DNA of 64,000 nucleotides from Microbispora sp. H13382. GTDB taxonomy: Bacteria > Actinomycetota > Actinomycetes > Streptosporangiales > Streptosporangiaceae. The translations under genes and the position numbers were made by a program. Under the pieces are notes generated by a model. The model was given only the letters and a program-made list of their open reading frames with translations, searched no databases and had not been told where the DNA came from. Positions within the stretch are counted from its first letter, which is position 1. Every line of letters starts with the position of its first letter. The stretch covers positions 372,001-436,000 of the forward strand of contig NZ_JABBXA010000005.1 in NCBI RefSeq assembly GCF_014161445.1. The letters run 5' to 3'. Positions 1 through 64,000 of the stretch are shown piece by piece.

Positions 1-101
1 TGATGATCGAGCGCGACCTCGGCCCTGACGACGCCCGCACGCTTCTGCGGGCCAACGGCGACCGGCTGGAGGCCGCCCGCCATGCGGGCGGCGCCGCCTG
101 A
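1..101 (+). CDS. C-terminal end of a probable N-acetylmuramic acid 6-phosphate etherase (partial)
   Basis: Only the last 32 codons are in the window; the frame runs in from the left edge and stops with TGA at 99-101. The tail reads ...DDARTLLRANGDRLEAAR..., which resembles the C-terminal helix of MurQ-type SIS etherases (pattern A..LL...G..L..A). MurQ converts MurNAc-6-phosphate to GlcNAc-6-phosphate plus lactate in peptidoglycan recycling. The context supports this: a MurR/RpiR-type regulator lies convergent just downstream, and a peptidoglycan-glycosidase-like gene and anmK follow. The visible part is too short for a firm call; another SIS-domain or sugar-handling protein is possible. Confidence 0.45.
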   Translation, partial: MIERDLGPDDARTLLRANGDRLEAARHAGGAA

Positions 102-200
102 CGAGCTCCGGCCTTCCGTCAGGAGGGCCTGCCGGCCGGGCGGGGGAGCGGACGGTCGGGGCTTGGCCGTGGGCGGGCCGGCCGGGCGCTCGCGGAGTGG

Positions 201-1100
201 TCAGGCGCTACGGACGCGGCGGTGGGCGTCGCCGAGGTAGTCGGCGAGCGCGTCGCGGGTCGCCCGTAAGGCGGCGTCGGAGGTGTCGAACGTGCGCTGC
301 GCGACGCCGACGAACACGCAGTCGACGATGAGGAGCTGGCTGATCCGGCTGGCCAGCGCGCCCGGCCGGAACGCCGTCTCGCGACCGGCGGAGACCAGGA
401 CGTGGCCGGCGATCCCGGCCAGCGACGAGCGCGGGTTGTTGGTGATCGCCACGACCGTCGCACCGGCCTTGCGGGCGACCCGTGCCGGGCCGAGCACGTC
501 GGGTGTCTCGCCGGTGCAGCTCACCCCGACGGCGACGTCCCCCTCGCGCAGCAGCGCGGCGCTGGTGAGCGCGAGATGCGCGTCGGTGAAGTAGTGGCCG
601 GGCAGCCCGATTCGCATGAGCTTCTGCGCCATGTCGGCCGCGACGAGACCGGAGGCGCCCACGCCGTACACGTCCACGCGGCGGGCGCCGGCGACGGCGT
701 CCACCACCGCGCCGAGCCCTTCGGGACTGAGCTGCGCCGCCGTGTCGGCGAGCGCCTGCGACTCGGCCCGGGTGACCTTGGCGATGACGTCGGTCAGCGG
801 GTCGTCCGGGGCGAGGTCGCCCGGCACGAGCCGTTCGGGGGTGTCCCTGGCCACGGCCGCGGCCAGCGCGAACCGCAGCTGTGAGTAGCCGGCGAAGCCC
901 AGCGCCCGTGCGGTCCGCACGATCGTCGCCTCGCTGATCCCCGAGACCGCGCTGATCTCCGTGATCGTGCTGCGGGCCACCATGGCGGGGTCGTCGAGGA
1001 TGAGACGCGCGATGGTCTGGGCGGCGGGGGTGAGCGAGGGCAGCACCGCACGCACCGTCGCGATCGGGTTGACCGGTGCGGCGCCCTCGTTCTCGTTCAT
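201..1100 (-). CDS. MurR/RpiR-family transcriptional regulator (HTH + SIS)
   Basis: A 299-residue protein with an N-terminal RpiR helix-turn-helix (about residues 10-75, with ...ISAVSGISEATIVRTARALG...) and a C-terminal SIS sugar-phosphate-binding domain (about 120-260, with VYGVGASG and GVSCTGET loops). Members of this family sense a phosphosugar and regulate its catabolism; MurR senses MurNAc-6-phosphate. I chose the ATG at 1100 because GGAGAGG lies nine bases upstream; an in-frame ATG at 1118 has no Shine-Dalgarno. It is convergent with the probable murQ end and divergent from the GHL10 glycosidase gene, with a perfect palindrome between. The MurNAc-6P ligand is inferred from neighbours. 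Confidence 0.85.
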   Translation of the reverse strand: MNENEGAAPVNPIATVRAVLPSLTPAAQTIARLILDDPAMVARSTITEISAVSGISEATIVRTARALGFAGYSQLRFALAAAVARDTPERLVPGDLAPDDPLTDVIAKVTRAESQALADTAAQLSPEGLGAVVDAVAGARRVDVYGVGASGLVAADMAQKLMRIGLPGHYFTDAHLALTSAALLREGDVAVGVSCTGETPDVLGPARVARKAGATVVAITNNPRSSLAGIAGHVLVSAGRETAFRPGALASRISQLLIVDCVFVGVAQRTFDTSDAALRATRDALADYLGDAHRRVRSA

Positions 1101-1175
1101 CACCTGCAGCCTCTCCATTGCGCGATCAGCTTAGATCCACCCGCCCGCCGGCGCGGGACAACGGGATCAGAAGTC

Positions 1176-1193
1176 CACATGTCGAGACATGTG
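1176..1193. promoter_or_regulatory. 18-bp perfect palindrome, probable operator of the RpiR/GHL10 divergent region
   Basis: CACATGTC-GA-GACATGTG is a perfect inverted repeat with 8-bp arms between the divergent regulator and glycosidase genes. A second, weaker inverted pair, ACGTG...CACGT, follows at 1195-1210. Position and symmetry suggest the binding site of the RpiR-type regulator; binding is inferred. Confidence 0.55.
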
Positions 1194-1344
1194 CGACGTG
1201 ACCCGGCACGTCTGGCGCGTCTCCAACGAGGACCTCCTGGGGCAGATTACACGTCTATGACACTTTCTTTTATCGGCATTGATCTGAAAGTAAGTTTCTG
1301 CCAGTGTCGTGATCGCCGCATCCCCCCGGCTTTCGGAGGTCCGA

Positions 1345-2901
1345 TTGAGCTCCCCCTCCCGGCGTTCCATGCTGCGCGGCCTGGCCCTCGCCGCCGCGGC
1401 GGCGAGCGTCCCGCTGCCCGCCCTCGCCGCATCCCCCGCTTCCGCCTCGCCCGCCGGGTACGTCCCGCCGCTGCGTCAGATGCGCGGCATGTGGATCGCC
1501 TCGGTCGTCAACATCAACTGGCCGTCCAAGCCGGGGCTGACGCCCGAGCGGCAGCAGGCCGAGCTCGCGGCCTGGCTCGACCTGGCCGTGGCGCGCCGGC
1601 TCAACTCGGTGTTCGTGCAGATCAGGCCGACGGCCGACGCCTTCTGGCCGTCGCCGTACGAGCCGTGGTCGCAGTATCTGACCGGCGTCCAGGGGCAGGA
1701 CCCGGGCTACGACCCGCTGGGCTTCGCCGTCGAGGCCGCCCACCGGCGAGGGCTCGCGTTCCACGCCTGGTTCAACCCGTACCGCGTGTCGATGCGGGCG
1801 GACCCGGCCGCGCTGCATCCCGATCACCCCGGCCGCCGCCACCCCGAGTGGATCGTCCCGTACGGCGGCAAGCTCTACTACAACCCCGGCATCCCCGAGG
1901 TCCGCGCGTTCGTGCAGGACGCGATGATGGACGCCGTCACCCGTTACGACATCGACGGTGTGCACTTCGACGACTACTTCTACCCGGTCAACACCACGGC
2001 GTTCGACGACAGCGCGGCCTACGCGGCGTACGGCGCGGGCTTCCCCGACCTGGCCGCCTGGCGGCGGAACAACGTCGACCTGCTCGTCCGGGAGATGCAG
2101 CGGCGTGTGCGGCGGGCCAAGCCCGAGGTGATCTGGGGCATCGGCCCTTCGGGCATCTGGCGCAACAAGGCCACCGACCCCCTCGGCTCCGACACCAGCG
2201 GCGGCCAGTCGTACGACAACCTGCACGCCGACACCCGGGGCTGGGTGAAGAAGGGCTGGCTCGACTACGTCGCGCCGCAGCTCTACTGGTACATCGGCCA
2301 GTCGAACGCCGACTACGCCAAGCTCGTCCCCTGGTGGTCCGACGTGGCCGCCGGCACCGGGGTGCAGCTGTGGATCGGCCAGGCGGCGTACAAGGCGGGG
2401 ACGGCGGGGCAGCCCGCCGAGTGGTTCCAGCCGGACGAGCTCGCCCGGCACCTCACGCTCAACCGGGACCATCCGGAGGTCGGGGGAGACATCTGGTACA
2501 ACGCGGCCGACGTCCGCGACGACCGGCTCGGCTCGATCAGCGCGGTCGTGAGCGGGCACTACACGCGGCCCGCGCTCGCGCCGCTGCTGCCCAGGCTCGC
2601 GGGCGGCGAGCCGCCGCGCCGTCCCGTGCTCGCCTCGGCCCGGCGCGTGAGCGGGGGCGTGGAGTTGCACGTCGAGGCGACGGGACCCCGCGCCCCGTTC
2701 CAGTTCGCCGTCTTCCGGTTCGACCGGCCCGCCCGCCGGCAGGACTTCGCCGACGCGGCGCACCTGGTCGCCGTCGTGCCCGCGGGCAGGCACGTCCGCT
2801 GGGTGGACCCCGACGGCGTGCCCGGCCACCGTTACCACGTCACGGCGGTGGACCGGGCGTCCCGGCAGAGCGAGCCGAGCCGCGAACGCAGGGTGAATTG
2901 A
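1345..2901 (+). CDS. Secreted family-10-like glycosyl hydrolase (GHL10, DigH/YngK type)
   Basis: A 518-residue exported protein. The TTG start at 1345 is preferred because GGAGG sits five bases upstream; a GTG at 1309 lacks a ribosome site. The N-terminus has a Tat-like signal (SRRSMLRG followed by an Ala-rich hydrophobic core). The GHL10 TIM-barrel follows, with family signatures RGMWIASV, the FNPYR strand and the acidic DIDGVHFDDYF segment expected at the active site. The C-terminal ~90 residues look like a fibronectin-III-type module (ends ...YHVTAVDRASRQSEPS). E. coli DigH of this family cleaves denuded glycan strands, which fits the MurQ/MurR neighbourhood; the substrate here is inferred. 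Confidence 0.8.
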   Translation: MSSPSRRSMLRGLALAAAAASVPLPALAASPASASPAGYVPPLRQMRGMWIASVVNINWPSKPGLTPERQQAELAAWLDLAVARRLNSVFVQIRPTADAFWPSPYEPWSQYLTGVQGQDPGYDPLGFAVEAAHRRGLAFHAWFNPYRVSMRADPAALHPDHPGRRHPEWIVPYGGKLYYNPGIPEVRAFVQDAMMDAVTRYDIDGVHFDDYFYPVNTTAFDDSAAYAAYGAGFPDLAAWRRNNVDLLVREMQRRVRRAKPEVIWGIGPSGIWRNKATDPLGSDTSGGQSYDNLHADTRGWVKKGWLDYVAPQLYWYIGQSNADYAKLVPWWSDVAAGTGVQLWIGQAAYKAGTAGQPAEWFQPDELARHLTLNRDHPEVGGDIWYNAADVRDDRLGSISAVVSGHYTRPALAPLLPRLAGGEPPRRPVLASARRVSGGVELHVEATGPRAPFQFAVFRFDRPARRQDFADAAHLVAVVPAGRHVRWVDPDGVPGHRYHVTAVDRASRQSEPSRERRVN

Positions 2902-2943
2902 GCAGGGTGAATTGAGCAGGGTGCATCGAGCAGGGTGAATTGA
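2888..2943. repeat. 14-bp tandem repeat (4 copies) spanning the GHL10 stop codon
   Basis: Unit GCAGGGTGAATTGA, copies at 2888, 2902, 2916 (two changes) and 2930. The first copy contains the last four codons and the TGA stop of the glycosidase gene; each exact copy repeats the TGA. Confidence 0.95.
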
Positions 2944-3023
2944 GGAGGGCGCCCTGAGCGGGGCCCACGGGTCGGGGCGCCCTGGCGGGGCGTGCGGCAC
3001 GGCGCGCCACGGCTCCCGGCAGA

Positions 3024-3080
3024 CGGTGTCCGGGCTGTCAGGCGGTGTCCGGACTGCCGGGCGGTGTCCGGGCTGTCAGG
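3024..3080. repeat. 19-bp tandem repeat (3 copies) overlapping the HxlR stop codon
   Basis: Unit CGGTGTCCGGGCTGTCAGG at 3024, 3043 (three changes) and 3062. The third copy contains the stop codon of the minus-strand HxlR gene, so the gene's 3' end has been duplicated downstream. Confidence 0.95.
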
Positions 3081-3519
3081 CCGTGCGGGTGTCGTACGTC
3101 GCGCGGTTGGCGAGCACGTCGTCCATGTGCGCCTCGGCCCAGGTCTTGAGGCCGCGCATCATCTGGTGCAGAGACAGACCGAGGTCGGTCAGCTCGTAGG
3201 TGACCGTGACGGGCACGGTCGGCGTCGCGGTGCGCGTGATCAGACCGTCACGCTCAAGGGAGCGCAGCGTCTGGGTGAGCATCTTCTGGCTGACGCCGGC
3301 GAGCAGGCGGGACAGTTCGGAGTAGCGCATCGGCCGGGGCTCACCGCCGCAGTCGGCGCCTCGCTGACGCGCGCTGTCGCCGCCCAGCGCGGCCAGGACC
3401 AGCGTGACCCATTTGTCGGAGATCCGGTCGAGCAGCTTGCGGCTTGGACATGCCGCCAGGAAAGCGTCATATTCCGCCTTGGCCTGCTCCCTCTTCTGGG
3501 CCGCCGTCATCGTCGCCAT
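3076..3519 (-). CDS. HxlR-family winged-helix transcriptional regulator
   Basis: A 147-residue one-domain regulator. The HxlR signature is clear: a Cys-Pro near the start (AACPSRKLLDRISDKWVTLV), the recognition region RYSELSRLLAGVSQKMLTQT, then the wing (LERDGLITR...YELTDLG). HxlR proteins often respond to reactive electrophiles or aldehydes through this N-terminal cysteine. It is divergent from an aldo/keto reductase, with two inverted repeats in the 132-bp gap, so it probably controls that gene and itself. The extra loop GGDSARQRGADCGGEP between helices is not typical of the family. Confidence 0.9.
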   Translation of the reverse strand: MATMTAAQKREQAKAEYDAFLAACPSRKLLDRISDKWVTLVLAALGGDSARQRGADCGGEPRPMRYSELSRLLAGVSQKMLTQTLRSLERDGLITRTATPTVPVTVTYELTDLGLSLHQMMRGLKTWAEAHMDDVLANRATYDTRTA

Positions 3520-3547
3520 CGACCGCTCCTCTAACCCGGGGGTGCCC

Positions 3548-3583
3548 TACGCACTCCGAAGTGCGTACTTCCCGTCAGGAAGT
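3548..3583. promoter_or_regulatory. Two overlapping inverted repeats, probable HxlR operators
   Basis: TACGCACT-CCGA-AGTGCGTA (3548-3567, perfect 8-bp arms) is followed at once by ACTTCC-CGTCA-GGAAGT (3567-3583, 6-bp arms). Both lie between the divergent HxlR and aldo/keto reductase genes. Confidence 0.6.
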
Positions 3584-3651
3584 TACCTATCCATACTGCA
3601 GCAGGGGGGCCGTGAGGCACCACCATTCAGCTCACCACGAAAGACAGAGGC

Positions 3652-4524
3652 ATGAGCACGCTCTCCATTTCGCTTCCCGGCGGCACCTGGACTCTGGGCG
3701 ACCTGACCGTCACCCGGTTCGGCTACGGCGCCATGCAGCTCGCCGGCCCCGGGGTCATGGGCCCGCCCGCCGATCGTGACGGCGCGCTGGCCGTCCTGTG
3801 CGAGGCCGTCGACCTCGGCATCACCCATATCGACACCGCCGACGCCTACGGGCCGCGCGTCACCAACCAGCTGATCCGGGAAGCGCTGCACCCGTACTCC
3901 GACTCGCTGCACATCGTGACCAAGGTCGGCGCGATCCGCGACGAGCAGGGAGGCTGGCCCCCGGCCCGCCGGCCCGAAGACCTGCGCCGCGCCGTCCACG
4001 AGAACCTCGAAGCTCTCGGCCTCCAGACGCTGGACGTGGTCAACCTCCGGCTCGGCGACGCCCAGGGCCCCCGGCCCGGCTCGCTCGCCGAGGCGTTCGA
4101 GACGCTCGTCGACCTCCAGCGGCAGGGCCTGATCCGCCACCTCGGCGTCAGCAACGCGACGGCGGAGCAGGTCGCCGAGGCACGCTCGATCGCGCCGATC
4201 GTGTGCGTGCAGAACATGTACAACCTCGCCCACCGTCAGGACGACGAGCTGATCGACGAGCTCGCCGAGCAGGGCATCGCCTACGTGCCCTTCTTCCCGC
4301 TCGGCGGCTTCAGCCCGCTGCAGTCCTCGGCGCTGTCGGCCGTGGCGGCCCGGCTGGACGCGACGCCGATGTCCGTCGCCCTGGCCTGGCTGCTGCGGCG
4401 GTCGCCGAACATCCTGCTGATCCCCGGCACCTCGTCGGTGGCGCACCTGCGCGAGAACGTCACCGGCGCCGGGCTCTCGCTTTCCGACGAGGACCTCGCC
4501 GAGCTGGACAAGATCGGCCGCTGA
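3652..4524 (+). CDS. Aldo/keto reductase family oxidoreductase
   Basis: A 290-residue NADPH-dependent TIM-barrel reductase. Catalytic residues recognisable by pattern are Asp61 and Tyr67 (HIDTADAYG) and Lys91 (VTKVG). At the position of the usual catalytic His (consensus ..LHR.D) this protein has VVNLRLGD, i.e. Arg near residue 133, a substitution seen in the YdbC-like branch as far as I recall. The cofactor-binding end ...LLIPGTSSVAHLREN... is normal. It is divergent from the HxlR regulator, and the start is supported by AGAGGC upstream. Substrate unknown; an aldehyde or ketone is assumed from the family. Confidence 0.88.
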   Translation: MSTLSISLPGGTWTLGDLTVTRFGYGAMQLAGPGVMGPPADRDGALAVLCEAVDLGITHIDTADAYGPRVTNQLIREALHPYSDSLHIVTKVGAIRDEQGGWPPARRPEDLRRAVHENLEALGLQTLDVVNLRLGDAQGPRPGSLAEAFETLVDLQRQGLIRHLGVSNATAEQVAEARSIAPIVCVQNMYNLAHRQDDELIDELAEQGIAYVPFFPLGGFSPLQSSALSAVAARLDATPMSVALAWLLRRSPNILLIPGTSSVAHLRENVTGAGLSLSDEDLAELDKIGR

Positions 4525-4596
4525 GAGCCCGCCCTATCGGTCCCGCCCGTTCTGCCGGCCCGTACGGTCAGGCGGTGCGGGCCGGGGCGTACGGGA

Positions 4597-5316
4597 TCAG
4601 CGGGCGGGAGCGGGCTCGGCGAGGCAGGCGTTGAGCGCCTTCCACGCCTGCCATGCCCGTGTCGCCCCGAACTGCGCGTTGAAGCGCAGCACGGCCCGCA
4701 CGTCCTCGTGTGACGCGCCGGCCCCGAGGGCGCGGCCCACGTGGATGCGGAACGTCTCGTCCAGTGTCTGGTAGTGCACGTCGACGCTCATCGTCATGAA
4801 CGCCCGCTCGCGGACGCTCAACGTGCCCGGCCCCTGGACACCCCGCATGCGCGACTGCAGGTCGAAGTACTCCAGGAAGTACGGGTCGAGCCCGCTCAGC
4901 TCGGCACGCACCGGCTGGGGCAGCGGGGTCGGCGCGGCGCCGGGGCCGGTCTCCACCAGTTCCCGGGGCAGTGACTCGGCGTCCGGGCGGGGCAGCCCGG
5001 CCGCGGCCTCGATCTCGGCGAGCCGCTCCAGTGCGGCCAGCGCGGCGGCGTACCCGCTGTCGTAGGAGATCAGGCGCAGCAGCGCCCGCATGTCCGCGGT
5101 GGACAGGCCGCGCCGCAGGCCCTCGCGGACGTGCATCTCGAACGGCAGGCCGAGGGCCGGTTGGCAGACGTCCGCCACCAGGGCCAGGAAGACCTTCTCG
5201 CGGTCGGACAGCTCGGGCACCGCCCAGCAGTGCCCGACGCTGGCGGCGGCCATCTGGGCGAACACCGGGTCCAGCCCGGTGATCACGTCGAAGTCGGTCG
5301 GAGTTTCCACGGACAC
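4597..5316 (-). CDS. Carboxymuconolactone decarboxylase (CMD) family protein
   Basis: A 239-residue protein with two CMD-like repeats, each with the AhpD/CMD helical pattern (first half: EKVFLALVADVCQPALGLPFEMHVREGLRRG; second half: RERAFMTMSV...FRIHVGRALGAGAS). The CxxC redox pair of AhpD is not evident, so a decarboxylase-like rather than peroxidase role is more likely. I chose the GTG at 5316 because AAGGGAG lies eight bases upstream; an ATG at 5394 would overlap the divergent TetR start. The TetR gene and an inverted repeat lie immediately upstream, so TetR control is likely. Confidence 0.8.
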   Translation of the reverse strand: MSVETPTDFDVITGLDPVFAQMAAASVGHCWAVPELSDREKVFLALVADVCQPALGLPFEMHVREGLRRGLSTADMRALLRLISYDSGYAAALAALERLAEIEAAAGLPRPDAESLPRELVETGPGAAPTPLPQPVRAELSGLDPYFLEYFDLQSRMRGVQGPGTLSVRERAFMTMSVDVHYQTLDETFRIHVGRALGAGASHEDVRAVLRFNAQFGATRAWQAWKALNACLAEPAPAR

Positions 5317-5340
5317 AGGATTCGCTCCCTTTGTGAACGG

Positions 5341-5362
5341 CTGTAGCGCTACGACTGTAGCG
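5341..5362. promoter_or_regulatory. Probable TetR operator between CMD and TetR genes
   Basis: The palindrome GTAGCGCTAC (5343-5352) lies within a direct repeat of CTGTAGCG (5341-5348 and 5355-5362), in the 76-bp divergent gap. Positioned to control both genes. Confidence 0.55.
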
Positions 5363-5392
5363 TGATGTCTCTCCTCATACAATGGGCCGGTC

Positions 5393-6037
5393 ATGGAAGC
5401 CACCCCGACTCCGACACCTGGGCCCCCGACTCCCGCCGCCCGCCGCCGTCCGAACGCGCGCGGGCAGGGCGAGCGGCTGCGCGAGGAGATCGTCGCGGCG
5501 GCCATGCGGATGCTCGACGACCTCGCCGACGACGAGGCGCTGTCGCTGCGGGCCGTGGCGCGCGAGGTGTCGATCGCGGCCACCTCGGTCTACCTGCACT
5601 TTCCCGACCGTGACGCGCTCGTGCTCGCGGTGTTGCGGCGCTGCCACGAGGAACTGGTGCGGGCCGGCGACGAGGCCGACGCGGCGCAGGAGGACCCCGC
5701 AGGGCGGCTGCGGGCGCGCATCCTCGCGCAGGCCGCCTGGGCACACGAACATCCGGGCCTGTACAAGGTGCTGCACGAGAGCGCGGTCCACCGCCGGCTC
5801 GGCATGCCGTTCAAGGAGGTGCTGGTGGCCAGGACCACGGAGGCGGTCCAGCGCTGCATGGACGCCGGGATCGTCCCGCGCGACGACGCCGCCACGGTCG
5901 CCATCGACCTGCGCACCGCCGTGAACGGCATGTTGTCGCAGCGGATCAACGAGCCCGACCTGCCCTGGCCGCCCGCGGAGGAGCAGATCGACCGATTCCT
6001 CACCAAGCTCGTCGGCCTTCCGCCGAGAGCCGGCTAG
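5393..6037 (+). CDS. TetR/AcrR-family transcriptional regulator
   Basis: A 214-residue repressor. The first ~25 residues are Pro/Ala-rich; the TetR HTH follows at about 27-75 (...[28 protein letters not shown]...), then an all-helical ligand domain ([16 protein letters not shown] resembles TetR_C_33-type domains). The start ATG overlaps the opposite-strand CATG. It is divergent from the CMD gene and 19 bp upstream of anmK, with which it may be co-transcribed by position. Ligand unknown. Confidence 0.9.
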
Positions 6038-6056
6038 CAGTTCTCGCGAGGTGGGC

Positions 6057-7346
6057 ATGCGCGTGCTCGGGCTGATCTCGGGGACCTCCCACGACGGGAT
6101 CGACTGCGCACTCGTCCGCTGGTCGGCGGACGGCGACCTGCTCACCGGCGTCGTGGAGCACACCGGCACGGTGCCGTACCCGCCCGGCCTGCGGGCCGCG
6201 ATCGTCGCCGCGCTGCCGCCGAACCGTACGGACATGGGTGAGGTCTGCCGTCTCGACACGCTCGTCGGACAGGCGTTCGCCGAGGCGGCGGCGGGCTGCC
6301 CGGCCGCCGACCTCGTCTGCTCGCACGGGCAGACGCTGTATCACTGGGTCGAGGAGGGGCGTGTGCGCGGGACGCTCCAGCTCGGCCAGCCCGCCTGGAT
6401 AGCCGAACGTCTCGGCGTCCCGGTCGTGTCGGACCTGCGGGGGCGCGACGTGGCGGCCGGAGGACAGGGCGCGCCGCTCGTGTCCGCCTTCGACCTGCCG
6501 CTGCTCGCCGGATTGCGCGAGCCCTCCGGGCCGCACGGCTCGCCCGAGCCGCCGGAACCCCCTGATCTGCACCAGCCCACCGAACCCCCTGAGCCGCAGG
6601 GGCCGCGGGGGCTGCCCGGATCGCGCGGGCCGGCTGCTTCGCCCGGTCGCGCGGGCGCCCTCAACCTCGGCGGCATCGCCAACCTCACTGTGGCTCCCAC
6701 GGCCGGCGAGCCGCCGCTCGCCTACGACACCGGCCCGGCCTCGGCGCTGCTGGACGCGGCGGTGCTCGACGCCACCGGCAGGCCGTACGACGAGGACGGC
6801 AGGCTGGCGGCGGCGGGGAGGGTGCACGAGGGGCTGCTGGCCGAGTTGCTCGCCGAGCCCTACTACCACCGGGCGCCGCCCAAGACGACGGGCAAGGAGC
6901 TGTTCCACGCGGGCTACCTGGAACGGGTGGCCGGGCCGTACGCGCTGGGGCTGCCGGATCTGCTGGCGACGCTCGCGGCGCTCACCGCCGAGACGGTCGC
7001 GGCCGAGATGCGGCGGCACCGGCTCGGAACGGTGGTCGTGTCCGGCGGCGGGGTGCGCAACCCGGCCCTGATGCGCGCCCTGCGCGAGCGGGCCGCAGGT
7101 GCGCGGCTGCTGCCGAGCGACGACCTCGGCGTGCCCTCGGACGCGAAGGAGGCGATCGCGTTCTCCTACCTCGGCTGGCTGACCGCGCACGGCCTGCCCG
7201 GCACGGTGCCCGCCTGCACCGGCGCGGCCGGATCGCGGGTGCTCGGCACGATCACCCCCGGGCGCGGCCCGCTGCGGCTGCCCGGACCGCTGGACGCGCC
7301 GCCTCGGAGCATCCGCATGGGCACTGTTGACCCTGACACGGTGTGA
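6057..7346 (+). CDS. anmK: Anhydro-N-acetylmuramic acid kinase
   Basis: AnmK opens and phosphorylates 1,6-anhydro-MurNAc to MurNAc-6-phosphate in cytoplasmic peptidoglycan recycling, feeding MurQ. Signatures: the ATP-binding start [33 protein letters not shown], and [15 protein letters not shown] with the catalytic Asp at about residue 131; then [17 protein letters not shown] and [13 protein letters not shown]. The ATG at 6057 has GAGG five bases upstream. At 429 residues it is longer than usual (about 370) because of a Pro/Glu/Gly-rich insert at roughly 155-198 between two core motifs. It follows the TetR gene closely. Confidence 0.93.
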
Positions 7347-7367
7347 GGCGCTGGAATCGGCCACACC

Positions 7368-8186
7368 ATGTTCACCATCGGAGACTTCGCCAGGCATGGC
7401 CGCGTGTCGGTCCGCATGCTGCGCCACTACGACGCGATCGGGCTGCTCCGCCCGGCCCACGTCGATCCCGCGAGCGGCTACCGGTTCTACGAGGCGGGTC
7501 AGCTCGCCCGGCTCAACCGGATCACCGCGCTCAAGGACCTGGGCTTCACGCTCCGCCAGGTGCGGGAAGTCCTGGACGAGCGGGTGAGCGCCGAGGAACT
7601 GCGGGGGATGCTGCGGTTGCGGCAGGCGGAGCTGGAGGCGGCGATGGCCGCCGCGACGGCACGGCTGGCCCAGGTCGAGGCGAGACTCCGGACGATCGAG
7701 AGTGAGGGACACATGAACACCGACGACGTGGTGGTCAAGCGCATCCCGGCCGTCCGGGTGGCCGAGCTGAGCGCCGTGGCGCGCAGCTACGAGCCGGAGG
7801 ACATCAGCCCGGTCGTGGGCCCGCTGTTCGACGAGTTGTGCCGCAGACTGGCCGAGGCCGGGGTGACCCCGGTGGGGCCGGGGATCGCCTACTACGAGGA
7901 CGTCCCCGGCGGCGACGGCATCCTCGCGCACGCCGCGATGCCGGTCGCGGTGGCGACGGAGGACGGGCACGACTTCGCGGTCGTGGACCTGCCCGCGATC
8001 GAACGGGCGGCCACGATCGTGCACCGGGGGCCGATGGACGACGTCCTCCCGACCGCGCAGACGCTGGCGCAGTGGATCGCCGACGGCGGTGACCGCTCCG
8101 CCGGGTACGCCAGGGAGCTCTACCTGGAGGCCGGGGAGGACCCCGCCCGGTGGGTCACCGAGCTCCAGGAGCCGCTCGCCGGCTAG
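7368..8186 (+). CDS. MerR-family regulator with GyrI-like effector-binding domain (BmrR-like)
   Basis: A 272-residue regulator. The MerR HTH is at 1-70 (MFTIGDFARHGRVSVRMLRHYD, FYEAGQLARLNRI), a long coiled-coil dimerisation helix at about 75-118, and a GyrI/AraC-effector-like domain at 122-272 (YEDVPGGDG, ...LPTAQTLAQWIADGG...). BmrR-like proteins bind hydrophobic or cationic drugs and activate exporters. It begins 21 bp after anmK. No adjacent transporter is present, so the target is unknown. Confidence 0.9.
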   Translation: MFTIGDFARHGRVSVRMLRHYDAIGLLRPAHVDPASGYRFYEAGQLARLNRITALKDLGFTLRQVREVLDERVSAEELRGMLRLRQAELEAAMAAATARLAQVEARLRTIESEGHMNTDDVVVKRIPAVRVAELSAVARSYEPEDISPVVGPLFDELCRRLAEAGVTPVGPGIAYYEDVPGGDGILAHAAMPVAVATEDGHDFAVVDLPAIERAATIVHRGPMDDVLPTAQTLAQWIADGGDRSAGYARELYLEAGEDPARWVTELQEPLAG

Positions 8187-8333
8187 AAGGGCCACGTGAA
8201 GGCCGCCTTCCACGCACGCCGGTGCGGATCGAGGCCCACCCCCTCGGTTCCGCCGGCCCGGGCCGCCGCGGGCCGGTGGAACCGCCGGTCCGCGCGCCCC
8301 GGCGGCCCGCTGCGGCGCCGTCGGGCCCGGACG

Positions 8334-9248
8334 TCAGCCCACTCCAGGTGTCTCGTGCCCGGCCTCCACCCGTACGGACAGGAAGCGGGCGGCCTCGTCG
8401 AGCGCCTCGTCGGCCTCGTCGAGGTGGCCGAAGTGGTTCTGGAACACGTGCGGCACCTGCGCCCAGACCCGCAGCGTGACGTCCACGTCGTCCGCGGCGG
8501 CGCGTGCGGCGAGCCGGACGGCGTCGTCCAGCAGGAGTTCGTTCGAGCCGGCCTGTACCAGCAACGGGGACAGGCCCCGCAGGTCGGCGAACACGGGACT
8601 CGCCAGTGGGTGGGCGGGGTCCTGGCCGGCCAGGTAGTGGGTGGCGAACGCCTGGATCGCCTCCGGGGTGAAGATCGGGTCGGCCTCCTTCTTCGTGCTC
8701 ATGCTCTGCCCGCCGAGTGTCAGGTCGACCCACGGGGAGAAGACGACCGCGCCCGCCGGCTGAGGCAGGCCGGCGTCGCGGGCCGCGACCAGGGTGGCGA
8801 CGGCGAGCCCGCCACCGGCGGAGTCTCCGGCGAGCACCAGTTCCTCCGGTCGTACGCCCTCGTCGAGCAGTGCCCGGTAGGCGGCGAGACCGTCGTCCAC
8901 CGCTGCGGGGAAGGGGTGTTCGGGGGCCAGCCGGTAGTCCAGCGACGTCGTGCGCAGCCGGGCACGAGACGCCAACTGGGCGGTGATCCCCGTGTGCGTG
9001 CCGGGCGACCCCACGACGTAGCCGCCTCCGTGGAGATAGAGCAGCCGCCCGCGACCGGTGGCGGTGGCCGGGGTCAGGTCGAGCGCGGGACGGCCGCCGA
9101 GCACCGTCTCGCGCACCGCGACGTCGTCGGGCCGGGGCCGGGACAGGGCGCCGGCGAATCCGGCGCGCTGCTCCGCCAGCGTCGGGTTCGGGTGGACGGG
9201 AGCGTTGCGGTGCAGGGCGTCGACGGCCTCGCGCTGCTTGCGGGTCAT
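8334..9248 (-). CDS. Alpha/beta hydrolase of the hormone-sensitive-lipase (HSL) family
   Basis: A 304-residue esterase/lipase. Oxyanion-hole motif HGGG (residues 73-76), the HSL segment DYRLAPEHPFPAAVDD, and nucleophile elbow GDSAGG (Ser143); a likely Asp in ...ELLLDDAV... and His in VPHVFQ complete the triad. The ATG at 9248 is chosen for GGAGG five bases upstream; an ATG at 9260 is possible. It is divergent from a MarR gene with a perfect palindrome between them, so MarR repression is expected. The substrate, a short acyl ester, is a family-level inference. Confidence 0.9.
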   Translation of the reverse strand: MTRKQREAVDALHRNAPVHPNPTLAEQRAGFAGALSRPRPDDVAVRETVLGGRPALDLTPATATGRGRLLYLHGGGYVVGSPGTHTGITAQLASRARLRTTSLDYRLAPEHPFPAAVDDGLAAYRALLDEGVRPEELVLAGDSAGGGLAVATLVAARDAGLPQPAGAVVFSPWVDLTLGGQSMSTKKEADPIFTPEAIQAFATHYLAGQDPAHPLASPVFADLRGLSPLLVQAGSNELLLDDAVRLAARAAADDVDVTLRVWAQVPHVFQNHFGHLDEADEALDEAARFLSVRVEAGHETPGVG

Positions 9249-9280
9249 CCGGACCTCCATGGGGATCGAGGGTGAGAGAA

Positions 9281-9298
9281 TGCATTACTTGTAATGCA
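9281..9298. promoter_or_regulatory. Perfect palindromic MarR operator
   Basis: TGCATTAC-TT-GTAATGCA, with 8-bp arms and a 2-bp centre, is typical of MarR sites. It lies between the divergent hydrolase and MarR genes and directly abuts the MarR 5' region. Confidence 0.75.
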
Positions 9299-9348
9299 CT
9301 TGTGTGACCCCTCAACCTGATTCCAGAGAAGATGATTCCTTGGAATCC

Positions 9349-9810
9349 ATGAAAGCGGTATCTGTGACGGATGTCACTCGCCTGTTCGTCGACCTCGTCC
9401 GCGTGGAGACCCGGCTGTACAACGCGGTGAGCGACCGGCTGCGCGCCGAGCACGGCGTCAGCCTGGGTCAGTTCGAGTTCCTGGAGATCATCGACCGCCG
9501 CCCCGGGTGCCGGGTGCTCGACATCGTGCGCGAGGTGGGCATCACCGTCGGCGCCGTGAGCAAGGCGGTCGACCGGCTCGAGAGCGCGGGCTGGTGCGTG
9601 CGCGCGGCACATCCGGAGGACCGGCGGTCCTCCGTGCTCAGCCTCACGCCGGAAGGCGCACGGATCCTGGCCGCCGCACGCCCCACCGTCGCGGACGAGC
9701 TGGCCGCCCGCACGGCCACCGTCCCCGCCGCCGACCTCGCCCGGACCGCCGTGACACTCGCCGCCCTGCGCGCGGTGCTGGAGGAGCGCCCTCAGGACGG
9801 GTCCTCATAG
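9349..9810 (+). CDS. MarR-family transcriptional regulator
   Basis: A ~153-residue winged-helix repressor (FLEIIDRRPGCRVLDIVREVGITVGAVSKAVDRLESAGWCVR, then wing PEDRRSSVLSLTPEGARIL). The start is uncertain: the ATG at 9349 gives a normal MarR N-terminus, while a GTG at 9304 would add 15 residues but has no ribosome site and nearly touches the operator. It likely represses the divergent HSL-family hydrolase and itself. Its stop overlaps the end of the convergent response-regulator gene by a few bases. Confidence 0.88.
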   Translation: MKAVSVTDVTRLFVDLVRVETRLYNAVSDRLRAEHGVSLGQFEFLEIIDRRPGCRVLDIVREVGITVGAVSKAVDRLESAGWCVRAAHPEDRRSSVLSLTPEGARILAAARPTVADELAARTATVPAADLARTAVTLAALRAVLEERPQDGSS

Positions 9811-10467
9811 CCAGCCGGGCTTGACCAGGCCCGACTCGTACGCGATGACCACGAGCTGGGCCCGGTCGCGGGCGTGGAGCTTGGTCATCGTCCGGCTCAC
9901 GTGGGTCTTGGCCGTCGCCGGGGACATGTAGAGCCGGGTGGCGATCTCGTCGTTCGTCATGCCGGTGCCCACGAGCGCGAGCACCTCCCGCTCCCGATCG
10001 GTCAGCGCGTCGAGGCTGGTCGCGATGCCCGGCTCCTTGGCGCGGGCGACGTACTCGGCGATGAGCCTGCGCGTCACGCCGGGGGACAGCAGCGCGTCGC
10101 CGGAGGCCACAACCCGGACGGCCTGGATCAGCTCGGCCGGCTCGGTGTCCTTGACCAGGAAGCCGCTCGCGCCGCCGCGCAGGGCCTCGAAGACGTACTC
10201 GTCCAGCTCGAACGTGGTGAGCATGACGATCTTCACGTCGGTGAGGGCGGGGTCGTCCCCGATGCGGCGGGTGGCCGTGAGTCCGTCGGTGCCGGGCATG
10301 CGGATGTCCATCAGCACGACGTCGGGGCGCAGGTCCCGGGTGAGCTGGACGGCCTGCTCGCCGTCCCCGGCCTCGCCCACGACGGTCATGCCCTCCTGCG
10401 CGTCGAGCAGGGCCCGGAACCCGGCCCGTACCAGCGCCTGGTCGTCGGCGAGCAGGACGCGTATCAA
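9805..10467 (-). CDS. NarL/LuxR-family response regulator
   Basis: 220 residues: a receiver domain with phosphoacceptor Asp54 (VVLMDIRMPG), conserved acidic pair ADD near residue 8 and Lys in LVKDTEPAE, then a LuxR HTH (LTDREREVLALVGTGMTNDEIATRLYMSPATAKTH). The TTG start at 10467 is set by GAAGGAG five bases upstream and overlaps the kinase stop (TTGA), so the two are translationally coupled. It is partner of the upstream kinase and closely similar to the regulator at 62915. Confidence 0.92.
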   Translation of the reverse strand: MIRVLLADDQALVRAGFRALLDAQEGMTVVGEAGDGEQAVQLTRDLRPDVVLMDIRMPGTDGLTATRRIGDDPALTDVKIVMLTTFELDEYVFEALRGGASGFLVKDTEPAELIQAVRVVASGDALLSPGVTRRLIAEYVARAKEPGIATSLDALTDREREVLALVGTGMTNDEIATRLYMSPATAKTHVSRTMTKLHARDRAQLVVIAYESGLVKPGWL

Positions 10468-11621
10468 TTCGGCTCCTTCAGTCCGGCGGATGGGGGGAGG
10501 GGGAGGCGGGCCTGCACCTGGAAGCCACCGCCCGGCCGGGGGCCGGCCGTCAGCGACCCACCGAGCGCGGCGGCCCGCTCCCGCATGCCGGGGATGCCGT
10601 TGCCGCCGCCCAGGCTTGTCTCGGCCCGTGCCGCGCCCGCGCCGTCGTCCTCGACCGCCACGACCAGCTCCTCCGGCGCGTACGCGACGCGGACGGTCAC
10701 CCGCGAACCGGGCGCGTGGCGCGAGACGTTCGTCAGCGACTCCTGGACGATCCGGTAGCCGGCCCGGTCGACGCTCGCGGGCAGCGGGCGTTCCCGCCCG
10801 GCGACCTCCAGCCTGACCTGCAGGCCGCTGCGCCCGGTCAGGTCGGCCAGGTGGGCCATCCCGGCGGTGGGGGAGCGCGGGGCGCCGTCCCTGAGCAGGT
10901 CGAGCACGCCGCGCATCTCGGTCAGCACGTCCTTGGACGCCTGCTTGATCGTGCTCAGCGCGGTGCGGGCCTGCTCGGGGTGGTCGTCCAGCAGGTGCAG
11001 TGCGGTGGACGCCTGGACGTGGATCAGCGAGATGTTGTGGGCGAGCACGTCGTGCAGCTCCTGGGCCATGGTCAGTCGTTCCTCGCTCGCCTGCCGCCTG
11101 GCCTCCTCCCGCTCGACCCGCTCGCGTTCGGCGAGGCGCTCGCGGCGCACGCGGTAGAACTCCGCGACGGTCAGCGTGAGCAGCAGGTACGCCGCGACGG
11201 CGGTGTGGTGGAAGAGACTCGCCTGATGGGGGATGAGCCAGGTGGCGTAGGCGACCACGAACAGGAAGAACGCCGTCGACGACAGCCACGCCGCGCGGCG
11301 GTGCCCGGACAGCACCGCGTTGAAAATCACGATGATCGGGCTGAGGAACACGGGCCCGTACGCGTAGTCGAACAGCATGTAGACCGAGGTCGCCGTCAGC
11401 GTGACGGTCAGCGCGGCGACCGGGTACCGGCGGCGCAGCGCGATCGCGAACGCCCCCACCAGCAGCAGCGCGTAACCCCACCATGTCAGCGGCACCCGCC
11501 CGAGGTCGGGGTTGCGCAGCTGCCAGTATTGGGCGCCCATCGACAGGAACACCTGGGCGATCCCGACGATGACCGGCAGGACGGGATCGATGCGGTGATA
11601 CAACGCGGAACCGGGGCGCAC
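10464..11621 (-). CDS. NarL-type sensor histidine kinase (HisKA_3)
   Basis: 385 residues: about four to six transmembrane segments in residues 15-155 with short loops (membrane-sensing type), then the HisKA_3 dimerisation region with phospho-His at about 190 (AQELHDVLAHNISLIHVQAS), and a HATPase_c domain with VEDDGAGAA and GGGNGIPGMRERAAALGG. No periplasmic sensor domain is present, so the signal is probably membrane-linked. It overlaps the regulator gene by four bases. Confidence 0.92.
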   Translation of the reverse strand: MRPGSALYHRIDPVLPVIVGIAQVFLSMGAQYWQLRNPDLGRVPLTWWGYALLLVGAFAIALRRRYPVAALTVTLTATSVYMLFDYAYGPVFLSPIIVIFNAVLSGHRRAAWLSSTAFFLFVVAYATWLIPHQASLFHHTAVAAYLLLTLTVAEFYRVRRERLAERERVEREEARRQASEERLTMAQELHDVLAHNISLIHVQASTALHLLDDHPEQARTALSTIKQASKDVLTEMRGVLDLLRDGAPRSPTAGMAHLADLTGRSGLQVRLEVAGRERPLPASVDRAGYRIVQESLTNVSRHAPGSRVTVRVAYAPEELVVAVEDDGAGAARAETSLGGGNGIPGMRERAAALGGSLTAGPRPGGGFQVQARLPLPPSAGLKEPN

Positions 11622-11929
11622 ACCCGCACGCTAGGCCATCGTCGCAGGCGGCCGCATCCGCCGGCCGCCGCAGTCGGTCGTACGACGGACGGAGTATGTT
11701 CCGCTCGCCTGGTCTCCCCGCGTCGCCCGTCGCCCTGCCTCATCGTGGTCGGCACTGCGAGACGAACATCATTCACGCGAACGGCGGCTCGTTTCCCCGC
11801 TAACTCCTCAGTCCCGTTCCTCAGGCCGGCCGCGCAGTGGCCGGACGTCCAAATGCGGACAATCTCGCAGCGATTCTGACCTCCGTGAGTCATGCTGGAG
11901 TGATCGCGCGTGTGGTGGAGGTGCCAGGC
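11622..11929. other. Intergenic region between divergent kinase and gamma-glutamyltransferase genes
   Basis: About 308 bp holding the promoters of the two divergent genes. I see a good GGAGGT ribosome site just before 11930 but no convincing palindrome, repeat or small gene. Confidence 0.5.
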
Positions 11930-13705
11930 ATGAGGAGCGTCGTCGTCACTTCGCTGGGACTGGTCACGCTGGCGGGCCTCCTCGCCCCGCCCGCCCGGGC
12001 CGGCGTGCATCCTCCACCTCCGCAGGAGGTCAAGCGGCCGGTCGCGGAGGGGTACGGCGGGGCCGTGGCGACCGTGGACCTCGACGCGAGCAAGGCCGCG
12101 CTCTCGGTGCTGCGCCAGGGCGGCAACGCGATGGACGCGGCGGTGGCGGGGGCGGCGGCGCTGGGCGTGACCGAGCCCTACTCGGCCGGGCTGGCCGGGG
12201 GCGGCTTCATCGTCTACTACGACGCCCGCAGGCGGAAGGTGACCACGATCGACGGGCGGGAGACCGCCCCGCGGGCGATGACCTCGACGGCGTTCGAGGG
12301 CATCCCGTTCGACGAGGCCGTCACCAGCGGGCTGTCGGTCGGCGTCCCCGGCAGCGTGGCGCAGTGGGACATGGCGCTGCGCCGGTACGGCACGATGCCG
12401 CTGCGGCAGGCGCTGCGCCCCGCGATCGAGATCGCCGAGAAGGGCTTCGTCGTCGACCAGACGTTCCACGACCAGACGCAGCAGAACGCCGGCCGCTTCG
12501 CCGACTTCACCTCGACCGCCTCGCTCTACCTGCCGGGCGGGCAGCCGCCGCCGGTCGGCTCGGTCTTCCGCAACCCCGACCTCGCGCGCACCTACCGTGA
12601 GCTGGGCATCCGCGGCCCGGCCTGGTTGTACGGCGGCGCGCTCGGGCGGGAGATCGTCGCCACCGTGAAGAAGCCGCCGGTGCGCCAGGGGGCCGCCAGG
12701 AACGTCAGGACCGGCCTGATGGAGGTCTCCGACCTTACGGCTTACCGGGCGCTCGAACGGCCGCCCACCAAGGTCACGTACAAGGGCCTCGACGTGTACG
12801 GCATGGCGCCGCCGTCGTCCGGCGGATCGACCGTGGGGGAGGCGCTGAAGATCCTGGAGGCCCTCCCGAAGGTCGGCCTGCACGAATACCTGGAGGCGTC
12901 CCGGCTCGCCTTCGCCGACCGCAACGCCTACGTCGGCGACCCGGCGTACGTGGACGTGCCGCTGGATCAGCTGCTCTCCGACGGGTTCGCCAAGGAGCGC
13001 GCCTGCCTGATCGGCCCGCGGGCGATGGCGCACCCCGCCGCGCCCGGGTCGCCCGACGGGTCCTACTCCTCGTGCGCCTCCGCGGCTCCGGCGGCCTCGG
13101 CGCCCGAGGAGAAGAAGGAGGGGCCGGAGACCACCCACCTCGTGGTGACCGACCGCTGGGGCGACGTGGCGGCCTACAACATCACGATCGAGCAGACCGG
13201 CGGCAGCGGCATCGTGGTGCCCGGCCGCGGCATCCTGCTCAACAACGAGCTGACCGACTTCACCTTCGGCCCGGCGCCGGGCGACCCGAACCTGCCCGCG
13301 CCCGGCAAGCGCCCGAGGTCGTCCATGGCCCCCACCATCGTGCTCAAGGACGGCGGGCCGCTGCTCGCCGTCGGCTCACCCGGCGGCGCGACGATCATCA
13401 CGACCGTGCTGCAGATCCTGGTGAACCGGCTCGACTTCGGCATGTCGCTCCCGGAGGCCGTGGCCGCGCCCCGCGCCTCGCAGCGCAACACCGCCGCCAC
13501 CCAGGCCGAGCCCGCGTTCACCGAGCGGTACGGCGCGGAGCTGACCGCGCTCGGTCACACGCTGACGGACGTCCCCGGGCCGCCGGCGGGGGAGATCGGC
13601 GCGGCGACCGGCCTGGAGTTCCTGCGGAACGGCCGTGTCCAGGCGGTCGCCGAGCCCGCGCGGCGCGGCGGAGGCAGCGCCCTCGTGGTCAGCACACGTC
13701 GCTGA
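11930..13705 (+). CDS. ggt: Gamma-glutamyltransferase (glutathione hydrolase)
   Basis: An exported 591-residue Ntn-hydrolase zymogen. A signal peptide spans residues 1-24 (hydrophobic run ending PPARA). The large subunit carries GGNAMDAAVAGAAALGV and SAGLAGGGF; the autocleavage/catalytic Thr is about residue 402 in PETTHLVVTD, followed by the small subunit (...GILLNNELTDF, KRPRSSMAPTIVL, GSPGGATIITTVLQ). It cleaves gamma-glutamyl bonds of glutathione and related peptides outside the cytoplasm. The ATG at 11930 has GGAGGT seven bases upstream. A Ser/Ala/Glu-rich loop precedes the cleavage site. Confidence 0.93.
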   Translation: MRSVVVTSLGLVTLAGLLAPPARAGVHPPPPQEVKRPVAEGYGGAVATVDLDASKAALSVLRQGGNAMDAAVAGAAALGVTEPYSAGLAGGGFIVYYDARRRKVTTIDGRETAPRAMTSTAFEGIPFDEAVTSGLSVGVPGSVAQWDMALRRYGTMPLRQALRPAIEIAEKGFVVDQTFHDQTQQNAGRFADFTSTASLYLPGGQPPPVGSVFRNPDLARTYRELGIRGPAWLYGGALGREIVATVKKPPVRQGAARNVRTGLMEVSDLTAYRALERPPTKVTYKGLDVYGMAPPSSGGSTVGEALKILEALPKVGLHEYLEASRLAFADRNAYVGDPAYVDVPLDQLLSDGFAKERACLIGPRAMAHPAAPGSPDGSYSSCASAAPAASAPEEKKEGPETTHLVVTDRWGDVAAYNITIEQTGGSGIVVPGRGILLNNELTDFTFGPAPGDPNLPAPGKRPRSSMAPTIVLKDGGPLLAVGSPGGATIITTVLQILVNRLDFGMSLPEAVAAPRASQRNTAATQAEPAFTERYGAELTALGHTLTDVPGPPAGEIGAATGLEFLRNGRVQAVAEPARRGGGSALVVSTRR

Positions 13706-13722
13706 TCAGGTCAGCCCTCTAG

Positions 13723-15186
13723 TCAGCCTCGGGCGCCGATGAGCTCGTAGGCCTCCGGCTTCACCTTCCGGGTGCGTGCCCAGTACTCGAAGGTGAAGCC
13801 AGGCCAGAGCGTGCGGTTCTTGCCGTGCTCGTCCAGATACCAGCTGGTGCAGCCGCCCTCGCTCCAGACCAGCCGGTCGAGCCGCCGCTGCAGGCGGTCG
13901 TTGTAGGCCCGCTGCGCCGACGGCCGTACGTCCAGGGCCTTCGCCTTGGTCTTCGACAGCAGCCGCAGGCAGTCCATGACGTACCGGACCTGCGCTTCGA
14001 TCATGAAGACGACCGAGGTGTGCGCGAGGCCGGTGTTGGGGCCGAGCAGGAAGAACAGGTTGGGGAAGCCGGCGGTGGTGACGCCGTGGTAGGCCTCGAT
14101 GCCGTCGCGCCACGCGTCCTGGATCTTGACGCCGCTCCTGCCGACGATCCGCTGCTCGTTGAGGGAGTCGACCACCCGGAAGCCCGTGCCGTACACGATC
14201 ACGTCGACCTCGTGCTCGCGCCCCGCGGCGTCCACGACCGACCGCTCCCTGATCTCGGTGATCCGGTCGGTGACCAGCTCGACGTTGTCCCTGGTCAGAG
14301 CGGGATAGTAGTCGCTGGACTGCAGGATGCGCTTGCAGCCGATGGTGTAGTCGGGCGTCAGCTTCGCGTGCAGCGCGGGGTCGGGCACCTGCCGGGCCAG
14401 GTGCCGCTCGGCCAACGCCTGGTGGGCCTTCATCAGCCGGGGGCTGATCGTGAAGCCCACGGCCCGGGCCTCCAGCAGCCAGTAGACGGCGTCGCGCAGC
14501 AGGCGGGCGCCGACCGGCGTCTCCATGGCCCGCTTCAGCCGCCCGTCGATCGGCAGGTCCGGTCTGGGCTGGATCCACGGCGGGGTGCGCTGGAAGACGG
14601 TGAGCCGGCTCGCCTGCTCGGCGACGACCGGGACGAACTGGACCGCCGACGCGCCGGTGCCGACGACCGCGACGCGCCTGCCGTTCAGGTCCGCGGAGTG
14701 GTCCCACCGGGCGGAGTGGAACGCGGTGCCGGTGAAGCGCTCACGGCCGGGGATCTCGGGGAGCGACGGCACGTGCAGGGCGCCGATGCCGGACACGACG
14801 GCGTGGGTTTCGAAGGTCTCCCCGTCGCCGGTCGACACTCGCCACAGGGCCCGCTCGTCGTCGTACTCCAGCCCGCAGACCTCGGTGCCGAACCGCAGGT
14901 GGGGCTCCAGGCCGTACTTGCGGGCGCAGGCCCGCATGTAGTCCCAGATCTCCTCCTGAGGGGAGAACAGCCGCGACCAGCCGTGGTTGAGCTCGAACGA
15001 GAAGGAGTACAGCGGCGAGGGGACGTCGCAGGCGCAGCCGGGATAGGTGTTGTCCCGCCAGGTGCCGCCGAGCTCGCCGGCCTTCTCCAGGATCACGAAG
15101 TCGTGGTAGCCGGCCTCCTTCAGCTTGATGGCCATGCAGAGCCCGGCGAACCCGGAACCGATGATCGTGACGCCCGGACTGGGCAT
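13723..15186 (-). CDS. FAD-dependent Baeyer-Villiger-type monooxygenase
   Basis: A 487-residue flavoprotein. The first Rossmann motif IIGSGFAGL is near the start, and the second (NADPH) VVGTGASAV follows the Baeyer-Villiger fingerprint FTGTAFHSARWDH (consensus FxGxxxHxxxW). YGTGF closes the FAD site. It probably oxidises a ketone to an ester or lactone using NADPH and O2. The ATG at 15186 has GGGGAGG upstream. It is convergent with ggt (17-bp gap). A clear inverted repeat 15 bp upstream suggests repression by a TetR-type protein, but no such gene adjoins it. Confidence 0.9.
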   Translation of the reverse strand: MPSPGVTIIGSGFAGLCMAIKLKEAGYHDFVILEKAGELGGTWRDNTYPGCACDVPSPLYSFSFELNHGWSRLFSPQEEIWDYMRACARKYGLEPHLRFGTEVCGLEYDDERALWRVSTGDGETFETHAVVSGIGALHVPSLPEIPGRERFTGTAFHSARWDHSADLNGRRVAVVGTGASAVQFVPVVAEQASRLTVFQRTPPWIQPRPDLPIDGRLKRAMETPVGARLLRDAVYWLLEARAVGFTISPRLMKAHQALAERHLARQVPDPALHAKLTPDYTIGCKRILQSSDYYPALTRDNVELVTDRITEIRERSVVDAAGREHEVDVIVYGTGFRVVDSLNEQRIVGRSGVKIQDAWRDGIEAYHGVTTAGFPNLFFLLGPNTGLAHTSVVFMIEAQVRYVMDCLRLLSKTKAKALDVRPSAQRAYNDRLQRRLDRLVWSEGGCTSWYLDEHGKNRTLWPGFTFEYWARTRKVKPEAYELIGARG

Positions 15187-15201
15187 GCGTCCTCCCCGTC
15201 C

Positions 15202-15221
15202 TATTGGAACTTCGTCCAATA
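15202..15221. promoter_or_regulatory. Inverted repeat upstream of the Baeyer-Villiger monooxygenase
   Basis: TATTGGA-ACTTCG-TCCAATA with perfect 7-bp arms, unusually AT-rich for this genome and just ahead of the ribosome site. Likely operator of an unlinked TetR-type repressor. Confidence 0.6.
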
Positions 15222-15245
15222 TATTCGCGTCCGTACGCCGGGGTC

Positions 15246-15323
15246 TAGCAGCACAGCCCAGCAACACGGTCCAGCAGCACAGTCCAGCAAGACAGTCCAG
15301 CAGCACAGCCCGGCAGCACAGTG
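15246..15323. repeat. 13-bp minisatellite (6 degenerate copies)
   Basis: Units of the form CAGCAGCACAGTC repeat six times with one or two changes each, upstream of the monooxygenase gene. No coding role is evident. Confidence 0.9.
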
Positions 15324-15518
15324 CGGCTTAAGCCCGCGGTGGTGGCGCCTATCCGGTGACGGCCAGAGAAGGCACTTGGCCGTTGTGGGGACGTTTGTGG
15401 CTCTCCGTCACCTTACGTCGCATCGGGCGGTTTTCGGGCCGGCCGTTCGCCTGGATGGGGCGCGCGGGCATGACAAAGCCGCCGACGGGCGCGGTCGTCG
15501 GCGGCTGGTACAGGTATG

Positions 15519-15692
15519 TCAGCGAACCAGGAGGTAGGCCACCACAGCGAGGATCACGACGACCGCCGCGCCGACGGCGATCCAAATCGGCAGGCGGGAC
15601 GGCTGCTCGCTGGAAGCCGCCGTGTCCTGCTGCTGCGCGAAGGCACGGAAAGCCTGGGTGTTTCCGGCCGGGTCGATCTGAGGGTCGGACAT
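15519..15692 (-). CDS. Small single-pass membrane protein
   Basis: 57 residues: a polar, Gln/Asp/Pro-rich N-terminus (MSDPQIDPAGNTQAFRAFAQ) followed by a single C-terminal transmembrane helix (IWIAVGAAVVVILAVVAYLL). The topology resembles tail-anchored small proteins found near SURF1 in other actinomycetes; the function is unknown. It is divergent from the SURF1 gene. The ribosome site is weak, but the sharp polar/hydrophobic layout and codon pattern support a real gene. Confidence 0.65.
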   Translation of the reverse strand: MSDPQIDPAGNTQAFRAFAQQQDTAASSEQPSRLPIWIAVGAAVVVILAVVAYLLVR

Positions 15693-15842
15693 GACCAAGA
15701 CTCTAGCGACACACGATGTGCCCCGGCTGTGATTTGTCGGATTTTGCCCTCTGGTAGCGCTGACTTGCGGCTCCTCCTCGCCGTCGCCCGTGACACCGGC
15801 GCGAATACCGGACCGGTGCGACCGGCGGATAGCGTTGTATCC

Positions 15843-16646
15843 ATGCTCCGCACCCTCCTGGCTCCCCGGCTGGTGGCCCTGCACCTGCTGGTCATCGGGG
15901 TGCTCGTGTCCTTCACCTTCCTCGGCCGCTGGCAACTCGGCGTCTTCGAGGCGTCGGGCGCCCCACGGCGGGCCCCCGACCCGGCGCCCGTCGCCGTCAC
16001 CGAACTGACCCAGGTGGGCCGGCACGTCAGCGGTGCCGCGATCAGCCGCAAAGTGACCGCCACGGGGACCTTCGACGCCGCGAACCAGTTGCTGGTGGCC
16101 GATCGGGTCGCCGACGTCGGCGCCCCCGGCGGCAGGGCGGCCCGGGGGGGCGGATTCTGGCTGCTCACCCCGCTGCGGCTCGCCGACGGCACGGTCGTCC
16201 CCGTCGTACGCGGCTGGGTCGCGACGGCGGCCGACCCCGCCGCGGCCGTGCCCGAGGGCGCCGTCACGGTGACCGGACGGCTGCGGCCGGCCGAGCAGAC
16301 CGACGACGTGATGCGCAGCGGCAACCTGCCGCGCGGCCAGGTGGCGACCGTGTCGACGGCGGAGCTGATCAACGTGTGGCCGGACGCGCGGGTGCGGGAC
16401 GGGTTCGTCGTCGTGACCGCCCAGGAGCCGCCGTCCCGCGCGACGCCGGTGGCCGTGTCCGCGCCGACCCAGGGCGGCGGCTTCACCTGGCGGAACCTGG
16501 CTTACGCCCTCCAGTGGTGGATCTTCGCGCTGTTCGCCGTGTACATGTGGTTCCACTTCGTCCGCGACGCCCTGCGCGGGCGGCGGAACCGGGAGGAGCG
16601 GCGGGAGGCGGAGCCGGCCGGGCCCGCCGCGCACGCCGAGGCCTGA
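15843..16646 (+). CDS. SURF1-family cytochrome oxidase assembly protein
   Basis: A 267-residue inner-membrane protein with the SURF1 layout: an N-terminal transmembrane helix (about 8-28, followed by LGRWQLGVFEASGA), a large extracytoplasmic domain (VTATGTFDAANQLLVADR, PVVRGWVAT, VTVTGRLRPAEQ), and a C-terminal helix preceded by the signature WRNLAYALQWWIFALFAVYMW. SURF1 helps insert heme a into cytochrome c oxidase. The C-terminal tail is Arg/Glu/Ala-rich. It is followed at 75 bp by the DUF3817 gene. Confidence 0.9.
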   Translation: MLRTLLAPRLVALHLLVIGVLVSFTFLGRWQLGVFEASGAPRRAPDPAPVAVTELTQVGRHVSGAAISRKVTATGTFDAANQLLVADRVADVGAPGGRAARGGGFWLLTPLRLADGTVVPVVRGWVATAADPAAAVPEGAVTVTGRLRPAEQTDDVMRSGNLPRGQVATVSTAELINVWPDARVRDGFVVVTAQEPPSRATPVAVSAPTQGGGFTWRNLAYALQWWIFALFAVYMWFHFVRDALRGRRNREERREAEPAGPAAHAEA

Positions 16647-16721
16647 CGGGCCCTGGAGCCCGGACCGCCGCCTCGCACGGATATCGTGTGGTGACCGTTT
16701 CCCCAGCACCCAGCAGAGGTA

Positions 16722-17042
16722 TTGATCGACGTGGAATCCGCGCTCAACTTCTACCGCGTCATGGCCTACATCGTCGGCGTGATGCTGCTCGTGCTGTGTG
16801 CCGGCATGGTCGTCAAGTACGGTTTCGACAACAACACGATGGTCGCGGTCGTCGGGCCGATCCACGGCTTCCTGTACATGGTCTATCTGGTTGCCGCGAT
16901 CAACCTGGGCCTGATCAAGGCTCGCTGGTCGGTCGGCTACCTGCTGCTCGTGCTCGTCGCGGGCACGATCCCGTTCCTGTCGTTCGTCCTGGAGCGGAAC
17001 GTCACCGACCGGGTCCGCAGGAGGATCGCGACCGCCTCGTGA
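16722..17042 (+). CDS. DUF3817 family small integral membrane protein
   Basis: 106 residues with three transmembrane helices. The family pattern is N-terminal FYRVMAYIVGVMLLVL, a conserved central GPIHGFLYMVYLVAAINL, and a third helix ending near LSFVLERNV. A TTG at 16722 has AGAGGT upstream; a GTG at 16731 is an alternative start. Function unknown; DUF3817 genes often sit near respiratory or heme genes in actinomycetes, consistent with SURF1 next door. A strong hairpin terminator follows. Confidence 0.85.
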   Translation: MIDVESALNFYRVMAYIVGVMLLVLCAGMVVKYGFDNNTMVAVVGPIHGFLYMVYLVAAINLGLIKARWSVGYLLLVLVAGTIPFLSFVLERNVTDRVRRRIATAS

Positions 17043-17092
17043 GCGCCGCCTCATAGGACACCGGCTCGTTGAACACCGGCTCCTGAACGCGA

Positions 17093-17123
17093 CCGGCCGG
17101 GCGCCGTGACGGCGCCCGGCCGG
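17093..17123 (+). terminator. Strong GC hairpin terminator after the DUF3817 gene
   Basis: Perfect 13-bp stem CCGGCCGGGCGCC / GGCGCCCGGCCGG with a GTGAC loop. There is no U-tract, as is usual for actinomycete terminators. Confidence 0.75.
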
Positions 17124-17153
17124 GGGTGTGCGCGAGGTCTGGAGCAGGCCGCT

Positions 17154-17233
17154 CAGTAGAGCAGCCGCCCAGTAGAACAGCTGCCCAGTAGAACAGTTGC
17201 CCAGTAGAACAGTTGCCCAGTAGAACAGTTGCT
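17154..17233. repeat. 16-bp minisatellite (5 copies)
   Basis: CAGTAGAACAGTTGCC-type units at 17154, 17170, 17186, 17202 and 17218, plus a decayed sixth. It ends about 17 bp from the stop of the small membrane-protein gene that reads toward it. Confidence 0.95.
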
Positions 17234-17249
17234 CAGTGGGACAGGCCGC

Positions 17250-17444
17250 TCAGCCGCCGATCTGGCGCCGGCGGATGCGCCGCAGCCGTGCCCGCTGCGA
17301 CTCGTCCAGCATGAAGTAGGCGACGATCGGCGCTCCCAGCGCGCCGATCGCGATCAGCCAGGCCAGGAGCGCCGGCACCGGAAGGATGAAGACCAGCACG
17401 GCCACCACCGCCGCGCCCACGTAGTACTTGCCCAGTGGCGACAT
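17250..17444 (-). CDS. Small membrane protein with basic tail
   Basis: 64 residues: two close transmembrane segments (YYVGAAVVAVLVFILPVPALLAWLIAIGAL broken at the prolines, then APIVAYFML) and an Arg-rich cytoplasmic tail (RARLRRIRRRQ). The ATG at 17444 has AAAGG eight bases upstream. I do not recognise the family. The 3' end abuts the 16-bp minisatellite. The gene is short but the composition is clearly protein-like. Confidence 0.6.
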   Translation of the reverse strand: MSPLGKYYVGAAVVAVLVFILPVPALLAWLIAIGALGAPIVAYFMLDESQRARLRRIRRRQIGG

Positions 17445-17840
17445 CGTCAGGCCTTTCGTGTCGGGTCCCGCGCGGGGCGTCGTCCCGCGTCGCTGGGAGA
17501 ACGTCCGAAGTCCGGGCCGAGTTCCGCGAACGGCCGCCGGGAGGAAACGCACGGCCTCGTCGTCCGTCGAACGACGCCGTCGCCGAGGCGTGCACGCGTG
17601 TGGTGGTCCCGGGCCGTGGCGACCGGAGCATCGGCCCTGGCCCCCCGCTGAGGCGACCGCGCCGCGGCGCTTGGGAAGGACTGATCGTCTCCCATCCGGC
17701 GCCGCGGCGCGGCGCGGTGCAGAGGGCGCGCCCCGGACGGCCCCGGCCCGCGCACTCACGTGGGCCGGGATTCCGGTCCGGAGGCACGGACCCCGGCCTC
17801 GGCGGTTCCGCCGCGCCCCCTGCGGCGGAACGCCCGAAAA
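17445..17840. other. Gene-free GC-rich stretch
   Basis: Roughly 400 bp between the small membrane protein and the hemerythrin gene. Open frames here are Arg/Pro/Ser-rich and look like chance high-GC reading. It presumably holds the promoter of the small gene; I see no palindrome or RNA gene. Confidence 0.4.
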
Positions 17841-18434
17841 TCAGCCTTCGCCGGACTCCTGCTTGCCCATCGCCTTGCGGATCAGGTCGCGGGCACGATC
17901 CATGATCGCGATTGGCGTCCCGATCAGGATGTTCGCGGTCGCCGACTCGACCCCGGGGTGCGGGTGCGTGGGTGCCATCGCCTCGACGGCCTTGACGCCC
18001 ACGCCCATGGCCTTGCGCTCGGCCTCGGACGTGCTCGCCTTGAGCTCGGAGAACTCGTAGCGCTCCTCGGCGGCGGCGTGGGCGAACACGGCGGCCCGCA
18101 GTCTCTCCAGTTCCCGGGAGAACTCCGCCGTCGTCACGTCCATGTCGTCGAGGCGGCTGAGCAGTTCCTTCGCCTCTTCCTCCTCCTGCAGACGGTTGTC
18201 CACGATCGTGTCGCCGCCGACCAGCTTGCGCCGCGCGTAGGGGTGGACGATCTCCTCCTCCGCCGTCTCGTGAACGGCGAGCAGGCGGACGAGCCGGCTG
18301 AAGGCCTCCTTGCGCTCCTCCCCTTGGCACCTGTCGACCTCGTCGAACAGCTCCCGGATGAGAGCGTGCTGGTGGATCAGGAGATCGATCACGTCGTTCT
18401 CCCGCATGGTCTCCGGCCTTGACTGGCGGTCCAT
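17841..18434 (-). CDS. Hemerythrin (HHE) domain-containing protein
   Basis: A 197-residue four-helix-bundle protein with the di-iron-binding His/Glu pattern: HQHALIRELFDEV, VHETAEEEIVHPYA, and HAAAEERYEFSEL. HHE proteins bind O2 or NO or handle iron and redox stress. A C-terminal extension (about 150-197) has a Pro/His-rich patch and an amphipathic basic helix. The ATG at 18434 has GGAAGGAGG five bases upstream. Nothing upstream suggests an operon. Confidence 0.88.
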   Translation of the reverse strand: MDRQSRPETMRENDVIDLLIHQHALIRELFDEVDRCQGEERKEAFSRLVRLLAVHETAEEEIVHPYARRKLVGGDTIVDNRLQEEEEAKELLSRLDDMDVTTAEFSRELERLRAAVFAHAAAEERYEFSELKASTSEAERKAMGVGVKAVEAMAPTHPHPGVESATANILIGTPIAIMDRARDLIRKAMGKQESGEG

Positions 18435-18585
18435 TAGCGCCTCCTTCCTGGTCATATCGGGGCTACCCGTAACCCGGGAGCGAAACCCATGACCTGCGGA
18501 TTCGGTGCGCGAGGGCGCTTGACGCGGCCTTGTGGGACGGGCGCGCGCCCGGCGTGGATCGTGCGGACGGGGCGCCGTCCCCGGC

Positions 18586-19470
18586 TCAGGCGGACTGCCG
18601 GGCGGCCAGCCACTCCTCGTGGGCGGCGAGTAGCCGGGACCACAGCGCGTCCTTCTCCGCGGCGGAGACGTCGTCCAGCGTCATGCCGTAGACGTCCGAG
18701 AGCGCGGCGAAGTAGTCCTCCCGGCGCTCCAGCGTCACCGAGGCGCCCGGCCCGCCTCCGGTGGGCGGGAGACCGACGCGCGTGAGCACGAGCCCCCTGA
18801 GCAGGTCGACCCCGGCCGCGTCGCGCCGCTGCACGGACGCGACCCGGACGAATCCCGACTCGGGGGATGTGGACAGCCATTCGTGTGTGGTCTGGAAGGC
18901 GCCCATCTCCGTCGGTCCCGGACGGAAGTCCATGCCGCTGAAGCTGCCGCGCGGATCGTGGTCGAACCGCCAGCCGCCCGGCTCGGCCTCCGACCGGCGC
19001 AGGGCGTACCGGAACGGGCCCTGCCGGTAGACGCCCTCGACCAGCGGGATCGGCTCGTGGATCGCGTCGCCCAGCCCGGCGTCGACCAGCCACCGCCCGC
19101 CGGGATTGGCGTCCGTCGGCAGGCCGCTCACCGTCAGGGCCAGGTGGTTGCCCGTGGCCCCGGCGGGCTCCTCGGGCGTGCCCTGGACGCCGCCGAAGTG
19201 CGGCGTGACCGCGTAGCCCAGCAGCCGCAGGAGCACCGAGAACGCGCCGTTCAGGTGGCAGCAGTATCCGCCGCGCCCGCGCATGATCCGCTGCCACGAC
19301 TCGGCCGGGTCGATCGTGGTCGGCCGGCCCAGCCAGATCTCCAGGTTCTCGTACGGAACCCGCTCGACGTGCGCCGCCTGGAGCCGGAACAGCTCCTCCG
19401 CACTCGGCGGGCCGCTCGACCGCAGGCCGAGCCGTCGCAGGTAGTCCTCCGCATGCAGCGTCCGATCCAC
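18586..19470 (-). CDS. Arylamine N-acetyltransferase
   Basis: A 294-residue NAT-family enzyme that transfers acetyl from acetyl-CoA to arylamines or hydrazines. The catalytic triad is Cys70 (RGGYCCHLN, against consensus RGGYCFELN), His109 (GNHLAL) and Asp130 (WLVDAGLGD). The N-terminal HVERVPYENLEIWLGRP motif is typical. The second Cys after the catalytic one (CC) is unusual. It stands alone, divergent from the response regulator at 19568. Confidence 0.9.
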   Translation of the reverse strand: MDRTLHAEDYLRRLGLRSSGPPSAEELFRLQAAHVERVPYENLEIWLGRPTTIDPAESWQRIMRGRGGYCCHLNGAFSVLLRLLGYAVTPHFGGVQGTPEEPAGATGNHLALTVSGLPTDANPGGRWLVDAGLGDAIHEPIPLVEGVYRQGPFRYALRRSEAEPGGWRFDHDPRGSFSGMDFRPGPTEMGAFQTTHEWLSTSPESGFVRVASVQRRDAAGVDLLRGLVLTRVGLPPTGGGPGASVTLERREDYFAALSDVYGMTLDDVSAAEKDALWSRLLAAHEEWLAARQSA

Positions 19471-19567
19471 ATGGCCACGCTAGCGCGGGCGGCCGACGTT
19501 TCCGGTGCACGGGATCTGCACATTTCCGGACGGCAGCTCTGCACAGGGGGGATCTACGCTTCCGTGC

Positions 19568-20257
19568 ATGGCAACCCCGCAGCAACGCCGTGTCCTCGTC
19601 GTCGAGGACGACGACACCATCGCCAACGCCGTACGGCTCCGGCTCGTGGCGGAGGGCTTCGACGTCCGCGTCGTGAGCGACGGCGAGGCGGCGCTCGCGG
19701 CCTACGCGAAGGCGGAGCCCGACGTCGTCGTCCTCGACCGGCTGCTGCCGGGCCTGGACGGGCTCGAGGTGTGCCGCAGGATGCAGGCGGCCCGGCCGGT
19801 TCCGGTGCTCATGCTCACCGCGCTCGGCGAGGAGACCGATGTGCTGGTCGGGCTGGGCGTGGGCGCCGACGACTACATCACGAAGCCGTTCAGCATGCGG
19901 GAGCTCGTCGCGAGGATCCACGCGCTGCTGCGGCGGGTGGAGCGGGCGAGCCTGCTGGCCCACGAGGACACGGTGATCAGGATCGGCGACGTCGAGATCA
20001 ACACGGCCGAGCGCCGCGTGTTCGTCCGGGGGACCGAGGCCCAGCTCACCCGGACCGAGTTCGACCTGCTGCGGCGTCTCGCCGAGCGGCCCGGCCACGT
20101 ATTCGAGCGCGAGCGGCTGCTGTCGGACATCTGGGGCTTCTCCGAGGCCGCCGCGACCCGGACCGTGGACAGTCACGTCCGCGCGCTGCGCCGCAAGCTC
20201 GGCCCGGAGGTCGTCCGTACCGTCCATGGCGTTGGATACGCGCTCGTCCGTCCGTGA
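19568..20257 (+). CDS. OmpR/PhoB-family response regulator
   Basis: 229 residues: a receiver domain with phosphoacceptor Asp57 (VVVLDRLLPGLDG), acidic EDDD at 13-16 and Lys in ITKPFSMRELVARI, then a winged-helix DNA-binding domain (LTRTEFDLLRRLAERPGHVFERERLL ... VDSHVRALRRKLG). It is followed at 28 bp by its kinase, the DUF4173 fusion protein, and probably regulates it. Confidence 0.93.
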   Translation: MATPQQRRVLVVEDDDTIANAVRLRLVAEGFDVRVVSDGEAALAAYAKAEPDVVVLDRLLPGLDGLEVCRRMQAARPVPVLMLTALGEETDVLVGLGVGADDYITKPFSMRELVARIHALLRRVERASLLAHEDTVIRIGDVEINTAERRVFVRGTEAQLTRTEFDLLRRLAERPGHVFERERLLSDIWGFSEAAATRTVDSHVRALRRKLGPEVVRTVHGVGYALVRP

Positions 20258-20285
20258 CGCGCACCGCAACGGAGAAAGCCAGGCG

Positions 20286-23200
20286 ATGAGGCCGCTCGAC
20301 TTCCTCGGCCGGATCAAGGTCAAGCTCGGCATCGTGATCGTGCTCGCCGTGGTCGCGGCGTTCGTCGTCAACGAGGTCGGCATCAACTCCGGCCTGTCCA
20401 GGGATCTCAGGATCGCGATCGCCGTCGTGCTCGCGCTGATCATGGTGCAGCTCCTCGCCCGCGGCATGATCCGGCCGCTGCGCGAGATGGCCGCCGCCGC
20501 GCAGACGATCGCCAAGGGCCGGTACGGCCTGCGCGTGACGGCGACGTCCCGCGACGAGGTGGGGGAGCTGGCACGGGCGTTCAACGCCATGGCGGCCGAC
20601 CTCGCCGAGGTCGACCGGCAACGGCGCGAGCTGGTGGCCAACGTCAGCCACGAGCTGCGCACGCCCATCACCGGCCTGCAGGCCGTGCTGGAGAACGTCG
20701 TGGACGGCGTCACGCCGCCCGACCTCGACACCCTGGGCACGGCCCTCGCCCAGACGCAGCGGCTCGGCCGCCTGGTGGCCCAGCTCCTCGACCTGTCGCG
20801 GCTCGACTCGGGGGCGCGGCTGATCGAGCCGGAGGAGCTGGACCTGGCGTCACTGTGCCGCCAGGCCGTCTCGGAGGCGGCTCTCGCGCGCGACGACGTG
20901 ACGGTGGTGAGCGCCGTCCCGCCGGGGACGGCGCTGTCGGCCGACGCGGCCCTGCTCGCCCAGGTGCTGGCCAACCTGCTCGACAACGCCGTACGGCACA
21001 GCCCGTCCGGCGGCACGGTCCGGGTGGAGGCGCGGGCCGCCGGGCCGAATCTGGAGATCGGCGTCACCGACGAGGGCCCCGGCATCCCGCCGGCGGAGCG
21101 GGCCCGGGTGTTCGAGCGCTTCTCGCGCCTCGACGCCGGGCGGGCCGCCGACGCAGGCGGGGCCGGGCTCGGGCTGGCCATCGCCAAGGAGATCGTCGAG
21201 CTGCACGGCGGGTCGATCTCGGTGGCGGACCCGCTCCCGGTCGCGAGACGGCCCGCGGGGAGAGGCCGGGGGACGGCCCCGGGGTGCCGGATGGTCGTGG
21301 CGCTGCCGCGTCAGGGGGAGCCGGCGGCGGGGGAGAGCGTGGACGGACCCGTCCACGTCGGCGAACGAAGGGGGAACATGGAAATCGAGGCGGGCGGAGG
21401 TCACACCGTCGGACGACACGACGGGGACGTCGTCGGTTCACCCGCAGCCGCCGGGATCGGCCCGGCCCGGGCCGGCGCCACCGCGGCCGGAGGGTCATCC
21501 GGAAGCGAAGACGCGGACGGTCACCCCCACGAAGCAACCCGTGGTGGCCGGGCGCGAGCCGAGGAGGACGAGCGCCCCGAGGCCGGCCACACGGAGAGCC
21601 CGGAGCCTCTCCGGGCCGCCGGCGTCTCTTCGCCGCCCGGACGCGCCGAAGCCGGTCACCTCGGCGCAGGGGAGCACCGCCCCTCCGGCGACGGCACGGG
21701 TGACGGGGACGCCCTCGGCACGCGGGGCGAGGACGCGTGGCCGTCCTCGCCCGTGACCGCCGACGGTGATGGGCGATCCGGGGAGCGGCAGGTGGAGAGC
21801 TTCGAGCCCTCCCGCGAGGCCCCGGCTCCGCCTCGGCGGACCGGGACCGCGGAGACCGGTCACGATCGGGCGGGGGACCTCGGCATCTCACCGGACGGCA
21901 TCGCCGGCAGCGACGGCGGCGAGGACCGGGAGGATCCCCGGCGGCAGGGACTCGTCCGCGCCCGGGCGGACCAGCCGTACCCGGTTCCACCGGCCGGAGG
22001 CGCCGGCGTGCCGGGACAGGTGTTCGCACCGCGGGCCGGGGTGCCCTACGACCCTGCCGGGCACGTGGCGCGGGCGGCTCTCGGGGCGGGCGTCGGCATG
22101 TTCGCGGGATTCCTCGCCGGGCTGATCGCCCCGGTCTTCCTCGGCGTGGGGAGCCTGGGCATCGTCTCTTTGGCGCTGTTCACCGCCGTCGGGGCGATCG
22201 TGGGAGCGGCGCGCGGCTCGTCGACGGCCCGGCGGGCCGCGGCGACGGCCGCGAGCGCGCCCCCGCCGCCGTGGTACACCACCCGGCCCACGCCCGCGAC
22301 AGGCACCGTGTCCGGTTCCGCCGTGCCGGCGTCCGGTTCCCCCGAGGGGGCATCCGTGCCGGTGGCGGTCACCATGAGCACCGAACCCGGTTCGCGTCCG
22401 GGGCCACCGGGATCGTCCGTTCCCACCATGGCCGCGGCCGTCCACAGCGTGAGCGTCTCGCCGCCTCCGGTTCCCGCCACGCCGGGGGGCACTCCTCCGG
22501 AGAACCCGGCGGGCCCGCGTGTCCAGGGGCACGCGCAGCCGCGGCAGGTCTCCCCGGAGGCGTCCATGCCGTCCATGCCGTCCATGCCGTCCATGCCGTT
22601 CACGCCGTCCACGCCGTCCATGCCGCCGGTGCCCCCCGTGCCCGGCGCGCACGCGCCGGGGCGGTATCCCCCGCCGCCCGCCTACGTGCCGCCGCCGCTG
22701 TTCCCGAGGCCGGACCTGCCGGAGGCCCCCCGCTGGCTGCTGCCGGCCGCCGCCGCGGCGGGCCTGGTCGCCGCCGTGACCCTGCCGTACACGTCGGCGG
22801 GGCTGGGCCTCGTGCTGACGGCGGTCGCGTTGGGGGCGGCGGCGTTCCCCGCGGTGCTGCCGCTCCGCCGCGGCCGGGTCACCCCGTGGACCCTGGCCTT
22901 CGGCCTCCTGGCGTACGCGCTGGTCTCCGTGGCGCTCTTCCGCGACGCCGAATGGCTGGTCGGGCCGGTGCTGCTGGCCGCGTTCGGAGTGGGATCCCTC
23001 GCGCTGTCGGGCGGTGGCCGGGGCTGGCTCGCCGTGATCAGGGGAGGGATCTCGGTGGCGCTCGCGGCGCTGCCGACGCCGTGGTTCCTGGCCGGGCCGA
23101 TCCGTACCCTGGCGCGGCGGCGGCGGATGCTGCCCACGCTGGTCAGCGCCGCCGTGACCGTCGTGCTGCTGGCCGTCTTCGGCCTGCTGTTCTCCTCCGC

Positions 23201-24176
23201 CGACGCCGTCTTCTCGGCCTTCCTCAGCGACCTGCTGCGGACGCCGGAATGGGCACAGAGCCTGCCGTACCGGGTCTTCGTGTTCTGCGTGTTCGCGGTG
23301 CTGGCCGCGGCGGCGGTGCTGGTGGGCCTGCGCCCGGTGGCCGAGCCCGCCGCGCCCGACCTGCGGATGTCCCTCGGGCGCCAGGTGTGGGTGATCCCGC
23401 TGGCCGGGCTGAACCTGCTGTTCGCGGCGTTCGTGACCGTGCAGATCACGGTGCTGTTCGGCGGAAGCCGCAGGGTGCTGTCGACGGCGGGGCTCACCTA
23501 CGCGGAGTACGCGAGGTCGGGCTTCTTCGAACTCGTCACGGTCAGTCTCTTCGTGCTCGGCGTCGTGGCCGCCGCGGTCGCCCTGCTGCGCCTGCGCGGC
23601 CGGGCCGACCGCTGGGTGCTCGCCGTGCTGCTCGGCCTGCTGTGCGCGTTCACGCTGGTCATCCTCGCCTCGGCGCTGCATCGCATCGGCCTCTACACCG
23701 ACGCGTACGGCCTGTCGCGGCTGCGGGCCTCGGTGGTGGCGACGATCTGGTGGCTCGGCGCGGTGTTCGTGCTGGTGCTCGCGGCTGGGGCGGTGCGGCT
23801 GTTCGGCGGCGGCACGTCCTGGTTCTTCCGGGGGCTCGTGCTGCTCACCGGGGTGTCGCTGCTGGCGTTCGCGGTCTGGGACCCCGACGCGCGGGTGGCC
23901 GAGACCCAGCTCACGATCCGGGGTGTCGAGCGGCTCGACCACGGCTACCTGGGCGATCTGGGGGCGGAGGCCGTGCCGATCCTGGACCGCCTGCCCGAAC
24001 CGGACCGCAGCTGCGTGCTGAGCGACGTGGTCGCGGTCAACGGCCTCCGCGAGCCGGACCCCTGGAACGGCTGGAACCTCGCCCGCGCCCGCGCCCGTGA
24101 GGTGCTGGAGCGCAGGCCCGTCGTGCGGCCCGACGACTGCCCCGCTTCGTCGCGTGTGCCCGGACCGTACGACTGA
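20286..24176 (+). CDS. Giant histidine kinase fused to a DUF4173-like membrane domain
   Basis: A single 1,296-residue frame without a stop. Residues 1-340 are a complete kinase: two N-terminal transmembrane helices, HAMP (about 60-110), phospho-His122 (VANVSHELRTP), N-box LANLLDNAVRHSP, and G-boxes VTDEGPGIPP and AGLGLAIAKEIVELHGG. Residues ~345-595 are a Gly/Glu/Pro-rich disordered linker. A hydrophobic pair follows at about 598-645, then a second Pro-rich linker with MPS repeats. Residues ~815-1200 hold about ten transmembrane helices plus a soluble tail resembling DUF4153/DUF4173 proteins. Elsewhere these are normally separate adjacent genes. An internal in-frame start at 21378 may give the second half as its own protein. 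The ATG at 20286 is chosen over one inside the regulator gene. Confidence 0.85.
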   Translation: MRPLDFLGRIKVKLGIVIVLAVVAAFVVNEVGINSGLSRDLRIAIAVVLALIMVQLLARGMIRPLREMAAAAQTIAKGRYGLRVTATSRDEVGELARAFNAMAADLAEVDRQRRELVANVSHELRTPITGLQAVLENVVDGVTPPDLDTLGTALAQTQRLGRLVAQLLDLSRLDSGARLIEPEELDLASLCRQAVSEAALARDDVTVVSAVPPGTALSADAALLAQVLANLLDNAVRHSPSGGTVRVEARAAGPNLEIGVTDEGPGIPPAERARVFERFSRLDAGRAADAGGAGLGLAIAKEIVELHGGSISVADPLPVARRPAGRGRGTAPGCRMVVALPRQGEPAAGESVDGPVHVGERRGNMEIEAGGGHTVGRHDGDVVGSPAAAGIGPARAGATAAGGSSGSEDADGHPHEATRGGRARAEEDERPEAGHTESPEPLRAAGVSSPPGRAEAGHLGAGEHRPSGDGTGDGDALGTRGEDAWPSSPVTADGDGRSGERQVESFEPSREAPAPPRRTGTAETGHDRAGDLGISPDGIAGSDGGEDREDPRRQGLVRARADQPYPVPPAGGAGVPGQVFAPRAGVPYDPAGHVARAALGAGVGMFAGFLAGLIAPVFLGVGSLGIVSLALFTAVGAIVGAARGSSTARRAAATAASAPPPPWYTTRPTPATGTVSGSAVPASGSPEGASVPVAVTMSTEPGSRPGPPGSSVPTMAAAVHSVSVSPPPVPATPGGTPPENPAGPRVQGHAQPRQVSPEASMPSMPSMPSMPFTPSTPSMPPVPPVPGAHAPGRYPPPPAYVPPPLFPRPDLPEAPRWLLPAAAAAGLVAAVTLPYTSAGLGLVLTAVALGAAAFPAVLPLRRGRVTPWTLAFGLLAYALVSVALFRDAEWLVGPVLLAAFGVGSLALSGGGRGWLAVIRGGISVALAALPTPWFLAGPIRTLARRRRMLPTLVSAAVTVVLLAVFGLLFSSADAVFSAFLSDLLRTPEWAQSLPYRVFVFCVFAVLAAAAVLVGLRPVAEPAAPDLRMSLGRQVWVIPLAGLNLLFAAFVTVQITVLFGGSRRVLSTAGLTYAEYARSGFFELVTVSLFVLGVVAAAVALLRLRGRADRWVLAVLLGLLCAFTLVILASALHRIGLYTDAYGLSRLRASVVATIWWLGAVFVLVLAAGAVRLFGGGTSWFFRGLVLLTGVSLLAFAVWDPDARVAETQLTIRGVERLDHGYLGDLGAEAVPILDRLPEPDRSCVLSDVVAVNGLREPDPWNGWNLARARAREVLERRPVVRPDDCPASSRVPGPYD
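21368..21380 (+). promoter_or_regulatory. Internal ribosome-binding site and in-frame ATG inside the kinase fusion gene
   Basis: AAGGGGG is followed three bases later by ATG (21378-21380), in frame with the long gene and at the point where the kinase domain ends (...GERRGN-MEIEAGGG). It could start separate translation of the linker plus DUF4173 part. Confidence 0.5.
22562..22628. repeat. 9-bp coding repeat in the second linker
   Basis: GTCCATGCC repeated four times exactly and then degenerately, encoding MPSMPSMPSMPFTPSTPSMP within the kinase/DUF4173 linker. Such a repeat can change length by slippage without shifting frame. Confidence 0.9.
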
Positions 24177-24189
24177 TCTAATCGGGAAC

Positions 24190-25731
24190 GTGACCTTCGA
24201 TGTGCTGATCAGCGGCGGCCGTGTCGTGGACGGGACCGGAGCCCCCGCGTTCCGCGCCGACGTCGGCGTGCGCGGGGGCCGGGTCGAGGCGGTGGGCCGC
24301 CTCGACCCGGCCGAGGCCCACGTCCGGATCGACGCGGCGGGCAGGCACGTGCTGCCGGGGCTCGTCGACTGCCACGCGCACGGCGACGCCGTCGTGTTCG
24401 ACCCTCTCGTGCAGCACGCCGCGCTGCGGCAGGGGGTCACGACCTTCGTGCTCGGGCAGGACGGCCTGTCGTTCGCACCGGCCACCACCCCGGCCGCCTT
24501 CGCGTACGCGAGCCGCTACTTCGCGGCGGTCAACGGCGCGCACCCGCACGTGGACGGGCCGGTGAGCGTCGCCGACCTGCTCGCCGGATACGACGGCAGT
24601 ACCGCGCTCAACACCGTCTACCTGCTCCCGCACGCGACGATCCGGTTCGACGTGATGGGTCCCGCGGAGCGGGCCGCGGACGAGGATGAGACGCGGTCCA
24701 TGCTCCGCAGGGTCGAGACCGGCCTGTCCGAAGGGGCGGCCGGCCTGTCGTCGGGCCTGGAGTACGCCCCCGGCCGGTACGCCGACGCCGCCGAGCTGGC
24801 CGCGTTGTGCGCGCCGCTGGGCGGCCTGCCGTACGTGACCCACATGCGCGCCTACGGGGCGTCGGCTCCGGTGGGGGTGGCGGAGGTCGTGGAGATCGCC
24901 CGGCGGTCCGGTGCGGCCGTGCACGTCTCGCATCTCCACGGCCCGGCGTCCACCCTGCTGCCGCTGGTCGAGGACGCCCGGCGGCAGGACGTCGACCTGA
25001 CCTTCGACACCTATCCCTACCTGCGCGCCAGCACGATCCTGGCGATGGTGACGCTGCCGCCGTGGGTGCCCGCCGCCGATCCCGGCCGGGCCGTGGCGAT
25101 GCTGTCCTCGGAACGCGAACGTCTCGCCGCGGAGTGGGCGGATCGCGACGACCTGTGGCCGCGTATCACGCTCTCGCACGCCCCCGGCTTCGAGTGGGCC
25201 GAGGGGATGACCCTGCCCGCCGCCGCGGCGGAGTACGGCGCGACGGCGGCGGAGTTCTGCCGGGTGCTGCTGGCCGAGACCCGGCTCGAGGCGGGCTGCG
25301 TGCGGGCGCGCCCCGACGAGGGACCGGCGGGGGAGGAGTCGGTGCGGGCGGTCATGCGCCACCCCGCCCACACCGGCGGCTCCGACGGCATCTACGTGGG
25401 CGGCCATCCGCACCCGCGCGGCTTCGGCGCGTTCGCCCGCTACCTCGGCCGACACGTGCGCGAGCTCGGCGACCTCACCTGGGAACAGGCCGCCGTGCAC
25501 CTGGCCTCCCACCCGGCGCGCCGCTTCCGGCTGCCCGACCGCGGCCTCGTACGTGCCGGCCAGGTCGCGGACCTGATCGTCGTCGACCCGGCCACGGTGG
25601 CGGACACGGCGACCTACGACGAGCCCCGGTCGCTCGCCGTGGGCGTGGACGACGTGCTCGTCGGCGGCGTGCCGGTGCTTCGCGGCGGCGCACTCACCGG
25701 GGCCACCCCCGGCCGCGCCCTGCGCCCCTGA
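24190..25731 (+). CDS. N-acyl-D-amino-acid deacylase (D-aminoacylase) family amidohydrolase
   Basis: 513 residues of the metal-dependent amidohydrolase superfamily. Metal-binding HAH is at 62-64 in GLVDCHAHGD; YVTHMRAYG, VHVSHLHGP and HTGGSDGIYVGGHPHPR match the D-aminoacylase branch. It releases free D-amino acids from N-acyl forms. The GTG at 24190 lies only 13 bp after the preceding stop, so it may be co-transcribed with the kinase gene. It opens a group of D-amino-acid-type genes (27.9-29.6 kb). Confidence 0.85.
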   Translation: MTFDVLISGGRVVDGTGAPAFRADVGVRGGRVEAVGRLDPAEAHVRIDAAGRHVLPGLVDCHAHGDAVVFDPLVQHAALRQGVTTFVLGQDGLSFAPATTPAAFAYASRYFAAVNGAHPHVDGPVSVADLLAGYDGSTALNTVYLLPHATIRFDVMGPAERAADEDETRSMLRRVETGLSEGAAGLSSGLEYAPGRYADAAELAALCAPLGGLPYVTHMRAYGASAPVGVAEVVEIARRSGAAVHVSHLHGPASTLLPLVEDARRQDVDLTFDTYPYLRASTILAMVTLPPWVPAADPGRAVAMLSSERERLAAEWADRDDLWPRITLSHAPGFEWAEGMTLPAAAAEYGATAAEFCRVLLAETRLEAGCVRARPDEGPAGEESVRAVMRHPAHTGGSDGIYVGGHPHPRGFGAFARYLGRHVRELGDLTWEQAAVHLASHPARRFRLPDRGLVRAGQVADLIVVDPATVADTATYDEPRSLAVGVDDVLVGGVPVLRGGALTGATPGRALRP

Positions 25732-25740
25732 GCCGTCTAC

Positions 25741-25874
25741 GCCTGCTCGACGAGAACCCGGCGCAGCGTGGCCGCCTGCGCTCCTGGGTCGCCTGCGCCT
25801 GCTCGGTGAGGACCTGGCGCAGCGTGGCCGCCTACGCCTGCTCGGTCAGGACCTGACGCAGCGTGACGGCGAAG
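25741..25874. repeat. 39-bp repeat (3 copies) that triplicates the 3' end of the hydrolase gene
   Basis: Copies start at 25741, 25797 and 25836; a 17-bp spacer separates the first two. The third copy codes for the hydrolase C-terminus (TLRQVLTEQA) and the stop falls at its border; the others lie downstream and repeat the same peptide. Confidence 0.9.
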
Positions 25875-26704
25875 TTGTCCGGGTCGCCCGGCACGCCGTA
25901 CGTGTCGTCGAGGAACCCGCCGTGGTTGCTCGGGAAGATCACGGGCTTGCCGCCGAGCCGCTCGGCGATCGCCGTGCCCGCGCGGCTGGCCAGCTGTCCC
26001 TCCGACTCGACGCCCACGCCGAGGACGACGCGGGTCGGGGCCGCGCGCAGCGCCTCGAAGTCGGGCTCGTAGTGCGTGCAGGTGATCAGGTTCTGCGCGA
26101 ACATCACGTCGTCCCGCGAACCGTCGTCCTCCGCCGGCAGCCCGAACTCGGCCGGGTTCGGCCGGGGCTGGTCGGCGAAGTCCGCCGGGATCTCGCCCTG
26201 GTGACCCACGATCGCGAAGAACTTCACCATCGCCGGGCCGAAACCCTCCCGGTCGTACGTCCGCCGGATGTCGGCCACGGCGGCCAGCGCCTGCTCCCGG
26301 TCCGGCAGCACCTGGGCGGTCGGGGGCTCGTGCGCCACGAGCGTGCGCACCTGCTCCGGATGCCGGCTCACCAGCGCGAGGCTGTTGACCGCGCCTCCGC
26401 TGCTGGCGAAGATGTCCACCGGCCCGCCTCCGACCGCGTCGATCAGCCGGTGCAGGTCGTCGGCGTGCAGTTCGGGCGTCGACTCCCCGGCGTCGCCGGT
26501 CCGCGTGCTCCGCCCGCTCCCGCGCGGGTCGTAGGTCACCACCGTACGGTCCGGGAAGTGCCGCGCCAGGGCGGCGAATCCGGCGGCGTCCATCGGTGAT
26601 CCGATCAGCAGCAGAACCGGCTCCGTCGTTTCCTCGGCCTCGCGCACGTCGTAGTGCAGAACGCAGCCGGGCACCTCAAGGGTGTAGGTCTTGGGCTCGG
26701 TCAT
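25832..26704 (-). CDS. Alpha/beta hydrolase
   Basis: 290 residues. Features: LLLIGSPMDAAGFAALARHF, TYDPRGSGRS, nucleophile elbow FASSGGAVNS, and a C-terminal catalytic His in PSNHGGFLDD. This is the haloperoxidase/epoxide-hydrolase-like branch of single-domain hydrolases. The ATG at 26704 has GAGGAGGAACC upstream. Substrate unknown. Its 3' end has been triplicated downstream (see repeat). An upstream in-frame extension to 26815 is possible but lacks a ribosome site. Confidence 0.88.
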   Translation of the reverse strand: MTEPKTYTLEVPGCVLHYDVREAEETTEPVLLLIGSPMDAAGFAALARHFPDRTVVTYDPRGSGRSTRTGDAGESTPELHADDLHRLIDAVGGGPVDIFASSGGAVNSLALVSRHPEQVRTLVAHEPPTAQVLPDREQALAAVADIRRTYDREGFGPAMVKFFAIVGHQGEIPADFADQPRPNPAEFGLPAEDDGSRDDVMFAQNLITCTHYEPDFEALRAAPTRVVLGVGVESEGQLASRAGTAIAERLGGKPVIFPSNHGGFLDDTYGVPGDPDNFAVTLRQVLTEQA

Positions 26705-26893
26705 GGGTGGTTCCTCCTCGACACGGGTGATCTGCCTGCTCGATCCGCCTGCGGAACGTGAAGCCCGCCGGCGCAGGGGATGGGCCCGGTCGGACTCCCC
26801 TGTGACGGCCATCACACCTTATCTCGAACATGTCATCGAACGATGGTCATTCGGCGGGATCGCCCGGCGCGGCGCGACCCGCCGGCCGCCGGG

Positions 26894-26954
26894 CCGTGGT
26901 CATAGGTCCGTGGTCACAGGCCCGTGGTCACAGGGCGGTGGTCACAGGGCGGTG
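26894..26954. repeat. 14-bp tandem repeat (about 4.4 copies) spanning the TPR-gene stop
   Basis: Units CCGTGGTCACAGGG at 26894, 26908, 26922 and 26936, with a partial fifth. The stop codon of the minus-strand TPR gene (26942-26944) lies inside the fourth unit. Confidence 0.95.
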
Positions 26955-27583
26955 CGCGCCTGTTCCACGTGCCGGGCGATGCCCCGGGCCCCGCTCGCCT
27001 TCGCGAGGTCGGCCGCCTCGTCGAGCAGCCGCATGGCGTGGTCCCGGCGGTTCTCCGCGGCGGCGATGTGGGCCAGCCCGACCAGGTTGGCGGCGACACC
27101 CGGCAGGAAACCGATCTCCCGGCGCAGCCGCACCGACTCCTCCAGCCGTTCCCGCGCCGCCTCCAGCCGCCCGGCCACGTGCTCGGCGATGCCCAGATGC
27201 CTGAGCGCGTAGGACATCGTCAGCGTGTCGCCGGCCGCCGCCGCGAGCTCGTGCGACCGCCGCAACGGAGCCCCGGCCGCCTCGTCGTCGTGCCGCACGA
27301 CCTGGTGGAAACAGCCGACCCAGAAGAGCGCCTCGCCCTCGCCGCGTACGTCGCCGAGCCGCCGGTAGAGATCGGCGGCCCGCTCGAAGAGCTCGAGCTC
27401 GCGGGGGTCCTCCTCGCGGTCCTCCAGGAACCGCGCATGGGCGACCCGGCCGCGGGCCAGGGCGAGGTCGGCCTCCACCGCGTCCAACCCCCGTTCGGCC
27501 TCGGGAAGACCCGAGGCGTCGCCGCCGAAGACCGCCTGCTCATAGAGAGCGCCGGCCCGTGCGAGTCGTGGATCCTCGCTCAT
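26942..27583 (-). CDS. Tetratricopeptide-repeat protein
   Basis: 213 residues, all helical, with about four TPR-like units of the Tet_trico_12 type (ALYEQAV..., LFERAADLYRRLGDVRGEGEALFWVGCFHQ, RLEAARERLEESVRLRREIG, LVGLAHIAAAENRRDHAMRLLDEA). It has no catalytic motif and is probably a protein-protein scaffold or part of a sensory pathway. The ATG at 27583 is preferred; an extra 13 residues are possible upstream. Confidence 0.85.
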   Translation of the reverse strand: MSEDPRLARAGALYEQAVFGGDASGLPEAERGLDAVEADLALARGRVAHARFLEDREEDPRELELFERAADLYRRLGDVRGEGEALFWVGCFHQVVRHDDEAAGAPLRRSHELAAAAGDTLTMSYALRHLGIAEHVAGRLEAARERLEESVRLRREIGFLPGVAANLVGLAHIAAAENRRDHAMRLLDEAADLAKASGARGIARHVEQARTAL

Positions 27584-27690
27584 TTCGGTCCCATCCGTGA
27601 TCGCCGCGGAACTCGTGCGCACTGCCGGACGGCACTGTAGCGATCCCCTACGACGATTCGGCGCGTTCCAGTTCGTGCGCCGCTGCTCCG

Positions 27691-27789
27691 GACGGCCCGG
27701 AGACGGCCCGGAGACGGCCCGGTGACGGCCCGGTGACGGCCCGGTGACGGCCCGGTGACGGCGCGGAGACGGCGCGGAGACGGCGCGGA
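27691..27789. repeat. 11-bp minisatellite (9 copies in three variant blocks)
   Basis: GACGGCCCGGA x2, then GACGGCCCGGT x4, then GACGGCGCGGA x3, without interruption. It lies in the divergent gap between the TPR and DSD-fold genes. Variant blocks suggest stepwise expansion. Confidence 0.97.
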
Positions 27790-27858
27790 GTCCGCCACCG
27801 CAGGCGTGGTCCAGTACGATCCACGAGGTGGTCTGAACCGGGACAGCGAGGGGGCGGC

Positions 27859-29163
27859 GTGGGTTTCGCGGACGGCCCCCCGGAGCGCGCCCCGCAGCAC
27901 TCCTCGGAGCACTCCTTCGAGCAGTCCGAGCAGTCCGAGCAGGACACGGCGCGGCCGCGGGAGCTCCCGGAGATCGTCGTCGACGCGCGTACGCGTGGTT
28001 TCCTGTGGCCGGGCGAGCCGGTCAGCGGACGGGAGTTCGCCGCGGCGGGGCACTCCCTGTTCGACGGCTCGTTCACCTGGCCGGTCATGGTGGCGAGGCG
28101 CTCGGCCCTCGACCACAACATCGCGACGCTCGCCGACTTCGCCGGCCGGCACGGGCTCGCCCTCGCGCCGCACGCCAAGACCACGATGTCGCCCCAGCTC
28201 GTCCGGGCCCAGCTCGACGCCGGAGCCTGGGGGGTCACCGCCGCCACGGCGAGCCAGGTGCTCGTCCACCGCTCCTTCGGCGTCCCCCGGGTGCTGCTGG
28301 CCAACGAGATCCTCGACCGGGGCGCCCTGCGCCTGCTGGCCGGCGAGATCGGCCGCTTCGAGTTCCTCTGCTACGCCGACTCAATCGAGGGCGTGCGCGT
28401 GCTCGACGAGACGGCCGGCGAGCTGCCATTCCGGGTGCTGGTCGAGCTGGGCCACCCGGGCGGCAGGACCGGCTGCCGCGGCCAGGGCGAGCTGCTCGAG
28501 GTGGCCGGGGCGTTGTGCGAGGCGCCGGGGACCGAACTGGCCGGGGTCGCCGGATACGAGGGCACCCTGCGGACTGCCGACGAGGTCCGCGCGTACCTGC
28601 GCGACCTGGCGCGCGCGGCGCGGGCACTGGCGCCGCGGGTGGCCGGTCCCCTGGTGGTCTCCGCCGGGGGAAGCTCGTGGTTCGACCTGGTGGCCGAGGA
28701 GCTCGCGCCGCTGACCGCGGAGCTCGGCGCGACCGTGGTGCTGCGCAGCGGCGCCTACATCGCCCACGACGACGGCTTCTACCGCGAGACCACGCCGTAC
28801 AACCGGCTGACGGGCGAACTGCGGCCGGCGCTGGAGGTCTGGGCCCAGGTCCTGTCCGTGCCGGAGCCCGGCCTCGTGCTGGTCGGCATGGGCAAGCGGG
28901 ACGTGCCGTACGACCTGCACCTGCCTTCGCCGAAGGCCGTGCGGCGCGGTGGGGGCGAGGAACCGGCCGAGCCGCTGACCGGGGTGACGGTCGTCAAGCT
29001 GTGGGACCAGCACGCCTATCTCAGCGGCGAAGCCGGACTGCGCCCGGGAGACCTGGTGTCGTTCGGGCTCTCCCATCCGTGCACGGCTTTCGACAAGTGG
29101 CGCGTCATCCCCGTGGTGGACGACGACGACGTCGTGATTGATTTGATCAATACGTATTTCTGA
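27859..29163 (+). CDS. DSD1/D-threonine-aldolase-fold PLP enzyme (probable D-amino-acid dehydratase or aldolase)
   Basis: 434 residues of the alanine-racemase-N-domain fold. PLP lysine is about Lys107 (LAPHAKTTMSPQ), with PRVLLANEI and a C-terminal zinc site HPC in SFGLSHPCTAFDKW, as in D-serine dehydratase and D-threonine aldolase. The first ~35 residues are a polar, repeated EHSFEQSEQSEQD stretch. A GTG start with GAGGGGG upstream is used. It lies 18 bp before ridA: D-serine dehydratase yields an enamine/imine intermediate that RidA hydrolyses. Whether the substrate is D-Ser, D-Thr or another D-amino acid cannot be told. Confidence 0.85.
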   Translation: MGFADGPPERAPQHSSEHSFEQSEQSEQDTARPRELPEIVVDARTRGFLWPGEPVSGREFAAAGHSLFDGSFTWPVMVARRSALDHNIATLADFAGRHGLALAPHAKTTMSPQLVRAQLDAGAWGVTAATASQVLVHRSFGVPRVLLANEILDRGALRLLAGEIGRFEFLCYADSIEGVRVLDETAGELPFRVLVELGHPGGRTGCRGQGELLEVAGALCEAPGTELAGVAGYEGTLRTADEVRAYLRDLARAARALAPRVAGPLVVSAGGSSWFDLVAEELAPLTAELGATVVLRSGAYIAHDDGFYRETTPYNRLTGELRPALEVWAQVLSVPEPGLVLVGMGKRDVPYDLHLPSPKAVRRGGGEEPAEPLTGVTVVKLWDQHAYLSGEAGLRPGDLVSFGLSHPCTAFDKWRVIPVVDDDDVVIDLINTYF

Positions 29164-29181
29164 TCTTCCGGAGCGGTGACT

Positions 29182-29568
29182 ATGGCTGGCAAGCAGGAGA
29201 TCCGTACGGCCGAGGGCGCCCCGCCGATCGGGCCGTACTCGCAGGGCGTGGTGGCGGGCGACTTCCTCTACACCTCCGGGATGGGCCCGCTGGACCCGCG
29301 GACCGGCGAGGTCGTGGGCGACGACGTGGCGGCCCAGACGCACCGGACCATGCGCAACCTGGGGGCCGTGCTTGAGGCTCACGGCCTGACGTTCGACGAC
29401 GTGGTGAAGGCGACGGTCCACCTGCAGCATGTGAAGGAGGACTTCGCCGCGTTCAACGAGGCCTACCAGACCTACTTCACCCGGCCCTACCCGGTGCGCA
29501 CCACCGTGGGCTCCGATCTCCTGGACATCCTCGTCGAGATCGACTTCGTGGCGTACACGGGCCGTTGA
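29182..29568 (+). CDS. RidA-family reactive intermediate/imine deaminase
   Basis: 128 residues, YjgF/YER057c/UK114 fold: GPYSQGVVAGDFLYTSGMGPLDP, VVKATVHLQHVKEDFAAFNEAY, and the catalytic Arg in PVRTTVGSDL. It hydrolyses 2-aminoacrylate-type imines made by PLP dehydratases. The ATG at 29182 has GGAG eight bases upstream. The gene sits between the PLP enzyme and the unknown TIM-barrel-like gene, with gaps of 18 and 2 bp, as one operon. Confidence 0.92.
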   Translation: MAGKQEIRTAEGAPPIGPYSQGVVAGDFLYTSGMGPLDPRTGEVVGDDVAAQTHRTMRNLGAVLEAHGLTFDDVVKATVHLQHVKEDFAAFNEAYQTYFTRPYPVRTTVGSDLLDILVEIDFVAYTGR

Positions 29569-29570
29569 CG

Positions 29571-30767
29571 ATGGACAGCGCCCTGTACGTCTTCGTCGAG
29601 GACCTGCGCGCGGAGGGCGTGCGCGGGCTGCTCGACCGGGCCTCGGCGTACGGCGTGCGAGGCGTCGCGGTGGCCGCGGCCTACCACCAGGCCAGGGATG
29701 TGACCCCGCACGGCGCCTCGCGGCTGACGCTGCGCCGCGACGGCGTCCACTTCCCCCCGCCGGACGACCTGTTCGGCGGGCTGCGCCTGACCCCGCCCGT
29801 GCAACCGGGAGCGGAGGACCGGCCCCTCGACGAACTGCGCCGGGCCTGCGCGGACCGGGGGATGCGGCTGCACGGCTGGACGGTGTTCCTGCGCAACGCC
29901 ACGCTCGGCCTGGCCTGCCCGGACGTGACCGTGGAGAACTGCTTCAGCGACCACGGCTCCCCGGCCGACCTGTGCCCCTCGCACCCCGACGTGCGGGCGT
30001 ACGCGGTGGCGCTGGCGCGGGCCGTCGCGCGGCAGGGGGTGGACACGGTCGTCGCGGAGTCGCTGCACTTCGGGCCCTTCTCAAGCGATCGGTGCTTCGT
30101 GGCGCTCGGCCCGATGGACGCCTTCCTGTTCGGCCTGTGCTTCTGCGCCCACTGCATGCGCCGGGCCGCCGACCTCGGGGTGAACGCCGAGGTGGCCAGG
30201 CAGGAGTGCGCCAGGATCGTCGCAGGCGTGCTCGACGGCGATCCTCCCGCGGAGGGCGAGGTCACGCGGGCGGCGCTGACGGCCTACGCGGGCCCGGAAG
30301 CGGTGGCGTACGCGCGGGCTCGCTCCGAGAGCGTCACGTCGCTGGTCGGCGAGGTGGCGGCGGCCGTGAGGGCCGAAGGCGCACGGCTGACGTTCACGGA
30401 CGCGACGGGCGCGGTCAAGGGCCAGGCCCACGGACTGCCCTCGGCCGGTCTGGCCGCGCACGACTCCTGGCAGCTCGGGATCGACCTGGTGGCGCTCGGC
30501 GACCTGGTCCCGTCGTTCGCGGTCCTCGGGTACGCCAGGGACTCCGCCCGGGTGGCCGACGACGTCGCGGCCTACCGCCGGTCGGTGGGCAAGAACCCCG
30601 AGCTGAGGGTCGTGCTGCGCCCCGGCGCCCCGGACACCGACTCCGCCGACCGGCTGGCCGCCAAGGTCCGCGCCGCCCGTACGGCGGGGGCCGGGGCCGT
30701 CGACTTCTCCGCGTACGGCCTGGCGCCCTTCGACGCGCTCGGCCGCATCACCGAGGCGCTCGCCTGA
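29571..30767 (+). CDS. Unknown TIM-barrel-like protein with a CFCxHC motif
   Basis: 398 residues. I do not recognise a named family. The beta/alpha alternation, the GWTVFLRN strand, LCPSHPDVRAYAVALARAV and the CFCAHCMRRA motif resemble glycoside-hydrolase-like TIM barrels that carry a buried Cys cluster. No signal peptide is present. It starts 2 bp after the ridA stop, so it is translationally linked to the D-amino-acid operon. A hydrolytic role on a modified amino acid or amino sugar is only a guess. Confidence 0.7.
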   Translation: MDSALYVFVEDLRAEGVRGLLDRASAYGVRGVAVAAAYHQARDVTPHGASRLTLRRDGVHFPPPDDLFGGLRLTPPVQPGAEDRPLDELRRACADRGMRLHGWTVFLRNATLGLACPDVTVENCFSDHGSPADLCPSHPDVRAYAVALARAVARQGVDTVVAESLHFGPFSSDRCFVALGPMDAFLFGLCFCAHCMRRAADLGVNAEVARQECARIVAGVLDGDPPAEGEVTRAALTAYAGPEAVAYARARSESVTSLVGEVAAAVRAEGARLTFTDATGAVKGQAHGLPSAGLAAHDSWQLGIDLVALGDLVPSFAVLGYARDSARVADDVAAYRRSVGKNPELRVVLRPGAPDTDSADRLAAKVRAARTAGAGAVDFSAYGLAPFDALGRITEALA

Positions 30768-30792
30768 AGCCGGGCCGACATACGTACCGAGG

Positions 30793-31425
30793 TTACGGTC
30801 GGCAGGCGAGAACGCCGGGTACGCGGCTGTAGCGGTCGACCCAGCCGGCGAGGCCGGCGTCGATGTAGCCGAGGCACTGCAGGATGGTGTGGTGATCGGC
30901 TTGCAGATGGCGGTGGTAGATCAGGCAGTGGTGAGCGATTTTGTTGCGCAGCACGCGTAGGTGGTCGAGGCTGCGGTGCAGTTCCCTGCGCCCGCCTTGG
31001 TAGCCGGGGAAGGCCCGGTGCAGGGCCGTACGCCACAGGCGTTGGTCGTAGTTGTTGCCGGGGCCGAGCAGGGAGGCCCAGAAGCCGAAGGGCAGTTCGT
31101 TCTCAAGCTGGTCGGCGGTGGCCGTACGGCCTTGCCTGCGCAGTTGATCACGGGCCTCACTGATCTTGCGCTGGGCGCCGAAGTGCAGGTCGGCATCCTC
31201 CCACCAGTCGGCCCGCTGGAACAGCCTCATCAACTCGCGGCTGAGGACGCTGCGCAGCGCGACCTCCAGGTACTGCAGTGGGCCGTAGAAGGCCGCGCAG
31301 ATCTCCGTGTTCCAGCAGTGCAGGCGCAGCGCGGCCATGGTCTGTCCGTCGCACCGTGCCTCGTATTCGGCGATACGAGCGATCGACAGCACCTCCCGCA
31401 GCTGTATGGCCTCGGCCTCTTCCAT
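30793..31425 (-). CDS. Abi_2 (AbiD/AbiF-like) family HEPN protein
   Basis: 210 residues matching the Abi-like pattern: N-terminal helices, LEVALRSVLSREL, LPFGFWASLLG..YDQRLWRTAL, and the RX4H HEPN ribonuclease motif R160-N161-KIA-H165 (LRVLRNKIAHH). Family members mediate phage abortive infection, and HEPN pairs are RNases. The start codon has no good Shine-Dalgarno; AGGGGG lies 13 bases upstream and can pair with an upstream segment of the leader. It is convergent with the D-amino-acid operon. A housekeeping role is possible, since related genes are common in actinomycetes. Confidence 0.75.
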   Translation of the reverse strand: MEEAEAIQLREVLSIARIAEYEARCDGQTMAALRLHCWNTEICAAFYGPLQYLEVALRSVLSRELMRLFQRADWWEDADLHFGAQRKISEARDQLRRQGRTATADQLENELPFGFWASLLGPGNNYDQRLWRTALHRAFPGYQGGRRELHRSLDHLRVLRNKIAHHCLIYHRHLQADHHTILQCLGYIDAGLAGWVDRYSRVPGVLACRP

Positions 31426-31545
31426 TTCGCGCTCGTGCCCCCTGTGCTACTGTGAGTGACATAAGCCCCGGTGTTGCCTCTGCTACGGTACGCAGCCGGG
31501 GCACAGCTTTGTGTGAGCAAGGGTGCCACGGGCGCCTTGTTGCAG
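31426..31545 (-). ncRNA. Candidate structured RNA leader upstream of the Abi_2 gene
   Basis: Read on the minus strand: a hairpin with stem CAAGG/CCUUG plus GCC/GGC (31518-31539), then a hairpin with stem GCCCCGG/CCGGGGC (arms 31496-31502 and 31465-31471) enclosing CUGC/GCAG. GUGCCCC (31498-31504) can instead pair with GGGGCAC next to the start codon (31435-31441), and CUGUGC with GCACAG, giving exclusive folds or a pseudoknot. A conserved abiF RNA motif is known upstream of some Abi_2 genes; I cannot test whether this matches it. No promoter is identified. Confidence 0.4.
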
Positions 31546-31641
31546 GGGTCGTCTCCGAGCAGGCCCTCGCGATCACACGCTCGCTCTGCCGGCACCATGG
31601 ATCGCTCGGGTCTGGCCCGGTCCGGCTCCCGGCGAGGACCG

Positions 31642-31690
31642 GGCCGGTCGGCGGCCAGTGCCCCGGGTGTTACGGCCGGTCGGCGACCAG
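31642..31690. repeat. 17-bp direct repeat across the TetR stop
   Basis: GGCCGGTCGGCGGCCAG (31642-31658) and GGCCGGTCGGCGACCAG (31674-31690) differ at one base. The second contains the last codons of the TetR gene; the first lies 15 bp downstream of it. Confidence 0.8.
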
Positions 31691-32248
31691 GGCGTCCGCG
31701 AGGACGGCGAGGCCGGCCGCGACCCGCGCGGCGTCGCACTCCCGCAGCACGGCGGTGACGTGCTCGGCCGCGAGCGGGGCGAGCAGCGCGTGGGCGAGGT
31801 AGCCGGCGTCCGCCTCCGGTCGCGCCTCGGCCAGCAGGATCGCCAGGTGGCGGTGCCAGAAACGGTAGGCGCCGATCCGATAGCGGGCGCCCGGGCTCGC
31901 GGTCTCCGACACGCGCAGCAGGTCGAGGTGCCCGAAGAGATAGCCGGCGTAGGCCGCCACGAACGCGCGCACCCGGTCGGCGGGTGAGGCGCCGGGCCCC
32001 AGCGGCGGCGGCCCGGACAGGATGCGCTCCTGCAGTTCCCGTTCCTTGTCGTCGAGCAGGGCCGCCACGAGTCCCGACTTGTCCCCGAACCGACGGAACA
32101 GCGTGCCCTTGCCCACCCCGGCCTCCGCCGCCACCGCGTCCATCGAGACCGCTTCGACTCCGTGCTCGCGGAACAGCCTCGCCGCCGCCTCCAGCACCCG
32201 TCGCCGGTTGCGGGCCGCGTCCGCGCGCTCGCGGGGCGGGTCCGCCAT
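31670..32248 (-). CDS. TetR-family transcriptional regulator
   Basis: 192 residues: TetR HTH at 15-60 (VLEAAARLFREHGVEAVSMDAVAAEAGVGKGTLFRRFGDKSGL) and a helical ligand domain of the SbtR-like type. The ATG at 32248 is the natural family start though no ribosome site is visible. It is divergent from a rhodanese gene, and two similar inverted repeats lie in the 96-bp gap, so it should repress both genes. Confidence 0.88.
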   Translation of the reverse strand: MADPPRERADAARNRRRVLEAAARLFREHGVEAVSMDAVAAEAGVGKGTLFRRFGDKSGLVAALLDDKERELQERILSGPPPLGPGASPADRVRAFVAAYAGYLFGHLDLLRVSETASPGARYRIGAYRFWHRHLAILLAEARPEADAGYLAHALLAPLAAEHVTAVLRECDAARVAAGLAVLADALVADRP

Positions 32249-32272
32249 CAGGGAGGTGAGGTCTCTTGACGA

Positions 32273-32290
32273 ACCGGACTGCGGTCCGGT
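32273..32290. promoter_or_regulatory. TetR operator 1 (perfect inverted repeat)
   Basis: ACCGGAC-TGCG-GTCCGGT in the divergent TetR/rhodanese gap, with 7-bp arms. Confidence 0.65.
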
Positions 32291-32311
32291 AATTTCCGGG
32301 GTGTTCACGCA

Positions 32312-32330
32312 AACGGACTGTAGTCCAGTT
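32312..32330. promoter_or_regulatory. TetR operator 2 (imperfect copy)
   Basis: AACGGACTGTAGTCCAGTT shares the GGACTG..GTCC core of operator 1 and lies 14 bp before the ATG of the rhodanese gene, overlapping its leader. Confidence 0.6.
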
Positions 32331-32344
32331 AATTGGAGGACGCA

Positions 32345-32683
32345 ATGACCGCTCTCATCGGCAGGGACGAGCTCAAGGCCGCCATCGACGCGGGCGCCGT
32401 CACCGTCGTCGACGCGCTCGGCGGCGACTACTACGCCCGGCAGCACCTTCCGGGCGCGATCCCGCTGACCGAGTCCGAGGTCGCCGAGCGGGCCGCGGAA
32501 CTGCTGCCGGACAAGAACGCGCCGATCGTCACCTACTGCTCGAACCCGTCCTGCGCCAACAGTCAGGCCGTGGCCAACCGGCTGACCGCGCTCGGGTACA
32601 CCGACGTGCGCAAGTACCGGGAGGGCATCCAGGACTGGGTCGAGGCCGGTCTGCCGGTCGAGTCGCTGACCACGGCGTCCTGA
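32345..32683 (+). CDS. Rhodanese-like domain protein
   Basis: A single rhodanese domain of 112 residues: VVDALGGDYYARQHLPGAIPL, and active-site loop YCSNPSCANSQAVANRL in which the first Cys is the likely persulfide carrier; then YREGIQDWVEAGLPVE. The ATG at 32345 has GGAGG five bases upstream. It probably handles sulfane sulfur or acts as a redox-linked sulfurtransferase. It is controlled by the divergent TetR. The 3' end is tandemly duplicated. Confidence 0.9.
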   Translation: MTALIGRDELKAAIDAGAVTVVDALGGDYYARQHLPGAIPLTESEVAERAAELLPDKNAPIVTYCSNPSCANSQAVANRLTALGYTDVRKYREGIQDWVEAGLPVESLTTAS

Positions 32684-32702
32684 CCACGGCGTCCTGACCA
32701 CC
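32666..32702. repeat. 14-bp tandem repeat (about 2.6 copies) across the rhodanese stop
   Basis: CTGACCACGGCGTC at 32666 and 32680, then a partial copy. The stop codon TGA is at 32681-32683, in the second unit. Confidence 0.9.
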
Positions 32703-32710
32703 GGGATCGC

Positions 32711-33706
32711 TCAGGCGGAGCCCCGGACGACGAGTTCGGTCGGGAGGATCACGGGGTCCGTCGGGCCGCCCTGGAACAGCCCCAGCAGCAGCCGGACCAT
32801 CGCGGCGGCCTGCTCGATGATCGGGTGCCTGATCGTGGTCAGCGGGGGCTCGGTGTAGCGGGCCGCCTCGATGTCGTCGAACCCGACGACCGCCACGTCG
32901 TCCGGCACCCGGCGGCCCGCCTGACGCAGGGTCTGCAGCGCCCCGATGGCCATGAGGTCGTTGGCGACGAAGACGGCGTCCAGGTTCGGGTCGTCCTGCA
33001 GCAGATGACGCATCGCGACGGCGCCGGACTCCCGGGTGAAGTCGCCGACGGCGACGATCGACCGCCGGTCGGACTCGCGCAGGGCGTCACGGTAGCCCGT
33101 GAGCCGGTCCTGGCCGCCGATCATGTCCTGCGGCCCGGCGATCGTGGCGATGCGCCGCCGTCCGCTGTCCAGCAGGTGGCGCACCGCCTTCACCGCGCCG
33201 CCCACGTTGTCGTTGTCCACGTACGGCAGGGGCACCGGCACCGCCGGCCTGCCGTACGAGACTGCGGGGACGCCCATCCGCGCGATGGCGGCGGGCAGCG
33301 GGTCGGCGCCGTGCATCGAGATCAGCATGACCCCGTCGACGTGGCCGCTGGCGATGTAGCGCTCGATCCTCGCGTGACTCTGGGCCGAGCCGCCGAGCAT
33401 GAGCACGACCTGCCGGTCGGCGGCCTCGAGTTCCAGACTGGCCGAGCGGATGACGGTGGAGAACATCGGGTCCTCGGAGAAGACCCTGGTCGGCGGCTCC
33501 GACACGACCAGCGCGATCGAGTCGGTCCGCTGGGTGACGAGGCTGCGCGCCGCCGAGTTGGGCACGTATCCCAGCTCGTCCACGGCGCGCATCACGGCAT
33601 CCCTGATCTGCGGCGTCACCGTCATCTGCCCGTTGACGACCCGGGAGACGGTGGCGCGGGAAACCCCTGCCCGCGCCGCCACCGCCTCCAGAGTGGGTCG
33701 TTTCAT
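32711..33706 (-). CDS. LacI-family repressor of the beta-glucan locus (CebR-like)
   Basis: 331 residues: LacI HTH at 1-50 (TLEAVAARAGVSRATVSRVVNG) with hinge NSAARSLVTQRTDSIALVV, then a periplasmic-binding-protein-like effector domain (GVMLISMHG, DNDNVGGAVKAVRHLL, VVGFDDIEAARYTEPPLTTIR). It follows the GH1 gene at the end of a cebEFG-bglC-like operon, the position of cebR in streptomycetes. CebR binds TGGGAGCGCTCCCA; similar palindromes occur upstream of three transcription units here. The inducer is probably a disaccharide of cellobiose or laminaribiose type. Confidence 0.9.
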   Translation of the reverse strand: MKRPTLEAVAARAGVSRATVSRVVNGQMTVTPQIRDAVMRAVDELGYVPNSAARSLVTQRTDSIALVVSEPPTRVFSEDPMFSTVIRSASLELEAADRQVVLMLGGSAQSHARIERYIASGHVDGVMLISMHGADPLPAAIARMGVPAVSYGRPAVPVPLPYVDNDNVGGAVKAVRHLLDSGRRRIATIAGPQDMIGGQDRLTGYRDALRESDRRSIVAVGDFTRESGAVAMRHLLQDDPNLDAVFVANDLMAIGALQTLRQAGRRVPDDVAVVGFDDIEAARYTEPPLTTIRHPIIEQAAAMVRLLLGLFQGGPTDPVILPTELVVRGSA

Positions 33707-33745
33707 TCATTCCCCCCTTGCGGTGCCTGACAAATCAAGCGTTCG

Positions 33746-35137
33746 TCAGGCACTCCCCAGCCCATTGCGTGCGATGACGTCTCGATACCACAGCGCGCTG
33801 TCCTTGGGAACGCGTCGCTGGGTCTCGAAGTCGATGTACACGATGCCGAACCTCTTGTGGTAGCCGTAGGCCCACTCGAAGTTGTCCAGGAGAGACCATA
33901 CGAGATAACCCCTCAGGTCCGCTCCCGCGGCGATCGCGGCGTGCGCCGCCCGCAGGTGTCCGTCGAGGTAGCCGATCCGGTCGTCGTCGTGCACCCGATC
34001 GCCGTCGGGCCGGTCGTCGAAGGCCGCGCCGTTCTCCGTGACGAGCAGCCCGACCTCGGGGTAGTCGCGCGACAGCCGTACGAGCAGGGTCTCCAGGCCG
34101 GACGGCTCGATGGGCCAGTCCATCGCGGTCGTCGGGCCGGTCGGCGGCTCGAACCGGACGCCCTCGGTGCCGGGGAAGGCGGGGTTGGCCGGCTCGCCCG
34201 GCCGGGCCGACACGAAGGACGGGTTGTAGTAGTTGATGCCGAGCAGGTCGATCGGCTGGTGGATGACGGCCAGGTCGCCGTCGCCGATGTGGTCGAGGCC
34301 GCCGTGGCGCGCGGCGATCTCCAGCACCTCCTCCGGGTAGCGGCCCCGCAGCGCCGGGTCGAGGAACTGCCGGTTCATCAGCGCGTCCACGCGGGCGGCC
34401 TCCTCCTGGCCGTCGTCCGTCTGGATGATCGGCGCGAGGTTGAGGGTGAGCGCGATCTCGGCGGCCCCGGCCGCGCGCAGGGACTGCGCCGCCAGCCCGT
34501 GGCCGAGCAGCAGGTGGTGGGCCGCGCGGAACGCGGCCGCCGGGTCGCGTCTGCCCGGGGCGTGGACGCCGGAGCAGTAGCCGAGGAAGGCGGCCACCCA
34601 CGGCTCGTTCAGCGTGGTCCACGTGCGGACGCGGTCGCCGAGCCGCTCGTGCACGACGGCGGCGTAGTCGGCGAAGCGCTGAGCCGTGTCCCGTACGGCC
34701 CAGCCGCCGGCGTCCTCCAGCGCCTGCGGCAGATCCCAGTGGTACAGCGTCGGGTAGGGCGTGATGCCGTGGGCGAGCAGCTCGTCCACCAGGCGGTCGT
34801 AGAAATCGAGGCCGGCGGCGTTGACCCGCCCCGCCCCGGTGGGCAGGATCCGCGGCCAGGCCACCGAGAACCGGTACGCCGCCAGGCCCAGACCGGCCAT
34901 GAGCCGGACGTCGTCGGCGTACCGGTGGTAGTGGTCGCAGGCGACGTCGCCGGTGTGGCCGTCGGCCACGTTGCCCGGGACCTTCGAGAACGTGTCCCAG
35001 ATCGAGGGGCCCCTGCCGTCCTCGGCGGCGGCGCCCTCGATCTGGTAGGCCGCCGTGGCGGCGCCCCAGACGAAGCCGTCAGGGAAAACCAACTTGGACG
35101 ATCCGGTCCCCCGAGCAGCCATGGTCGTCGCGGTCAT
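33746..35137 (-). CDS. GH1 beta-glucosidase (BglC-like)
   Basis: 463 residues, intracellular. GH1 signatures: FVWGAATAAYQIEGAAAEDGRGPSIWD at the N-terminus, acid/base Glu in TLNEPW, nucleophile Glu in LLVTENGAA, and end motif GYLVWSLLDNFEWAYGYHKRFGIVYIDF. It hydrolyses imported gluco-oligosaccharides. The ATG at 35137 now has GGAGG six bases upstream, supplied by the inserted IS element. It was originally coupled to the permease gene (reconstructed junction GAAGGGTTAGTGATG). Confidence 0.93.
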   Translation of the reverse strand: MTATTMAARGTGSSKLVFPDGFVWGAATAAYQIEGAAAEDGRGPSIWDTFSKVPGNVADGHTGDVACDHYHRYADDVRLMAGLGLAAYRFSVAWPRILPTGAGRVNAAGLDFYDRLVDELLAHGITPYPTLYHWDLPQALEDAGGWAVRDTAQRFADYAAVVHERLGDRVRTWTTLNEPWVAAFLGYCSGVHAPGRRDPAAAFRAAHHLLLGHGLAAQSLRAAGAAEIALTLNLAPIIQTDDGQEEAARVDALMNRQFLDPALRGRYPEEVLEIAARHGGLDHIGDGDLAVIHQPIDLLGINYYNPSFVSARPGEPANPAFPGTEGVRFEPPTGPTTAMDWPIEPSGLETLLVRLSRDYPEVGLLVTENGAAFDDRPDGDRVHDDDRIGYLDGHLRAAHAAIAAGADLRGYLVWSLLDNFEWAYGYHKRFGIVYIDFETQRRVPKDSALWYRDVIARNGLGSA

Positions 35138-35146
35138 CACTAACCT

Positions 35147-35234
35147 CCGAGGAAACCCCGCCTTCAGGCGGGGGAGGAATCGGAGCCCTGCGGAGCAGGG
35201 CAGGGGTAGGCGTTTCGCCGCCAGGCGAATCGCC
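35147..35234. other. Left-end hairpins of the tnpB element
   Basis: Three successive foldbacks: CCGA/TCGG with inner CCCCGCC-TTCA-GGCGGGG (35147-35183), GCCCTGC-GGA-GCAGGGC (35185-35201), and GGCGTTTCGCC-GCCA-GGCGAATCGCC with one mismatch (35209-35234). Subterminal hairpins are where IS605-type transposases bind. Confidence 0.7.
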
Positions 35235-35285
35235 ATACGAACAAACATGCGATCCGCAACCTGATCGAGTGGCATGATGTGCGGC

Positions 35286-36416
35286 ATGGCGCGGATCGTG
35301 AAGCGGGCCTACAAGTACCGCTTCTACCCGACCCCGGAGCAGGCCGGCGAGCTTGCCCGGACCTTCGGGTGTGTGCGCCTGGTCTACAACAAGGCCCTGG
35401 AGGAACGGACCCGCGCCTACACGCTGCAGGGCCGCCGTGTGTCCTACGCGGAGTCCTCGGCCGCGCTCACCCTGTGGAAGAAGACACCCGAGTTGGCGTT
35501 CCTGGGCGAGGTGTCCTGCGTGCCGTTGCAGCAAGCCCTGCGGCACCTGCACGCGGGGTTCGCGAACTTCTTCGCGCGCCGGGCCAGGTACCCCACGTTC
35601 AAGTCGCGCAAGAAGTCGCGGGCCTCGGCGGAGTACACCCGCAGCGCGTTCCGCTGGCGGAACGGCCGGCTGTGGCTGGCGAAGATGGACGACCCGCTGG
35701 ACATCGTGTGGTCGCGTCCGCTGCCGGAAGGCGCGGACCCGTCCACGGTGACCGTCTCCCGGGATGCGGCCGGGCGGTGGTTCGTGTCCATCCTCGTGGA
35801 GGAGAAGATCCCGCCTCTGGCCACCACCGAGCACGTGGTCGGGGTGGACGCGGGGATCAGCGCGCTGGTCACCCTGTCCCGGCCGATCGACGGCCTGACC
35901 GACGAGGACGGCAAGGTCGCCAACCCTCGGCATGAGTGGGCCGACCGCAAGCGCCTGGCCAAGGCGCAGCGGTCGCTGGCCCGCAAAGCCAAGGGCAGCG
36001 CGAACCGGGCCAAGGCCCGGCTCAGGGTCGCCCGCGTGTACGCGCGGATCAGCGACCGCCGCCGGGACTTCCTGCACAAGCTTTCGACTCGGCTCGTCCG
36101 CGAGAACCAAGCGGTCGTGATCGAGGACCTGACCGTCCGCACCATGGTCCGCAACCACTGCCTCGCCCGGGCGATCTCCGACGCCTCCTGGCGACACCTG
36201 CGGTCGATGCTGGAGTACAAAACGGCCTGGTATGGGCGGGAGTTGCTGGTCGTGGACCGGTGGTTCCCCTCCTCCAAGCTGTGTTCCGCCTGCGGGGTGC
36301 TGGCCGGGTCGATGCCGCTGAACGTCCGGACCTGGCAGTGCGCCTGTGGCGCAACCCATGACCGGGACGTCAACGCCGCCACGAACATCCTCGCCGCCGG
36401 GCTGGCGGAGAGGTGA
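35286..36416 (+). CDS. tnpB: TnpB RNA-guided endonuclease
   Basis: 376 residues, apparently intact. N-terminal wedge/REC region (RAYKYRFYPTPEQAGELARTFGCVRLVYN), RuvC residues Asp188 (VGVDAGI), Glu280 (VVIEDLTV) and Asp361 (HDRDVNAA), and a zinc finger with Cys333, Cys336, Cys352 and Cys354. TnpB cuts DNA matching the guide of an RNA encoded at the element's right end, which helps keep the element in place. The ATG at 35286 is preferred; 12 bases of in-frame sequence precede it. Confidence 0.93.
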   Translation: MARIVKRAYKYRFYPTPEQAGELARTFGCVRLVYNKALEERTRAYTLQGRRVSYAESSAALTLWKKTPELAFLGEVSCVPLQQALRHLHAGFANFFARRARYPTFKSRKKSRASAEYTRSAFRWRNGRLWLAKMDDPLDIVWSRPLPEGADPSTVTVSRDAAGRWFVSILVEEKIPPLATTEHVVGVDAGISALVTLSRPIDGLTDEDGKVANPRHEWADRKRLAKAQRSLARKAKGSANRAKARLRVARVYARISDRRRDFLHKLSTRLVRENQAVVIEDLTVRTMVRNHCLARAISDASWRHLRSMLEYKTAWYGRELLVVDRWFPSSKLCSACGVLAGSMPLNVRTWQCACGATHDRDVNAATNILAAGLAER

Positions 36417-36541
36417 AACGCCTGTGGAGCTGGTGTAAGACCTCAACGAGAGTCCTCTCGGACGGGGCAACCGGCAGCGAAGCAGGAAGTCTGACCGGCA
36501 ACGGTTGGAATCCGGGCCCTGCAGGGCCGGGAGGATGTCAA
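36417..36541 (+). ncRNA. Putative omega-RNA / right end of the tnpB element
   Basis: TnpB guide RNAs come from the gene's 3' end and the element's right end, then read into the flank. The segment here ends with GGCCC-TGCA-GGGCC (36515-36528) and GGGAGGATGTCAA. The guide would start at 36542 (CCCTTCACAGCTCCC...) and matches the permease 3' end. The RNA probably begins inside tnpB; its 5' limit is not determined. Confidence 0.55.
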
Positions 36542-37362
36542 CCCTTCACAGCTCCCTGCATGATTCCTCCGATGATCTGTTTGCCGAGCAGGACGAAGAT
36601 GAGCACCAGCGGCAGGGTCGCGACCGCCGTGCCCGTGAGGCCGAGCGTGAAGTCCCGCACGTAGCCGCTGGCGAGCTGCGACAGCGCGACCTGCACGGTT
36701 GGATTGTCGGGGGTGAGGACGACCAATGGCCAGAAGTAATCATTCCAGGCCGTCATGAACGTGAGCATTCCGAGCACCGCCGCCGCCGGCCGGGCGGCGG
36801 GGAGCACGACGTGCCAGAACAGCCGGGCCGTGCTGCACCCGTCGATCCGGCCGGCCTCCAGCAGCTCGGTGGGCAGCGCGCGGCTCAGGTACTGCGTCAT
36901 GAAGAACACGCCGAACGCGTTGACCAGCGCCGGGACGATCACGGCGTACATCGTGCCGGTCCACTCCAGCTTGATCATCAGCATGTAGAGCGGGATGATG
37001 CCGAGCTGCGTGGGGACCATCATCGTCACGACGGTCATCAGCAGGAGCGCGTTGCGCCCGCGGAAGCGCAGCTTGGCGAACGCGAAGCCGGCCAGCGTGG
37101 AGAAGAACATCACCGACACGGTGATCGTCCCCGCGACCACGAACGAGTTGAGCAGCGCCAGCGCGAACGGCGCGGTGTCGAAGACCCGCTGCACGTTGGC
37201 GAAGAAGTTGCCGCCGGGCAGCAGTGGCGGCGGCACCTCGGCCAGCGCCGCGTTGTCGTGCGAGGCGACGATCACACTCCAGTAGACCGGGAACGCCGAG
37301 AAGAACGCCACCGCCACGAGGGTGAGATAGGTGAGCGGATGCCCGCGTAGCGCCTTAAACAT
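36538..37362 (-). CDS. Sugar ABC transporter permease, MalG/CebG type
   Basis: 274 residues with six transmembrane helices and the EAA loop EAGRIDGCSTARLFWHVVLP that contacts the ATPase. It starts at 37362 (GGAGG five bases upstream), overlapping the preceding permease by 8 bp. Its stop codon TGA is formed by the right end of the tnpB element; the protein length is unaffected. No ATPase gene is in the cluster; a shared MsiK-type ATPase is usual for actinomycete sugar systems. Confidence 0.92.
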   Translation of the reverse strand: MFKALRGHPLTYLTLVAVAFFSAFPVYWSVIVASHDNAALAEVPPPLLPGGNFFANVQRVFDTAPFALALLNSFVVAGTITVSVMFFSTLAGFAFAKLRFRGRNALLLMTVVTMMVPTQLGIIPLYMLMIKLEWTGTMYAVIVPALVNAFGVFFMTQYLSRALPTELLEAGRIDGCSTARLFWHVVLPAARPAAAVLGMLTFMTAWNDYFWPLVVLTPDNPTVQVALSQLASGYVRDFTLGLTGTAVATLPLVLIFVLLGKQIIGGIMQGAVKG

Positions 37363-38404
37363 CCAGACCTCCACGCATGCGCCGGACGACGAGGTAGTTG
37401 AAGCCCACGACCACCACCACGAGGAGGAACATCATCCACGCCGCCGCCGAGGCGTAGCCGAACTCGAAGCTGCGGAAACCCTTCTCGTACAGGTAGAGGG
37501 CGAGGGTCTGGAACTGGCGGTCGGTGCCGCCGGTGGCCGCCGCGCCGTTGCTGACCTGCGCGCCGAACAGCAGCGGCTCGGCGATGATCTGCATCGACCC
37601 GATCGTGGTGACGATGACCGTGAAGATGACGGTCGGCCGGATCATCGGGAGCGTGATGCCCCACAGCTGCCTGAGGCTGGACGCGCCGTCGAGGGTCGCC
37701 GCCTCGTAGATCTCCTTGGGCACGGCCTGCATGGCGGCGAGGTAGATGAGCGCGTTGTAGCCGGCCCACCGCCACATGATCATGACCGCGATGGCGACGT
37801 GCGAGCTGGCCACGCCCGCCTGCCAGTTGATCCGGCCGAACCCGAGCCAGTCGAGGACCATGTTGATCAGGCCGAAGTCGCGCCCGAAGAGCTGGCTGAA
37901 GATGACCACCACGGCCACCACGCTGGTCACGTTGGGCAGCAGGAGCGTGATGCGGAACAGCGTCTGCGCCCGCAGCGGCCGGTTCAGCAGGTGTGCGAGC
38001 ACGAGCGCGAGCAGCAGCTGCGGCACCGCCGACAGGACGCCGATCGACAGCGTGTTGAACGCCGCGTTCCAGAAGTAGCCGTCGGCGAACAGCGCGGTGT
38101 AGTTGTCCAGGCCGATGAACGGGTTGTCGCTGCTCAGCAGGTTCCAGTCGTGCAGCGACACCCAGGCCGTGTAGATGAGCGGGAAGATGCCGAAGGCCGC
38201 GAAGAGCAGGAAGAACGGCGCGACGTACGCGTACGGCGAGGCCTGCCGGTCCAGCCGGTGCAGGCGGGAGCGCCAGCCCGACGCCGTCGTCGCCGGGGCG
38301 GGACCACCCGTGCCCGAAGGGCCGCTGGGGGACGACTGTGCGGCCGGAGGGCCGCCGGGGGAGGGCGCCACGGTCCGCACGGACCCGCCCGGGGGTGTTG
38401 CCAT
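37355..38404 (-). CDS. Sugar ABC transporter permease, MalF/CebF type
   Basis: 349 residues: a ~45-residue Pro/Ser/Gly-rich cytoplasmic N-terminus, then six transmembrane helices (YAYVAPFFLLFAAFGIFPLIYTAW..., ...FNYLVVRRM) and EAA loop YEAATLDGASSLRQLWGITLP. It forms the translocation pore with the MalG-type partner, which overlaps its end. The ATG at 38404 has GGAGG seven bases upstream. Confidence 0.92.
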   Translation of the reverse strand: MATPPGGSVRTVAPSPGGPPAAQSSPSGPSGTGGPAPATTASGWRSRLHRLDRQASPYAYVAPFFLLFAAFGIFPLIYTAWVSLHDWNLLSSDNPFIGLDNYTALFADGYFWNAAFNTLSIGVLSAVPQLLLALVLAHLLNRPLRAQTLFRITLLLPNVTSVVAVVVIFSQLFGRDFGLINMVLDWLGFGRINWQAGVASSHVAIAVMIMWRWAGYNALIYLAAMQAVPKEIYEAATLDGASSLRQLWGITLPMIRPTVIFTVIVTTIGSMQIIAEPLLFGAQVSNGAAATGGTDRQFQTLALYLYEKGFRSFEFGYASAAAWMMFLLVVVVVGFNYLVVRRMRGGLDV

Positions 38405-38466
38405 GGGAGATCCTCCTTCGGGAGGGCCCCCGAGCGTGGTCGCCCGGGGGCCCTGCCGGCGACGGG

Positions 38467-39768
38467 CTACTTGATCGCTTCCAGGTCCTTGAGGACCTGG
38501 GCCCACGCCTCGTCGGGCGACTGCTTGCCCTGCTCGACCCGGCCGATACCGTTGCCGATGGCCGTACGCACGTCGCCCTCGCGGGGGCCGAGGTGCTGCG
38601 GCTTGAGGTTCTTCGCGGCGTCGGAGTAGATCTTGCCGACGGGGGCGTCGTTGAAGAAGTCCTTCGTGAAGTTCTGGATGTCGGGCTGGTCGTACAGCGA
38701 GGGGATCGACGGGAAGTTGCCGATCGCCTTGAACACCGCGGCCTGGTTCTGCGCCGAGGTCAGGAACTCGATCAGCTCGGCGGCCTCCTTGGGGTGCTTG
38801 CTCTGCTTGGGCACCGTGAGGTGGGAGCCGCCGGAGTTGCCCGCGCCGCCGGGGACGGTGGCGATGTCCCACTTGCCGGCCGAGTCCTTGGCCTGGTCCT
38901 GGATGTAGGCGGTCATCCACGCGGGGCAGATCACGGTCGCGAACGAGCCCTTGGCGAAGCCGGTGTTCCACTCGGGCGTGAAGGCCCCGATCTTGGCGGA
39001 CAGGTCGGCGTCGATCATCTGGATCGACAGGTCCCATGCCTTCTTCACGTCGGGGTTGGTGGCGACGACGATGTTGTCCTGCGCGTCGTACACGCCGACG
39101 GGGGCCTGGGCGATGATGGCACGGAAGATCTCGCCGGGGCTGTCGAAGAACTTGGCGTCCTTGGGCGCCTTGGCGGCGAACTTCCTGCCGGTCTCGATGT
39201 ACTGCTCCCAGGTGGGCCACAGGGCCGACACCTCGTCGCGCTTGCTCGGCAGGCCGGCCTGCTCGAACAGGTCGGTCCGGTAGCACATGGCCAGGCCGCC
39301 GACGTCGGTGCCGAGGCCGAGGAGAGCGCCACTGGGGGCCAGGCCCTGCTGCCACTTCCAGTCGAGGTACTCGCCCTGGCGCTTGTCGAGGCCGTACTGC
39401 TTGAGGTCGGTGAACTTGTCGGGCTGCGAGGTGAACTGGCTGATGTAGCCCACCTCGATCGCCTCGACGTCCGCGGCGCCCGCCCCGGTGGCCAGGTGCG
39501 CGGCGAGGTTCGTGTGGTGGTCGGCGAACGCCGCCTGGCGCTCCTCGATCTCGACGTTCGGGTGCGTCTTCTTGAACTCCTCGTACAGCGGCTTGAAGCC
39601 GAAGTCGCCGAAGAGGCCGACGCTGAGTTTGACCTTCTCGGTGGACTGGCCGCCGCCGGCCCCGGTGTCGGATCCGCCTCCGCCGCACGCCGTGAGCGTG
39701 AGCAGGGAGGCGGCGAGCATGGGGGCGACGAACCGGACGGCCCGGCGGCCCGGGTGGGGAGTGCCCAT
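38467..39768 (-). CDS. Extracellular sugar-binding lipoprotein (CebE-like)
   Basis: 433 residues: signal peptide with lipobox LLTLTACGGGG (acylated Cys), a Gly-rich tether, then a family-1 solute-binding fold (VKLSVGLFGDFGFKPLYEEFKKTHPNVEIE, ...GGAGNSGGSHLTVPKQSKHPKEAAELIEFL). It delivers oligosaccharides to the two permeases encoded downstream. The ATG at 39768 has AAGGAGG four bases upstream. It is the first gene of the operon, with a LacI-type palindrome 40 bp upstream. Confidence 0.92.
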   Translation of the reverse strand: MGTPHPGRRAVRFVAPMLAASLLTLTACGGGGSDTGAGGGQSTEKVKLSVGLFGDFGFKPLYEEFKKTHPNVEIEERQAAFADHHTNLAAHLATGAGAADVEAIEVGYISQFTSQPDKFTDLKQYGLDKRQGEYLDWKWQQGLAPSGALLGLGTDVGGLAMCYRTDLFEQAGLPSKRDEVSALWPTWEQYIETGRKFAAKAPKDAKFFDSPGEIFRAIIAQAPVGVYDAQDNIVVATNPDVKKAWDLSIQMIDADLSAKIGAFTPEWNTGFAKGSFATVICPAWMTAYIQDQAKDSAGKWDIATVPGGAGNSGGSHLTVPKQSKHPKEAAELIEFLTSAQNQAAVFKAIGNFPSIPSLYDQPDIQNFTKDFFNDAPVGKIYSDAAKNLKPQHLGPREGDVRTAIGNGIGRVEQGKQSPDEAWAQVLKDLEAIK

Positions 39769-39807
39769 GAACCCTCCTTGGGTTCCGCATATGTAATCGA
39801 TCTTGAA

Positions 39808-39819
39808 GAGAGCGCTCTC
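39808..39819. promoter_or_regulatory. LacI/CebR-type operator 1
   Basis: Perfect palindrome GAGAGCGCTCTC, 40 bp before the binding-protein gene start. Confidence 0.75.
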
Positions 39820-39902
39820 GCACAAGAGTGGGAGTCGGCCGTGAGGTCGTCAAGGGCTGGATCAGTAACGATTGCCGTTATCTCCAGACGGTGAAACCGC
39901 TG

Positions 39903-39918
39903 GTGAGAGCGCTCCCAC
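39903..39918. promoter_or_regulatory. LacI/CebR-type operator 2
   Basis: GTGAGAGCGCTCCCAC, close to the CebR consensus TGGGAGCGCTCCCA, in the divergent gap between the transporter operon and GH81. Confidence 0.75.
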
Positions 39919-40012
39919 GGCTATCGGCGCAGCGTGCGGGGGTCCCGTCACGGCCCGGCGGGATGGGTCGCCGGAGTGCGGATCGGTCGCCGGGCCGCGG
40001 GCCGAACCCGAA

Positions 40013-40028
40013 GAGAGAGCGTTTTCTC
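40013..40028. promoter_or_regulatory. LacI/CebR-type operator 3 (degenerate)
   Basis: GAGAGAGCGTTTTCTC keeps the half-site pattern but lacks the central CGCT symmetry; the weakest of the set. Confidence 0.45.
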
Positions 40029-40092
40029 GATCTTCGTGAAACTTTCTCTCCCCGTTGACAAGGGGTTGCATCCCGCTTAACGTCAGCGACGC

Positions 40093-40106
40093 TGAGAGCG
40101 CTTCCA
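40093..40106. promoter_or_regulatory. LacI/CebR-type operator 4
   Basis: TGAGAGCGCTTCCA, 74 bp before the GH81 start, just after a TTGACAA-like promoter element near 40056. Confidence 0.65.
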
Positions 40107-40179
40107 GCGTTGCTGCCGGATTACGGGCCGGCAGGAGTTCCGCCTCCCGCAGTCGTTAACCCCCCAGCGGAGGTCGCAC

Positions 40180-42954
40180 ATGCCACTCCGTCCTGTCAGG
40201 ACCCTCGGCCTCGCCGTCCTGACCGCCCTCACCCTGTCCCTGCCCGCCCTGCCCGCCGGTGCCGCCACGGTCCCGGTCGGCGCGGGCGGCTACACCACCG
40301 ACCTGCCCGCCGGAGCAAGCGGTCCCGCCAACTCCGCCGGCGCTCCGGTCACGCCCAAGGTCACCTCGAGCGTCACCCGCAAGGTGCCCACCAACGACTG
40401 GTGGTCGTCGCTCGCCTTCCAGCGGTACGCCGCGAACCCGTACTCGGAGAACATGTACGGCCACCCGCTGACCTTCCGTGCGGTGGCCGGCGGGCTCGAG
40501 GTCAGCTACCCCACCACGCCGTTGATCAGCTCCGACGGCCGGCAGTACGAGTTCCCGCACGCCCGCGACCTCACGCTGGGCGTGACCGGCCTGAACTCGC
40601 CCGACACCAAGGTGGACGACTGGTCCGACTGGACCGTCACGCCGTACTGGTCGGACGGCGCGCGCTCGCTGAAGGCGACGATCGGCCACGGCCTGCCGTA
40701 CGTCTACGCGACGCCGAGCGGCGGCGACGCCCGGGTCGCGTTCGTGGCCACGCCCACGGTCTGGGCCGATCGGGGCAACGTCCTCGGCGTCACCGTCAAC
40801 GGCCACCACTACGGGATCTTCGGGCCGTCCGGCACCGACTGGAGCCTCAGCGGCACCGTGGCGACCGACGCGCTCGGCGGGAAGAACTACTTCTCGGTCG
40901 CCGTGCTGCCCGACGCGTCCGCCTCGACGCTCGACCTGTTCGCGAAGTACGCCTTCAGCTTCGTCACCGGCACGAGGGTGACCTGGTCGTACGACGAGAC
41001 GTCGGCGCGGCTCACCACCACCTACACGGCGACCACCTCGGCTAAAGAGGGCACGCAGACCGGCACGCTGCTGGCGCTCTACCGCCACCAGTGGCTGGCC
41101 ACGAGCAGCCCGCTGACGTCGTACACGTACGTCTCGCCGCGCGGCACGATGAAGCTGCGCGAGGGCACGTCGTTCACCACCGCCCAGACGTTCCACGGCG
41201 TGCTGCCGTCACTCCCCGACCTCGGCGCGTACGACAGGACGCGGCTCGGGACCTACGTCAGGCAGGAGGCGAACGCCGCCGACCCGTGGAAGGGCGCGAC
41301 CGACACCTACTGGACCGGCAAGGCGCTCGGCCGCCTCGCCCAGCTCGTGCCGATCGCCGACCAGCTCGGCGACACGACCTCCCGCGACAAGCTGCTCGGC
41401 CTGCTCAAGGGGGAGCTGGAGAGCTGGTTCACGGCCGGGGGAGCCGAGCAGTTCCGCTACGACGCCACGTGGGGCGTGCTCACCGGCTACCCGGCCTCGT
41501 ACGGCAGCGACACCGAGGTCAACGACCACCACTTCCACTACGGCTACTACCTGATGGCCGCCGCGACCGTGGCGAGGTACGACTCGTCCTGGGCGGCGAG
41601 CTGGGCGCCGATGGCCAAGCTCCTGGCCGCCGACGCCAACAACGGGGACAGGTCGGAGACCCGGTTCCCGTTCCTGCGCAACTTCGACCCGTACGCCGGC
41701 AACGGCTGGGCGTCGGGGCACCAGGGGTTCGCGGCGGGCAACAACGAGGAGTCGTCGTCGGAGGCGATGAACTTCGCGACCGGGGCGATACTCCTCGGCG
41801 CGGCGACGGGTGACACCGCCCTGCGTGACCTCGGCGTCTACCTCTACACGACCCAGTCGTCGGCCATCGCGCAGTACTGGTTCGACAAGGACGACGCGGT
41901 CTTCCCCGCCGGGTTCGGGCACGACACGGCCGGCATGATCTGGGGCTCCGGCGCGGCGTACTCGACCTGGTGGACGGCCAACCCCGAGGAGATCCACGGG
42001 ATCAACATGCTGCCGGTCACCGGCGGGTCGCTCTACCACGGGCTCTACCAGGCCGACGTGAAGCAGAACCTGTCCGAGATGGAGGCGAACAACGGCGGCC
42101 CGGCCGTCGAGTGGAAGGACGTCGTGTGGCAGTTCCAGGCGCTCGCCGACCCGGCCGCGGCCAAGAGCGCGTGGGACGCCGGATACACGACGCTGGCGCC
42201 CGAGTCGGGCGAGTCGCTCGCGCACACCTACCACTGGATCTACAACCTGGCCAGGATGGGCACGGTCGACTCCGGCGTGACCGCCGACAGCACCACCGCC
42301 GCCGTCTTCGCGGGCGGCTCCACCCGGACGTACGTCGCGCACAACTTCGGCACGTCGGCCAGGGTGGTGAGGTTCTCGGACGGCAGGACCCTGACCGTGC
42401 CGGCCCGGTCCACCGCGACCAGCGCGGGCGGGTCCACCTCGCCGTCCCCGTCGCCCTCGCCGTCTCCGTCACCCTCCCCGTCACCCTCGCCGTCCCCGTC
42501 TCCTTCCCCTTCGGGATCCCCGTCGCCCGCTCCGGGCGGGGTGGACGCCCGCTCGACCATCCAGGCCGAGGCGTACCAGGCGCAGAGCGGCACGCAGACG
42601 GAGACGACCCAGGACGCCGGCGGCGGCCAGAACGTCGCCTACATCGGCAACGGCGACTGGCTGCGCTACGACAACGTCGACTTCGGGTCGACCGCGGCAC
42701 GGCAGTTCAAAGCCAGGGTCGCCTCCGGCGCGGCGGGCGGCGTGAGCGGCCTCGTACAGGTGCGGCTCGACAGCCCGACGGCGGCCCCGATCGGCGACTT
42801 CGCCCTCGGCAACACCGGCGGCTGGCAGAGCTGGACGACGATCCCCGCGAACATCACGGGCGTCACCGGCAGGCACACCGTCTACATCACCTTCAGCAGC
42901 GGCCAGCCGGCCGACTTCGTCAACCTCAACTGGTTCACGTTCGCCACATCCTGA
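40180..42954 (+). CDS. Secreted GH81 endo-beta-1,3-glucanase with CBM6
   Basis: 924 residues: Sec signal (1-29), GH81 domain to about residue 735 (PTNDWWSSLAFQRYAANPYSENMYGHPLTF, catalytic-region DHHFHYGYYLMAAA and NNEESSSEAMNFATGA, then PEEIHGINMLPVTG), a long Ser-Pro linker, and a C-terminal CBM6. It cleaves internal beta-1,3-glucan bonds (laminarin, fungal walls). The ATG at 40180 has GGAGGT upstream. It is divergent from the sugar-uptake operon, which should take up its products, and both are likely under the LacI repressor. Confidence 0.93.
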   Translation: MPLRPVRTLGLAVLTALTLSLPALPAGAATVPVGAGGYTTDLPAGASGPANSAGAPVTPKVTSSVTRKVPTNDWWSSLAFQRYAANPYSENMYGHPLTFRAVAGGLEVSYPTTPLISSDGRQYEFPHARDLTLGVTGLNSPDTKVDDWSDWTVTPYWSDGARSLKATIGHGLPYVYATPSGGDARVAFVATPTVWADRGNVLGVTVNGHHYGIFGPSGTDWSLSGTVATDALGGKNYFSVAVLPDASASTLDLFAKYAFSFVTGTRVTWSYDETSARLTTTYTATTSAKEGTQTGTLLALYRHQWLATSSPLTSYTYVSPRGTMKLREGTSFTTAQTFHGVLPSLPDLGAYDRTRLGTYVRQEANAADPWKGATDTYWTGKALGRLAQLVPIADQLGDTTSRDKLLGLLKGELESWFTAGGAEQFRYDATWGVLTGYPASYGSDTEVNDHHFHYGYYLMAAATVARYDSSWAASWAPMAKLLAADANNGDRSETRFPFLRNFDPYAGNGWASGHQGFAAGNNEESSSEAMNFATGAILLGAATGDTALRDLGVYLYTTQSSAIAQYWFDKDDAVFPAGFGHDTAGMIWGSGAAYSTWWTANPEEIHGINMLPVTGGSLYHGLYQADVKQNLSEMEANNGGPAVEWKDVVWQFQALADPAAAKSAWDAGYTTLAPESGESLAHTYHWIYNLARMGTVDSGVTADSTTAAVFAGGSTRTYVAHNFGTSARVVRFSDGRTLTVPARSTATSAGGSTSPSPSPSPSPSPSPSPSPSPSPSPSGSPSPAPGGVDARSTIQAEAYQAQSGTQTETTQDAGGGQNVAYIGNGDWLRYDNVDFGSTAARQFKARVASGAAGGVSGLVQVRLDSPTAAPIGDFALGNTGGWQSWTTIPANITGVTGRHTVYITFSSGQPADFVNLNWFTFATS
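42433..42540. repeat. Coding TCSCC-rich repeat for the Ser-Pro linker
   Basis: About 36 codons of alternating Ser and Pro between the GH81 and CBM6 modules, built from 6-bp units; prone to length change. Confidence 0.9.
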
Positions 42955-42960
42955 TGAAAG

Positions 42961-42986
42961 GGCCTGACGAACGGCCCTGACGAACG
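42961..42986. repeat. 13-bp tandem repeat just after the GH81 stop
   Basis: GGCCTGACGAAC and GGCCCTGACGAAC in tandem, each with a TGA, 7 bp downstream of the stop. Confidence 0.8.
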
Positions 42987-42996
42987 GCCCGCGGTG

Positions 42997-43024
42997 GGCG
43001 GCACGCCGGGAACGGCGTGCCGCC
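42997..43024. terminator. Bidirectional hairpin between GH81 and AraC genes
   Basis: Perfect 12-bp stem GGCGGCACGCCG / CGGCGTGCCGCC with a GGAA loop between two convergent genes. Confidence 0.8.
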
Positions 43025-43037
43025 CCAGCGGCGGCTT

Positions 43038-43985
43038 TCAGCCGGTCGCGCGTCTCAGGCTCTCGCGGTACCGCTGAGGGCTCACGCCGTGTTCCCGCTT
43101 GAAGGCCGCGCTCAGCGCGAAGGCGGTGCCGTACCCCACCCGGCGGGCCACCGCCTCGAGCGTCGCGTCCGTCTCACGCAGCAGGTCGGCCGCCTGCGCC
43201 AGCCGCAGCCCGGTCAGGTAGGCCATCGGCGGCTCGCCGACGAGCCGCCCGAAGCGCTGCGCCAGCGCGGCGCGGGAGACCCCTGCCCGGCCGGCCAGCT
43301 CGGCGACCGTCCAGGGGTGGGCCGGGTCGGCGTGCAACATCCGCAGCGCCGGCCCCACCACCGGGTCGCCGTGCGCCCGGTACCAGCCCGGGGCCCGCGC
43401 GCCGGGGCGGGAGAACCAGGTCCGAAGCACGGCGATCAGCAGCAGGTCGAGCAGGCGGTCGAGCACCACCTCCTGACCCGGCTCGTCCTTGACGATCTCG
43501 CGGCCGAGCAGCGTGACCAGGGAGCCGTCCCAGGAGTCGCCGCTCAGCACCAGCAGCGTCGGCAGCGCCGCCAGCAGCCGATGGGTGACCGCGCCGCGCA
43601 TCTGGTAGGTGCCGATGAGCATCACGGCTGAACCGTCGGGGTCGTTGCCCCAGTTGCGCGTGCCAAGGGCCATCTCCGCCGACATGCCGTGGCCGTCCGG
43701 CGTGGTGCAGACCTGCCCGGGGTGGATCACGACCTGCGGCGCGGTCGCGGGATCGTCGGCGACCGTGTAGTGGCCGGGCCCGCGCACGACGGCCACGTCG
43801 CCGGGCCCCACCCGTACGGCCCGCTCCCCGTCCGGGGTGATCCACGCCTGGTCGCGCACCATCGCGACCAGGCACAGCGGCGCCTCGTCCTGGATGCGCA
43901 CCGACCAGGGCGGGCTCAGCGTCGCCCGCAGCAGGAACGCCCCGCGCGCCCGGGGCCCGTCCAGGAGATCGGCCAGCGCGTCCAT
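43038..43985 (-). CDS. AraC-family regulator with cupin_6 domain
   Basis: 315 residues: N-terminal cupin-type sensor (LVAMVRDQAWITPDGERAVRVGPGDVAVVRGPGHYTV) and C-terminal double HTH (WTVAELAGRAGVSRAALAQRFGRLVGEPPMAYLTGLRLAQA..., AVARRVGYGTAFALSAAFKREHGVSPQRYR). It is divergent from a DUF1772 membrane gene 82 bp away, an arrangement common in actinomycetes, so that gene is its likely target. Confidence 0.92.
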   Translation of the reverse strand: MDALADLLDGPRARGAFLLRATLSPPWSVRIQDEAPLCLVAMVRDQAWITPDGERAVRVGPGDVAVVRGPGHYTVADDPATAPQVVIHPGQVCTTPDGHGMSAEMALGTRNWGNDPDGSAVMLIGTYQMRGAVTHRLLAALPTLLVLSGDSWDGSLVTLLGREIVKDEPGQEVVLDRLLDLLLIAVLRTWFSRPGARAPGWYRAHGDPVVGPALRMLHADPAHPWTVAELAGRAGVSRAALAQRFGRLVGEPPMAYLTGLRLAQAADLLRETDATLEAVARRVGYGTAFALSAAFKREHGVSPQRYRESLRRATG

Positions 43986-44067
43986 GCCGGGAATCGTAGA
44001 CGCCCGGATATGCGGCCGAGATCCTCGACGATGTCGCCCGGAGCGGTACGCCGGTTGGCTGATCACC

Positions 44068-44574
44068 ATGATGTACCTCCTCGCCGCCGCCTCCGCCGCC
44101 CTGTCCCTGCTCATGACCGCCGGGATGGCGGGCACGTTCTTCGGGTTCTCGGTGGGCGTCATGCCGGGACTGAACGCGGTGCCGGCCTCCTCGGCGATCG
44201 ACGCGATGAACGCGATCAACGTCAAGATCCAGAACCCGGTGTTCCTGGCGGCGTTCGTCCTCGCCCCGGTCGCCGCCGCCGGGGCGGGCGCCTTCCTGCT
44301 GGCCACCCCGCACTCCGGCGCGGCCTGGCCGTTCTTCGCCGCGGCCGCGGTCTACGCCGTCGGCGTGGTCCTGACGACGGCCGCGGTGAACGTGCCGATG
44401 AACGACGCCCTGGCCGCCGCGGTGGCCCACGGCGACCTGGCCGAGAGCGCCGCCCGGCTCTGGTCGGACTACTCGTCCCGGTGGACCACGTGGAACACCT
44501 GGCGGGCCGTGGCCGGCGGGGTGAGCCTGCTGCTGATGGGTTACGGCGCCTACCGCTGGGGCCGGGGCTCCTGA
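44068..44574 (+). CDS. DUF1772 (anthrone-oxygenase-like) membrane protein
   Basis: 168 residues with four transmembrane helices (MMYLLAAASAALSLLMTAGMAGTFFGFSVGVMPGL, ...FLAAFVLAPVAAAGAGAFLL, ...VYAVGVVLTTAAVNVPMNDAL, ...VAGGVSLLLMGYGAY) and the family motif VNVPMND..A...W..Y..RW. Function unknown in bacteria. Probably regulated by the divergent AraC protein. Confidence 0.85.
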   Translation: MMYLLAAASAALSLLMTAGMAGTFFGFSVGVMPGLNAVPASSAIDAMNAINVKIQNPVFLAAFVLAPVAAAGAGAFLLATPHSGAAWPFFAAAAVYAVGVVLTTAAVNVPMNDALAAAVAHGDLAESAARLWSDYSSRWTTWNTWRAVAGGVSLLLMGYGAYRWGRGS

Positions 44575-44757
44575 CCTGGCCGCCGCTGTGGGCGCGATGC
44601 CCGCGGTTTGCTCGCACCTGGACCGAAAGTCCCACGATCACGGGACTTCGGGATGACCGTGGCGTGTCGTACGGCTCCTGCGGCAGGGCCGGTGATCGCG
44701 GTTTGCTTGAGGTGTCAAAGACAGAGCAAAGACGCGAAACGTTGAAAGGGGCCGGTC

Positions 44758-45324
44758 ATGGCCACCATCGAGAGGCGTAACCAGAGGACCCACCTCGACG
44801 CCGCCACCACCGCGCCCCAGACAACCACCGCCCCCGCCACCGGCCCCGCCCGGTACGCCTGGGCCGCCGCCCGCATCGCCATCGGCTGGGTGTTCCTGTG
44901 GGCCTTCCTGGACAAGATGTTCGGCTTCGGCTTCGCCACCCCCGCCGCCAAGGCCTGGATCAACGGCGGCAGCCCCACCACCGGCTTCCTCAAGGGCACC
45001 GCCGACAACACCTTCGGCGGCCTGTTCAACACCCTCGCCGGACAACCCTGGGTCGACTGGCTGTTCATGACCGGCCTGGCCGGCATCGGCACCGCCCTCA
45101 TCCTCGGCATCGGCATGCGCATCGCCGCCACCACCGGCACCCTGCTCCTGCTCCTGATGTGGGCCGCCGAACTCCCCCTGACCACCAACCCCTTCATGGA
45201 CGAGCACATCGTCTACGCCATCGTCCTGATCGGCCTGACCCTGGCCGGCGCCGGCACCACCCTCGGACTCGGCAGGGTCTGGGCCGCCACCCCGCTGGTC
45301 CGCCGCCTCCCGATCCTCAAGTAA
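44758..45324 (+). CDS. DoxX-like small membrane protein
   Basis: 188 residues: a Thr/Ala-rich N-terminus, then four transmembrane helices (ARIAIGWVFLWAFLDKMFGFGFAT, WLFMTGLAGIGTALILGIGMRIA, TGTLLLLLMWAAELPL, IVYAIVLIGLTLAGAG). The WVFLWAFLDK segment and closing LGLGRVW fit DoxX/thiosulfate-quinone-oxidoreductase small-subunit relatives. Third codon positions are almost all C rather than mixed C/G as in its neighbours, suggesting strong codon selection or a different origin. A strong terminator follows. Confidence 0.75.
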   Translation: MATIERRNQRTHLDAATTAPQTTTAPATGPARYAWAAARIAIGWVFLWAFLDKMFGFGFATPAAKAWINGGSPTTGFLKGTADNTFGGLFNTLAGQPWVDWLFMTGLAGIGTALILGIGMRIAATTGTLLLLLMWAAELPLTTNPFMDEHIVYAIVLIGLTLAGAGTTLGLGRVWAATPLVRRLPILK

Positions 45325-45341
45325 CCCCCATCGACTCCGGC

Positions 45342-45369
45342 GCCCACCCCCAGCCCCCTGGGGGTGGGC
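45342..45369 (+). terminator. Hairpin terminator after the DoxX-like gene
   Basis: GCCCACCCCCAG-CCCC-CTGGGGGTGGGC, perfect 12-bp stem, 17 bp after the stop. Confidence 0.8.
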
Positions 45370-45420
45370 ACCGGCATGTCCGCTGTCCGCGACGGGAAAC
45401 GGCGATCGGTCTCCGTAGGG

Positions 45421-45475
45421 GAGAGCGCTCTCGCTTGAAGTGGCTCACAAGTGATTTGGTTGAGAGAACGCTCTC
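45421..45475. promoter_or_regulatory. Two LacI/CebR-type operators upstream of GH16
   Basis: Perfect GAGAGCGCTCTC (45421-45432) and AGAGAACGCTCTCT-type site (45461-45475), about 210-260 bp before the GH16 start, matching the set at 39.8-40.1 kb. Confidence 0.7.
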
Positions 45476-45683
45476 TTGAATTTCACAGACCCTCTTGACG
45501 CCAGTGAGACCCAGAGGGGACAGTGGCGCTCAAGTGGTCCGCGGTCGCGGTGCGCGGGCTCTCACGACCCTCTCCGGACGCCGCCGTCCGGCCTTCCGGC
45601 AGACCTCTGCCGTCTCCGCTCCGTGAGGCCGCCCGCACCCCCCATCCCCCGCCGCGACGACCGGACCGAGGAGAGAGGTACTC

Positions 45684-47072
45684 ATGCGTGTGCTCCACTC
45701 CCCATGGCGGCGCTCGATGCTGGCGTTGCTCGCCGCGGCCGCCGCGGTCATGGCCCTCGCCGTACGGCCCGCCGACGCGTCCGTCCCGGGGACGCCGTCC
45801 GGCTGGTCGCTCGTCTGGTCGGACGACTTCACCGGCGCGGCCGGCTCGCTCCCGTCGTCCACCAACTGGATCATCGACACTGGCCACTCGTACCCCGGAG
45901 GTCCCTCGAACTGGGGCACCGGCGAGATCCAGAACTACACGGCCAACCCGGCCAACGTCAGCCTGGACGGCTCCGGCAACCTGCGCATCACCCCGATCGG
46001 CAGCGGTCAGAACTGGACATCGGCCCGCATCGAGACCCGTCGTACGGACTTCAAGCCCGAGGCCGGGCGCATCCTGCGCATCGAGGGGCGCATCCAGATG
46101 CCGAACGTCACCGGCGACGCCGCCCTCGGCTACTGGCCTGCCTTCTGGGCGCTGGGCTCGCCGTACCGCGGCAACTACCAGAACTGGCCCGCCATCGGCG
46201 AGTTCGACATCATGGAGAACGTCAACGGCATCAACTCGGTCTGGGGCGTGCTGCACTGCGGCGTGAACCCCGGCGGGGCGTGCGGCGAGACCAACGGCAT
46301 CGGCGCCAGCCGGGCCTGCCCGGGCTCGACCTGCCAGTCGGCCTTCCACACCTACCGGTTCGAGTGGGACCGCAGCGTCACCCCCAACCAGCTCCGCTGG
46401 TACGTGGACGGCCAGCAGTTCCACAGCATCAGCCAGAGCCAGCTCGACGCCACGACCTGGTCGAACATGACCTCCCACGCCGGATACTTCATCCTGCTCA
46501 ACGTCGCCATGGGCGGCGGCTTCCCCAACGGCGTCGCCGGGTTCTCCACGCCGACCTCCGCCACCGTGTCCGGACGGCCGATGGTGGTCGACTACGTGGC
46601 CGTGTGGCAGAGCGGCGCCACCAGCAGCCCGCCGCCGAGCTCGCCCCCGCCGGGTGGCGTGGACGCCCGCTCGACCATCCAGGCGGAGGCGTACCAGGCG
46701 CAGAGCGGCACGCAGACGGAGACGACCCAGGACGCCGGCGGCGGCCAGAACGTCGGCTACATCTCCAACGGCGACTGGCTGCGCTATGACGGCGTCAACT
46801 TCGGCTCGACGGCGGCGCGGCAGTTCAAGGCCAGGGTCGCCTCCGGCGCGGCGGCCGGCGTGAGCGGCCTCGTACAGGTGCGGCTCGACAGCCCGACGGC
46901 CACTCCCATCGGCGACTTCGCCGTCGGCAACACCGGTGGCTGGCAGACCTGGACGACCATCCCGGCCAACATCGCGCCGACCACCGGCACCCACACCGTC
47001 TACCTCACCTTCAGCAGCGGCCAGCCGGCCGACTTCGTCAACCTCAACTGGTTCACCTTCGCCACATCGTGA
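45684..47072 (+). CDS. Secreted GH16 endo-beta-1,3-glucanase with CBM6
   Basis: 462 residues: signal peptide (1-32), GH16 jelly-roll to about 310 with catalytic motif E173-F-D-I-M-E178 (IGEFDIMENVNG), YWPAFWALG and WDRSVTPNQLRWYVDGQQFH, a short Ser/Pro linker, then a CBM6. Laminarinase-type activity is expected. The ATG at 45684 follows GAGGAGAGAGG. The CBM6 is almost identical, in protein and DNA, to that of the GH81 enzyme. Confidence 0.93.
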   Translation: MRVLHSPWRRSMLALLAAAAAVMALAVRPADASVPGTPSGWSLVWSDDFTGAAGSLPSSTNWIIDTGHSYPGGPSNWGTGEIQNYTANPANVSLDGSGNLRITPIGSGQNWTSARIETRRTDFKPEAGRILRIEGRIQMPNVTGDAALGYWPAFWALGSPYRGNYQNWPAIGEFDIMENVNGINSVWGVLHCGVNPGGACGETNGIGASRACPGSTCQSAFHTYRFEWDRSVTPNQLRWYVDGQQFHSISQSQLDATTWSNMTSHAGYFILLNVAMGGGFPNGVAGFSTPTSATVSGRPMVVDYVAVWQSGATSSPPPSSPPPGGVDARSTIQAEAYQAQSGTQTETTQDAGGGQNVGYISNGDWLRYDGVNFGSTAARQFKARVASGAAAGVSGLVQVRLDSPTATPIGDFAVGNTGGWQTWTTIPANIAPTTGTHTVYLTFSSGQPADFVNLNWFTFATS

Positions 47073-47080
47073 GACCACGC

Positions 47081-47107
47081 GGGCGGGGGCCGCGGTGGTC
47101 CCCGCCC
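47081..47107. terminator. Hairpin between convergent GH16 and secreted-protein genes
   Basis: GGGCGGGG...CCCCGCCC, 8-bp perfect arms with further internal pairing (GACCAC...GTGGTC around it). Confidence 0.65.
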
Positions 47108-47124
47108 GTGGGCCACGAGTGACG

Positions 47125-47703
47125 TCATTCGGTGGGCGTAACGGTCTCCGGTGACGCCGTCTCGCTGGGTGTCGCGGGCGCGGTCGGGGTCTGCGGGGCC
47201 CCTGACGGGGGTGCCCCGCCTCCGCCGTGACCCGGCAGCGCCGGCCGGCTCGCGTCCGCGACGATGATCGCCCTCGGGTTGTTCCCCGTCGTGCCCACGA
47301 CCCAGACCTGGTCGCCCTGCCGGATCCCCTGCAGGCCCTTGTAGTCGGCGACGATCCTGGTCGACTCGTCGACCGTGTAGGTGCGGCCGTTCACCGTGAG
47401 GCTGCTGCCCTGCAGCGAGTCCACCGCGCCCGTCTGGCTCGTGAAGGTCTGGTAGTCGCCGGACGGGCTGGGCTGCGCCTGGGCCCCGGCCGGTCCGAGC
47501 TGGAGCAGGGCGAGCTCGGTCATGCCGAACTGCTCCGGACCCGGCCGCATCTGGCCCGCCTGGGCGTACCGCAGCTGGTCCTGACCGGGAGCGCCGGCCG
47601 CGGCGAGGCCGGCGCCGGTGGCGAGGGTGAGCGCCGCGGCGACTCCGAGGAGGAGCCGGGGCCGCTTGCCGTGAGGTTTCGGCGGCTTGCTGGAAGTGGT
47701 CAT
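47125..47703 (-). CDS. Exported hypothetical protein with a small beta-domain
   Basis: 192 residues: a basic N-terminus and hydrophobic segment (LLLGVAAALTLATGAGLAAAG) suggest export; the middle (TGAVDSLQGSSLTVNGRTYTVDESTRIVADYKGLQGIRQGDQVWVVGTT) resembles DUF5666-like beta modules; the tail is Pro/Thr/Ser-rich and probably extended. The ATG at 47703 has GGAG upstream. Function unknown. It is convergent with GH16. Confidence 0.75.
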   Translation of the reverse strand: MTTSSKPPKPHGKRPRLLLGVAAALTLATGAGLAAAGAPGQDQLRYAQAGQMRPGPEQFGMTELALLQLGPAGAQAQPSPSGDYQTFTSQTGAVDSLQGSSLTVNGRTYTVDESTRIVADYKGLQGIRQGDQVWVVGTTGNNPRAIIVADASRPALPGHGGGGAPPSGAPQTPTAPATPSETASPETVTPTE

Positions 47704-47953
47704 CGGTGTGCTCCCTCCACTCCCGCGCTGGGGCACGGCATGACGCGGTGCGGCCTGACGTGGCCGGCGCGGCTGGGATGTGCGCGAACGACGTGAGCGG
47801 ACGTGACCGCGGCGGGTCATGGAACGTCCGCGGCAAAAGGATGGGCCGGGCGTACGCGGCCGCGCGTGGAGCGCGCGGCGCCGGCGAACCCGTCGTGGGG
47901 CCGTCACGGGCGCTCCCGCCCGGGCCGCCCGATCGATTCGCCCGATCCGCCGG

Positions 47954-48547
47954 TCAGCCGCCGGTCCGCGCCGGTCGGCCTGCCTTCGGATCCCCTGGCC
48001 GCCCTACCCCATCGAGTACGGCGCTCACCGCCCGCGCGGTAAAGCCATCGTCCAGAGGCAATTGCCGGAATACCACCCGCAGCCAGACCGCGCCGGCGAG
48101 CAAATCCATGATCGTCATCGGGTCGGCGTGGTCGTCGATCTCGCCGCGTTCCCGGGCCCGTTCGAAGATCGGGCGCTCCCGGGCGAACCGGTCGGCGAAG
48201 AAGCCCTTGGCCGCCGCAGCCAGTTCGGGGTTGTTGGCGGCGGCCCCGAGCGCCGCGACGGCGACGTCCGCCGCGGGGGGAGTGGTGACTAGCCGCGCAA
48301 GGTCGTCCAGTAGCGCGTGGAGGTCGCCACGGAGGCTGCCGGTGTCGGGCACGTGGAAGTCGAGCGCCCGCGCCTCCACCAGCGCCGTGCCGAGCAGGGC
48401 GGCCTTGGACGGCCACCACCGGTAGATCGTCGTCTTGTTGACCCCCGACCGTTCGGCCACGCCCTCGATGGTCAGCCCTTCGTACCCCTTCTCCGCCAGC
48501 AGCAGCAGCGTGGCGTTCAGGATGTCGTCCTTCTTGCGCGGGGCCAT
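47954..48547 (-). CDS. TetR-family transcriptional regulator
   Basis: 197 residues: HTH at about 8-52 (ILNATLLLLAEKGYEGLTIEGVAERSGVNKTTIYRWWPSKAALL) and a TetR_C_16-like ligand domain. It is divergent from an alpha/beta hydrolase, with two inverted repeats carrying CAACG/CGTTG half-sites in the 83-bp gap. Probably represses both genes. Confidence 0.9.
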   Translation of the reverse strand: MAPRKKDDILNATLLLLAEKGYEGLTIEGVAERSGVNKTTIYRWWPSKAALLGTALVEARALDFHVPDTGSLRGDLHALLDDLARLVTTPPAADVAVAALGAAANNPELAAAAKGFFADRFARERPIFERARERGEIDDHADPMTIMDLLAGAVWLRVVFRQLPLDDGFTARAVSAVLDGVGRPGDPKAGRPARTGG

Positions 48548-48562
48548 GCCGGGAGCCTACTG

Positions 48563-48611
48563 CAACGGGCCGTTGTGTTTTAATGGCCAAGTGCAACGCA
48601 ACGGTGCGTTG
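48563..48611. promoter_or_regulatory. Paired TetR operators between TetR and hydrolase genes
   Basis: CAACGG-G-CCGTTG (48563-48575) and CAACGCA-ACGG-TGCGTTG (48594-48611). They share CAACG...CGTTG half-sites and flank a TTTTAAT stretch that may be a -10 region. Confidence 0.7.
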
Positions 48612-48630
48612 TTTCAGGAAGGTGTGTGTC

Positions 48631-49338
48631 ATGAGCCTGCCGGTGGTCTTCGTCCACGGCACCCGCGTGAGCGGCACGATGTGGACCCCGGTCCGGGCGC
48701 TGCTGCGGGCCCCGTCCGCGGCGCCCGACCTGCCCGGCCACGGCCGCCGACGCGGCCGGCCGTACGACACGGAGGCGGCCTGCGACGTCGTGGCGGAGGC
48801 GATCGCCGACCTGGGCGGCCGGGCGCTCGTCGTGGGGCTGTCCCTCGGCGGCTACGTGGGCATCGCCGCCGCCGCACGGCATCCCGGCCTCGTCGCGGGC
48901 CTGGTGGCGATGGGGTGCACGGTGCGTCCTGACCGGCCCATCGCACGCGCTTACCGGTTCGTGGGGTGCCTGGCCTCCCGCAACCCGGAGCGGGCCGACC
49001 GGGTGAGCCGGGTCGCGCTGCGCCGGATGCTGCCGGGCGCCGTCGGCGAGGCCATGATCGAGGGCGGACTGAGCAGTGAGGTCGTGGCGCCCGTCCTCGC
49101 GGCGGTCACGGCGGGGGACCCCCTCGCCTCCCTGGCGGCCTACACCGGGCGGGTCTGGCTGGTGAACGGCGCCCGCGACCCGTTCCGGGCCGACGAGCAG
49201 GCGTTCCTGCGGGCCTGCGCCAACGGCAGTCTCACGCACGTGCCGGGCCGGGGTCATCTGACCGTGCTCGCCGATCCCGCCTGGCTCGCCCGCTTCGTCG
49301 ACGCCGCCGCCGAGGCGGTCTCCGGCTGCCCGGCCTGA
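48631..49338 (+). CDS. Alpha/beta hydrolase
   Basis: 235 residues: VVFVHGTRVSGTMW (oxyanion strand), nucleophile elbow GLSLGGY, Asp in NGARDPF and His in GRGHLTVL. Single-domain fold with a short cap. The ATG at 48631 has GGAAGG upstream. Target of the divergent TetR; substrate unknown. Confidence 0.9.
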   Translation: MSLPVVFVHGTRVSGTMWTPVRALLRAPSAAPDLPGHGRRRGRPYDTEAACDVVAEAIADLGGRALVVGLSLGGYVGIAAAARHPGLVAGLVAMGCTVRPDRPIARAYRFVGCLASRNPERADRVSRVALRRMLPGAVGEAMIEGGLSSEVVAPVLAAVTAGDPLASLAAYTGRVWLVNGARDPFRADEQAFLRACANGSLTHVPGRGHLTVLADPAWLARFVDAAAEAVSGCPA

Positions 49339-49959
49339 TCACCCCCGCGCCGTACGCCCGGCTCCGCCGAGTGCGGCGACGAGGGCGAGCGCCAGGTAGA
49401 CCAGCCCCGAGGCGTACCTGAGCGTGCTCGCGCGCAGCCGCCTGCCGAGTGACCCGGCGGTGAGCGCGTACGCGAGGTCGGAGGCCAGCCCGATGACGGC
49501 GATCACCAGTCCGAGAAGGAGGACCTGCCCCGGCACGTCGCCCGAGGGATCCACGAACTGGGGCAGGAACGCCAGGAAGAACAGCACGGTCTTGGGATTC
49601 AGCACGTTGACCATGACGCCTTCGAGGAAGACCCGGCGCAGCGGCTGCGGCCTCGGCTCGTCGCCGTCCGAGCCCCGGCGGGTCAGGGCGCGGACGCCGA
49701 GATAGACCAGGTAGGCGACGCCGGCCCACTTCACCGCGGTGAACAGCGCCGCGGAGCGCGCGAGCAGATAGGACAGCCCGGCCGCCGCGGCGGCGATGTG
49801 GACCAGCGTGCCCGTCTCCACACCCAGGGCCGAGGCGACCCCGGCGCGGCGGCCCTGGGTGACACCCCGGGCGGCGATGTAGAGATGGTTGGGCCCCGGC
49901 ACGGCCACCAGAGCCGCCGAGGTCGCCGCGAAAACCAGGAACGTCGAGGTATCGATCAC
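49339..49959 (-). CDS. LysE/RhtB-family amino-acid exporter
   Basis: 206 residues with about six transmembrane helices and family motifs VPGPNHLYIAARGVTQGRRAGVASALGVETGTLVH and GVMVNVLNPKTVLFFLAFLPQFV. It exports amino acids or homoserine-lactone-like compounds. It directly abuts the end of the hydrolase gene, tail to tail. Substrate not predictable. Confidence 0.92.
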   Translation of the reverse strand: MIDTSTFLVFAATSAALVAVPGPNHLYIAARGVTQGRRAGVASALGVETGTLVHIAAAAAGLSYLLARSAALFTAVKWAGVAYLVYLGVRALTRRGSDGDEPRPQPLRRVFLEGVMVNVLNPKTVLFFLAFLPQFVDPSGDVPGQVLLLGLVIAVIGLASDLAYALTAGSLGRRLRASTLRYASGLVYLALALVAALGGAGRTARG

Positions 49960-50032
49960 GATTGCCGAGGCTAGAAGCGTTCCGTCCCGCGTTCCCGGGC
50001 CAATCGGCTGCCGTGTGCGTGGACCAATCCGC

Positions 50033-50422
50033 TCAGAGCGAGCCGGGTCCCTTGGCGAGGTCCCGTACGATCTGGATCAGCTCGGCCGGGTCGAACGGCT
50101 TGGTGAGATAGGCGTCGACACCGATGTCGTATCCCCGCCTGCGGTCGTCCTCCTGGGCCCGGGCCGTGATGAGCATGACCTTGACGTGCCGGGTACTCGG
50201 GTCCTCCCGCAACCGCCTGGCCGTCTCCCAGCCGTCCAGACGCGGCATCATCACGTCGAGCGTGATCACATCGGGATCCACGTCGTGGACGCGGTCCAAG
50301 CAGTCCTGACCGTCGTAGGCGGTCTCGACCTCGAACCCCTCCAGGGTCAGGTTGACCGCTATGAGCTGCCGGATGACCTCGTCGTCATCCACGACCAGCA
50401 CGCGTCCCAGAAGCTCGCTCAC
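50033..50422 (-). CDS. Stand-alone response-regulator receiver protein
   Basis: 129 residues with a receiver domain only: DDD at the acidic pocket (RVLVVDDDEV), phosphoacceptor Asp in VITLDVMMPRLDG, Thr in LITARAQ and Lys in LTKPFDPAELI. The GTG at 50422 is inferred as the start. With no output domain it probably acts by protein-protein contact, CheY/DivK-like. No partner kinase adjoins it. Confidence 0.88.
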   Translation of the reverse strand: MSELLGRVLVVDDDEVIRQLIAVNLTLEGFEVETAYDGQDCLDRVHDVDPDVITLDVMMPRLDGWETARRLREDPSTRHVKVMLITARAQEDDRRRGYDIGVDAYLTKPFDPAELIQIVRDLAKGPGSL

Positions 50423-50549
50423 GGCGGCAAAGCTAGCAATGAGACGGGGTGGGCGCGCGGTTTTCGCTGATCTACGGGCGCACACTCCCGGGCGGCCGTA
50501 TTGATGTGACGAACGGCCTTCAAGTGCTGGTAGCCTTATCAGCGGTTGA

Positions 50550-50621
50550 GCCCCCTTAGCTCAGGGGATAGAGCACCGGCCTCCGGAGCCGGGTGCGCAG
50601 GTTCGAATCCTGCAGGGGGCA
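50550..50621 (+). tRNA. tRNA-Arg (anticodon CCG)
   Basis: A 72-nt cloverleaf: acceptor GCCCCCT/AGGGGGC with discriminator A; D-arm AGCTCAGGGGATAGAGC; anticodon arm CCGGC-CTCCGGA-GCCGG with anticodon CCG; T-arm with GTTCGAATC. The CCA is not encoded. Its 3' end is the attachment site of the adjacent island. Confidence 0.95.
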
Positions 50622-50634
50622 CACATAGTGCGTT

Positions 50635-50665
50635 AAAGCGGGACAAGCCATGCTTGTCCCGCTTT
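50635..50665 (+). terminator. tRNA-Arg terminator hairpin
   Basis: AAAGCGGGACAAGC-CAT-GCTTGTCCCGCTTT, perfect 14-bp stem followed by T. A near copy with one mispair occurs at 53246-53277. Confidence 0.85.
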
Positions 50666-50954
50666 TCGCTGTTCGGGCGGTCACATGCTGCGTGCCTCAC
50701 TGCTGAACGCCCATCAGGCATGGGAGCTCGTGTCACTGGTCATCGGCCTCGGTGCGCTGCCGACACAGGCACCACGCTGGTCGTCACCTGTGCCGCGCTG
50801 GCCTCGGAAAGGTAGACAGGAGGACCACCGTCTCCCCGGCGGGGACCTTTGTCACTACAGCCCCCTCTCGGGGCGTGGTGGACTCCTGATCGGCCCTGCC
50901 TGTCCTGAATGCCGGCGGGCCGCAGAAGAGGACCTGTGATTCGGGGGGTGCGGG

Positions 50955-52427
50955 TTGTTCGACGCCGATCGCTGTACGGAAGGCTTCCCGGTAGCGCGGA
51001 CCGGGCCCTCAGGGGTAGCGCCGCCCGTCCTGATACAGGGCGGGATGGGAGTGGGGGTGTCCGGCTGGCGGCTGGCACGCGCGGTGGCGAGCACCGGTCA
51101 GCTCGGTGTGGTGTCGGGCACGGCGCTCGACGTCACGCTGGCCCGTCGGCTGCAGCAGGGGGATCCGGGAGGGCATCTGCGTCGGGCGCTGGCCCGTTTC
51201 CCGGTGCCCGAGATCGCCGAGCGGGTCCTGACCCGCTACTTCGTTCCCGGCGAGGCCGGCAGCGGCAGGCCGTACCGGCCGGTGCCGCGTCTGGGGCTGC
51301 GGCACAACCAGGCCGCGGACGAGTTGGCCGTGGTCGCCAACTTCGCCGAGGTCCTGCTCGCAAAGGAGGGGCACCACGGCCTGATCGGGGTCAACTACCT
51401 GGAGAAGATCCAGATGGCCACACCGGCCGCGGTCTACGGGGCGATGCTCGCCGGGGTCGACTACGTGCTTATGGGCGCGGGTATACCGGCTGAGATCCCG
51501 CGGCTGCTCGACGATCTCGCGGCGCACCGGGCGGCGGCAATCTCGGTGACCGTGGCCGGCGGCGAGACGCCGTACACGGTCGGCCTCGACCCGGCGGCGC
51601 TGCTCGGCCGGTTGCTTGCGCCTCTGGCACGGCCCCGGCTGCTGGCGATCGTCTCCTCGCACGTCCTGGCCGCCTACCTTGCGCGCTCGGTCGGCACCAG
51701 GCCGGACGGGTTCGTGATCGAGTCGCCGTCGGCGGGCGGGCACAGCGCGCCGCCGCGCGGCCGGTTGCGGCTGGACGGGGCGGGTGAACCTGTGTACGGC
51801 CCGCGCGACGAGGTGGACACCGGCAAGGTGGCGGCGCTCGGCCTGCCGTTCTGGCTCGCAGGCGGGTACGGCACGCCCGACGGGCTCGCCAGAGCGCTGG
51901 AGATGGGGGCCGCCGGGATCCAGGTGGGGTCGGCATTCGCGCTCTGCCGGGAGTCCGGCCTGGACGACGAGCTCAGGCGGCGACTGCTGCGCGGCGCCGC
52001 TGACGGCACACTTGAGGTCCGCAACGATCCGCACGCCTCCCCTGCGGGGTTCCCCTTCAAGGTCGCCCAGGTCCCCGGCACGCTGTCCGACGCCGGCGTC
52101 TACGCGCAGCGGACCCGGTTGTGCGACCTGGGCTACCTGCGCACGCCCTATCAGAAGCCGGACGGCGGGGTCGGCTACCGCTGCCCGGCTGAACCGGTGG
52201 AGGCCTACGTCCGCAAGGGCGGTCGCGTGGATGAGGCCACCGAGCGCCGGTGCCTGTGCAACGGGCTGCTCGCCGCGATCGGGCTCGGGCAGCGCCGCCC
52301 CGACGGGTATTTGGAGCCCCCGCTGCTCACCCTCGGCCAGGACACCGGCTTCCTCGACGGACTGCCGGCCGACTACTCAGCAGCCGAGGTGGTGGACGGC
52401 ATCCTGCAGGGGACGAGTGCACGGTGA
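50955..52427 (+). CDS. Nitronate monooxygenase-family FMN enzyme
   Basis: 490 residues of the NMO/2-nitropropane-dioxygenase family: GGMGVGVSGWRLARAVAS at the N-terminus, phosphate-binding FVIESPSAGGHSAP and LAGGYGTPDGLARALEMGAAGIQVGSAF. It is longer than typical NMO (about 350) with a C-terminal extension carrying Cys-rich VDEATERRCLCNGLL. A TTG start at 50955 follows a G-rich ribosome site. It is island cargo, just inside the tRNA-Arg site. The oxidised substrate is unknown. Confidence 0.8.
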   Translation: MFDADRCTEGFPVARTGPSGVAPPVLIQGGMGVGVSGWRLARAVASTGQLGVVSGTALDVTLARRLQQGDPGGHLRRALARFPVPEIAERVLTRYFVPGEAGSGRPYRPVPRLGLRHNQAADELAVVANFAEVLLAKEGHHGLIGVNYLEKIQMATPAAVYGAMLAGVDYVLMGAGIPAEIPRLLDDLAAHRAAAISVTVAGGETPYTVGLDPAALLGRLLAPLARPRLLAIVSSHVLAAYLARSVGTRPDGFVIESPSAGGHSAPPRGRLRLDGAGEPVYGPRDEVDTGKVAALGLPFWLAGGYGTPDGLARALEMGAAGIQVGSAFALCRESGLDDELRRRLLRGAADGTLEVRNDPHASPAGFPFKVAQVPGTLSDAGVYAQRTRLCDLGYLRTPYQKPDGGVGYRCPAEPVEAYVRKGGRVDEATERRCLCNGLLAAIGLGQRRPDGYLEPPLLTLGQDTGFLDGLPADYSAAEVVDGILQGTSAR

Positions 52428-52502
52428 CCGGGGCACGGGCTGCGTCGGCGCCGCCCTCGTGTCACCCGACGGCGATCGCCACGAGCGGCCCGACGTCTCG
52501 AC

Positions 52503-52695
52503 GCGGCCACGGTGCTTCGACTCGGCAGCCGTGGTCTCGGCGGTCTACCACCTCGTGGCGCTCGGACATCGCCGCATCGCCCGTGTCGCAGGGCTGTCCA
52601 ACCCTGGAGCACACCCGTGCGCGCATCGCGGCCTACCGCCAGGCCGTGCTCGGTCACGGACTTGGTGAACCACAGGTCATCGAGACCGACTACAC
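52503..52695 (+). pseudogene. LacI-family regulator fragment (frameshifted)
   Basis: One frame gives AAVVSAVYHLVALGHRRIARVAG, and near 52595 the homology jumps to the next frame: LEHTRARIAAYRQAVLGHGLGEPQVIETDY. Together these match the effector domain of a LacI repressor. The HTH and C-terminus are missing. Confidence 0.7.
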
Positions 52696-52864
52696 CTGTC
52701 GAGCACCGCCTGACCGCCGCTTGACCAACCGGGCCTTGAACCCGTCCGCTCCGCTGTTCCGCATCGGAGGGGCGGTCACGACTACGTCGCGGGCAGGGCG
52801 GCGGCAAGGAGCACGACGCCGAGTGAGCCGACGAGTGCGGCGGTGGCGAGTGCCCGCGCGGCGG

Positions 52865-53001
52865 CCGGCCGCCCGATCCGCGTCCGGTTCATCTGGTCGG
52901 GGATCACGCCCGACTCGTGCCACTGGGAGCAGGCATTCTCCTACGACGGCGGCCAGACCTGGGAGACCAACTGGACCATGGACTCCACCCGTGTCGGGTG
53001 A
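52865..53001 (+). pseudogene. C-terminal fragment of a DUF1579-like protein
   Basis: [19 protein letters not shown]...[21 protein letters not shown], ending in TGA at 52999-53001. The WEQAFS.DGG.TWETNW pattern is typical of the C-terminus of DUF1579-like proteins; nothing upstream in frame continues it. Confidence 0.5.
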
Positions 53002-53090
53002 TGCCGTAAGGAAACCTCAGGCCCGAGCGCTCGACGTATGCGTCCGGACCGGCGAGACCATGGCCGGAACGGAAACGCCTGGGGATCGCG

Positions 53091-53234
53091 GTCGTCGCCG
53101 CCGTGCCGCACACGACGGGGGTGATGGATGCCGTCAGCTGCGGAAACTGACACGGGCTTCGACGGTCAGGCTTCGTCCGGATATAACCGCTGGCGGAGTC
53201 GGCGCAGATCTGGTTGGTGCCACGCAGGGGGCAC
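53091..53234. repeat. Island arm, copy 1 (~140 bp, repeated at 61228-61366)
   Basis: About 85% identical by eye to 61228-61366; both end in GCACAGATCT-like sequence then TTGGTGCCACGCAGGGGGCAC, i.e. exactly at the tRNA 3' core. Likely the end of two related integrated elements. Confidence 0.8.
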
Positions 53235-53278
53235 ATATAGTGCGTCAAAGCGGGACAAGCCATGCTTATCCCGCTTTG
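53224..53278. repeat. Duplicated tRNA-Arg 3' end plus terminator (attachment site)
   Basis: Matches 50612-50666 over 55 bp with about four differences, including the terminator hairpin (one arm now mismatched). It contains only the last 9-11 nt of the tRNA, so it is an att duplicate and not a tRNA gene. Confidence 0.85.
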
Positions 53279-53349
53279 AATGTTTTGACCTCGATCGGGT
53301 TGTTCAGCCTAACGGTTGGCGCACGTGATCACCCTGCTGGCGCCGGTGG

Positions 53350-53658
53350 TTGCGCTTGGCGCGTGAGGCGCGGTTGGACGCGCTGGTCGAGCAGGCCACC
53401 GTGGACGCTTATGACGACGAGCGGCTCTCCGGGTTCCACGCCGTGATCGAGGAAAATCTGGCGGTGCCGTTCCGGACGACTGTCCTGGGTGTGGAGGTCA
53501 CCGTCGAGGAGGTCGAGTTGCGCGCGGGGAGCGGGATCGTCGCGATCTGCGTGCGAGGACGGCACCGGCGGGCGATCGGCATCCTCGATCTTCCGCTGCC
53601 GGATCCGCCGCCCGAGGGTTCCGAGTGGTTCGAGGCTTACCGGTACGGGTGCCCCTGA
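53350..53658 (+). CDS. Conserved hypothetical protein (actinomycete 'calcium-binding-like' family)
   Basis: 102 residues: LVEQATVDAYDDERLSGFHAVIEENLAVPFRTTVLGVEVTVEEVEL, a pattern I know from short actinomycete proteins loosely called calcium-binding, although no EF-hand is clear. The start is uncertain (TTG at 53350, weak ribosome site). It is followed at 2 bp by the truncated start of its usual partner gene. Confidence 0.6.
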   Translation: MRLAREARLDALVEQATVDAYDDERLSGFHAVIEENLAVPFRTTVLGVEVTVEEVELRAGSGIVAICVRGRHRRAIGILDLPLPDPPPEGSEWFEAYRYGCP

Positions 53659-53660
53659 CG

Positions 53661-53729
53661 GTGAGCGAGTACCAGTACTACGAGTTCCTCGCGGTCTGGG
53701 ACGCCCACCGGCTGATCACGAATACGTGA
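53661..53729 (+). pseudogene. Truncated start of an SEYQYYEF-family gene
   Basis: GTG start, then VSEYQYYEFLAV, the N-terminus of a conserved actinomycete protein usually encoded directly after the preceding gene; it diverges after 12 residues and stops at 53727-53729. The break is probably the junction of an island rearrangement. Confidence 0.65.
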
Positions 53730-54385
53730 GGGGGATGGTCGGGCCTGGGCCACACGGAGGGACAGGGCGGAGGTCGAGCCGCTCCGGACAAGCCTCCTCG
53801 GACGCTGAGCGCGGGATGTGCGGGTGGCAGGTGAAGGGGCGCCCACCATGAGGCCTGGACGATGTCGCCGGGAGCGGGTCATCGGCCAGGGAAGTGCCAC
53901 GTACGCGCGAGCCGGCCGGCGAGCCTCGCGGAGCGCGCAGGAACGCAAAGGGCTTCGGCAGGAGGGTGTCAGGGCGGGTTCGCCGGCGGCCCGAAGTCGA
54001 ACCAATAGGACTCCCGCCGGCGGACGGTGCGTCACGTTCTCGACCGGCCCGACTCAGGCGATCAGCGAACCGATTCGCTATAACGGCGGGTCGCTCTGAC
54101 ATGCCGTAGCAAGTCGTGGTCACCCCATAGACATAGGATGTGTATCGAGTAGACGTACAGGCTGCCCGTCGTCTCCTGCGGGCCATCGGAACTCTGACAG
54201 GCCCGAGTCCTGGATTGGGCACATATCACTGACGCAGCTGAGGGTGCGCTGGGGAAGCCTGATGGCCGCCGTCCGTACAAGCTACGCTCGAAACTTTCAT
54301 ACCCAACCAACGAGACACACTCACTGCAGAGGCAGGATGTAGTGCACGTTCATCCTATGTATATCGGACAACGGCGACACGCACC
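53730..54385. other. Gene-poor stretch between broken genes and the fucosidases
   Basis: About 650 bp, less GC-rich than the surroundings, with no open frame that looks coding on either strand. Possibly decayed cargo; the right end carries the promoter of the glycosidase genes. Confidence 0.45.
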
Positions 54386-54413
54386 TTGACAGGAAGAAGC
54401 GCGACCGTAGCAT
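54386..54413 (+). promoter_or_regulatory. Sigma70-type promoter of the first fucosidase gene
   Basis: TTGACA (54386-54391), 16-bp spacer, TAGCAT (54408-54413), about 54 bp before the start codon. Confidence 0.6.
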
Positions 54414-54423
54414 CAAGTGCCCC

Positions 54424-54447
54424 GGTGGTCGAATCGATACGACCACC
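54424..54447. promoter_or_regulatory. Operator-like inverted repeat downstream of the fucosidase promoter
   Basis: GGTGGTCG-AATCGATA-CGACCACC, perfect 8-bp arms, starting 11 bp after the -10 element, the place for a repressor roadblock. The cognate regulator is not evident; the nearby LacI gene is broken. Confidence 0.65.
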
Positions 54448-54466
54448 TCCATGACCAGGAGACAGC

Positions 54467-56410
54467 ATGCCCCCCGTGAAGCTGTCCGGGCTACGCCGGC
54501 GAACCGCTCTCGCCGGTACCGCTCTGCTCGCCGGAGCCCTGCTCACCGCTCCGTCTCTGAGCGGCACGGCCACGGCCGCCCCCTCCACGTACGAGCCGAC
54601 CTGGGCCTCGGTGGACCAGCACCCGGCCGCCCCGGAGTGGTTCCAGGACGCCAAGTTCGGCATCTACTGGCACTGGGGGGCCTTCGCCACGCCTGAGTAC
54701 GGCACCGAGTGGTACCCGCGCACCATGTACATCAACGGCTCGAACGAGAACAACCACCACAAGAGCGTCTATGGCGACCCCTCGGTGTGGCCGTACCACA
54801 ACTTCATCGACGGCGCGCGGGACAAGGCGGGCAACTGGGTGCAGTTCGCGCCCAAGCTCAAGTCCGCCGGCGGCAACTTCGACCCGAACGAGTTCGCGCA
54901 ACTGGTCTCCGACTCCGGCGCGAAGTTCGCCGGTCCCGTGGCCGAGCACCACGACGGCTTCTCCATGTGGAACAGCCAGGTGAACGAGTGGAACTCGGTC
55001 GCCCGCGGGCCCAAGCTCGACCTGGTCGGCCTGTTCGCCGACGCGATCCGCGCCAAGAACCTGAAGTTCATGGTCTCGCTGCACCACCTGTACAACTTCA
55101 CCGGCTACTACGACCACGTGCCCGCCCAGCCGACCACCACGCTGAAGAAGCTGTACGGGCAGCTCCCCAACGCCCAGGAGCAGCAGCTCTGGTACGACAA
55201 GCTGAAGGAGGTCGTCGACAAGTACCGGCCGGACATGATCTGGCAGGACGGCGGCCTCTACCTCGTCGACGAGGCCAAGCGGCTCAACTTCCTGTCGTAC
55301 TACTACAACCAGGCCAACTCATGGGGTAAGGAGGTCGTCGCGGCGTACAAGGACGGCTTCAACACCAACGGCGAGGTGTACGACTACGAGCGCGGCGGCC
55401 CCGCCGACATCCGCTCCCCCTACTGGCTGACCGACGACTCCGTCAGCAACCCCTCGTGGTCCTACACCCCGACACTCACGTACTACAGCTCGGCCGCGCT
55501 GGTCCACGCGCTGATCGACCGGGTGAGCAAGAACGGCAACATGCTGCTCAACATCTCGCCCAGGGCCGACGGTTCGATCCCACAGGTCCAGAAGGACCTG
55601 TTGAACGCCATCGGCGGCTACGTGAAGCGCAACGGCGAGTCGATCTACTCCACCCGTGCCTGGACCACCTACGGCGAGGGCCCGACCAAGATGGGCGGGG
55701 GCAGCTTCGTCGAGCCGCGGGCCGGCACGGCGCAGGACATCCGCTACACCCGCAGCAAGGACAACACCGTCCTGTACGCGACCGTGCTCGGCTGGCCGGG
55801 CTCGACCCTCAACCTCGCCTCCCTGGCCACCGGGAAGATGGACCTGTCCAACCTGAGCAAGGCCGAGCTGATCGGCAGCACCGCAGGCACCTACATCGAT
55901 CTGCCCACCCGCACCCAGGACTCCTCCGGCCTGCACATCACCCTGCCCAACCAGCCGTACTCCGCACTGGCCTACGTGGTGAAGCTCACCTTCAACGGTC
56001 CGATGAAGAACTCTCCCAGCACGACGACCGGCGCCTTGCGCGACGTCAACTCCGGCAGGTGCCTGGACGTCGCCAACGTCTCCCAGACCAACGGCGCCCA
56101 GACGCAGATCTGGGACTGCAACGGTGGCGTCAACCAGCAGTGGGCGACCACCGGCGCGAGCGAGCTGCGGGTGTACGGCAACAAGTGCCTGGACGTCAAC
56201 GGCGGCGGCACGGCCGACGGCACCAGCGTGATCATCTGGGACTGCAACGGCCAGAACAACCAGAAGTGGCGCCTCAACTCCAACGGCACCATCACCGCCG
56301 TCGGTGCCAACAAGTGCCTGGACGTCTCGGCCTTTGGCACCGCCAACGGCACCAAGGTCCAGATCTGGTCCTGCACCGGCGCGAACAACCAGAAGTGGAC
56401 CCGAAGCTGA
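54467..56410 (+). CDS. Secreted GH29 alpha-L-fucosidase with ricin-type lectin
   Basis: 647 residues: a basic N-terminus and signal (1-38), GH29 TIM barrel (PEWFQDAKFGIYWHWGAFATPEYGTEWYPR, AEHHDGFSMWNS, nucleophile Asp261 in MIWQDGG, LLNISPRADGSI), a beta-sandwich, and a C-terminal ricin-B/CBM13 module (525-647) with repeated NQQW/NQKW motifs. It removes terminal L-fucose. The ATG at 54467 has GGAG five bases upstream. First of three lectin-tailed glycosidases. Confidence 0.93.
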   Translation: MPPVKLSGLRRRTALAGTALLAGALLTAPSLSGTATAAPSTYEPTWASVDQHPAAPEWFQDAKFGIYWHWGAFATPEYGTEWYPRTMYINGSNENNHHKSVYGDPSVWPYHNFIDGARDKAGNWVQFAPKLKSAGGNFDPNEFAQLVSDSGAKFAGPVAEHHDGFSMWNSQVNEWNSVARGPKLDLVGLFADAIRAKNLKFMVSLHHLYNFTGYYDHVPAQPTTTLKKLYGQLPNAQEQQLWYDKLKEVVDKYRPDMIWQDGGLYLVDEAKRLNFLSYYYNQANSWGKEVVAAYKDGFNTNGEVYDYERGGPADIRSPYWLTDDSVSNPSWSYTPTLTYYSSAALVHALIDRVSKNGNMLLNISPRADGSIPQVQKDLLNAIGGYVKRNGESIYSTRAWTTYGEGPTKMGGGSFVEPRAGTAQDIRYTRSKDNTVLYATVLGWPGSTLNLASLATGKMDLSNLSKAELIGSTAGTYIDLPTRTQDSSGLHITLPNQPYSALAYVVKLTFNGPMKNSPSTTTGALRDVNSGRCLDVANVSQTNGAQTQIWDCNGGVNQQWATTGASELRVYGNKCLDVNGGGTADGTSVIIWDCNGQNNQKWRLNSNGTITAVGANKCLDVSAFGTANGTKVQIWSCTGANNQKWTRS

Positions 56411-58672
<2,262 letters not shown>

Positions 58673-58801
58673 GTCCACTCGAGGCCGGCCTGCTGTTGCG
58701 GCGTCTGGAAAAAGACTCGAGATCGCGCTGACCGGCTTCTTCGACGCCGTCGACCCCGGCGCCACGTCAGAGACGTTAACGCTAATCATTCAGGAGGTCC
58801 T

Positions 58802-61150
58802 GTGTCGCCCTCGTCACTCAGCCGTCGTCAGCTGCTTCAGGCCGTCGGCGTCGTCGGCGTCGCCTCTGCCACGGGACAAGCGCGCGACGTCACCGCGGCC
58901 TCGGCCGCCGAGGCCGCCGACGTCACCGCGGCCCCGGCGGCCGGGGCCGCGGTCGCTCCGGCCAGGGCCGACATCGGCGTGTCCGCGTATCCGTTCGGTC
59001 TCGGGCAGGTACGGCTGACCGGCGGTCGCTGGCTTGACAATCAGAACCGGACGCTCGCGTACCTGCGCTTCATCGACGCGGACCGGATGCTGCACACCTT
59101 CCGCCTCAACGCCGGGCTTTCCAGCTCGGCTCAGCCTGCCGGGGGCTGGGAGGCCCCGGGCGTCGAGCTACGCGGGCACTCGACCGGCCATCTGCTGTCC
59201 GCGCTGGCACAGGCGTACGCGGTCACCGGCGACTCGGCGTTCAAGACCAAGGGCGACTACCTGGTCAGCGCGCTGGCGGCCTGCCAGGCGGCTGCCCCGA
59301 GCCGCGGTTACCGCACCGGCTACCTGTCTGCGTTCCCCGAGAACTTCTTCGACCGGCTGGAGAGTGGCCAGCAAGTCTGGGCTCCGTGGTACACCCTTCA
59401 CAAGATCATGGCCGGCCTGCTCGACCAGTACGTGCTCGCGGGCAACGCCCAGGCCCTCAGCGTGGTCACGAACATGGCCGGCTGGGTCGACTGGCGCACC
59501 GGCCGGCTGAGCTACGCACAGATGCAGTCCGTGCTGAACACGGAGTTCGGGGGCATGAACGCCGTGCTCACCGACCTGTACCAGCAGACCGGAGACGCGC
59601 GGTGGCTGACGGCGGCACAACGTTTCGACCACGCCGCGGTCGTCGACCCGCTGGCGGCCGGCCAGGACCGGCTCGACGGTCTGCACGCCAACACCCAGAT
59701 CCCCAAGTGGATCGGCGCCGCACGGGAGTTCAAGGCCACCGGCACCACCCGCTACCGCGACATCGCCGTCAACGCCTGGAACTCCACGGTCAGCGCGCAC
59801 ACCTACGTCATCGGCGGCAACAGCCAGGCCGAGCACTTCCGGGCGCCCGGCGCGATCGCGGGCTACCTGACCAACGACACCTGCGAAAGCTGCAACACCT
59901 ACAACATGCTCAAGCTCACCCGGGAGCTGTTCACGCTCTATCCGGACCGGGCCGACCTGTTCGACTACTACGAGCGGGCCCTGCTCAACCAGATGATCGG
60001 CCAGCAGAACCCGTCCGACCCGCATGGCCACATCTGCTACTTCACCCCGCTCAACCCGGGAGGCCGCCGCGGCGTCTCCTCCAACAACGGCGGTTACAGC
60101 ACCGACTACGGCACGTTCTGGTGCTGTCAGGGCACGGGCCTGGAGACGCAGACGAAGCTCATGGACTCCGTCTACTTCTACAACGGCACCACCCTGATCG
60201 TGAACCTGTTCACGCCGTCGGTCCTCGACTGGACCCAGCGCGGCATCACGGTCACCCAGACGACGTCCTACCCTGCGGGCGACACCACCACGTTGCAGGT
60301 CACCGGCAACGTCAGCGGGTCGTGGTCGATTCGGATCCGCATCCCCGGCTGGACCACCGCTGCCACGATCAGCGTCAACGGCGCCCAGCAGAGCGTGGAC
60401 ACCACCCCCGGCACGTACGCCACCCTGACCCGATCCTGGACCAGCGGCGACACGGTCACGGTCCGCCTGCCCATGCGGGTCGTCATGAAAGCCGCCAACG
60501 ACAACCCGAACATACAGGCGATCACGTATGGACCGGTCGTCATGGCCGGCGACTACGGCACCACAACGCTCAGTGCACCACCGGCCCTGACCACCGCCTC
60601 GATCACCCGCACCAGCGGTGGCGCTCTCACCTTCACCGCCACCGCCAACGGGTCCGCAGTCAACCTGATCCCGTTCTCGGACGCCCACGGCATCAACTAC
60701 AACGTCTATTGGAACACCGCCGGTGGCACCGTCCCAACCGGCTGGGTGCGGATCGCCAACGTCACGACCGGCCTGGTGCTGGACAGCGGCGGGAACGTCG
60801 CCTCGGGGTCGAATCTGAAGCAGTGGAACTGGGACGGCAGCACGAACCTGCAGTGGCAACTCCTTGACCTGGGCGGCGGGTGGTACCGCATCGTCAACCG
60901 CACCAACGGCATGGTCGCCGACAGCTGGGGAAACACCGCCAACGGCGCCAACGTCAGGCAGGCGGCGTGGAACGGCGGCAACAACCAGCAGTGGCGGCTG
61001 AACAGCCTCGGCAACGGCCGCTACCAGATCATCAACCGCGGCACCGGCACCGCCCTCGACGGCATGGGCAACGGCACCGCCGGTTCCACCGTGGCCATGT
61101 GGACGCCGAACAACAGCACCAACAACCAATGGACCATCACAGGCATGTGA
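58802..61150 (+). CDS. Secreted GH127 (DUF1680) glycosidase with ricin-type lectin
   Basis: 782 residues with a Tat signal (SLSRRQLLQAVGVVGVAS). The GH127 (alpha/alpha)6 barrel carries the zinc/cysteine site: E362 and C364 in CESCNTYN, C441-C442 in FWCCQGTG. GH127 enzymes are beta-L-arabinofuranosidases and relatives. A beta-sandwich follows, then a C-terminal ricin-type lectin (NLQWQLLDLGGGWYRIVNR repeats). The GTG at 58802 has AGGAGG four bases upstream. Together with the two GH29 enzymes it suggests debranching of a fucose- and arabinose-bearing plant glycan. Confidence 0.9.
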   Translation: MSPSSLSRRQLLQAVGVVGVASATGQARDVTAASAAEAADVTAAPAAGAAVAPARADIGVSAYPFGLGQVRLTGGRWLDNQNRTLAYLRFIDADRMLHTFRLNAGLSSSAQPAGGWEAPGVELRGHSTGHLLSALAQAYAVTGDSAFKTKGDYLVSALAACQAAAPSRGYRTGYLSAFPENFFDRLESGQQVWAPWYTLHKIMAGLLDQYVLAGNAQALSVVTNMAGWVDWRTGRLSYAQMQSVLNTEFGGMNAVLTDLYQQTGDARWLTAAQRFDHAAVVDPLAAGQDRLDGLHANTQIPKWIGAAREFKATGTTRYRDIAVNAWNSTVSAHTYVIGGNSQAEHFRAPGAIAGYLTNDTCESCNTYNMLKLTRELFTLYPDRADLFDYYERALLNQMIGQQNPSDPHGHICYFTPLNPGGRRGVSSNNGGYSTDYGTFWCCQGTGLETQTKLMDSVYFYNGTTLIVNLFTPSVLDWTQRGITVTQTTSYPAGDTTTLQVTGNVSGSWSIRIRIPGWTTAATISVNGAQQSVDTTPGTYATLTRSWTSGDTVTVRLPMRVVMKAANDNPNIQAITYGPVVMAGDYGTTTLSAPPALTTASITRTSGGALTFTATANGSAVNLIPFSDAHGINYNVYWNTAGGTVPTGWVRIANVTTGLVLDSGGNVASGSNLKQWNWDGSTNLQWQLLDLGGGWYRIVNRTNGMVADSWGNTANGANVRQAAWNGGNNQQWRLNSLGNGRYQIINRGTGTALDGMGNGTAGSTVAMWTPNNSTNNQWTITGM

Positions 61151-61227
61151 CGGTCTCGAGCCCGCGAAAGCCCATTTCGCACTCGCGCCTCGCCGCGGCT
61201 GGCCATCGGTCGCGGCGAGACCCGGTC

Positions 61228-61366
61228 GTCGTCGCCGTGCCGCTCACGACGGGTGATGCATGCAATCAGCTACGGAAACTGACGCGAGCTTCGACGGTCA
61301 GTCCCCGTCCGGATACGACCGCTGGTGGAGCTGGCGCAGATCTGGTTGGTGCCACGCAGGGGGCAC
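61228..61366. repeat. Island arm, copy 2, with tRNA-Arg 3' core
   Basis: Second copy of the arm at 53091-53234, ending with GCAGGGGGCAC (61356-61366). The downstream terminator copy is absent here. Confidence 0.8.
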
Positions 61367-61418
61367 CAGACCTTGACCAGCGGATCAAGCCGCTGACCAG
61401 GGCGAACGACAGATCATC

Positions 61419-61450
61419 GGGCGGGTCTCCAGTTTCACGGAGTCCCGCCC
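61419..61450. terminator. Hairpin beside the integrase remnant
   Basis: GGGCGGG-T-CTCC ... GGAG-T-CCCGCCC with an 8-nt loop, between the att-like core and the integrase end. It may terminate the integrase gene. Confidence 0.6.
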
Positions 61451-61496
61451 GTTCTCGTTGGCGCTCGCTGGTTGTGGACCAGTTGTGGACCGGCTT

Positions 61497-61619
61497 TCAC
61501 GGGGTCAACGCGGCCTCGATGCGGAGGTTGTTCTGCTCCTGGCGGCCGTCGAGGCACTTGGCGTAGCGCTTCAGGAGCATGCGACAGCCGTTCTCGATCT
61601 CGGCTTCGTCCGCGCATGA
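61497..61619 (-). pseudogene. C-terminal remnant of a site-specific tyrosine integrase
   Basis: Forty codons before TGA read ...CRMLLKRYAKCLDGRQEQ then NNLRIEAALTP, a tail typical of actinomycete ICE/phage integrases (LLKRYAKC.DG......RI..AL). An in-frame TAG closes it upstream, so the catalytic domain is lost. Its 3' end faces the tRNA-derived core 130 bp away, the normal int/att layout. Confidence 0.6.
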
Positions 61620-61754
61620 CTACCTGCACGGACGGGGAGCAAGGCTTCCGCAGCCGGCGCCTCATCGTTTGCCTGTGATTCGGCAGGGGCGCAGCTCGGC
61701 GAGACGTTGTCCGGGAGGTAGAGAGCTACGGTGTCCTGTGCGTACGGTTGGCGC

Positions 61755-62918
61755 ATGTTTGAGCTGCGGCCCGCTGTACGGCGCTGGATGGTCGACGCTG
61801 CCGTGGCGGTCGTGGTGCTGGCAGCGGCGGAGATCGCCATCGCTACCGGTAGAGAGGCGCACTCCGTTTCCCGTGACTGGTTGGCGTACGTGCTCGGGGT
61901 CGTGATGGCCGCGCCGTTGCTGCTGCGGCGGCGGAGTCCCGCGGCCGCGCTGTACATCGTCTCGGCGGTGCTGTTGCTGTTCTACGCGCTGGGTTATCCG
62001 GGCTTCCCACCATCAGTGGTGCTGGCTGTGCCGCTGTACGATGCGGTGCTGGCGGGTTACCTGTGGCGGGCGCTGCCGGTGCCGGTCGCGTTTCTGTCCA
62101 TGGGCTACGTTGTGGCGGTGCGGGACGGCATGCCGCCGCTCGACGCGGTCGCGGTGTTCCTGCCATCGATGGCCTTGGTCGTGGTCGCGATGCTGCTGGG
62201 CGCGCTCGTGCGCAGCCGGCGTGCGTACGCCGGGGAGGTGCGCCAACGGCTTCGTCTGGCCGAGGAGCAGCGCCGGCGTGAGGCCGAGCGCCAGGTGGCC
62301 GAGGAGCGGCTGCGCATCGCCAGGGAGTTGCACGACACGGTGGCGCATGCGATAGCCACCATCACAGTGCAGTCCGGCGCCGCGCTGCACCTGATCGACC
62401 AGGATCCGGCGCGGGCGCGGGATGCGCTCAAGGCCATCCGGCAGACCGGCAAGGCGGCGCTGGGCGAGATGCGCACGACGCTGGGCGTGCTGCGGGCCGA
62501 CGGCGAGTCCGTCCTGGTGACCGATCGCGACGTCGGCCTCGACCGGTTGCCGGATCTTCTGGCCGCAGTGCGGGCGGCGGGTCTGGAAGTGGGGTTCGAC
62601 GGCGACATGTCCAGCCGGCGGTTGCCCGAACCGGTCGATCGCGCGGCGTACCGGATCTTGCAGGAGTCGCTGACCAACGTGCTGCGCCACGCCGGATCAG
62701 CGGCGCGTGCGCAGGTCCGTCTGGCTTGGGAGCCGGAGTGGATCGCGATCGAGGTGACCGACGACGGTGTGAGCGCCGAAGCGGAAGCGTCGGGGGGCGG
62801 GCATGGTCTGGCGGGGATGCGAGAGCGAGCTGAAGGGCTGGGCGGGTGGTTCGAGGCGGGGCCGCTGCGCGGGCGCGGTTTCCGGGTGCGGGTACGGCTA
62901 CCGCTGGAGGCGGAGTGA
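61755..62918 (+). CDS. NarL-type sensor histidine kinase (HisKA_3)
   Basis: 387 residues: four to five transmembrane helices in 10-150, coiled region, phospho-His193 (IARELHDTVAHAIATITVQSG), and HATPase_c with VTDDGVSAEA and GGGHGLAGMRERAEGLGG. It overlaps the regulator start by four bases (GTGA). Same architecture as the kinase at 10464. It lies just outside the tRNA-Arg island. Confidence 0.92.
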   Translation: MFELRPAVRRWMVDAAVAVVVLAAAEIAIATGREAHSVSRDWLAYVLGVVMAAPLLLRRRSPAAALYIVSAVLLLFYALGYPGFPPSVVLAVPLYDAVLAGYLWRALPVPVAFLSMGYVVAVRDGMPPLDAVAVFLPSMALVVVAMLLGALVRSRRAYAGEVRQRLRLAEEQRRREAERQVAEERLRIARELHDTVAHAIATITVQSGAALHLIDQDPARARDALKAIRQTGKAALGEMRTTLGVLRADGESVLVTDRDVGLDRLPDLLAAVRAAGLEVGFDGDMSSRRLPEPVDRAAYRILQESLTNVLRHAGSAARAQVRLAWEPEWIAIEVTDDGVSAEAEASGGGHGLAGMRERAEGLGGWFEAGPLRGRGFRVRVRLPLEAE

Positions 62919-63580
62919 TCCGGGTGCTGCTGGCCGACGACCAGGCCCTGGTACGGGCCGGCTTTCGATCGTTGCTCGACAGTGCGGCCGATATAGAGGT
63001 GGTGGGCGAGGCCGCCAACGGTGGGCAGGCGATCGCCTTGGTACGCGAACTGCGGCCTGACGTCGTGCTGATGGACATCCAGATGCCGGAAGTGGACGGG
63101 GTGACGGCGACCCGGAGGATCACCGATGACCCCGGGCTCTGTGGGGTACGCGTGGTCGTGCTCACCACGTTCGCGGAGGAGGCGAATGTCTTCGCCGCGC
63201 TTCGTTCCGGCGCGAGCGGATTCCTGGTGAAAGACATCGAGCCTGATGAACTGCTGCATGCGGTGCGGATCGTGGCGCGCGGCGACGCGCTGTTGTCGCC
63301 CAGTGTCACGCGGACGGTGATCGCCCGGTCCCTCGGCGTCGCCCCGGAGGCCAGGCCACGGCTGGAGCCACCGGAACTGGTCCTGCTGACCGGTCGGGAG
63401 CGCGAGGTGGTAAGGCTGGTGGCGGCCGGGCTGTCCAACGATGAGATTGCGGCGCAGTTGGTGGTCAGCCCGTTGACCGCGAAGACGCATGTGTCACGAG
63501 CCATGATCAAGGTGGGCGCGAGGGACCGGGCCCAGCTCGTGGTGTTCGCTTACCAGACGGGGCTGGTCACGCCCGGTTGA
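62915..63580 (+). CDS. NarL/LuxR-family response regulator
   Basis: 221 residues: receiver with phosphoacceptor Asp54 (VVLMDIQMPEVDG) and Lys in LVKDIEPDELL; LuxR HTH (LTGREREVVRLVAAGLSNDEIAAQLVVSPLTAKTHVSRAM). A GTG start overlaps the kinase stop. Closely similar to the regulator at 9805; together with its kinase it forms the window's second system of this type. Confidence 0.92.
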   Translation: MIRVLLADDQALVRAGFRSLLDSAADIEVVGEAANGGQAIALVRELRPDVVLMDIQMPEVDGVTATRRITDDPGLCGVRVVVLTTFAEEANVFAALRSGASGFLVKDIEPDELLHAVRIVARGDALLSPSVTRTVIARSLGVAPEARPRLEPPELVLLTGREREVVRLVAAGLSNDEIAAQLVVSPLTAKTHVSRAMIKVGARDRAQLVVFAYQTGLVTPG

Positions 63581-63676
63581 TACTCCCGCTGGAGTACGCC
63601 GACGCAGTACCCGGGGCTGGAAGGTGTCTGCCTACGGCGGACGCGCCACCCCCTCGCGGTGGCGATCATTGCGGGC

Positions 63677-64000
63677 ATGTCTGATGCCGCACTGGGCACC
63701 GGGGCGTTCTCCGGCCCGATAGGGAACGCGGAACCCGCCACGGCGAAGAGAGGGCCGCTGTTGATCACCGCCTTGTCGGCGGCGTCGGGTGGCACCGCGA
63801 TCTATCTGGCTCCGCTCGCCGCGGTGTGGCGTATGTCCTGGCCGTACGGGCTACTGTTCCTCGCCCTCGGAGCGGCGCAACTGGGCACCGGTGCCGGTGT
63901 GCTGGCGCGGCCGGTGCCGCGGCGGTTGCTGTTCGCCGCTACGGCCGCGCTGGTCGTGGTCACCTTGTGGGCGCTGACCCGGCTTGCCGGGATCCTTCCC
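63677..64000 (+). CDS. Partial membrane protein (runs off the window)
   Basis: 108 codons from ATG at 63677, open to the edge. Polar start, then hydrophobic segments (LLITALSAASGGTAIYLAPLAAVW, YGLLFLALGAAQLGTGAGVLA, LLFAATAALVVVTLWAL) give at least three transmembrane helices. Family not recognised. It follows the two-component genes and may be their target or sensor partner. The start is weakly supported. Confidence 0.55.
   Translation, partial: MSDAALGTGAFSGPIGNAEPATAKRGPLLITALSAASGGTAIYLAPLAAVWRMSWPYGLLFLALGAAQLGTGAGVLARPVPRRLLFAATAALVVVTLWALTRLAGILP

Follow-up and report, generated by a model that had tools for sequence, protein, structure and literature searches.

A histidine kinase and a DUF4153 membrane protein fused in one gene of Microbispora, with a conserved candidate start inside the frame

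Results

In this study, we find that the window, a stretch of 64,000 nucleotides from Microbispora sp. H13382, carries a true and conserved fusion between a histidine kinase (HK) and a membrane protein. The gene lies at 20286..24176 on the + strand and its translation is a single open frame of 1296 amino acids with zero inner stops, in which profile matches define an HK, a linker and a DUF4153 domain; the first-pass annotation had proposed such a one-frame fusion, and we confirm it. A conserved second start within the frame suggests, from sequence, a second product consisting of the membrane part alone. We consider it probable that the gene forms part of a two-component module, in which an almost loop-less kinase is tethered to its DUF4153 membrane partner and is accompanied by extra free DUF4153.

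The kinase part is complete from the phospho-His to the G2 box, as had been claimed. Two transmembrane (TM) segments (approximately residues 10-28 and 43-61) separated by a loop of about 14 residues and followed by HAMP are recognized by hydropathy and profile at 20286..20603 (+), and the HisKA and HATPase_c catalytic core, defined by profiles and motif inspection, occupies 20619..21311 (+). In residues of the fusion, a profile search places HAMP at 56-106, HisKA at 112-176 and HATPase_c at 220-342; the phospho-His is H122, the N box is at 230, the G2 box is at 294 and the final kinase strand ends at P341. The protein therefore has the HAMP, phospho-His, N and G boxes of a HisKA sensor kinase, and its N-terminus, RPLDFLGRI, is kept among fused relatives. 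Intramembrane-sensing kinases have two TM helices and a tiny outside loop, without a sensor domain. By hydropathy only, the window kinase shows the same layout, since profiles and hydropathy find two TMs, the very short loop and then HAMP, with no extracytoplasmic sensor domain. Upstream, an OmpR-family response regulator (RR) with a receiver and a winged helix is identified by profile match at 19568..20257 (+). Its frame is open from 19505, with ATG 19568 as the likely start, and its top NCBIfam score is to MtrA, below the cut-off of that model. A same-strand RR also lies upstream of the HK at related loci. The acetyltransferase and amidohydrolase genes nearby in the window are found near only 27/97 and 26/97 of the relatives' loci, respectively.

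The membrane domain, with a helical C-terminal tail, occupies 22737..24173 (+) by profile and hydropathy. It had been described as DUF4153/DUF4173-like, of which the first half stands and the second is rejected: PF13687 (DUF4153) matches residues 875-1236 with 257 bits against a cut-off of 27 (E=4e-76) over profile positions 2-373 of 373, whereas no DUF4173 profile matches the window protein at E<=0.1. The PF13687 match is thus full-length, yet here it is part of a kinase gene. The two families may be related, because a Tsukamurella protein annotated as DUF4173 aligns at 36% over 44% of the query. Pfam 27 placed both in the Cache clan, but the Cache paper judged both unrelated to Cache (PMC4822843), and we dropped a Cache relation for DUF4153. 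Within the membrane domain the polar or aromatic residues D973, Q1053, Y1075, R1077, Y1137 and R1147 (numbered as in P0001) are invariant. No significant sequence match was found to solved structures, Foldseek with the predicted DUF4153 fold alone gave 0 matches to solved structures at E<=0.001, and a PHROGs search gave no match at E<=0.01. With the full fusion, kinase structures are among the 50 Foldseek matches listed. The AlphaFold model of the fusion has a pTM of 0.60, and contacts between kinase and DUF4153 are not drawn from it. Among the control genomes, those of E. coli and Caulobacter also match the DUF4153 profile. Searches of the library used retrieved just the Cache paper and a plant marker paper for DUF4153, and the Cache paper alone for DUF4153 together with a histidine kinase.

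Between the two parts lies a fast-evolving linker rich in Pro, Ala, Gly, Ser and Thr (21381..22736, +), as judged from comparison of relatives and hydropathy, which holds a 9-nt tandem repeat at 22561-22625. A hydrophobic hairpin had been reported here; one segment (residues 613-631) does pass the hydropathy cut-off in the window protein, but a second does not, and in 15 loci of the window's clade hydropathy detects no hydrophobic linker segment outside the TMs beside DUF4153. The internal start precedes nearly all of the linker, which is therefore part of the DUF4153 product no less than of the fusion.

Comparison with relatives shows how widely the fusion is kept. Among the 55 named relatives nearest the window (L024-L078, drawn from the best 80 of 278 stretches), kinase and DUF4153 are in one frame in 51, and the remaining four (L025, L040, L049 and L057) end at a contig edge; both parts share one frame at 51/51 loci whose DNA reaches the kinase. 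The prospect raised earlier, that close relatives might all be split, thus did not come true. In 15/15 genomes searched in the genus, that of the window included, the DUF4153 frame has no stop. A survey of the class found a match in 81 genomes from outside the genus, and the 73 loci examined comprise 29 fused, 17 with an adjacent HK (including the frameshifted L154) and 27 without an HK nearby; ten flanking frames at two HK-less loci (L136 and L182) offered no functional clue. Most DUF4153 open frames in other classes of the phylum have about 450-600 aa, and the order RR-HK-DUF4153 occurs there in 9/20 chosen loci, all split. A 4-nt ATGA/GTGA overlap is present in 14/19 split Actinomycetota loci with this order; overlaps of this kind are reported to be enriched among genes for complex subunits (PMC10666635). 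The fused and split states require 3-4 changes on a tree of 98 rows, and in the window's clade the frame is fused throughout (58/58 rows).

An internal Shine-Dalgarno (SD) sequence and in-frame ATG, which had been noted from the sequence, are indeed present at 21366..21380 (+), with CGAAGGGGGAAC just upstream of the ATG (21378-21380, Met365) and a predicted product of 932 aa. This start does not lie exactly after the kinase end, as had been stated, but about 23 codons past the last kinase strand; the distance is 21-36 codons in Microbispora and 24-52 in Herbidospora. Its anti-SD dG is -11.0, versus -8.6 for a weaker in-frame candidate, GTG at 21339..21341 (+). By a strong-SD rule (dG<=-7, in-frame ATG, <=40 codons from the HK end), 41/78 fused loci have such a start, compared with 1-5% of control windows (50/1358 in HK/DUF, 26/493 in the rest of the linker and 2/156 in other frames). 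In the 27 loci with the ATG at +3 to +5, counted in other genera only, with none from the window's genus, the SD is written in rare codons: AGG makes up 23/25 Arg codons against a background of 10.8%, GGA 12/16 Gly against 10.5% and GAA 11/12 Glu against 18.4%. When the first ATG is taken regardless of SD, synonymous resampling gives a median p of 0.085 (47 loci) versus 0.535 (1017 control ATGs), and Fisher's combination over 16 genus medians gives 1.9e-4. At the window's own site this signal is weak (p=0.115; genus median 0.099). The internal-start signal is also weaker in the second fused group, where the synonymous signal is missing in most subgroups (g55 0.61, g58 0.61, g98 0.50, g43 0.21). 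On average, 87% of control sites have a more structured mRNA than the start site (61 loci; 98% for the window). Those 61 loci follow a looser start rule, which is also passed by 24-29% of control windows and 7% in other frames, so some of the 61 starts are chance; pooled p-values are overstated, because cut-offs were set post hoc and the loci are related. One locus, L029, was counted through a GTG, while the aligned codon of the locus is CTG. A good internal start is missing from at least 17/78 fused loci, which implies that fusion alone suffices somewhere. Taken as sequence features, the module, the fusion and the conserved SD and start are evident, and the latter predicts a membrane-only product in agreement with the earlier suggestion of a separate membrane protein.

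Discussion

In the preferred reading, DUF4153 is most likely the source from which the kinase receives its signal within the membrane, by analogy with intramembrane-sensing kinases and their partner proteins, because the kinase has two TMs, hardly any outside loop and no sensor domain. It seems reasonable to assign the membrane domain a sensory role, the link between the partners being one of genomic association. Other lineages of the phylum encode the partner in a gene of its own immediately after that of the kinase, mostly with the 4-nt overlap. Since the kinase stop codon is absent in the window, each kinase chain carries DUF4153 at its end. A start resembling that of a separate gene (SD and ATG, 21378) is kept and most likely also yields free DUF4153 of 932 aa. 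We infer that the conformation or occupancy of DUF4153 would act on the kinase TM bundle and HAMP, then on H122 phosphorylation and finally on the response regulator. A more ambitious version, in which tethered and free partners exist by design, join in a mixed complex and determine kinase output through their ratio, with two actinobacterial groups having arrived at this arrangement independently, is tentative and in our view rather doubtful. A frameshift onto the old ATGA stop that frees the kinase alone is not favoured, because the nucleotide that follows the internal start is variable (G 24, A 23, C 10 and T 4 of 61).

DUF4153 could be an output and not a sensor. A transporter or membrane enzyme under kinase control is a possible but less probable role, and one compatible with two products; the invariant residues could form an active or transport site, and more than a third of the class loci surveyed have DUF4153 without a kinase nearby. 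However, the kinase would then be left without another sensor domain, and the fixed, closely coupled order of HK and then DUF4153 fits a complex. Nor need output and sensor exclude each other, as Bce modules are described as both transporter and sensor (PMC10314905).

It is unlikely, somewhat more so than an output role, that the gene makes nothing but the 1296-aa fusion, with the purine-rich stretch serving as a translational pause for kinase folding before membrane insertion and the ATG as an ordinary Met. Loci that lack a good internal start and stay fused agree with this explanation, as does the non-significant synonymous test at the window, but SD and ATG co-occur far more often than in controls, with start-like spacing and in the correct frame, and the mRNA is weakly structured at a site where a pause would require neither an ATG nor open mRNA. 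Those same fused lineages, in which the fusion must work, speak against a neutral stop-codon loss that left two independently started genes sharing a frame and a tolerated, role-less fused chain. Retention of the SD and start in many fused loci and the fast evolution of the linker would suit such a loss, yet all 58 clade rows are fused though the stretch from kinase end to start varies, and we regard it as quite improbable. The chance that a sequencing or assembly error, such as a missed stop or frameshift, joined two genes is negligible, and we reject it because the same frame is likewise open in genomes of many genera that were sequenced independently.

The orphan membrane family DUF4153 extends well past the window's group, and its association with one kinase lineage, through fusion and through a conserved order of genes, provides a signalling role that can be tested. 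The loci form a natural series, from split with overlap, to fused with an internal start, to fused without one, which allows the effect of tethering a sensor partner to be tested and also bears on how gene pairs fuse yet keep a second product.

CbrA likewise combines a kinase and a polytopic membrane module in one chain, but its module is N-terminal, whereas DUF4153 is C-terminal to the kinase in the window protein. The same holds for AmsS (PMC10112286), a kinase and polytopic module in one chain with the module N-terminal, while the window kinase comes first with its own TMs and the module follows the linker; the window protein is thus not an N-terminal transporter-kinase fusion of the AmsS and CbrA type. 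Like SctQ/HrcQ (PMC8553256), the fused gene has an internal start, which for the window is predicted to yield the C-terminal part as an extra product; this SD and start are conserved among the fused genes, though more weakly in the second fused group. SctQ/HrcQ differs in being a secretion-apparatus protein whose second product was shown by experiment, whereas the window protein belongs to signalling. BceS-BceAB (PMC10314905) and LiaS-LiaF resemble the window in having a two-TM kinase with a tiny loop, no sensor domain and a membrane partner encoded nearby. In the window, however, this partner is DUF4153 instead of an ABC transporter or LiaF, and it is fused to the kinase C-terminus.

A single-frame kinase-DUF4153 protein

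Translation of 20286-24176 on the forward strand gives a frame that is open throughout and encodes 1296 aa, in which Pfam matches HAMP, HisKA and HATPase_c and, at residues 875-1236, DUF4153 (PF13687; E=4e-76). The first-pass annotation had called the membrane domain DUF4153/DUF4173-like; the name DUF4173 is not supported, as no DUF4173 match is found at E<=0.1. H122 is the phospho-His of the kinase, whose last strand ends at residue 341, and its two transmembrane segments (residues ~10-28 and ~43-61), separated by a loop of ~14 residues, give it the layout of an intramembrane-sensing kinase. The gene immediately before it encodes an OmpR-family response regulator, for which MtrA has the top NCBIfam score, under the cut-off of that model. 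A genome-wide profile search finds a single DUF4153 match in this genome.

The fusion of kinase and DUF4153 proposed from the DNA alone is borne out by the closest relatives. Our scan of named genomes retained the best 80 of 278 stretches, giving 79 loci, and Microbispora species are the closest of the named relatives. The two domains likewise share one frame in 51 of the 55 closest named loci (L024-L078), and in the other four (L025, L040, L049 and L057) the contig edge is reached before the kinase; at L031 the DNA covers just the final kinase residues. The DUF4153 frame is also stop-free in 15/15 genus genomes searched, the window's own counted. One of the 51, L068 from Actinopolymorpha alba, is by name outside Streptosporangiaceae, yet this fused locus of another family is nested within the window's clade and has its shortest linker, reflecting either transfer or a misplaced sequence.

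Distribution and history of the fusion

DUF4153 is matched in 87 of 394 genomes of the class, six from the window's genus and 81 others. We fetched 73 of the 81 non-genus loci (L134-L206), the eight omitted being partial, broken or sub-threshold matches, and found 29 fused, 17 with an adjacent kinase (including the frameshifted L154) and 27 without a kinase in the stretch. The fetched stretches of 13/13 loci in genus g35 and 8/8 in genus g2 lack a kinase. In g35, L142 (G086) carries an internal TGA within DUF4153, and at G372:C1:2405672-2406363 the domain is broken into two pieces. A 296-genome sample of the phylum holds 62 genomes with a match, 20 of which were fetched, every one outside the class; response regulator, kinase and DUF4153 follow one another in that order in 9/20 of these loci, and all nine are split into separate genes. 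Two of the nine, L218 and L222, resemble the named loci L084 and L079, and L226, also outside the class, has just 582 nt of upstream DNA. Among named relatives of 26-38% identity (L080-L102) a kinase is seen solely in L084 and L088, upstream DNA being short for some of the loci without one. At L232 and G657:C20:283590-293017 two DUF4153 copies of equal score (227 bits) lie ~8 kb apart on one strand, with a second kinase and regulator on the opposite strand.

Fourteen of the 19 split loci show an ATGA or GTGA overlap, mostly with a Shine-Dalgarno (SD)-like stretch ahead of the start, and five have a gap of ~70-120 nt between the two genes. Overlaps of this type are enriched among subunits of complexes, according to PMC10666635. 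A quick tree built from 98 kinase+DUF4153 rows requires three changes of the split label, or four if L154 is scored as split. Its fused rows form two sets, one in the window's clade (58 of 58 fused) and one in a 24-row clade of families f26, f30, f33 and f9 (20 fused, three split, one frameshifted). Change counts alone give no direction; the outer classes are all split, which suggests that fusion is the derived state. The deep joins of this tree are unsure because several long branches meet there. In the frameshifted L154 (G238) kinase and DUF4153 fall out of frame within the linker, its close relatives L156, L158 and L162 being fused, and it may reflect an error, a fusion that has broken or a reversion to separate genes.

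The linker is fast-changing, with dN/dS of 0.69 in the closest pair (the window and L207) and 0.13-0.90 across 14 chosen pairs, compared with 0.08-0.30 for the kinase. Its length, counted between kinase end and DUF4153 profile, runs from 88 (L068) to 623 residues (L210) in the window's clade and from 96 to 120 in the second fused group. Across 78 loci Pro, Ala, Gly, Ser and Thr make up 44-68% of it, and an additional hydrophobic segment is frequent, not general. At 22561-22625 a 9-nt tandem repeat of 7.2 copies encodes PSM units of the linker.

A candidate internal start behind the kinase

The in-frame ATG at 21378 (Met365), reported in the first-pass annotation behind an SD-like stretch, is present and directly preceded by CGAAGGGGGAAC; almost the whole linker lies downstream of it. 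After removal of nine duplicate genomes, a comparable site, defined strictly as an in-frame ATG that lies <=40 codons past the kinase end and whose anti-SD energy is <=-7, is found in 41/78 fused loci, against 50/1358 kinase and DUF4153 windows, 26/493 windows elsewhere in the linker and 2/156 in the two remaining frames. When GTG is accepted as well, the counts become 57/78 against 320/1358, 110/493 and 10/156, respectively. A looser rule set after the data were seen (ATG <=-6.5 or GTG <=-8, <=59 codons) gives a start in 61/78 loci and none in 17; control windows also pass it (225/938 kinase or DUF4153, 85/290 linker, 11/156 other frames), and therefore some of the 61 starts are chance. The ATG lies 21-36 codons past the kinase end in the window's genus and 3-5 codons past it in 27 loci, none from that genus. 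M. sp. H11081 (L029) has CTG at the codon that aligns with 21378. Six Herbidospora loci have kept GATACGGAGGCCGGT, followed 24-52 codons past the kinase by GTG (L052, L053, L055, L060 and L063) or ATG (L062), and their start seems shifted in position yet retained.

Rare codons spell the SD in the 27 loci with ATG at +3 to +5: AGG serves for 23/25 Arg codons (10.8% in the same genes), GGA for 12/16 Gly (10.5%) and GAA for 11/12 Glu (18.4%). Synonymous resampling at the first ATG <=40 codons from the kinase end (47/78 loci) gives a median p of 0.085, compared with 0.535 at 1017 internal ATGs elsewhere (5e-20 by Mann-Whitney, a statistic that ignores kinship; Fisher over 16 genus medians, 1.9e-4). 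The window's own site has p 0.115 and its genus a median of 0.099; four of the five second-set fused groups with an ATG lie at 0.21 to 0.61 and the fifth at 0.13. The mRNA at the 61 starts is on average less structured than 87% of same-gene sites (98% in the window), with lower GC (67% vs 74%); among these loci, low structure is not seen in Planotetraspora and Microtetraspora.

Probable signalling mechanism

Known kinases of the intramembrane-sensing form receive their signal from a membrane partner, BceS-BceAB being the structural example (PMC10314905). The partner there is BceAB; for the window kinase, which has the same form, it would be DUF4153. Most likely DUF4153 hands the signal to the kinase, fusion would hold DUF4153 at every kinase, and the internal start would supply additional free copies, which can be likened to the C-terminal part that hrcQ also adds, as PMC8553256 describes. 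Sensing by DUF4153, the free product and the ratio of free to fused protein are what we infer here. On other readings, DUF4153 may have an output role, or the SD after the kinase may act as a pause site.

The predicted fold of the window's DUF4153 has a mean pLDDT of 89.9 and a pTM of 0.87. No PDB structure matches it at E<=0.001 in Foldseek (best 0.5), and among PDB sequences a profile search yields two unconvincing matches (E 0.31 and 0.69). D973, Q1053, Y1075, R1077, Y1137 and R1147 (numbered as in the window protein) are among the residues invariant across 50 aligned sequences.
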